IMG/VR virus record: IMGVR_UViG_3300044618_000287
Location: 1 to 23,435 of that record
Strand: one strand, 5' to 3'
From: a virus
DNA: 23,435 bases
Positions 1-23,435 of this stretch are shown in pieces. The position numbers were made by a program, and so were the translations under genes. The number at the start of each line of letters is the position of its first letter. The first letter of the stretch is position 1. Below the pieces are notes generated by a model. It ran no database searches and was not told the DNA's origin. It saw only the letters and a program-made list of their open reading frames with translations.

Positions 1-670
1 CGTCGATACTGATTGGCGGACAGCTTGGGTCCATAGGCGTCACGTTACAGTCAACGGTAGCGGCGGGCGCAATCCACGACAGGATGCCCGACTGGTTCTG
101 GAGGAACTGCGCGTTGCGCCCATAGAAGAGGGTGATGTTGTCGTCCGCAGTTGGACCAGTGATCCCTGCGGTGAAGGTACGACCCCCATTAAAGCCCAGA
201 TTGCCGTAATTCAGTTGTATCTTGCCGTCGGCAAAGAGGCCAATCTCGAAGGTGCTGCTGTTGTTCGTGCCGTATTCTTGGACGCCGTACCAGCCGAAGA
301 GGATCGAGCCATTGTCGCGGCGGTAATAGGGGTTGCCAGTAAAGCTGATTAGGTCTGACCAGTAGGCGTAGATTGTGTTGCGCTGCGCCATTTCGATGGG
401 CTGGCCATTGCAACACAAATGCGCCCCGCTTTGAAACGACACAAAGCCATTGCTCGACACCCACGCATCGGTGAATGTCTGGCCCCAATACTCAAACTCA
501 AAGCCAAGAGCCACGTTCCGCGTGTTGTCATCGCCCAGATTGAGTGGCGTCATCGTCGTGGGAGCGCCGTTGATTTGTGGTGGTATTAGGGCAGGCTCAT
601 AGGTCTGCGCAAAAACAGGTGTTGCGCAAGCCAGCAGAATAACCCGCAAAGCGTATGTCTTATTTCTCAA
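1..670 (-). CDS. Secreted nidogen-like (NIDO) domain protein, partial
   Basis: Reading leftwards from a TTG at 670 gives an open frame of about 223 codons that leaves the window at base 1. Residues 1-21 form a clear signal peptide (basic start, VILLACA core, cleavage at VFA|Q), so the product is probably exported to the periplasm or cell surface. The mature part contains GFEFEYWGQTF, SSNGFVSF, AYWSDL, EIGLFADGKIQLNYG and TAGITG in order. This matches the layout of bacterial nidogen-like extracellular domains, which are adhesion-type beta folds. Two Cys (DCNVT, PSCPP) lie near the visible end. No ATG is available in frame. The TTG overlaps the stop of the upstream gene by 11 bases, and the ribosome site is weak. 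The domain call comes from motif resemblance only. It could be a lysis, exclusion or host-surface factor; no function is established. Confidence 0.72.
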   Translation of the reverse strand, partial: MRNKTYALRVILLACATPVFAQTYEPALIPPQINGAPTTMTPLNLGDDNTRNVALGFEFEYWGQTFTDAWVSSNGFVSFQSGAHLCCNGQPIEMAQRNTIYAYWSDLISFTGNPYYRRDNGSILFGWYGVQEYGTNNSSTFEIGLFADGKIQLNYGNLGFNGGRTFTAGITGPTADDNITLFYGRNAQFLQNQSGILSWIAPAATVDCNVTPMDPSCPPISID

Positions 671-1529
671 CAGGGCGAAGCTCGACGTTTTCGGTCCACG
701 CGGCGCGGGCTTCCTCGCCAATCAATCCCAAGAATGGGCACGGTGTTCCGGCCATCTCCATTGCCCTAAAGACGCGGAAGTCTTGGCACAGGAGGCTGAC
801 GGCGGCGACGCGCATACCCATATCGTAAAGGGTCTTCGACAGCTTCATCCGTTCGCAGTTCTGGTCACGCACGGTGCGGCCAGCCGACAGGCCGATGATC
901 TGCGTCTGCACCGCGCCAGACTGGCCGGTGGTGCAGAGGTCTTGGCTGTAGGACATCATGCTTGGCGCGATGGCGCTCGGCGGCGGCGACTTGATGTTCT
1001 GGTCAATTACCTGCCGGTTGACGCTCTCGCTGTAGCTCTTGCTGTCCGACACGTTGACGTTGTTGTTCTGATTGACGTTGTTCGTCGTGCTGTTGATCGT
1101 GTCGCTGTTGATGTTGCGGTTGGTATTGTTGGCCGTGCTGTTCACGCTTTGGTTGATCGTGCTGTTGCTCGTGTCGGTATTGATATTCCGATTGGTGTTG
1201 TCGGACGTACTGGCCGATGTATTCTGGTTGATGTTGGTCATCGTCCCAGAGTTGATATTATAGTTGGTGTTCGTGTTTGCGGACGTGTTTTGGTTGATAT
1301 TGGTCATCGTGCCAGAGTTGATATTCTGGTTCACGTTCGTGTTGGTGTTCGTGCTGGTGGACGTGTTATTGTTGTTGTTGGTGTTCGTGCTGGTGGACGT
1401 GTTGGTGTTGTTCGACGTGCTGTTCGTCGTCGTGTCGTAGACATACGACGTTGGCGCAGGGGTTGTCTGCGCGAACACGAGGGAGGCCGCGCTAGTGGCG
1501 GCTACAAAACCAAACAGAAAACGCTTCAT
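660..1529 (-). CDS. Exported Asn/Thr-repeat protein with conserved C-terminal domain
   Basis: This encodes a 289-aa protein starting at the ATG of a TGATG overlap with the upstream gene; a GTG one codon earlier is also possible. Residues 1-20 are a signal peptide (KRF then a hydrophobic core, cleavage at VFA|Q). Residues of about 30-165 are almost entirely Asn, Thr and Ser in short repeats such as NINSGTMTNINQNTSA. The C-terminal part (about 180-285) is ordinary globular sequence with SPPPSAIAPS, SGAVQTQI, NCERMKLSKTLYDMGM and AGTPCPFLG, and has four Cys. I recognise this combination of an N/T-rich stretch plus an SPPPSAIAPS-type C-terminus from uncharacterised environmental phage proteins, but no function is known to me. 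The low-complexity part may be a flexible spacer or a beta-solenoid or amyloid-like stretch. Position after a possible holin gene allows an envelope or lysis role, which is inference. Confidence 0.85.
   Translation of the reverse strand: MKRFLFGFVAATSAASLVFAQTTPAPTSYVYDTTTNSTSNNTNTSTSTNTNNNNNTSTSTNTNTNVNQNINSGTMTNINQNTSANTNTNYNINSGTMTNINQNTSASTSDNTNRNINTDTSNSTINQSVNSTANNTNRNINSDTINSTTNNVNQNNNVNVSDSKSYSESVNRQVIDQNIKSPPPSAIAPSMMSYSQDLCTTGQSGAVQTQIIGLSAGRTVRDQNCERMKLSKTLYDMGMRVAAVSLLCQDFRVFRAMEMAGTPCPFLGLIGEEARAAWTENVELRPVEK
1225..1328 (-). repeat. Imperfect direct repeat, 66-base period, in the N/T-rich gene
   Basis: Two copies of a segment encoding INSGTMTNINQNTSA lie 66 bases (22 codons) apart. 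They differ at only a few positions, mostly third codon positions, so the protein repeat is being kept while the DNA drifts. Confidence 0.8.
1344..1403 (-). repeat. Exact 24-base direct repeat, 36-base period, in the N/T-rich gene
   Basis: The same 24 bases occur at 1344-1367 and 1380-1403, 12 codons apart, and encode NTSTSTNT. An identical in-frame repeat of this kind can expand or contract by slippage, changing the length of the Asn/Thr stretch without shifting the frame. Confidence 0.85.
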
Positions 1530-1741
1530 CACCGGTCCGCCTTGTGGTCTAATTTGTCCTCGATCCGGCGAAGGTGCATCATCACCTCGTCGAACTTCTT
1601 GTCAATGGCGTTGAACTTCTCGTCGCCGAAACCAAGGCGCGCCTCAAGCAGCGTCAGACGGCTGTTGAGGTTCACCCACACGGTGATGAGGCCGCCGATA
1701 AAGGCGAGCACAGTGACTATGGTGTTGATGTCGAAGTTCAT
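1529..1741 (-). CDS. Small membrane protein with C-terminal coiled coil, holin candidate
   Basis: This encodes a 70-aa protein. An ATG at 1741 overlaps the stop of the upstream gene (ATGA). Residues 7-25 (IVTVLAFIGGLITVWVNL region) form one hydrophobic membrane segment. Residues 28-70 are charged and heptad-like (SRLTLLEARLG, NAIDKKFDEVMMHLRRIEDKL), typical of a coiled coil. One-TM plus coiled-coil proteins at the end of phage structural blocks are often holin- or spanin-like. The XhlA family has the same parts in the opposite order. No endolysin is visible next to it, so the holin reading is only plausible. The next gene begins at its stop codon, and that gene and the one after encode secreted proteins, which fits a membrane or envelope module. 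Confidence 0.8.
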   Translation of the reverse strand: MNFDINTIVTVLAFIGGLITVWVNLNSRLTLLEARLGFGDEKFNAIDKKFDEVMMHLRRIEDKLDHKADR

Positions 1742-2100
1742 TTCAGGTTCCGCAGCTTGTATATGGTGGTCAGATACGTGTCTGTGACGCCGTCGACTAG
1801 GTTGCCCACAGCGCGGTTGCCCTTGCATATCTCTTCGTGATGCTCTTCAATCCAGTCCGCGTCGGCCTCTAGGAGCTTCAGCACGTCGCGTTCGGTCACC
1901 TTTGGCGCGGGTATGTTGCCAATCAGCTCGAACGCGCCTTGGTAGGCCTCCACGAGCTTGTCGATAGCGTCAATCACGTCGTCGTAGAAGTCGCCCAGTG
2001 ACATGTGCTTTGCAAAGCTGCCGTCGCCCTTGGCGCGCCAGTGCTCGAAGTGTGCGACGTTGCGTGCGTAGAACACGCGGCTGATAAGTTCCTCGATCAT
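1738..2100 (-). CDS. Helical phage protein, DUF5856-like
   Basis: This encodes a 120-aa all-helical protein. The pattern ARNVAHFEHWRAKGDGSFAKHMSLGDFYDDVIDAIDKLVEAYQG resembles a phage family I know as DUF5856 (small-helix-bundle proteins with a conserved AKH...L..YYD..ID..D...E.YQG signature). His and acidic residues at regular helix spacing (H17, H20, H32, D37, D40, E51) recall ferritin-like bundles, though no metal site can be proven from sequence alone. The start ATG overlaps the stop of the upstream gene by four bases, and its own stop overlaps the next start. Function is unknown. It is probably a late-expressed accessory protein because it lies in the fiber operon. The family assignment is from memory of the motif. 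Confidence 0.82.
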   Translation of the reverse strand: MIEELISRVFYARNVAHFEHWRAKGDGSFAKHMSLGDFYDDVIDAIDKLVEAYQGAFELIGNIPAPKVTERDVLKLLEADADWIEEHHEEICKGNRAVGNLVDGVTDTYLTTIYKLRNLK

Positions 2101-2456
2101 GCTTCAGTTCCTTCTGCGACTTCTACCCAAGCCAAGGTAGTTTCATCCCAACGATACAGCTTGCCGTCATCTGGGTAGGCTGTTGGCGCGTCCCACAGGC
2201 AGGCGTCATCGTTCAGCGTCCACGACGCAAATGGCTGTGGCGGGATGAAGGCATCGCGCTCTGCGTCATAAGTGTATCCGATGCCAGCATAGTTCTTACG
2301 CAACGGACGGCCTTCTGGGTGCTGGCCGCCGTGTGTGTTGTACGATGTCTGAACCCAAAGCGCAGGGTCGCCAAATAGGCCCGTGTCGATAACGTCCTGC
2401 TCGATGACCAGAACTTCGGTGACGATGCTGTCGATGACTTTTGCAAAATGTGCCAT
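2097..2456 (-). CDS. Conserved phage protein next to tail fibers, unknown function
   Basis: This encodes a 119-aa soluble protein starting at an ATG preceded by AGGAAA with seven bases spacing. It contains QTSYNTHGGQHPEGRP, KNYAGIGYTYDAERDAFIPPQPF, SWTLNDDACLWDAP and YPDDGKLYRWDE. This is a pattern I recognise from many aquatic phages, where it normally sits beside tail fiber genes, but its role has not been defined to my knowledge. It could be a small virion protein or a fiber assembly factor. It follows the 432-aa glycine-rich fiber gene by only eight bases and overlaps the next gene by four, so it belongs to the same transcript. There are many aromatic residues and no signal peptide or membrane segment. 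Confidence 0.85.
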   Translation of the reverse strand: MAHFAKVIDSIVTEVLVIEQDVIDTGLFGDPALWVQTSYNTHGGQHPEGRPLRKNYAGIGYTYDAERDAFIPPQPFASWTLNDDACLWDAPTAYPDDGKLYRWDETTLAWVEVAEGTEA

Positions 2457-2464
2457 GATGTTTC

Positions 2465-3763
2465 CTATGCGAATGTAATTGAGCCAGATGAATTAAACAC
2501 ATAAACTGTGTCGCTTCCGACAGTGGTTATGGTTGGCGACCCTGTGGTCGCTGTTGCGGCTGCGACTGTGGGTACGCGGATGATGACCACACCGGAACCG
2601 CCAGCAGCACCAGCCGAGTTAGCGAGGATGCCACATGCACCGCCGCCGCCGCCTGTGTTTTGCCCGCCCGCTGTAGCTGGGCTACTGCCTGCTCCCGTGC
2701 CGCCCCCGCCAGCGCCGCCAGCTCCGCCCACCTGTGTGTAAGGACTTCCAGCAGAGAACGAAAAGCCGCCCCCGCCGCCTGCGCGGAACACTGCCGTGCC
2801 GGTAATAGAAGACGATAGGCCAACCCCGCCGACCGCAGGTGTTGAGCGAGAAGAAGTCCCGCTTCCGCCTACCGCGCCAGCACCGCCGCCTGCACCTGAG
2901 TTTCCATATTCAGGTGTAGCCGAAGTATAGTACGCGGCCCCCCCGTTGTTCCCCTGCCCAGCAGTTCCTGTCCCTCCTGTTCCCGTACCACCTGCGCTGG
3001 TCCAAACGCCGCCACCAGAACCACCGGAACCCGCTGCGTAATAAGTGCCCGCGCCAGCGCCGCCGCCGAGAGCAGTAACGGAATTGAAGGAACTATTTGA
3101 ACCGTTTGAGAGGTTTGCGGCACCGCCAGCGCCAACGGAAACCGTATAGGTTCCTGACAAAAGTGCTGTGCCTGTCTGGTAGCCACCAGCCCCACCGCCG
3201 CCTGTCCCTTGACTGGCAGAGTTACCAATTCCGGGACCGCCGCCGCCGACAACTAAGTAACTACTAGTTGCCGGATTAGAGGTAATTGTTCCAAAAGTAA
3301 CTTTCCACGTATCTGTACCTATCTTAACAAGTTGTACGGCGGCACCAGACGCGATTGATGGTATAAGAATTGCGGTACGTGATCCGTTTGGCAGGAGCGA
3401 AACACCGGACTTAGACAACACAATTTCCGTTGTCCCATCATTCACAATCGTAATCACCGACCCAATCGTAAAAGCAACGGATGCGTTGGTCGGAATTGTA
3501 ATCGTCTGTGCGCCAGTGTTGGCCGAATATATCTGCTTGCCAGCGTCACCTAATACCAACGTGTAATTGCCGGACTGCACGTTCTGCGGGTAGGACACCG
3601 CGCTTGATGGGGCTGCGCCAGATACCCAGCCCGTTCCATTGCTGGTCAGCACATTGCCAGCAGTACCCGGAGAGGTTAAACCTGTACCACCGCTACCCGC
3701 AGGTAGTGTGCCTGAAGCTGTCGATACGTTTACCGGAGGAAGGATGCTTGAGAGGGTTGTCAT
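2465..3763 (-). CDS. Glycine-rich distal tail fiber protein
   Basis: This encodes a 432-aa fiber protein, probably trimeric and host-recognising. Residues 26-51 hold a GGTGLTSPGTAGNVLTSNG motif typical of tail fiber shafts. Residues of about 54-150 form a beta module (YPQNVQSGNYTLVLGDAG...). Residues of about 170-385 are a glycine-rich domain with GGGGAGG, VSVGAGG and GGSGVVIIRV, the type found at the tips of many phage fibers. The C-terminus (TVGSDTVYVFNSSGSITFA) is the usual closing strand. From about residue 54 onward the whole protein matches the last 380 residues of the upstream 1215-aa fiber, so it looks like a stand-alone copy of that tip. The ATG overlaps the upstream stop (ATGA). An adhesin role follows from the class, not from direct evidence. 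Confidence 0.88.
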   Translation of the reverse strand: MTTLSSILPPVNVSTASGTLPAGSGGTGLTSPGTAGNVLTSNGTGWVSGAAPSSAVSYPQNVQSGNYTLVLGDAGKQIYSANTGAQTITIPTNASVAFTIGSVITIVNDGTTEIVLSKSGVSLLPNGSRTAILIPSIASGAAVQLVKIGTDTWKVTFGTITSNPATSSYLVVGGGGPGIGNSASQGTGGGGAGGYQTGTALLSGTYTVSVGAGGAANLSNGSNSSFNSVTALGGGAGAGTYYAAGSGGSGGGVWTSAGGTGTGGTGTAGQGNNGGAAYYTSATPEYGNSGAGGGAGAVGGSGTSSRSTPAVGGVGLSSSITGTAVFRAGGGGGFSFSAGSPYTQVGGAGGAGGGGTGAGSSPATAGGQNTGGGGGACGILANSAGAAGGSGVVIIRVPTVAAATATTGSPTITTVGSDTVYVFNSSGSITFA

Positions 3764-6700
3764 GCCGTGTAGCTTCCCGATGAGTTGAACTGTAGAATTG
3801 TGTTGGAGCCACTGGTTGTAACCGTTGGTGAGCCAGTTGTCGTGCCGGTGTAGTCGGCTGTAGGGATTGAGAGGATAACAACACCCGAGCCACCAGCGCC
3901 GCCTGTGCGGACTGTACCTCCACCACCCGTGCCAGCACCGCCGCCGCCGCCGCCGCGATTTGCTGTACCCGCAGAGCCGTTAGCTGCTGCACCACCATTA
4001 CCACCGCCTCCAGCGCCGCCCGTACCAGCAGTACCAGCTAATCGTTTACCACCACCGCCGCCTCCGGCGTAAGTTACCGAGGAGCCAGTAATTGAGCTTG
4101 CTGTACCTGCGCCGCCATTACCGCCAGAAGTACCCGAAGCAGCCGCACCAACAGCAGAAGCGCCGCCACCGCCGCCGCCAACTTGGGCTTCAGCATCGGA
4201 GGTGCTATTTTGTCCGGCACCGCCATTATTACCTTGTCCGCTAGTTCCAGCGCCGCCAGATGTGGTTCCTGAAGCAAACGAACCAGAGCCACCGCCACCA
4301 GATGCGCCAGCGACACCTGCGCCAGTACTTACACCGCTACCACCGCCACCACCGCTGGCCGTTAAACTTAATGCCGAAGAGTTGCTACCGGTGTTTCCGT
4401 TACCATTGCTGGATTGCACAGCAGCACCAGCGCCAACCGTGATTGTGTAGGTGGTTCCAAATGTTAAAGTAGAAGTGCCCGACAACAATCCACCAGCGCC
4501 GCCGCCGCCAGTTCCCATGTTGGTATCGTTTGAGCCACCTGAACCGCCACCAGCGGCAATCAGGTAAGAGGCGGTAGTGGATGTTGTTAACGTGCCTGTG
4601 AGTATGTTCCACGCGTTCGTACCAGTCTTTACCAACTGTACGGGTACACCAGAGGCTATCTTAGGGCTTGTTACGGCTGTCGTGCTCCCAATTTGATAAA
4701 CCGAAACACCAGCTACGCTTAGGGTAATTGTGCTTGTACCCATGTTGAACAGAGTAATTATGGTTCCGATAGGGAACGCCACCGACGCATTGGTTGGTAT
4801 CGTGATGGTCTGCGCACCAGTATTGGCAGAATATATCTGTTTACCGGCATCGCCAAGAACTAGCGTATAGTTGCTGCTTTGTATGTTTTGCGGGTACGCT
4901 GCTATCGGTGCAGCAGACGTCCAGCCAGTGCCGTCACTGGTCAAAACGTTTCCGGCAGTACCTGAGGAAGTTAGCCCCGTACCACCGCCCGATGCCGAAA
5001 CAACACCCGCGCCCGCGCCGCCTACTTGTGCAAACGCGTTCCAAGTCGTGCCGCTATAGACAAGCTGGACGCTGACATTGGAAATGTTGCAGACAAGATC
5101 TTCAGCCAAGCCCTCGATAGTTGAGCCATTGCGGCCAACCGTGAGGTTGTTTGTGGCCCACGAGCTTGAGGTATCAATGACAAATACCTGCGCGCCAACA
5201 GACGGAGTGGCTGGAAGCGTAACAGTGAACGCGCCACCACTGGTGTTGGTTTGCACGCCATCATTGTTGGCAGCGGTATAGTTAGACGTCTTGACCGCAG
5301 TGTACGTAATGCCACCGGCTGATGGGAGCTGTGACACCCACGCGGTTCCGTTGCTGGTGAGGACGTTGCCCGAGGTGCCCGGTGAAGATAGCCCCGTTCC
5401 GCCGTTGGCTGCGGGAAGTACGCCAGACGTGATTTGCGACGCGGCAATGGCGATAGGCGTATTAGTGACGCTCGTCGCCTGACCCTGCGCGTTGACCGCA
5501 ACGACAGGCACGGAGGACGCGCTGCCGTAGGTCGCTGCGCTTACGCCCGTGTTTGTGATGCTAAAGACCGTACCGGCCAGCGTGAGGCCAGTGCCCGCTG
5601 AGTACAGGACCGGCGCGGCGAACTGCGTGAAGACAAGCGCCGTCGTGCCGACCGTGATTGGCAGCGGCGTCTGCTGCACCCACGACGTGTTGGACTGCGT
5701 CGATCCCGCCGTGACGAGGAAGAAGTCGCCCGCGTCAATCTGGTCAACGCCAGCGCCCGCGCTGTCGAAGTCCGTTGCGCGGGTGAGGATGTACGGTGCA
5801 GCGCCGCTGCCGACTTGCGTGACGGTGTAGACGCCGTTGTTTGCCTGCGTCGCCTCGTTCTTGACAAGGATACGGTTGCCCACAACCGCAGCCACGCCAT
5901 CGACCGTAAGCGCGCCGTTAGCGTTGGCCGTAAGCGTTGCGCCGACACCGCTGGTGCCGTTGTTGTACGTGTTGGCGGGCAGAGCCGCAGCCGTCGCCAA
6001 GCGCACGGACTGGTGGAAGTTGATGCCTGATGCGATACTGTCGGCGTAGAGCTTGTTGACGATGTCCGTGCCACTGACTGGCGACGCGCTGATCGTACCG
6101 GTGGTGAGCGCAATCGACGTGATGTCGGTGTTCGCGCCAGAGGCCGCCGCGCTAAGGTTCGACCGCGCCGTGGCTGCTATGCTCGCGCCTGTGCCTCCGT
6201 TGGCCACCGCAACAACACCAGTGACATTTGAGGCCGTGCCGGTCGTATTCTGATTGAGCGTCGGTATGTCCGCCGCAACGATAGCGCGGAACGTCGGAAC
6301 GCCCGCCGAGCCGTTTGGCGCTGCAAGGACAGTGTTGGCCGTCTGCGACGCGAAGTTGGATGGCGTGACGACGAGCGTCCCGCCGAGTGTCAGCGAACCT
6401 GCGGACGTCACTGTGCCGCTCAGGCTCAGGCCGCTGACGGAGCCGGTGCCTGAGACTGACGTCACCGTACCTGTGCCCCCCGTGGAGGTGATAGTGAAAT
6501 TCGGGTATGTACCGGTGACGGACGTCAAACCCGCGCCAGTCAGCGACACAATTTGGTCGGGCGCGGTGTTGACGACGTTGATAGAGCCCGCGGTTGTTAT
6601 CGGGCCGCCGGATACGCTGATGCCTGTGCCCGCCGTCAAGTTGACACTCGTGACCGTGCCAACGCCTGAGATTGTCCCCCATTGCGGCTCGTCCGTGCCG

Positions 6701-7407
6701 CCAGACAGAAGAACTTGCCCCGCAATGCCGGGATTGGTCAGCGCGAACTTTGAACCCGTCGAGTATACGACGGCACCGGCAACGGGAGAGAGGGCGTCGC
6801 CAGTGCCGCCGCGACCCAAGGGGAGCGCGCCTTGGGTTTGGGTTGTGTCGGACAGGTTCACCGCCGGGTGAACGTGATCGCCGCGAGATACGGTGTTGGC
6901 GATGCCTGCCGAGGCGACACCGAGTGCCGAGGGCGTTGTCGCAGAGAAGTTGACTGCGAGTGATATGTTGTTGGCAAGCGAGCCGCCGCCTGTGAGGCCA
7001 TTTCCTGCCGTGATCGTGCGGCTGGTGGGTACGAAGCCCGTAACGTCGAGCGCGACCGTGCTGGCGCTCGTGACGCGGCCCTTGGCGTCGACCGTAAGGA
7101 CTGGAATTGCTGATCCCGAGCCGTACGTGCCCGCCGCCACGCCGCTCAGGGCGAGCTGGTCGAAGCCAACGCCGCCAGCCGCGATAGATATGACGCGATT
7201 TTCGGACAAATCCCCGCCGCCTGCGAGGCCCGTGCCCGCCGCGATGACGCGCGTGGACGGCACCGCGCCGACGGCAGCGATGTTTGCGAACTGGACCTTA
7301 TACGTCCGCCCCTCAAGGATGTACGGCATGTAGCCGAGGGTGCTGTTGCCGGTGTACTCTTGGAGGCCGGAAATTAGCGTTGGAATTAAGTTGGTAGGAA
7401 CGCTCAC
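3760..7407 (-). CDS. Large tail fiber protein with glycine-rich tip
   Basis: This encodes 1215 aa starting at GTG (GTGA overlap with the upstream stop). The N-terminus (about 1-45) includes a segment ending LEGRTYKVQFANI, probably particle attachment. A long repetitive shaft follows, with recurrent motifs: AAGTGLAGGGDL, AGNGLTGGGSL, LGRGGTGDALS, LTAGTGISVSGG, VANGGTGAS, NGGTGLSSPG and GGGTGLTSSG. Between them is a domain around 455-600 (NKLYADSIASGINFHQSVRLAT..., VNNRILVKNEATQANNGVYTV-like). Residues of about 833-1215 are a glycine-rich tip homologous to the whole downstream 432-aa protein, ending in GGSGVVILSIP and NSSGSYTA. This organisation is typical of long phage fibers that bind host surface glycans or protein. 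The exact receptor cannot be told. Codon use shifts to lower GC in the beta module before the glycine-rich tip, hinting at module exchange. Confidence 0.88.
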   Translation of the reverse strand: MSVPTNLIPTLISGLQEYTGNSTLGYMPYILEGRTYKVQFANIAAVGAVPSTRVIAAGTGLAGGGDLSENRVISIAAGGVGFDQLALSGVAAGTYGSGSAIPVLTVDAKGRVTSASTVALDVTGFVPTSRTITAGNGLTGGGSLANNISLAVNFSATTPSALGVASAGIANTVSRGDHVHPAVNLSDTTQTQGALPLGRGGTGDALSPVAGAVVYSTGSKFALTNPGIAGQVLLSGGTDEPQWGTISGVGTVTSVNLTAGTGISVSGGPITTAGSINVVNTAPDQIVSLTGAGLTSVTGTYPNFTITSTGGTGTVTSVSGTGSVSGLSLSGTVTSAGSLTLGGTLVVTPSNFASQTANTVLAAPNGSAGVPTFRAIVAADIPTLNQNTTGTASNVTGVVAVANGGTGASIAATARSNLSAAASGANTDITSIALTTGTISASPVSGTDIVNKLYADSIASGINFHQSVRLATAAALPANTYNNGTSGVGATLTANANGALTVDGVAAVVGNRILVKNEATQANNGVYTVTQVGSGAAPYILTRATDFDSAGAGVDQIDAGDFFLVTAGSTQSNTSWVQQTPLPITVGTTALVFTQFAAPVLYSAGTGLTLAGTVFSITNTGVSAATYGSASSVPVVAVNAQGQATSVTNTPIAIAASQITSGVLPAANGGTGLSSPGTSGNVLTSNGTAWVSQLPSAGGITYTAVKTSNYTAANNDGVQTNTSGGAFTVTLPATPSVGAQVFVIDTSSSWATNNLTVGRNGSTIEGLAEDLVCNISNVSVQLVYSGTTWNAFAQVGGAGAGVVSASGGGTGLTSSGTAGNVLTSDGTGWTSAAPIAAYPQNIQSSNYTLVLGDAGKQIYSANTGAQTITIPTNASVAFPIGTIITLFNMGTSTITLSVAGVSVYQIGSTTAVTSPKIASGVPVQLVKTGTNAWNILTGTLTTSTTASYLIAAGGGSGGSNDTNMGTGGGGAGGLLSGTSTLTFGTTYTITVGAGAAVQSSNGNGNTGSNSSALSLTASGGGGGSGVSTGAGVAGASGGGGSGSFASGTTSGGAGTSGQGNNGGAGQNSTSDAEAQVGGGGGGASAVGAAASGTSGGNGGAGTASSITGSSVTYAGGGGGGKRLAGTAGTGGAGGGGNGGAAANGSAGTANRGGGGGGAGTGGGGTVRTGGAGGSGVVILSIPTADYTGTTTGSPTVTTSGSNTILQFNSSGSYTA

Positions 7408-7724
7408 AGCTCGTCATCCTCAAAGAAAATTAGGAAATCATCGCCATCTTCAGTGATGAGGAACTGGTCCCCGTTTTGAGCAATGACGCCGCTGGGGTTT
7501 GTCGGTATGGGCGTGTCCGTACGCATAAACGGGAGCGTGATGTTCTCCGTCTGGCGTGCAGGCAAGCGATATGGGTCGAGGTGGTCTCGGTCGGCATCGC
7601 AGACGCGCAAGCCCGGCGAATTGTAATCGGAGTGCAGCATGTGCAGCGGGAACTTGCGGCTGCAACGACCGCAAATGCCGATGCCCAGTGTCGGGTTGCC
7701 GCGCGTGTTGAGGTACAGCGGCAT
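7404..7724 (-). CDS. Small Cys-motif phage protein, paralog 1 (with acidic tail)
   Basis: This encodes a 106-aa protein. Residues 8-57 contain RGN..., CGRC (C18, C21), KFPLHML, SDYNSPGLRVC (C42) and DPYRLPAR. The two-plus-one Cys spacing suggests a zinc-ribbon-like knuckle with a fourth ligand supplied by a nearby Asp or His, which cannot be proven here. Similar small C..C proteins accompany head-tail and fiber genes in other podovirus-like phages. Residues 58-106 are an extra tail absent from its paralog, rich in Asp, Glu and Phe (GDQFLITEDGDDFLIFFEDDEL region). The start ATG shares its first base region with the upstream stop (TGATG), and the next gene starts at its stop. It is probably a virion or assembly protein, by position only. 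Confidence 0.85.
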   Translation of the reverse strand: MPLYLNTRGNPTLGIGICGRCSRKFPLHMLHSDYNSPGLRVCDADRDHLDPYRLPARQTENITLPFMRTDTPIPTNPSGVIAQNGDQFLITEDGDDFLIFFEDDEL

Positions 7725-7954
7725 CAGCTCAATGCCTCATCGGGACGGGGGTATCGCAAAGCAATCTGCTCACCGGCTCGTGCGGGCAAGCGATACGGAT
7801 CATAATCGTCGAGGTCGTCTCGGCACACCTTCAGCGCTGGGTTGTTGCGGTCGCTCCACAACTCCTCCAAGGGGAATTTGCGCTTGCATCGGTCGCAGAG
7901 GCCTACGGCCAGCCACTTCTTTCCGCGCGTGTCGAGAAAGCCCTCTACTGGCAT
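7724..7954 (-). CDS. Small Cys-motif phage protein, paralog 2
   Basis: This encodes a 76-aa protein clearly related to its downstream neighbour. It shares the order DTRG, CDRC (C20, C23), KFPLEEL, SDRNNPALKVC (C44) and the identical DPYRLPAR, with the same distances between Cys residues. The pair therefore arose by tandem duplication. The start ATG directly abuts the stop of the adaptor gene (TAA then ATG), and the stop overlaps the next start (TGATG). A metal-binding knuckle is suggested by the Cys pattern but has only three Cys. Function is unknown; its place directly after the head-tail adaptor argues for a role in tail or connector assembly. Confidence 0.85.
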   Translation of the reverse strand: MPVEGFLDTRGKKWLAVGLCDRCKRKFPLEELWSDRNNPALKVCRDDLDDYDPYRLPARAGEQIALRYPRPDEALS

Positions 7955-8941
7955 TTAGCGCGTATACATTGCGATATTTGGCAGGATCATCATCGGGCTG
8001 TTGTCCCGCTCTTCTTGCTGCGCGAAGTACAGGCTCTCCTTGGCCTTCGCGTCAAGCATCGAGATCATGCTTGGGTCGACTTCGAGATACTCCAATGCCA
8101 GACGCGCGGCGAGCATGGCCACAATCGCCTCGTACCAGCGCTGCGGGACTTCGATCTCTTCCGTCATGGTGCCTACGTCCATGATGTAGCGCTGACGCCA
8201 CAGGACGATTTGGTACACTTCGGCCTCTTGATTTGGTACCGGCCACAGGTGCATTATTGGCTGCTGAACCTGACGGTCGAACCAGTATTGCAAGGGTCGG
8301 TTCGACTGAAACGACTTATTTGGTAAGTTCGTGTAGTCGTCGCGGTTGAGGCGTGCCAGCGGGATTTCGGTCGGCGTGTTGGCGAGATACACGCGGCTGA
8401 AGCTCAAAGTGCCTGATGTTGCGCGTACGCGGAAGAATGTCGTCGCGACGCTGCTTTCGAGGTCGAACCACGTCCACTGTCCGGCCGTTGCGGACGGTGT
8501 TTCTGTCTGGACAACGGTCCACGTTATGCCGTCATCGCTACGCTCAAGGGCAAGCGGAACGGCGTCCGCCGCCCACTTAACGCCGACGGTGGTGACGAAT
8601 GTTGGTGTGGTGAAGTTTACTTCACGTGCCGTTGACGTGTCGTAATTGATGCCGGTGACTTGCTGCAGCGTGCGCAAGTTGCTGTTCAGGACGTCGAGCG
8701 TGCCGGTGACGAGGGTGACGTCGCCAACGCCGTTGTAGAGCGGGTATATTTGCTTGTCGATGCACCAGAGCTGGATGCCGCGATTGGACAGGTCCGACAG
8801 CAGCATGAAAAGCTGGTCGTTTGCGATGTCCACATGCTCGGGCGTCAACGACTGCGCGGGCAGTTTGCAGCGGCGCGCCGCATTTTCAATAACTTTGCGG
8901 GTATTGAAAACCGTCTGCGATACTGTGTTTGAATAGGCCAT
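7955..8941 (-). CDS. Head-tail adaptor (P22 gp4-like) with inserted discoidin-like domain
   Basis: This encodes a 328-aa protein. The flanks fit podovirus head-tail adaptors that dock under the portal. The N-terminal helices (about 8-62) read VFNTRKVIENAARRC...LFMLLSDLSNRGIQLWCIDK. The C-terminal part (about 200-310) reads IPLARLNRDDYTNLPNKSFQSNRP, QYWFDRQ, MHLWPVP and EVPQRWYEAIVAMLAARLALEYLEV, a segment I associate with gp4-like or tail-tubular-A-like proteins. Residues of about 105-190 differ: PLALERSDDGITWTVVQ, WTWFDLESSVATTFFRVRAT and SFSRVYL look like an F5/8 type C (discoidin, carbohydrate-binding) fold inserted in the adaptor. The ribosome site is weak. A 116-base gap precedes the gene and the next gene abuts it. 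The adaptor role is family knowledge; the insertion is read from sequence. Confidence 0.85.
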   Translation of the reverse strand: MAYSNTVSQTVFNTRKVIENAARRCKLPAQSLTPEHVDIANDQLFMLLSDLSNRGIQLWCIDKQIYPLYNGVGDVTLVTGTLDVLNSNLRTLQQVTGINYDTSTAREVNFTTPTFVTTVGVKWAADAVPLALERSDDGITWTVVQTETPSATAGQWTWFDLESSVATTFFRVRATSGTLSFSRVYLANTPTEIPLARLNRDDYTNLPNKSFQSNRPLQYWFDRQVQQPIMHLWPVPNQEAEVYQIVLWRQRYIMDVGTMTEEIEVPQRWYEAIVAMLAARLALEYLEVDPSMISMLDAKAKESLYFAQQEERDNSPMMILPNIAMYTR

Positions 8942-8970
8942 AAGTTTTTGCTCGCTGTTTCAACGCAGCA

Positions 8971-8990
8971 GCGCGCAAGCGTGAGCGCGC
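8971..8990 (-). other. GC-rich inverted repeat in the leader of the adaptor gene
   Basis: GCGCGC arms flank an eight-base loop about 30 bases before the adaptor start. No U tract follows on the minus strand, so it is not a simple terminator. It may be an mRNA leader hairpin or chance in GC-rich DNA. Confidence 0.3.
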
Positions 8991-9018
8991 ATTTCTGACC
9001 TGACACGCATACACGAAA

Positions 9019-9046
9019 GCAGTCTCGGCTACAATACCGAGACTGC
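9019..9046 (-). terminator. Probable intrinsic terminator after the 152-aa gene
   Basis: A perfect 10-bp stem (GCAGTCTCGG with its complement) closes an eight-base loop 12 bases past the stop of the upstream gene. On the minus strand it is followed by TTTCGTGTAT, a short U-rich tail. It lies in one of only two sizeable intergenic gaps in the window, which supports a transcriptional boundary or partial read-through point before the adaptor gene. Confidence 0.6.
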
Positions 9047-9057
9047 CTTAGATGTTA

Positions 9058-9516
9058 TTAGCACTTGCCCTTTGGCATTGCCATGAGGCCACCCTTGCTG
9101 CGCGGGATTGGGAGGCGTATCATCGGACGGTCGCTGTGCGCGGGAACGGCCTTCTTCTTCTTGGCGGCGAGGGCTCCGAGTTCAGCCGCACTATTCATGC
9201 TTTTTGCTGGTGCCTTCTTGGCGGGGCTCACGCCGCCCGGTGTCATGCCGAGTTCTGCGTTCGTCATGCGACGGCCGCTGGCGTCAGTTGGGCGGGTTGA
9301 GATACCTTCGGCGGGTGGCTTGCGCTTCGCCGTACGCGCAGCCATTTCGTTTTCCACGCGGCGGCCTTCTGCCGCGACCTCGGCGACCGTCGCGCGTTTG
9401 CCGCGCTCGTTGTACACGCCGCCGCCATCAAACTTCTTTACGACGCCGCCAGTGGCTTTCTTCACTGGTCCGCCGCACATGTACTTCACCTTGGTGCTGT
9501 CTTTGAAACCGTCCAT
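9058..9516 (-). CDS. Basic Lys/Gly-rich protein of unknown function
   Basis: This encodes a 152-aa strongly basic protein. Its N-terminus carries Gly-Gly and Lys-Lys pairs (YMCGGPVKKATGGVVKKFDGGG), the middle has RGKRATVAEVAAEGRRVENEMAARTAKRK, and the C-terminus is KKKKAVPAHSDRPMIRLPIPRSKGGLMAMPKGKC. It looks largely disordered. Phage proteins with GGxVKK motifs are common in environmental genomes, but I know no function. The start ATG follows the nuclease stop by one base with AAAGGTAAG upstream as ribosome site. A terminator-like hairpin follows. A DNA- or RNA-binding or packaged role is possible because of the charge, but unproven. Confidence 0.78.
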   Translation of the reverse strand: MDGFKDSTKVKYMCGGPVKKATGGVVKKFDGGGVYNERGKRATVAEVAAEGRRVENEMAARTAKRKPPAEGISTRPTDASGRRMTNAELGMTPGGVSPAKKAPAKSMNSAAELGALAAKKKKAVPAHSDRPMIRLPIPRSKGGLMAMPKGKC

Positions 9517-9517
9517 T

Positions 9518-9958
9518 TTACTTACCTTTCTTGCGGGCCGCAGCGTATGAGCCTCTGGCTGTTAAATACTTTATTGCGGACTGTAGCACGTCAGTGCTTT
9601 CCGATGCCATACCAAGAAGCGAATTACATTTTAAGCAAAGAATGCCCCTAAACTCGCCTGTCTCGTGGTTGTGGTCTATGGCGTATCCGCGCCGACGATT
9701 GTCGTACACCATAAGGTCTGGCAATTCAGTTTCGCATATCGCGCAGTTGCCTGATTGATCTCCCCAAGCCTTTGAGAACTCGGCGTGCGAAATGCCGTAT
9801 TTGTACTTCAGGTGCTGTTCCAACCGTTTAAGTGGAGTGCGGCTGCCCCAACAAGTTTTCTGTTTGTGCTTACTGCATGGGATGCAAGCGGACTGGCCCT
9901 TCCAGAAATCTCCGATAGGCTTTGTCGCGTCACAAGTTTTGCAGTATTTTTCCGTCAC
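9518..9958 (-). CDS. Recombination endonuclease VII-type HNH nuclease
   Basis: This encodes a 146-aa nuclease. The start GTG overlaps the upstream stop (GTGA). Residues 5-28 form a small zinc ribbon (C6-x2-C9, C25-x2-C28). The catalytic part has YGIS at 54-57, GNCAIC (C72, C75), IDHNHETG (D95, H96, H98) and RGILCLKCN (C108, C111). This is the His-Me finger with paired zinc Cys of the endonuclease VII family (Pfam PF02945), which cleaves branched DNA in phage T4 and occurs as free-standing homing-like HNH genes elsewhere. All key residues are present. It sits among small virion-region genes rather than replication genes, and its DNA is visibly less GC-rich than the fibers around it, so a mobile origin is likely. 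Confidence 0.88.
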   Translation of the reverse strand: MTEKYCKTCDATKPIGDFWKGQSACIPCSKHKQKTCWGSRTPLKRLEQHLKYKYGISHAEFSKAWGDQSGNCAICETELPDLMVYDNRRRGYAIDHNHETGEFRGILCLKCNSLLGMASESTDVLQSAIKYLTARGSYAAARKKGK

Positions 9959-10116
9959 TTTTTCCTCGCCACGGCGATATTATCAACAGCGTTCGGGTAG
10001 GGGCGTCCGGCCGCCTTGGCACGCGCCTTAGCGGATTTCTTCTTCTTAACCGACAAGTCTTTCGGCTTGCCAAGATCCTTCGGGCGCTTCTTGTCCCAGA
10101 CGGCTAAATCGCTCAT
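9955..10116 (-). CDS. Small Lys-rich protein (53 aa)
   Basis: This encodes 53 aa, starting at an ATG two bases past the upstream stop (TGATATG) and ending at a TGA that overlaps the nuclease start (GTGA). It reads MSDLAVWDKKRPKDLGKPKD, then LSVKKKKSAKARAKAAGRPY and PNAVDNIAVARKK. It is one-third Lys/Arg and has no Cys. The first four residues, MSDL, and the later DLSVK echo the start of the upstream DUF6321-like protein, hinting at a shared origin of the leader. Function is unknown. The tight coupling on both sides and ordinary codon structure support a real gene. Confidence 0.75.
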   Translation of the reverse strand: MSDLAVWDKKRPKDLGKPKDLSVKKKKSAKARAKAAGRPYPNAVDNIAVARKK

Positions 10117-10117
10117 A

Positions 10118-10390
10118 TCAACAATCCCATTTACGAAGTGATAGCGCCTTGCGTGTCGGACGGCCCTTGCCGTCCTTCATCGGCCCCGGCATGCCAGACA
10201 TGCGTGCGCAGAATGACTTACGGCGGGCTGCTGACTTAGGTGATTTCTTCGCCTGCTTGGCGCTGACGGGTGGCTTGATGTCTTGGCCCTGAGCGCGCAG
10301 CGACGCGCGGCCCTTGGCGTTGAGGCCGCCCTCGGGGTTCTGACCCTCCTTGCGGGTCCACGCGCCACGTTTGACGGAAAGGTCGCTCAT
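10118..10390 (-). CDS. DUF6321-like small basic protein
   Basis: This encodes 90 aa. I chose the ATG at 10390, which overlaps the upstream stop (ATGA), over a GTG two codons earlier. The pattern NPEGGLNAKGRASL (about 18-31), RRKSFCARMSGM (57-67) and a terminal LRKWDC is the signature of a widespread phage family known as DUF6321, which has no known function. Two Cys (61 and the final residue) are typical of the family. It is strongly basic. It may be a virion or DNA-associated protein, judging only from charge and neighbours. Confidence 0.85.
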   Translation of the reverse strand: MSDLSVKRGAWTRKEGQNPEGGLNAKGRASLRAQGQDIKPPVSAKQAKKSPKSAARRKSFCARMSGMPGPMKDGKGRPTRKALSLRKWDC

Positions 10391-10668
10391 GCCCACACGC
10401 GGTATGGTATCGACGGTTCAACGCTGAGCGGCGTCAGCAAAGCCAACTGCTCTTCGTCAAAACTACCGCGAAGGTTGGTGTGCCAGTCGGGATAATTCTC
10501 GACAATCGGCTCGCCCTCTGCGTCGTAGCCAATGACCTTCGTGAATGGACCGATCTGGTCAACGGAGAAGTCCGGCGTTGGGTTGCCCTCGTCGTCAATG
10601 ACGCCTGCCTCAAGCAACGCGGCGTCCATGTCCTCTTGGGTGGGTGCTTTAAGATATAGGTCGGTCAT
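10387..10668 (-). CDS. Small acidic protein after the fiber genes
   Basis: This encodes 93 aa, overlapping the stop of the 726-aa fiber gene (ATGA) and the start of the next gene. It reads MTDLYLKAPTQEDMDAALLEAG, then acidic stretches (DDEGNPTPDFSVDQIGP, YDAEGEPIVENYPDWHTNLRG). I recognise the TKVIGYDAEGEPI...YPDWHTNL style from small proteins beside phage fiber genes, but no function is assigned. It may be a fiber-associated or chaperone-like protein by position. No membrane segment or Cys is present. Confidence 0.8.
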   Translation of the reverse strand: MTDLYLKAPTQEDMDAALLEAGVIDDEGNPTPDFSVDQIGPFTKVIGYDAEGEPIVENYPDWHTNLRGSFDEEQLALLTPLSVEPSIPYRVWA

Positions 10669-12845
10669 GCTGTCAAAGCCTGTAGTTGGAAGTCCGCAAG
10701 ACGGACGGGGTAATATTGGATGGAGCGGATGTGGCCGTTGAGGAAATTCGTTGTGGCAATTGCGGAAGCACCAACTGTCAGCCTTACAACCGTTGGCACG
10801 GTTGCGGCGGTGTCTTCAGTGCCAAGAGTTCCGTTAACAGCGGATTGAACCGAGTTTGCGCTGATTGCAAATGCCGATTTAAACACTGTGTTAGCTGCAT
10901 AAGTACCAACATCAATACTGGCCTGTGTCACGCCCCCAGTCGCCATAAAGCTCCTGATGGTGCTGCTTACTGCAAAAGCAAACCAACGGTTGGAGTTCGT
11001 CTCGTCAGAAATAGTCCAAGCGGCGTTGCTGGCGCTGGTTGGCGAGAACGAACTAAACTCAGAAACCAACGTCCCCTCGCTCTGGTTGTACCAAGGCGCG
11101 AACATCGGTGCGACGATGGCGCACTGGTCAGCGGCGCGTGTTACTTGGCTTGCGACCGTGGGGATATAGCTTGTGGCGAATGCTCCGGCTTCGACTTGTG
11201 CGCCGTAAATGAAGATGCCGCTTGTGCCGTCGCCTGTTGCGGCAACGCTGTCGGCAGTGTAGATGCGGGCAAACAAAGCCGTTTCTGTTGACGAAGTAAA
11301 TGTAAGGCAGACGCGCCACCAACCAGCGCCCGCATTAAGCACAACAGCACTGGCAGAAGAAAACGCGCCTATTGTTCGTGCGGCGCTGGTTATGCTTCCG
11401 TCTACAAGGGATACAGTGACATCTGAGATGTTTGCCGTTGTTGCCGCATCTTGAACGTAGAGCCTAACGCGATTGAACTCAGAGGCTTTTGCGTAAGCGG
11501 TGTAGGTGTATGTTGTCGCAACTGCGCTCTTGGAGATTGACGCACTGCGTATGGAAGAAGAATTTAGTGCAATTCCGTCGGCGGCGATCATCTTCTCTGC
11601 ATCTACAGTTCCGTCTGGTGACGTTGTCACATCCGGTGTGATTGTAGAGTTTATTTTAGACCAAGCCGCGTTATCAAACTGCTCACTGTACGTCACCAAA
11701 TTCGTCCGCGCCTCTTCGATCAGGATGCCCTTTGGCTGGAGCGTGACGGGGTCGTAGTCAAAGCGTGGCGGGAACCTGCCGCCGTTGTTGCGTGTGTAGG
11801 TGGACGGCATGCCCGTGACTGCGGTGATCTGCTTCACAGACGCCTGAGATACAGAGAACGTCTGGTTTTCTGCTGCACCAGTCACGATTAAGGCAAGGTA
11901 GTGTGTGGTCGCAGTAGCCACAAAGCTGTACGTTATTGAAGTTCCCGTGATTAATTGCGTAAACAAAGCCCCCGTGCTTCCATCTGCGTTCGTCGTGATG
12001 CGAATACTTTTAGCTGCCGCGGTTCCAGAAACGCCAGAAACACTTATGTAGTATGTGGCCCCGATAGTCAGACCGCTCATGGCAGACGAAACCGCACGGG
12101 CGGAAGTACCACCCACTGGGACAGTCAACACAAGCGAACCAGAAGAAGTGGAAAGCGTACCTAGCGCAGCAGTCCATCCGGTCGTATCAGAGAACGGGCC
12201 GGGGTTCGTGACAAGCTCACTGCCCAACACCAGATTGGCGGCGGGGACAGCTTCAAGCTGTGCGCCCCAGAGGAACAAACCTGAAGTGCCGTCACCTGTG
12301 TAGGAAATGGAATTGTCAGCATTTGCCAACAAAAATGCGGAACCCGTGCCCGCGCTTGCGGTAGGCGTGAATGTAACCGAACAGCGATACCAGCCATTAC
12401 CTGTGGAAACGATTGCCGCTGTGACCCCGCTCGTTACTGTCCCTACAGTCCCGTTACTAACATCAAAGAAAGCGTTTCGTATTGTCCCCATAAGGGCGGC
12501 AGGAAGTTGAATATCAAACCAACTCCGCTCCGCTGCCTTAACTGACACACTGAGCGTATATGTAGTGCCAGCCGTGTAATTGGCGCTTTGGCTTGTAAAA
12601 TGAGTGCTAGACGCAGTCGTGTCCTCAACCAATTTGTCAGCCGTAGAAGTGCCGTCAGGCGCAACAGTCGAGTTGGCTGTTATGGTGGTCCGGACCTTCG
12701 ACCAAGCAGCGTTATCAAACTGCTGCGTCTGCAACAGCAAGTTCACGCTGGCTGGCGTGGTCTGGATCAGCCCATTGCTGCCGACGAACGTGCCTGACGT
12801 TGTGCGCGTGAAGTCGAGAAGCTGGTCGAAGGTATAGTTTGTCAT
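10665..12845 (-). CDS. Fiber or spike protein with three carbohydrate-binding-like domains
   Basis: This encodes 726 aa. After a short N-terminus (FDQLLDFTRTTSGTFVGSNG), residues of about 32-198 form a jelly-roll-like domain (FDNAAW, YTLSVSVKAAE, GNGWYRCSVTF, GDGTSGLFLWGAQLE). Residues of about 200-340 form a different binding-like domain (SDTTGWTAALG, GATYYISVSG). Residues of about 380-551 repeat the first type (FDNAAWSKI ... GAGWWRVCLTF, GDGTSGIFIYGAQVE). Residues of about 565-726 look like a lectin or LamG-type end (NGHIRSIQYYPVRLADFQLQALT). Such domains resemble CBM4/9 modules and proteins labelled phage head spike fiber; the exact label is uncertain. The ATG overlaps the upstream stop (ATGA). 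The likely role is surface glycan binding on the particle. Confidence 0.85.
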   Translation of the reverse strand: MTNYTFDQLLDFTRTTSGTFVGSNGLIQTTPASVNLLLQTQQFDNAAWSKVRTTITANSTVAPDGTSTADKLVEDTTASSTHFTSQSANYTAGTTYTLSVSVKAAERSWFDIQLPAALMGTIRNAFFDVSNGTVGTVTSGVTAAIVSTGNGWYRCSVTFTPTASAGTGSAFLLANADNSISYTGDGTSGLFLWGAQLEAVPAANLVLGSELVTNPGPFSDTTGWTAALGTLSTSSGSLVLTVPVGGTSARAVSSAMSGLTIGATYYISVSGVSGTAAAKSIRITTNADGSTGALFTQLITGTSITYSFVATATTHYLALIVTGAAENQTFSVSQASVKQITAVTGMPSTYTRNNGGRFPPRFDYDPVTLQPKGILIEEARTNLVTYSEQFDNAAWSKINSTITPDVTTSPDGTVDAEKMIAADGIALNSSSIRSASISKSAVATTYTYTAYAKASEFNRVRLYVQDAATTANISDVTVSLVDGSITSAARTIGAFSSASAVVLNAGAGWWRVCLTFTSSTETALFARIYTADSVAATGDGTSGIFIYGAQVEAGAFATSYIPTVASQVTRAADQCAIVAPMFAPWYNQSEGTLVSEFSSFSPTSASNAAWTISDETNSNRWFAFAVSSTIRSFMATGGVTQASIDVGTYAANTVFKSAFAISANSVQSAVNGTLGTEDTAATVPTVVRLTVGASAIATTNFLNGHIRSIQYYPVRLADFQLQALTA

Positions 12846-14722
12846 GCGTCGTATATTCCGTTGATGAAATCGAGGCTGAGTGTCGTAATCATCTGCGGTG
12901 CGGTGAGCGTCTGCAACTCGGTGTTTGTAAGCCGCGTGTTGTAGTACGCGATTTGGCGGATGTGGCCGATTATATAAAGCGCCCCACGCCGACCAATTTG
13001 AAGCTCATTGACAGAGGCAAAAACTCCGCTGTACGCGCTTGTCCCTGCTGTGCCGCCATTAAGCGAAGCCGCCAACCCCCCTAATCCGTAAGAAACAGCA
13101 GCCTTAAATGTGGTGTTAGCCGCAATAATTCCACCAACGGCTGAGTTTGTTAAGTCGCTTATGCTGATAGAGCCAGCGGCGGATGACGATAAAAAGCGGT
13201 CATTGGTTGTCTGTCCGTTAAGAAAGTGCCTTGTTGCTTCAAGTTGCGTTGAACCTTCAAATACAAAGCTACCTTCAGCAGCGTTATACCAGCTAGAGAA
13301 GTTCGTGCCTGTCATGGTCGCAACGTCTGCGCTGCGCGTTACTTGGCTGGCAACTGTGGGGATGTAGCTGGTGGCGAATGCACCGGCTTCGAGTTGTGCG
13401 CCCCAGATAAAAAGGCCTGAAGTGCCGTCGCCTGTGTAGCTGGGTGATAGGGTGCCGGCAGTTTGTGCCAGACCTATACGACAAGTGTCGTTAGCCGAGG
13501 CGGAAGAAACACTTATTGAACAGCGATACCACCCGTCACCCGCCGAGACTATGGTTGCGGTGACACCAGCAGAAATTGCGTATGTGGTTCCGTTGCTAAG
13601 GTTAAATCCGCAACCTATTGACCCTATGCGTAGCCCCATAAACGCCCGCTCTGCTGCTTTTGCAAAAACAGAAAATGTCTGCGCGCCTGCAAGAGATGTA
13701 GGCGTTTGGTCAGTCCTGTGCTGCGAGGTGCTAGTATCCTCTACAAGTTTATCCGCGTTGCTTGTTCCATCCGGCGATGCCGTAGCATTGGCAGTTACAG
13801 TCGCCGCCGTCTTCGTCCAAGCTGCGTTGTCGAACTGCTCCGAATACAGCGCCAAATTCGTCCGCTGCTCTTCGATCAGCAAGCCCTTTGCCGCAAGCGT
13901 TACAGGGTCGTAATCAAAGCGCGGGCCGTAATATGCCGCTGACGTTGTGGCGACGTAGGTGGACGGGGTGGTCTGGTAGGTTACTGGTTCGAGTTGTGCG
14001 CCCCAGATGAAAATACCGCTGGTGCCGTCGCCTGTGTATGTAGTTCCGGTTCCATCAGATAAAAGAATAATAAACCCACCAACGCCAGCGCCAGTTGTTG
14101 TAAAAGAACCAGAGCAGCGATACCAACCATTTGAAAGCGCAGTCACTGTGCCGCCAGAAGAAGCCCCTGATCCGGTAAGTGTAAATGTATGGTCAAAAGA
14201 CGGAACAACACCTGAGTTAAACCTATTTACGCTTACATTTGTCCGGCCAGCAGCTTTAGCAAAAAATGAATATGTATGGGTTGTAGTAGCGGATAAACTA
14301 GCTGAAACACGCGTAGTGTGTTGTGAATTAGCAGTGTCCTCAATCATAAAATCGGCATTTTGCGTACCGTCTGGTGAAACAGCTACGTCAATATACGCAG
14401 GAGTTCCGGTCGTGTTTAGCCCAGACTTTACCCAAGCAGCGTTATCAAACGTCTGCGATTGCAGCAACAAATTCGCCGGAGCGTAAGTGATCTTGCCCGT
14501 GCTATCCACCAGCGTGGCATTGCTGCCGCGTGTGAACGTAACGCGGCTGTCAAGCGGCGCACCGGCTAGGAAGTTCAGATACAGCGACGCGCCACTAAAC
14601 GGGCTGGTTCCAGCAAAGCCGTCGATAAGCCCGGACGCACCGCCCCACAGGCCCGAGACGTTCTTGTACAGGCCGGTGCCAAGGGCCAGCCCAGATACGC
14701 CGCTGTACAGCCCTACGGACAC
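12842..14722 (-). CDS. Fiber or spike protein with two carbohydrate-binding-like domains
   Basis: This encodes 626 aa starting at GTG four bases past the upstream stop, with a weak ribosome site. The N-terminus is hydrophobic, glycine-rich and repetitive (GLYSGVSGLALGTGLYKNVSGL), then SLYLNFLAGAPLDSRVTFTRGSNATLVDS. Domain 1 (about 85-244) and domain 2 (about 290-445) both run FDNAAW ... GNGWYRCS or GDGWYRCS ... GDGTSG(I/L)FIWGAQLE. Residues of about 465-626 resemble a lectin-type C-terminus (GHIRQIAYYNTRLTNTELQTLTAP) like that of the next protein. Both fibers also share GAFATSYIPTVASQVTR. The last 14 residues (TTLSLDFINGIYDA) resemble the start of a similar module, so the two genes may be remnants of one longer fiber or act as partners. 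A role on virion surface glycan binding is inferred. Confidence 0.85.
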   Translation of the reverse strand: MSVGLYSGVSGLALGTGLYKNVSGLWGGASGLIDGFAGTSPFSGASLYLNFLAGAPLDSRVTFTRGSNATLVDSTGKITYAPANLLLQSQTFDNAAWVKSGLNTTGTPAYIDVAVSPDGTQNADFMIEDTANSQHTTRVSASLSATTTHTYSFFAKAAGRTNVSVNRFNSGVVPSFDHTFTLTGSGASSGGTVTALSNGWYRCSGSFTTTGAGVGGFIILLSDGTGTTYTGDGTSGIFIWGAQLEPVTYQTTPSTYVATTSAAYYGPRFDYDPVTLAAKGLLIEEQRTNLALYSEQFDNAAWTKTAATVTANATASPDGTSNADKLVEDTSTSQHRTDQTPTSLAGAQTFSVFAKAAERAFMGLRIGSIGCGFNLSNGTTYAISAGVTATIVSAGDGWYRCSISVSSASANDTCRIGLAQTAGTLSPSYTGDGTSGLFIWGAQLEAGAFATSYIPTVASQVTRSADVATMTGTNFSSWYNAAEGSFVFEGSTQLEATRHFLNGQTTNDRFLSSSAAGSISISDLTNSAVGGIIAANTTFKAAVSYGLGGLAASLNGGTAGTSAYSGVFASVNELQIGRRGALYIIGHIRQIAYYNTRLTNTELQTLTAPQMITTLSLDFINGIYDA

Positions 14723-14725
14723 CGA

Positions 14726-15061
14726 TTAGGCCCTGTTGTCGCCGGACTGAACAATCGTCAGTTTGGCCGATCCGCTGCCGCTGGAAAGCTGCAAGCGCAC
14801 AGCCGCTGGGATGTAGGCGTAGTTGCCCTGACGGGTGACGGTCTGCGCGACCATGTTTGGATCGGGGTGGTTCACCCAGACGATGGACCCTGCGGCCGTA
14901 TCAAATGGGTTGTCGAGTGTCTGCTGCAACGTCCAGTTCGCGGTGCCGGTTACGGCTACCTGAAGCGAAACGTCGGGACGTCCGTGGATGTCGAGTGGAA
15001 TGGGGACGGAATTCTTAGCGCCACCGCTGGCGTCGCTCAAGGTTACAACAATCTGGCGCAT
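14726..15061 (-). CDS. Small beta-rich virion protein candidate (111 aa)
   Basis: This encodes 111 aa beginning MRQIVVTLSDASGG. I chose the ATG at 15061 because AAGGAA lies six bases upstream. An earlier start at 15118 would place the 15084-15116 hairpin inside coding sequence. The product is rich in beta-forming residues: PIPLDIHGRPDVSLQVAV, NWTLQQTLDNPFD, WVNHPDPN, NYAYIPAAVRLQLSSGSGSAKLTIVQSG. This pattern, with VNHPD and SGSGSAKLTI, recurs in small proteins lying between capsid and tail genes of environmental phages, so a structural role is likely, but its exact place in the particle is unknown. Confidence 0.83.
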   Translation of the reverse strand: MRQIVVTLSDASGGAKNSVPIPLDIHGRPDVSLQVAVTGTANWTLQQTLDNPFDTAAGSIVWVNHPDPNMVAQTVTRQGNYAYIPAAVRLQLSSGSGSAKLTIVQSGDNRA

Positions 15062-15067
15062 ATTTTG

Positions 15068-15073
15068 TTCCTT
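15068..15073 (-). promoter_or_regulatory. Ribosome binding site that fixes the 111-aa start
   Basis: AAGGAA on the minus strand, six bases before the ATG at 15061; it supports this start over the one 57 bases upstream. Confidence 0.75.
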
Positions 15074-15083
15074 AGAAAATGCG

Positions 15084-15116
15084 GCGGGTAACAGGGACTT
15101 CCAATCTGCTACCCGC
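15084..15116 (-). terminator. Hairpin between the 147-aa and 111-aa genes, terminator candidate
   Basis: An 11-bp stem (one G-U pair) closes an 11-base loop in the 80-base gap. After CGCA comes TTTTCT on the minus strand, a weak and slightly displaced U tract. It may be a leaky terminator or a processing site separating capsid from fiber expression. Confidence 0.5.
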
Positions 15117-15141
15117 ACGCATCATAACACAAGACTAACGC

Positions 15142-15585
15142 TTAGTCATTAGCCGTTGTTTGCACGTACAAGTACGTTACACGTACCTGACCAGCCGTAG
15201 GTTGGCCGACTGACGTAACGGTAGCAACAACGGTGGTGTTGTTGCCGATATTCGCCATTGCGGTAGCCTGAGCCGCCGTGTGGGATGTCGTGTTGCGACC
15301 GCCCGTCTTGGCGTTGACTGAGGTGACGTACTGCGTGCCGCCTGATGCCGTACCGACAGACAGCGTCGCCGAGGTGGCGCTGTTGTACGGCGTGAGGACG
15401 TCAGTGAACACGTCGACAAGCTGCGAGTTTGCAGGCAAGAAGACGGAAGCATTCTGCACGAGTGTGGCGTCGAAGTTGATCAACACGGTCTGTGAAAGAA
15501 CCGCGAGACCGATGTTTGGTCCGCCTGCTTCACCAGCGTTAATATCGCCGGAGGCAAGAGGTCCGCTCCAAGTAGTTTGTGACAT
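15142..15585 (-). CDS. Probable virion protein after the major capsid gene
   Basis: This encodes 147 aa starting at an ATG six bases after AAAGGAGA. The N-terminus is SQTTWSGPLASGDINAGEAGGPNIGLAVLSQTVLINFD; the rest is Thr/Ser/Val-rich beta sequence (SATSATLSVGTASGGTQYVTSVNAKTGG region and QVRVTYLYVQ at the end). It has no Cys, signal peptide or membrane segment. It follows the capsid gene after a strong hairpin and has an excellent ribosome site, so high expression and a head or neck structural role are likely. I do not recognise a named family. A capsid accessory or neck protein would fit. Confidence 0.83.
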   Translation of the reverse strand: MSQTTWSGPLASGDINAGEAGGPNIGLAVLSQTVLINFDATLVQNASVFLPANSQLVDVFTDVLTPYNSATSATLSVGTASGGTQYVTSVNAKTGGRNTTSHTAAQATAMANIGNNTTVVATVTSVGQPTAGQVRVTYLYVQTTAND

Positions 15586-15591
15586 TTAGTT

Positions 15592-15599
15592 TCTCCTTT
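15592..15599 (-). promoter_or_regulatory. Strong ribosome binding site of the 147-aa gene
   Basis: AAAGGAGA, six bases before the ATG at 15585, lies just past the UUCG hairpin, so translation can restart after the capsid gene. Confidence 0.75.
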
Positions 15600-15609
15600 A
15601 GAGAAGGGA

Positions 15610-15627
15610 GGGGGACCGAAGTCCCCC
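15610..15627 (-). terminator. UUCG-loop hairpin directly after the major capsid gene
   Basis: On the minus strand GGGGGAC-UUCG-GUCCCCC forms a perfect 7-bp stem with the exceptionally stable C(UUCG)G tetraloop, seven bases past the capsid stop. The following UCCCUUCUCU is pyrimidine-rich but not a true U tract. It could terminate part of the transcripts or protect the 3' end of the capsid message from exonucleases. Confidence 0.65.
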
Positions 15628-15634
15628 AACCCGA

Positions 15635-16549
15635 TTAGATGCCAGCCGTACCGTATACGCCGCGTGGATCGGTCCAACCGAAGTTGTAACGCTCAGTGGC
15701 CTTGTAGCGCATGCTGTCGGTTTCGAAATCACCTTCCATGCTCTTCTCAAGACCGCGACGCATTGCAAGCTTCAAGCCTTCAGGCGCATCAGTCTGGATC
15801 CACCATGCAGTGGTCGAGGTGATACGCGACAAGTTGGCTTGTCCGCCGTCCAACATTCCCATCGAACGGACAGGGTTGACGTCGTTGTTAGCAGTGCCAG
15901 CGCGCAGTGCGGACTTCAGCAATACTTCAGCTTGGAACACGTTCGAAGGACCGGAAACGATCTTCTTAGGTGTCAAGCGGATGCGCTTGCCGTTGTTGTC
16001 TACCGCGTTGCGGATCTGGATCAGCAACTGCTCAAGTGACGTTTGCGAAAGGTTCGCAGCGGTCGAGAGCTGGTTAGAGAACGTGCCTGCAGCCGTTGGG
16101 TGAGCCGTGTTAACGAGCGATACGCCGTCGCCGCCTGCAAACGCGCTGTTGAATGCGCGGTTGAGGATGTTGGCACCGAGGGTTTCCTTGGTCTCGATCA
16201 GTGACTGAGCGAGGTGACGGGCGTAGGTCTGACCGATACGGATGTGATCGCCATCTTCCACCAGAACCTTTGTAAGTGCAAAGGCAAGGCCGTAGACGCG
16301 GTACACGTAGCGCTGAATGAACAGCACGCCGCCGGATTGGTACGTGACAGGCATGCCGTCTGGCAATTCTGGCGCGGCACCGAAGCCGAACAGTACAGGC
16401 TCTTCGTGGTAGTTACGGGGAATGCCCTTGAACTCTTTGAAGACCTGCGACCATTCGTCAGCGCGTTGGTCATAGATGCCGTTGAACTCTTCGTTTAGGA
16501 TTGGTTCAACGATGGAACGGAAGTCAGTACTTCTCATTGGGGTAGCCAT
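15635..16549 (-). CDS. Major capsid protein (gpT-like)
   Basis: This encodes 304 aa. It contains STDFRSIVEPILNEEFNGIYDQ (about 7-28), then an N-terminal region leading to VLFIQRYVYRVYGLAFALTKVLVEDGD (about 76-102), SLVNTAHPTAAGTFSNQL (about 144-161), a long helix LEQLLIQIRNAVDNNGKRIRLTPKKIVSGPSNVF (about 171-205) and a C-terminal LKLAMRRGLEKSMEGDFETDSMRYKATERYNFGWTDPRGVYGT. The order, size and HPTAAGTFSN segment agree with Mu gpT-like major head subunits of HK97 fold. It forms the icosahedral shell, with scaffold upstream and a decoration-like gene before it. The start ATG has AAGGAGGG eight bases upstream, the best site in the block, and a stable hairpin follows the gene. Exact family match was not computed. 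Confidence 0.9.
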   Translation of the reverse strand: MATPMRSTDFRSIVEPILNEEFNGIYDQRADEWSQVFKEFKGIPRNYHEEPVLFGFGAAPELPDGMPVTYQSGGVLFIQRYVYRVYGLAFALTKVLVEDGDHIRIGQTYARHLAQSLIETKETLGANILNRAFNSAFAGGDGVSLVNTAHPTAAGTFSNQLSTAANLSQTSLEQLLIQIRNAVDNNGKRIRLTPKKIVSGPSNVFQAEVLLKSALRAGTANNDVNPVRSMGMLDGGQANLSRITSTTAWWIQTDAPEGLKLAMRRGLEKSMEGDFETDSMRYKATERYNFGWTDPRGVYGTAGI

Positions 16550-16557
16550 TGTTCAAG

Positions 16558-16565
16558 CCCTCCTT
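16558..16565 (-). promoter_or_regulatory. Strong ribosome binding site of the major capsid gene
   Basis: AAGGAGGG eight bases before the ATG at 16549 is close to the ideal anti-16S match, as expected for the most abundant virion protein. It overlaps the stop of the preceding gene. Confidence 0.75.
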
Positions 16566-17124
16566 AGTACGCGGCGCGGTCAGCGACGTTCTGGTGCTCA
16601 GAAATCTGAACTTGAACAATCGTGAAGTTGTCGCCGAAGTCATTGTCTGGTGCTGGTGCGAGGTCGATAATGCGCAGTGCGGCGTTACCGGTGTCGGTCA
16701 GCGTTGCGGTGTCAAGCATCATTGCCGACAGACCAGTTACGGTCGATCCTGCAGTGATGGCTGTGTAGTCAGCCTGCTTGCCGATGTCCGTCACTGCGAT
16801 TGGGCCATTTGCCTGAATTTCATAGACAATGGTTGGGTCGAGTGTGACGTACGCGACAATGTCGGTGCCAACGGCGGACGCAGTCCACTTGTTGGAAACA
16901 CGACGACGGCCGTCGCTGTCGGTAAATTCAACACCTTGGAACGTACCAATGAAGCGGTCGTTAATGGCCGCCGCTTGGATGGTTCCGTTGGTGCCGATTT
17001 TCACCGGCTGGCTTTGTAGGATGTTGGCGCTGTAGCCCGTCAAAATCGTGTAGGCAGTGGGGCGAACCACACCGCTTGGCGAATATGCAGGGCGAAGGCC
17101 GAACGGTTGAGATACAGTACTCAT
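16564..17124 (-). CDS. Head decoration-like protein
   Basis: This encodes 186 aa beginning MSTVSQPFGLRPAYSPSG. I chose the ATG at 17124 because the AAAGG site is nine bases upstream; an ATG at 17130 would leave only three bases. The start STVSQPFGLRP resembles small capsid-associated proteins next to gpT-like or HK97-type capsids. The rest is beta-rich (PVKIGTNGTIQAAAINDRFIGTFQGVEFTDSDGRR, GTDIVAYVTLDPTIVYEIQANG). It sits directly before the capsid gene, with the capsid ribosome site overlapping its stop, so near-equal output is expected. A decoration or stabilising role on the shell is the likely reading; no catalytic features are seen. Confidence 0.8.
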   Translation of the reverse strand: MSTVSQPFGLRPAYSPSGVVRPTAYTILTGYSANILQSQPVKIGTNGTIQAAAINDRFIGTFQGVEFTDSDGRRRVSNKWTASAVGTDIVAYVTLDPTIVYEIQANGPIAVTDIGKQADYTAITAGSTVTGLSAMMLDTATLTDTGNAALRIIDLAPAPDNDFGDNFTIVQVQISEHQNVADRAAY

Positions 17125-17158
17125 GTCCATTTACCTTTAATTGAGTTGCGTTGACCGC

Positions 17159-17713
17159 TTAGGAGAAAATTCCCCGTCGCGGCTTATGGTCACGCATTTC
17201 CTGCATGCCGTCACCCTCAAGTAACGATGAGCCAGCTCGCTCAGCATCAGACCGCATCATTTCTGCGACTTCAGCCAATTTGTCCTCTTCGCGTAGCGGA
17301 GCATCATGGTGAGCCTCCTGCATGAACCGTTCATAAAGGCTCAAGGGCAGCTTAAACGCAAGCATCTCGTTAACGGCAATCAAGCCAGCATATTCGCCAG
17401 TCTTGACCGAGGCATACTCCATTCCGGGAACTTCTTCAGGCTTCACTGGCTCGTAACCGAGCTGTGTACGCCGGTGAATTGGATCACGCGGGTTGGTCGT
17501 AGTAAGCCAGCACAAATGATACCCCGGTATTTCGGGCAAATCAGGTAGTGCGTCGTTAAACAGTTGGTTACGGAACATCTCCAGTCGGTCGTCCTCGCTT
17601 GTCTCACGGCGTTCGGTAACCTCGCGGGTCTCCGTGCGTCTCGTGTCGCGGCGTCCAACAACGTCGAATTCCGGTGCTTTCTTAAGGCGGCTATCTTCTG
17701 TATTATCTGTCAT
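17159..17713 (-). CDS. Unknown protein between scaffold and capsid genes
   Basis: This encodes 184 aa from the ATG at 17713, which has AAAGGAG eight bases upstream. A GTG three codons earlier overlaps this site and is less likely. The first 45 residues are charged (RRDTRRTETREVTERRETSEDDRLEMFRN). A compact middle follows (LPDLPEIPGYHLCWLTTTNPRDPIHRRTQLGYEPVKPEEVPGM), then EYAGLIAVNEMLAFKLPLSLYERFMQEAHHDAP. One Cys is present. I recognise the GYHLCWLTTTN...GYEPV element from phage proteins beside capsid genes, without known function. It may be a scaffold partner or capsid assembly factor. Confidence 0.82.
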   Translation of the reverse strand: MTDNTEDSRLKKAPEFDVVGRRDTRRTETREVTERRETSEDDRLEMFRNQLFNDALPDLPEIPGYHLCWLTTTNPRDPIHRRTQLGYEPVKPEEVPGMEYASVKTGEYAGLIAVNEMLAFKLPLSLYERFMQEAHHDAPLREEDKLAEVAEMMRSDAERAGSSLLEGDGMQEMRDHKPRRGIFS

Positions 17714-17721
17714 TTGTCTCA

Positions 17722-17728
17722 CTCCTTT
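17722..17728 (-). promoter_or_regulatory. Ribosome binding site deciding the 184-aa start
   Basis: AAAGGAG, eight bases before the ATG at 17713. The alternative GTG start overlaps this element, so it is disfavoured. Confidence 0.65.
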
Positions 17729-18645
17729 TAACGAGCCGGACCAGCATCATACGATTGATACGCCTTAAGATAGCGTTGGCGAAGTGTGGCGTCGTCCCAC
17801 ACTCCAGCCTCAATCATAGCCTGTTTCCGCTCTGGTGTCACGTATATTTCGCGCTTTGTGCTCACGGGCGCGTGTTCCCGTGTATTTCCGGTCGGTGGAC
17901 CGCGCCTTTTTGGCTTCGGAGCTGGGCTTGTTTCGCCCAACGCCTCTGCCACTCGGGCCGTCAACTCTTCCCAATACTCGCGCGTCGCAGGGTTGTAGCC
18001 CTCCTGCACGATCTCATGGTCGATTGCCTTCGTCAGCGCGCTGTCACGGTCGCGGCCCGATGGGTCGTACCATGAGTTGGCCTGCATCCACTCCTTGGCG
18101 TAGTTCACAACGGCAGGGTCGACCTGCGGCGTTGCGCTCTGCTTGCGCGCCTCCTCAAACTGGTAACGTGCCTGCTGCAACTGGTTCGTCTCAGCCATCG
18201 CCTGATCGCGGATACGCATTGCCGCAACGACGTCATCGCCATTGCCAGCCTCAGTCGCCTTGGCGATGAAGTGCTCTGCCTGTTGGACATCGCGCTGCGC
18301 CTTCGCCAAACGCTCTTCGAGTGTCTGTGCGTTGCTGTTCAGTGCGTGCCCCTCAACGGACGCAAGACGGCGAAGCATTTCCGCGTTCTGCTGTTCGAGA
18401 AGGCGGATTTTCTCCTCCGCAGTCTCCTTGGCGCGGCGATGGATGTCGCGGCGGCGCTGACGGCGACGGTTACGGCCGGTGCGGATTTCCTCCTCACTCT
18501 CCTCATCGCTCTCGGCTAGACGCTCGTCCTCCTCGTCGTCCTCTTCGGACGTGTCGGCCTCGGCCTTGCTATCCTGTTCTTCCTCCTCGGGCGGGGTCTC
18601 AACAGGGATTAACTCGTCGTCTTCTTTGATGGTATTGTCAGTCAT
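17728..18645 (-). CDS. Probable capsid scaffolding protein
   Basis: This encodes 305 aa. The first 55 residues are very acidic (PPEEEEQDSKAEADTSEEDD, then EEEDE-type runs). A basic cluster GRNRRRQRRRDIHRR follows (about 57-71). A long coiled coil (about 75-170) comes next, with RLLEQQNAEMLRRLASVEGH, LEERLAKAQRDVQQAEHFIAKA and QLQQARYQFEEARKQ. The C-terminal part has YAKEWMQANSWYDPSGRDRDSAL, Pro/Arg-rich sequence and a helix-turn-like end (TPERKQAMIEAGVWDDATLRQRYLKAYQ). High charge and central coiled coil just upstream of capsid genes fit podovirus scaffolding proteins, which guide procapsid assembly and then leave. No protease motif is seen. The assignment rests on architecture and position. 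Confidence 0.82.
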   Translation of the reverse strand: MTDNTIKEDDELIPVETPPEEEEQDSKAEADTSEEDDEEDERLAESDEESEEEIRTGRNRRRQRRRDIHRRAKETAEEKIRLLEQQNAEMLRRLASVEGHALNSNAQTLEERLAKAQRDVQQAEHFIAKATEAGNGDDVVAAMRIRDQAMAETNQLQQARYQFEEARKQSATPQVDPAVVNYAKEWMQANSWYDPSGRDRDSALTKAIDHEIVQEGYNPATREYWEELTARVAEALGETSPAPKPKRRGPPTGNTREHAPVSTKREIYVTPERKQAMIEAGVWDDATLRQRYLKAYQSYDAGPAR

Positions 18646-18676
18646 AAACCGGCTCCCTTCTGTGTAGCCTTATCGA

Positions 18677-19105
18677 TCATATGAAAGCTTTGATGGTCAG
18701 CGGATCGCCGGTCACCTTGCCCACAAGATCGAGGTCGTTAAAAATTACCAGTAGCGCTTCATCTTCGCCATCGGTCGTCTTGACGGTCCAGCGGTCGCCG
18801 CCGTACTTTGGCACGCGCACGAAGTCGCCCGGCTTACACCAGCTTCCTTCAGGCCACGGGTCCATTGTTGTACGGTTTTTGAACGCAAGTTCACCCACCA
18901 AGATCACCTTCGCAATCTGGGTGTTCCACGCGTCCGTCTCGCGTGTCTCGGAGGTCAGGATGATCCCGCCCTTTGTCTTCGACTTCGGCGTGCGGATCTG
19001 CACCAGTACGCGGCTGCCAAACGGGTGTATGCCCGGATCACAAGGCGGGAATGCCTCGTCCACGCTGGCGTAACCGAAGTCTACTTTATTCGCTAATTCT
19101 TGCAT
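18677..19105 (-). CDS. GroES-like co-chaperonin
   Basis: This encodes 142 aa from the ATG at 19105 with AAAGGAG five bases upstream; longer in-frame starts reach into the previous gene and are rejected. The core matches GroES. FGSRVLVQIRTPKSKTKGGIILTSETRE (about 29-56) contains the strand and mobile loop with GGIIL at 46-50, the motif by which GroES contacts GroEL. VILVGELAF follows (about 68-76), then WCKPGDFVRVPKYGGDRW (about 90-107) and a final LLVIFNDLDLVGKV-type strand. At 142 aa it is longer than host GroES (about 97 aa), with about 28 extra N-terminal residues. Phage co-chaperonins such as T4 gp31 adapt GroEL for capsid folding. The position between portal and scaffold genes supports this. 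Confidence 0.9.
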   Translation of the reverse strand: MQELANKVDFGYASVDEAFPPCDPGIHPFGSRVLVQIRTPKSKTKGGIILTSETRETDAWNTQIAKVILVGELAFKNRTTMDPWPEGSWCKPGDFVRVPKYGGDRWTVKTTDGEDEALLVIFNDLDLVGKVTGDPLTIKAFI

Positions 19106-19110
19106 GTGCG

Positions 19111-19117
19111 CTCCTTT
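19111..19117 (-). promoter_or_regulatory. Ribosome binding site fixing the co-chaperonin start
   Basis: AAAGGAG five bases before the ATG at 19105 overlaps the upstream TAA. It supports the short 142-aa product. Confidence 0.75.
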
Positions 19118-19310
19118 ATAAAAACCTGTCTTTAGTCTCCCTCTCGGCGACCATGTCGATGAGAGTTCGTTTTGCGTGCTCAAGCCCCGCGTACATGCCG
19201 ACAGCCCGACCGTAGTCGAACGTCTCTCTGCCCGAGGGGTGCTCCAGCGCTTCCCGTGCAAGCCTTGCCTGCTCAGTCTCCAAGCGCTGGAGCAGCATTT
19301 CTATTTTCAT
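19116..19310 (-). CDS. Small helical protein (64 aa)
   Basis: This encodes 64 aa, starting at an ATG that overlaps the upstream stop (ATGA). It reads MKIEMLLQRLETEQARLARE, then HPSGRETFDYGRAVGMYAGLEHAKRTLIDMV. It is a predicted helical hairpin with a central YGRAVGMYAGLEHA. Similar small helical proteins (FDYGRAVGxYxGL) are found in phage packaging regions as unknowns. Its stop overlaps the ribosome site of the co-chaperonin, so the two are probably translated together. Confidence 0.8.
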   Translation of the reverse strand: MKIEMLLQRLETEQARLAREALEHPSGRETFDYGRAVGMYAGLEHAKRTLIDMVAERETKDRFL

Positions 19311-19444
19311 GCTGGTGTCTTTTTACTACCAGTTACTGCGACCTTGGGGTCCATGCCCATTTTCATGAGCTTGTGCATGTTGGTGTTCTCGGCCGTCATG
19401 CTGCCCTTGGCCTTGCCTTTGCTTAATGCTGCGTCGTTCTTCAT
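19307..19444 (-). CDS. Tiny Lys/Met-rich protein (45 aa)
   Basis: This encodes 45 aa from an ATG at 19444 preceded by GGAAGG, whose site overlaps the portal stop. It reads MKNDAALSKGKAKGSMTAEN then TNMHKLMKMGMDPKVAVTGS and KKTPA. It is basic and Met-rich and probably disordered. Its TGA overlaps the next start (ATGA). The ribosome site, the four-base overlap and the exact fit between portal and the 64-aa gene support a real gene. Function is unknown. Confidence 0.72.
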   Translation of the reverse strand: MKNDAALSKGKAKGSMTAENTNMHKLMKMGMDPKVAVTGSKKTPA

Positions 19445-19456
19445 GTCGCTTCCTTC

Positions 19457-22021
19457 CTATGGTTGCGGGTTTATCCCAGTGCCGGTTGACACTGCGAAGT
19501 TCTCGCCGCTTAGGATTTCGGCCTGAGCCAATGCCATCGCGGTCTGATTGTCTTGCTGGTTCATGGCCATGCGGGCCTGCAGCTCGGCGGCCGTCCGTGC
19601 GTCTTCGGACTGCTGCTTCTGCTGCTCGATGGCGACCTTGGCCTGCAGCTCTGCGGCGTCCATCTGGGCGTCTATCTGCATCTTCTGGGCGTCCATCTGC
19701 ATGCGCTGCGCCTCGGTTTGCGCATCCATCTGCATGCGCTGCGCGTCGGCCTGTTGCTCGGCCTGCAGTTTCTGCTGATCGAGCTGCAGCTTCTGGCCTT
19801 CCAACGCCAGACGCGGGTCTTGCATTGGCTGTTGCTGGAATTGCTGCATGACCTGCTGCGCCTGCTGGATGATCTGCGGTATCTGCGCGAACACCTGACT
19901 GCCCTCGGTCAACGCGGACGTCGACGCCTCGGCCAGCATGCGGTCGAGCGCCTTGCGTCCCTCGATGTCCTTCGGCTCCATGTTGCGCATCACGTCGCCA
20001 AGATCCTCGCCGTCCAGTGCTGCGGTCGACACGTCGAAGACGGACGATGCGTACCAGAGCGCGACGTGCTCCTTGATGTGGTTGAGCATGGCTGGGATGT
20101 ACACCGGCGCGAACACGGGGTTCATGCCGAACGTCGGGGACATCATGTACGCGATGTGCGTCTGCAAGTGCGCCAGATGGTCTTGGTTCGGGAAGGCCGT
20201 GACCGGCCGACCGAGCGACGCGGCGACGTTCTCGTTGACTGCGTTCTGCTCGGAAGGCTCAACGGCTGGGTTGAGCAGCTCCTTCGCGTTCGGCACCTTC
20301 AGCGTCTCGAGGATGCGCTCCTCGACCTTGCGCATGTTGTACATGCCGGGGATGGCTGCGGCGCGTTGCGCCACTGCCTGCACCTGCGCGTAGCGCTGCG
20401 CCTCGCTGAAGATGTTCGGGTCGGAGACCGGCACGACGTCAAGGACGCCGTCGAAGTCTTCGCGCTTGGCCAGCTCTTCGCCCGCCTCTTTCTCCAGCTT
20501 CTCGTCGTCGAGATTGAAGCCATTGAGACGGTCGAGGATGCGCAGCATGCGCCCCATTGCGTCGTGCAGACGGCTGTGGATGGCCGAATAGACGACAGCG
20601 CCTTGCTCCAGCTTGGCCAGCGTCGTGCCGACCGGCGCGTTGGGGTTGCCGTCGGCGATGTCTTCCATAGACGTACGCACAACGCCCTTCGCCGCGTCGA
20701 CAAGGAAGCCGAGCAGGCTGAAGAGCACAGGCGATGGTGGGTTGTACGGCAGAGGCATGGCCAGCTTGCGCACGTCGTCGACGTTCAGGCCGCCCTCGAT
20801 CTCCTCGGTCTGGCCCGGCTGCAGGGACAGGCTCTGCCCACCGGCGGTGCCGCCCTTGAGCTTGAGCATGGTTTGGCTGTTGCTGATGTGCGCGCTGTCG
20901 AGCAGCGCACGCAGCGCGCCGGTGGCCGCGCCGGACAGGCCGCCGATCATGTGCGGCAGGCCGATTGGGTAAGCGCCGCGCCACGGGATGAACGGGAACT
21001 CAACGAACCAGTACATCTCGTCGCGTGCCGCGTCTTCCTCGTCCCAGTTGCGGTAAACTGCGAGTACCTTGCCCGTCGTCTTGTCGACGCTGACGATGTA
21101 CGGCGCGTTGCCCTCGCCCTCTTCGACTTCCATCGTGACGTAGCACTCGTACACGATGCGCAGGCCGTCCTCGTTGTAGCTGGTCTGGTCGCGGCCCTCG
21201 ATCTTGTCGTTCGCCTGACCGGCGACCGACTGTTCGGGCTCCATGCTGGACGGTGCCAGATCCACGTCGCGGTACATTCCGTCGCGTACGCGGTTTTCGT
21301 AGTCCAAACTGGTAATATATTGCACGTGCGTCTTGCGCTGCGCCGTGTAGAAGTTCGTCGCGGCGTAGGGCAGGAGCATGTCGTCAATCGGCACGAACAG
21401 GAACGTTGGCCGGTTGCGCGGCGTGTCCCAGCCGAGCTTCAGATACTGCGCGCCGCCGAGCGGTAGCTGCGTCATGAGCTGCTCGAGCTCGGCGCGTACC
21501 TCGGGGCACTGCACGGTCATCTGCCAGTTGAGCAGGCTCGTCTTGCGCTTGGCCTTGTCGATCTTGTCCGTCGTCGTTGGGCCGCTGATGCTGTCCTTGG
21601 CTGGGCCGCCTGACGGGAATATCTCCTTCATGGCGCGCGCCGCGAAGTCGACGCAGGCCTCGGTCATGACGGGATGCACGACTTTCGACGCGCCCTCGAA
21701 CTGCGCGCCGCCGGGAGCGTCATCGCCCAGACCAGTGCGGCGCAGGCCGTCCTCGTACTGCTCGTCGCGCTTCTTGCGCGCGTCCTTGTCCTTGCTGATC
21801 AGGTCGAGAAGCTGCGTCGAGAGGCTGCTCAGCTCGTGCTCGGGCATGTCCTCGGCAAGGTTGCTGTAGAATTCGTTCTCGGCCTTCGGCGCGGCGTCGT
21901 CGCCGAAGCGCACAATCGCGCCACCGTCCTCGGTGTCTTCGACCTCGTCGTCGTCAACGTCGGGCAGATCCACGTACTCGCCTTCGGGCATCTCGTCTTC
22001 GTCCATTGTATCGTCCTTCAT
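19457..22021 (-). CDS. Portal protein (P22-like, long helical C-terminus)
   Basis: This encodes 854 aa with an ATG overlapping the terminase stop (ATGA). After an acidic N-terminus (about 1-45), residues of about 75-180 contain RRTGLGDDAPGGAQFEGASKVVHPVMTEACVDFAARAMKEIFP, and about 205-225 NRPTFLFVPIDDMLLPYAATNF. The core continues with PFIPWRGAYPIGLPHMIGGLSGAATGALRALLDSAHISN (about 340-380), a pattern of portals that form the dodecameric DNA gate. Residues of about 710-840 are Gln/Ala/Met-rich helix with 11-residue repeats, matching in kind the long C-terminal helical barrel of the P22 portal. It partners with the terminase during packaging and with the adaptor during closing. The length is larger than usual (P22 725 aa). 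Confidence 0.92.
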   Translation of the reverse strand: MKDDTMDEDEMPEGEYVDLPDVDDDEVEDTEDGGAIVRFGDDAAPKAENEFYSNLAEDMPEHELSSLSTQLLDLISKDKDARKKRDEQYEDGLRRTGLGDDAPGGAQFEGASKVVHPVMTEACVDFAARAMKEIFPSGGPAKDSISGPTTTDKIDKAKRKTSLLNWQMTVQCPEVRAELEQLMTQLPLGGAQYLKLGWDTPRNRPTFLFVPIDDMLLPYAATNFYTAQRKTHVQYITSLDYENRVRDGMYRDVDLAPSSMEPEQSVAGQANDKIEGRDQTSYNEDGLRIVYECYVTMEVEEGEGNAPYIVSVDKTTGKVLAVYRNWDEEDAARDEMYWFVEFPFIPWRGAYPIGLPHMIGGLSGAATGALRALLDSAHISNSQTMLKLKGGTAGGQSLSLQPGQTEEIEGGLNVDDVRKLAMPLPYNPPSPVLFSLLGFLVDAAKGVVRTSMEDIADGNPNAPVGTTLAKLEQGAVVYSAIHSRLHDAMGRMLRILDRLNGFNLDDEKLEKEAGEELAKREDFDGVLDVVPVSDPNIFSEAQRYAQVQAVAQRAAAIPGMYNMRKVEERILETLKVPNAKELLNPAVEPSEQNAVNENVAASLGRPVTAFPNQDHLAHLQTHIAYMMSPTFGMNPVFAPVYIPAMLNHIKEHVALWYASSVFDVSTAALDGEDLGDVMRNMEPKDIEGRKALDRMLAEASTSALTEGSQVFAQIPQIIQQAQQVMQQFQQQPMQDPRLALEGQKLQLDQQKLQAEQQADAQRMQMDAQTEAQRMQMDAQKMQIDAQMDAAELQAKVAIEQQKQQSEDARTAAELQARMAMNQQDNQTAMALAQAEILSGENFAVSTGTGINPQP
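19692..19744 (-). repeat. 33-base direct repeat in the portal C-terminal helix
   Basis: Twenty identical bases recur 33 bases apart (19692-19711, 19725-19744), encoding an 11-residue unit AQRMQMDAQ. The period matches a hendecad coiled coil rather than a heptad, as expected for a helical barrel. Confidence 0.85.
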
Positions 22022-23435
22022 TGGCTATACGGGTTTCTGTACACCTTTGGCGCGGGTCTGTCACCCTCGGTGCGCTTCGGTGGCTTCGTGAGCTTCAGCA
22101 GGCCCTTGTCCATGAGGACGCGTATCGCCTGCGTGGTCTGGTCGACGTGGTCGTCGTGCTTGATGCTGCGCTCGCCGGTGAAGCTGCAAAGCTGGTGGAT
22201 GACCGGCTCGCACCATGATCGCGGCTTGCCCGGCTTCTTGTCGCTCTCGGGCATCCAGACGCGGCGCTGCGCGAAGATGGGCGAGGCCATGTGCAGTCGG
22301 CTGAGCTTGTCTGCGCGTCCGGGGTTGTACGCGAATGCCTGTATGCCCTCGCGGTCGAGCATCTGCCGCAGCGATATGCCGCTGCCCTTGTCCTCGATCA
22401 GGAGCAGGTCGGGCTTGCGGCCCGATGACAGCGGCTTGCCGCTGCCGAACATGGGCTTGATGAGCGCCGTGTCCTCGTCGTCGCCGTAGCGCACCGCGAG
22501 CTCCTTCTTCACGCGCTTCATCAGGTCGGGCAGGCCGAGATGGTCTTCCCAACAGTCGAGCAGGATGATGTGGCTCATCTCCTTGTACGTGAACAGGCCC
22601 CACACGCCGCACGCCGTCGGGTCTGGGTCGCCCTTACGGTCGAGGCTCTTCTCCGTGTATGCCGTGTCGAGCGACATGATGATGAAGTCGAGCCTCGGCA
22701 GCGGCTTGTCTGCGGGCCAGAGGTTGATCCAGCTCCGCTGCACGATGCCGCTCTCTTCAGGATCGATCAGCTCCCCGTAAAGCTCCTGCCGTCCGAGTGT
22801 CGTGCCCTCGTACTGCGCGAGGTTGTCGAAGAAGGTCGAGGGCAGGTTCGCCTTGTTGTCGTACGTCGAGCCGCGCACGATCAGCCTGTTGGCCTTCGGC
22901 GTCGTCAGCGTGCGGATAAGCTCCTTGGGCTTGGGCGTCGTGGTCCACAGCACCTGCGGCCGCTCGCCCAGACGCATGCCCATCATCATCATGTCCCACG
23001 TGTCTTCGTCGTACTGCCACGCGGCCAGCTCGTCGCACCACGCCCGTGTGTGCTGAGGACCACGCAGCCTCTCAGGCTTCTCGGCCGTGAAGCCGCGTAT
23101 CGTGCAGATGTTGCCAGCCGCGTTGTACATCTTCACAACGAGATCCGACTTGTTGTAATCTGCAAGTAGGGCGTTGGGCAGTACGTTGAGGATGCCCGCA
23201 GGCCCCTCGAAGCAGGTAAACTTAACGTCCTGATAGGTCGGGGCGATGACGCAGCTATCGAAGCCGCTTTCGTCCTCGAACACGGCACGCGTCAACCACT
23301 CTGCGCCTACGCGCGTCTTGCCGAAGCCGCGACCGGCGAGCACGCCCAGCTCCGTCCAGTCCGTGCGCGGCACGAACTGATTGGCACGCGCAGTCCTGCG
23401 CCAGCGCAGTTGCCAGTCGAGGTGCACGCGCTGCA
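22018..23435 (-). CDS. terL: Terminase large subunit, 5' end possibly beyond window
   Basis: The open frame extends to the right edge. A GTG at 23427 could start a 469-aa product, but about 30 residues before the ATPase motif is short for this family, so the true start may be further right. Numbering from that GTG, Walker A is AGRGFGKT (31-38) and Walker B is AWCDE (129-133). The nuclease domain has MSLDTAY (D254), LLIEDKGSG (E345, D346) and KHDDHVDQTTQAI (D425, D426, D429), the acidic triad pattern of RNase H-like terminase nucleases. It cuts concatemers and drives DNA into the procapsid through the portal, whose gene overlaps it by four bases. It resembles terminase family 6/COG5323-type enzymes. 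The small subunit is not in the window. Confidence 0.93.
   Translation of the reverse strand, partial: QRVHLDWQLRWRRTARANQFVPRTDWTELGVLAGRGFGKTRVGAEWLTRAVFEDESGFDSCVIAPTYQDVKFTCFEGPAGILNVLPNALLADYNKSDLVVKMYNAAGNICTIRGFTAEKPERLRGPQHTRAWCDELAAWQYDEDTWDMMMMGMRLGERPQVLWTTTPKPKELIRTLTTPKANRLIVRGSTYDNKANLPSTFFDNLAQYEGTTLGRQELYGELIDPEESGIVQRSWINLWPADKPLPRLDFIIMSLDTAYTEKSLDRKGDPDPTACGVWGLFTYKEMSHIILLDCWEDHLGLPDLMKRVKKELAVRYGDDEDTALIKPMFGSGKPLSSGRKPDLLLIEDKGSGISLRQMLDREGIQAFAYNPGRADKLSRLHMASPIFAQRRVWMPESDKKPGKPRSWCEPVIHQLCSFTGERSIKHDDHVDQTTQAIRVLMDKGLLKLTKPPKRTEGDRPAPKVYRNPYSQ

Follow-up and report, generated by a model that had tools for sequence, protein, structure and literature searches.

A conserved set of two exported proteins and a membrane-anchored coiled-coil protein in freshwater and marine phages, with a possible role at the outer-membrane step of lysis

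RESULTS

A three-gene unit at the lysis side of a virus fragment

Hundreds of freshwater and marine phages or phage contigs carry a conserved unit of three genes, designated A, B, and C here, of which the first two encode exported proteins and the third a predicted inner-membrane coiled-coil protein. We propose, at a probability of roughly 40%, that their products form a phage envelope complex, exported late, that acts at the outer-membrane step of lysis, either alongside spanins or as a substitute for them. The starting point was an IMG/VR virus fragment of 23,435 bases, hereafter called the window (the whole stretch of DNA analyzed). Its minus-strand genes extend from terminase and portal as far as the left edge. 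The features of the window and of its continuation on the identical virus L083 are as follows.

1738..2100, minus strand: DUF5856/ferritin-like gene (Pfam DUF5856, 1.2e-12), upstream border marker of the lysis slot
1529..1741, minus strand: 70-aa TM/coiled-coil gene
660..1529, minus strand: gene A, 289 aa, exported Asn/Thr/Ser-repeat protein with a conserved C-terminal 4-Cys domain
1470..1529, minus strand: signal peptide of A ending SLVFA/QT, read by eye
993..1466, minus strand: N/T/S-rich low-complexity region of A with two-residue alternation
663..992, minus strand: PPPSAIAPS spacer and 4-Cys helical domain of A, the hallmark of the module
2..721, minus strand: N-terminal part of gene B, truncated where the contig ends (start TTG 721 or TTG 670)
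608..670, minus strand: signal peptide of B ending PVFA/QT if the start is TTG 670, read by eye
74..607, minus strand: NIDO/RemA-like beta-sandwich head of B, an exchangeable module
793-1314 bases left of base 1, on L083: gene C, 173 aa, predicted inner-membrane coiled-coil protein
1317-1817 bases left of base 1, L083:7987-8487: TM protein with an acidic EF-hand-like tail, holin candidate
1814-2428 bases left of base 1: GH19 endolysin (PHROG 181 endolysin, 7.6e-60; Pfam Glyco_hydro_19, 2.3e-11)
L083:9110-9295: tm61, 61 aa, cationic amphipathic N-terminal helix plus TM segment, after the endolysin

A preliminary description of the window had reported three genes (the 70-aa gene, A, and B) coupled head to tail by overlaps, and the junctions bear this out. 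The end of the DUF5856-like gene and the start of the 70-aa gene share ATGA (1741-1738), the 70-aa gene and A meet in TGATG (1531-1527), and B starts within A, with an overlap of 11 bases from TTG 670 or 62 bases from TTG 721. The DUF5856/ferritin-like neighbor is shared by 48 loci. Among the structural genes of the window sits a 146-aa Cys-rich ORF that resembles HNH/endonuclease VII-type nucleases (9518-9958).

L083 is 100% identical to positions 1-6670 of the window (6,670 bases) and reaches 4.1 kb past base 1. After A it encodes the complete B (492-509 aa depending on the start), C, the TM protein, the GH19 endolysin, and tm61. The window thus stops inside B, and because the operon goes on with C, the TM protein, and an endolysin that begins ~1.8 kb left of base 1, the three window genes are not the end of the late operon, as had been proposed, and the suggestion that the module has no recognizable endolysin was wrong. 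The TM protein has a long acidic tail with an EF-hand/dockerin-like loop at its end (Dockerin, E=0.094), and tm61 could be a pinholin or a disruptin-like peptide. An ordinary holin-endolysin-spanin cassette to the left had been named as an outcome that would weaken the idea, and the result is mixed: endolysin and holin candidates are indeed there, but the cassettes of 92 GH19-clade loci contained neither a spanin pair nor a lipobox or lipoprotein ORF, unless an LLAC of doubtful value in the B of three loci is counted.

Conservation of A, B, and C

Gene C lies downstream of A in all 278 loci with room for it under a uniform room rule. These loci represent five phage lineages and 229 distinct A sequences, but relatedness and some redundancy among them mean that the counts do not represent independent events. 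A six-frame survey placed C downstream of A in 135/135 loci, and in 160/160 more from three divergent lineages. The association is also specific: of 167 matches to the C profile, 164 were located no more than 5 kb downstream of A, and of the three that remain, two were on contigs that start after A. An exported gene separates A from C in 82/82 loci of the roseophage type, 72/76 of the pelagiphage type, and 84/90 of the GH19 clade.

The conserved unit is therefore A-B-C, not the 70-aa gene with A and B. Conservation of the earlier trio in relatives held for A and B, far beyond what the sequence alone had indicated, but the third member is C, outside the window. Of 80 GH19-clade loci, 51 have the 70-aa gene upstream of A, 5 have another small TM gene at that place, and 24 have neither. 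Since the 70-aa gene is so frequently missing, the earlier trio was rejected as the functional unit. The anatomy described for its product, a coiled-coil protein with one TM segment, proved correct: the TM segment is N-terminal and the C-terminal coiled coil is predicted to be cytoplasmic (C-in in 62/67 relatives). The protein had no match by tblastn among phage isolates and a weak holin match among PHROGs (PHROG 1296, E=0.021); from its sequence, it may be a holin/XhlA-like accessory outside the conserved core.

Gene calling and clustering gave the order DUF5856 - 70-aa gene - A - B - C - TM167 - endolysin - tm61 in the freshwater relatives. In marine relatives, A-B-C is accompanied by different lysis genes. 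Downstream of A, a gene for an exported protein and then one for a coiled-coil protein with a TM segment are also found in the pelagiphages HTVC115P, HTVC202P, HTVC033P, and Baldr, in the myophage Mosig, and in the roseophages CRP-207 and CRP-810. For eight A-B-C isolates the host is named, and in every case it is SAR11 or a member of the Rhodobacteraceae/roseobacters. The hosts of A-B-C phages are thus apparently alphaproteobacterial, that of the window virus being judged from its Caulobacter-phage-like backbone.

A was also present in 27 loci from genome bins (L171-L197). Nearly all of these are metagenome-assembled and resemble phage contigs; they were not counted as chromosomal, and a bacterial chromosomal origin was rejected. 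The bins are assigned to many unrelated phyla (Actinomycetota, Bacteroidetes, Trichodesmium, even archaea) and probably contain misbinned phage contigs.

We found no characterized homologue of any part of A-B-C, nor a description of the module in the literature, our search of which was thin on subscription journals. Several deposited annotations are questionable. CRP-207 gp73 (L169:3292-3873) and CRP-810 gp51 (L167:6165-6587), labeled "putative lysozyme" and "lysozyme," are actually C-family TM coiled-coil proteins ending in NPL; CRP-207 gp73 matched no lysozyme family, and both labels are likely misannotations. The labels "OmpA family" on A of CRP-810 and "tonB" on B of ctXG6705 are doubtful as well.

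Features of the A, B, and C proteins

The signals of both A and B end in VFA/QT, as described before and confirmed by eye. A test based on crude hydropathy and A-x-A rules concurs, detecting an export signature in 116/133 A relatives and 129/153 B relatives as opposed to 63/468 background proteins.

The mature part of A begins with a repeat region of 158 residues in the window and 90-498 across the family. Its composition (N 31%, T 22%, S 15%), the two-residue alternation (z 4.9), and the family alignment agree with the initial portrayal of A as an Asn/Thr-repeat protein with a conserved C terminus. The latter is strongly conserved and has four invariant cysteines. Structure prediction, which had been suggested as a check, yielded a four-helix unit for the C-terminal domain (AF2; pLDDT ~85-93 for residues 44-101, <50 for the first 41 residues). 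This model, partly of low confidence, had no fold match in the PDB, and its matches in BFVD were solely to uncharacterized viral proteins.

B is composed of a conserved tail and exchanged N-terminal heads, which are NIDO-like, CBM-like, or of other types. The head in the window (residues 1-178) was modeled as a beta-sandwich, mostly at pLDDT 77-96, followed by a long helix, a disordered stretch, and a C-terminal helical part that is conserved but was modeled at low confidence. The first description of B as NIDO-like stands at the level of profiles, with E=1.4e-11 between the B head and the mobile adhesin RemA (8gl6) and a Pfam NIDO (PF06119) match in 1 of 44 B relatives (E=0.0017), but the window protein by itself had no Pfam match, and Foldseek with the full B model returned nothing significant in spite of the RemA match by sequence profile. 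The alignment covers the N terminus of RemA; the acidic linker and the conserved C-terminal helices of B are unrelated to it. B had no match by tblastn among phage isolates, and in the ctXG group it was identified by eye in one isolate.

A natural head swap is seen between L025/L036, with a CBM-like head, and L037/L040, with a NIDO-like head. The heads are 14-15% identical, as opposed to 72-78% for the B tail, 72-74% for C, and 83-86% for the endolysin. The CBM label is a weak one: a single pelagiphage B matched CBM_4_9 at E=0.02.

In 129 relatives, C has a TM segment within its first 40 residues, for which a charge rule predicted an N-in orientation in 101 and C-in in 11; like the signal peptide calls, these topology calls are crude. 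Matches to coiled-coil profiles indicate that the remainder contains a coiled coil, predicted to be periplasmic. C ends in Asn-Pro-Leu (NPL) in 149 of 153 distinct sequences. The same end was found in ~11 of 2,000 other ORFs, or ~0.5% (by subtraction).

The genomic slot and its relationship to spanins

Among isolates, Caulobacter phages come closest to the window backbone, with TerL 59% identical. On this same backbone, Caulobacter phage RW fills the slot, flanked by a DUF5856-like gene on one side and the 217-aa tail gene on the other, with an ordinary lysis cassette instead of A-B-C: an M15 endolysin (PHROG 894, 5.1e-42), a TM protein of 76 aa, and a lipoprotein. The DUF5856-like counterpart and the flanking homology were recognized by eye. 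A, B, and C were not found in that slot.

A second case of slot identity, which covers two backbones in all (Mosig type and RW), involves spanins directly. In the T4-like marine myophages HTVC008M and Melnitz, a TM gene and the genes for DNA primase and ribonucleotide reductase are closely preceded by a spanin pair, made up of an i-spanin of the Rz type and a lipoprotein o-spanin (PHROG 739 and 812). At that position Mosig has A-B-C, with flanking homology at E values of 2e-23, 6e-23, and <1e-106, and no spanin adjoins A-B-C there. In the deposited record of HTVC008M (L439:3989-4720 = 117049-117780), both spanin genes are frameshifted; the Melnitz copies are intact and overlap.

Across the loci with room, a spanin pair was present beside A-B-C in 18/165 (7/35 marine, 11/33 pelagiphage type) and absent from 63 GH19-clade, 19 ctXG-type, and 15 roseophage-type loci, these counts covering relatives of PHROG 739/812, which other spanin types could escape. 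As PHROG 739 also matches 11 of 14 control genomes, its weak matches were disregarded. The presence of both sets in the same 18 loci indicates that A-B-C is not a simple alternative to spanins, and strict spanin replacement was rejected.

The genomic context argues in both directions. The A-B-C-TM167-GH19 endolysin order and the lack of these spanins in the GH19 clade support a role in lysis. The co-occurrence with spanins counts against it, as do the 20/86 loci that have no recognized lysis gene nearby (among the families tried) and the position of the module before the terminase in HTVC202P and Baldr.

DISCUSSION

The A-C linkage, the proximity to lysis genes in the window clade, and the spanin slot in one myophage best support one of the functional classes envisaged in the preliminary description, a lysis or envelope module. 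In the complex that we propose, the N-terminal TM segment of C would hold the protein in the inner membrane, and its coiled coil with the NPL tip would project into the periplasm. Exported A would provide a long N/T-rich region, either flexible or forming a beta-ladder, and a disulfide-type helical domain, while the interchangeable head of exported B, NIDO-like in the window, would bind a ligand in the host envelope, probably a glycan. The conserved C-terminal helices of B are a candidate dock to C or A. The holin and GH19 endolysin would remove the peptidoglycan first, and the tethered complex would then disrupt or detach the outer layers. A more specific version pictures a lipoprotein-free, three-part machine that breaches the outer envelope, in which a coiled coil that ends in NPL serves as the inner-membrane tether and operates with exported partners, and an exchangeable head grips host-specific surface glycans; we regard it as speculative and on balance unlikely.

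By analogy, A-B-C plausibly works like a spanin system. C resembles the i-spanin of two-component spanins (Rz/Rz1; PHROG 739, 812) in combining an N-terminal TM segment with a periplasmic coiled coil, Mosig has A-B-C in the slot that holds the HTVC008M and Melnitz spanins, and the module adjoins holin and endolysin genes in the window clade. However, it comprises three genes instead of two, its exported partners are not lipidated and include a large swappable head, it lacks a lipoprotein partner, and it can coexist with spanins. In addition, A, B, and C had no match to the spanin PHROGs, and we therefore do not place A-B-C among the spanins.

The main rival to a role at the lysis step is superinfection exclusion or receptor masking, in which the exported proteins coat or plug a receptor so that progeny or competitors are not bound by infected cells or by debris, and the B head follows the receptor type. 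The exchangeable, lectin/adhesin-like head of B, the restriction of the eight isolates with named hosts to SAR11 or Rhodobacteraceae/roseobacters, and the occasional location of the module away from lysis genes are all in line with such a function. Against it stand the late position beside the lysis genes in the window clade and the occurrence of the module in a spanin slot, and we consider exclusion doubtful. T4 Spackle (PF25676), likewise a small exported helical phage protein, gave a profile likeness to the A domain below threshold (14.1 bits against a cut-off of 27; E~0.07, 2/34 members). A differs by its long repeat region and its place in a fixed three-gene set; with the match below threshold and no PDB fold match, its identification as Spackle was rejected, which weakens the case for exclusion.

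The N/T/S-rich repeats of A with their two-residue alternation, together with the RemA similarity of the B head, might also suggest a surface adhesin or amyloid-like fiber, with A repeats assembling outside the cell and B serving as an adhesin for host aggregation or progeny capture. Phage-encoded exported envelope proteins of this sort have a precedent in the curli (T8SS) operons of pelagiphages (PMC9599517, PMC7029224). However, the A and B proteins, to which the search was limited, matched none of the CsgG/CsgF/CsgA families, no outer-membrane secretion component appears among the shared genes seen, and a fiber would not need an inner-membrane protein such as C. A-B-C differs from the published curli operon in this anchored component and in its linkage to lysis or spanin genes in several lineages; it was rejected as a curli system, and a fiber by analogy with curli appears improbable.

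It is less probable still that tm61 performs the outer-membrane step in this clade and that A-B-C has an unrelated envelope role. The tm61 gene does follow the endolysin in most GH19-clade loci (a cluster of 69), but its product had no match to a lysis family, and the linkage of A with C is universal across lineages. Finally, the late region, weak fibritin-type profile matches of the coiled coil, and a weak tape-measure profile match of one C would fit virion parts (tail or whisker proteins) with unusual signal peptides, which the Sec-type signals on A and B and the family-wide N-terminal TM segment of C make very unlikely.

If A-B-C is the lipoprotein-free, three-part machine of the more specific version, it would constitute an additional way to finish lysis in Gram-negative hosts, besides spanins and disruptins, and one that is common in phages of aquatic hosts that are apparently alphaproteobacterial. 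Lake and ocean phage contigs by the hundreds, as well as isolates of SAR11 and roseobacters, carry the set under the label "hypothetical protein" or the wrong labels "lysozyme," "OmpA," or "tonB." For the breakage of the outer membrane by aquatic phages without recognizable spanins, A-B-C offers named genes, a near-invariant short C-terminal motif, and natural domain swaps.
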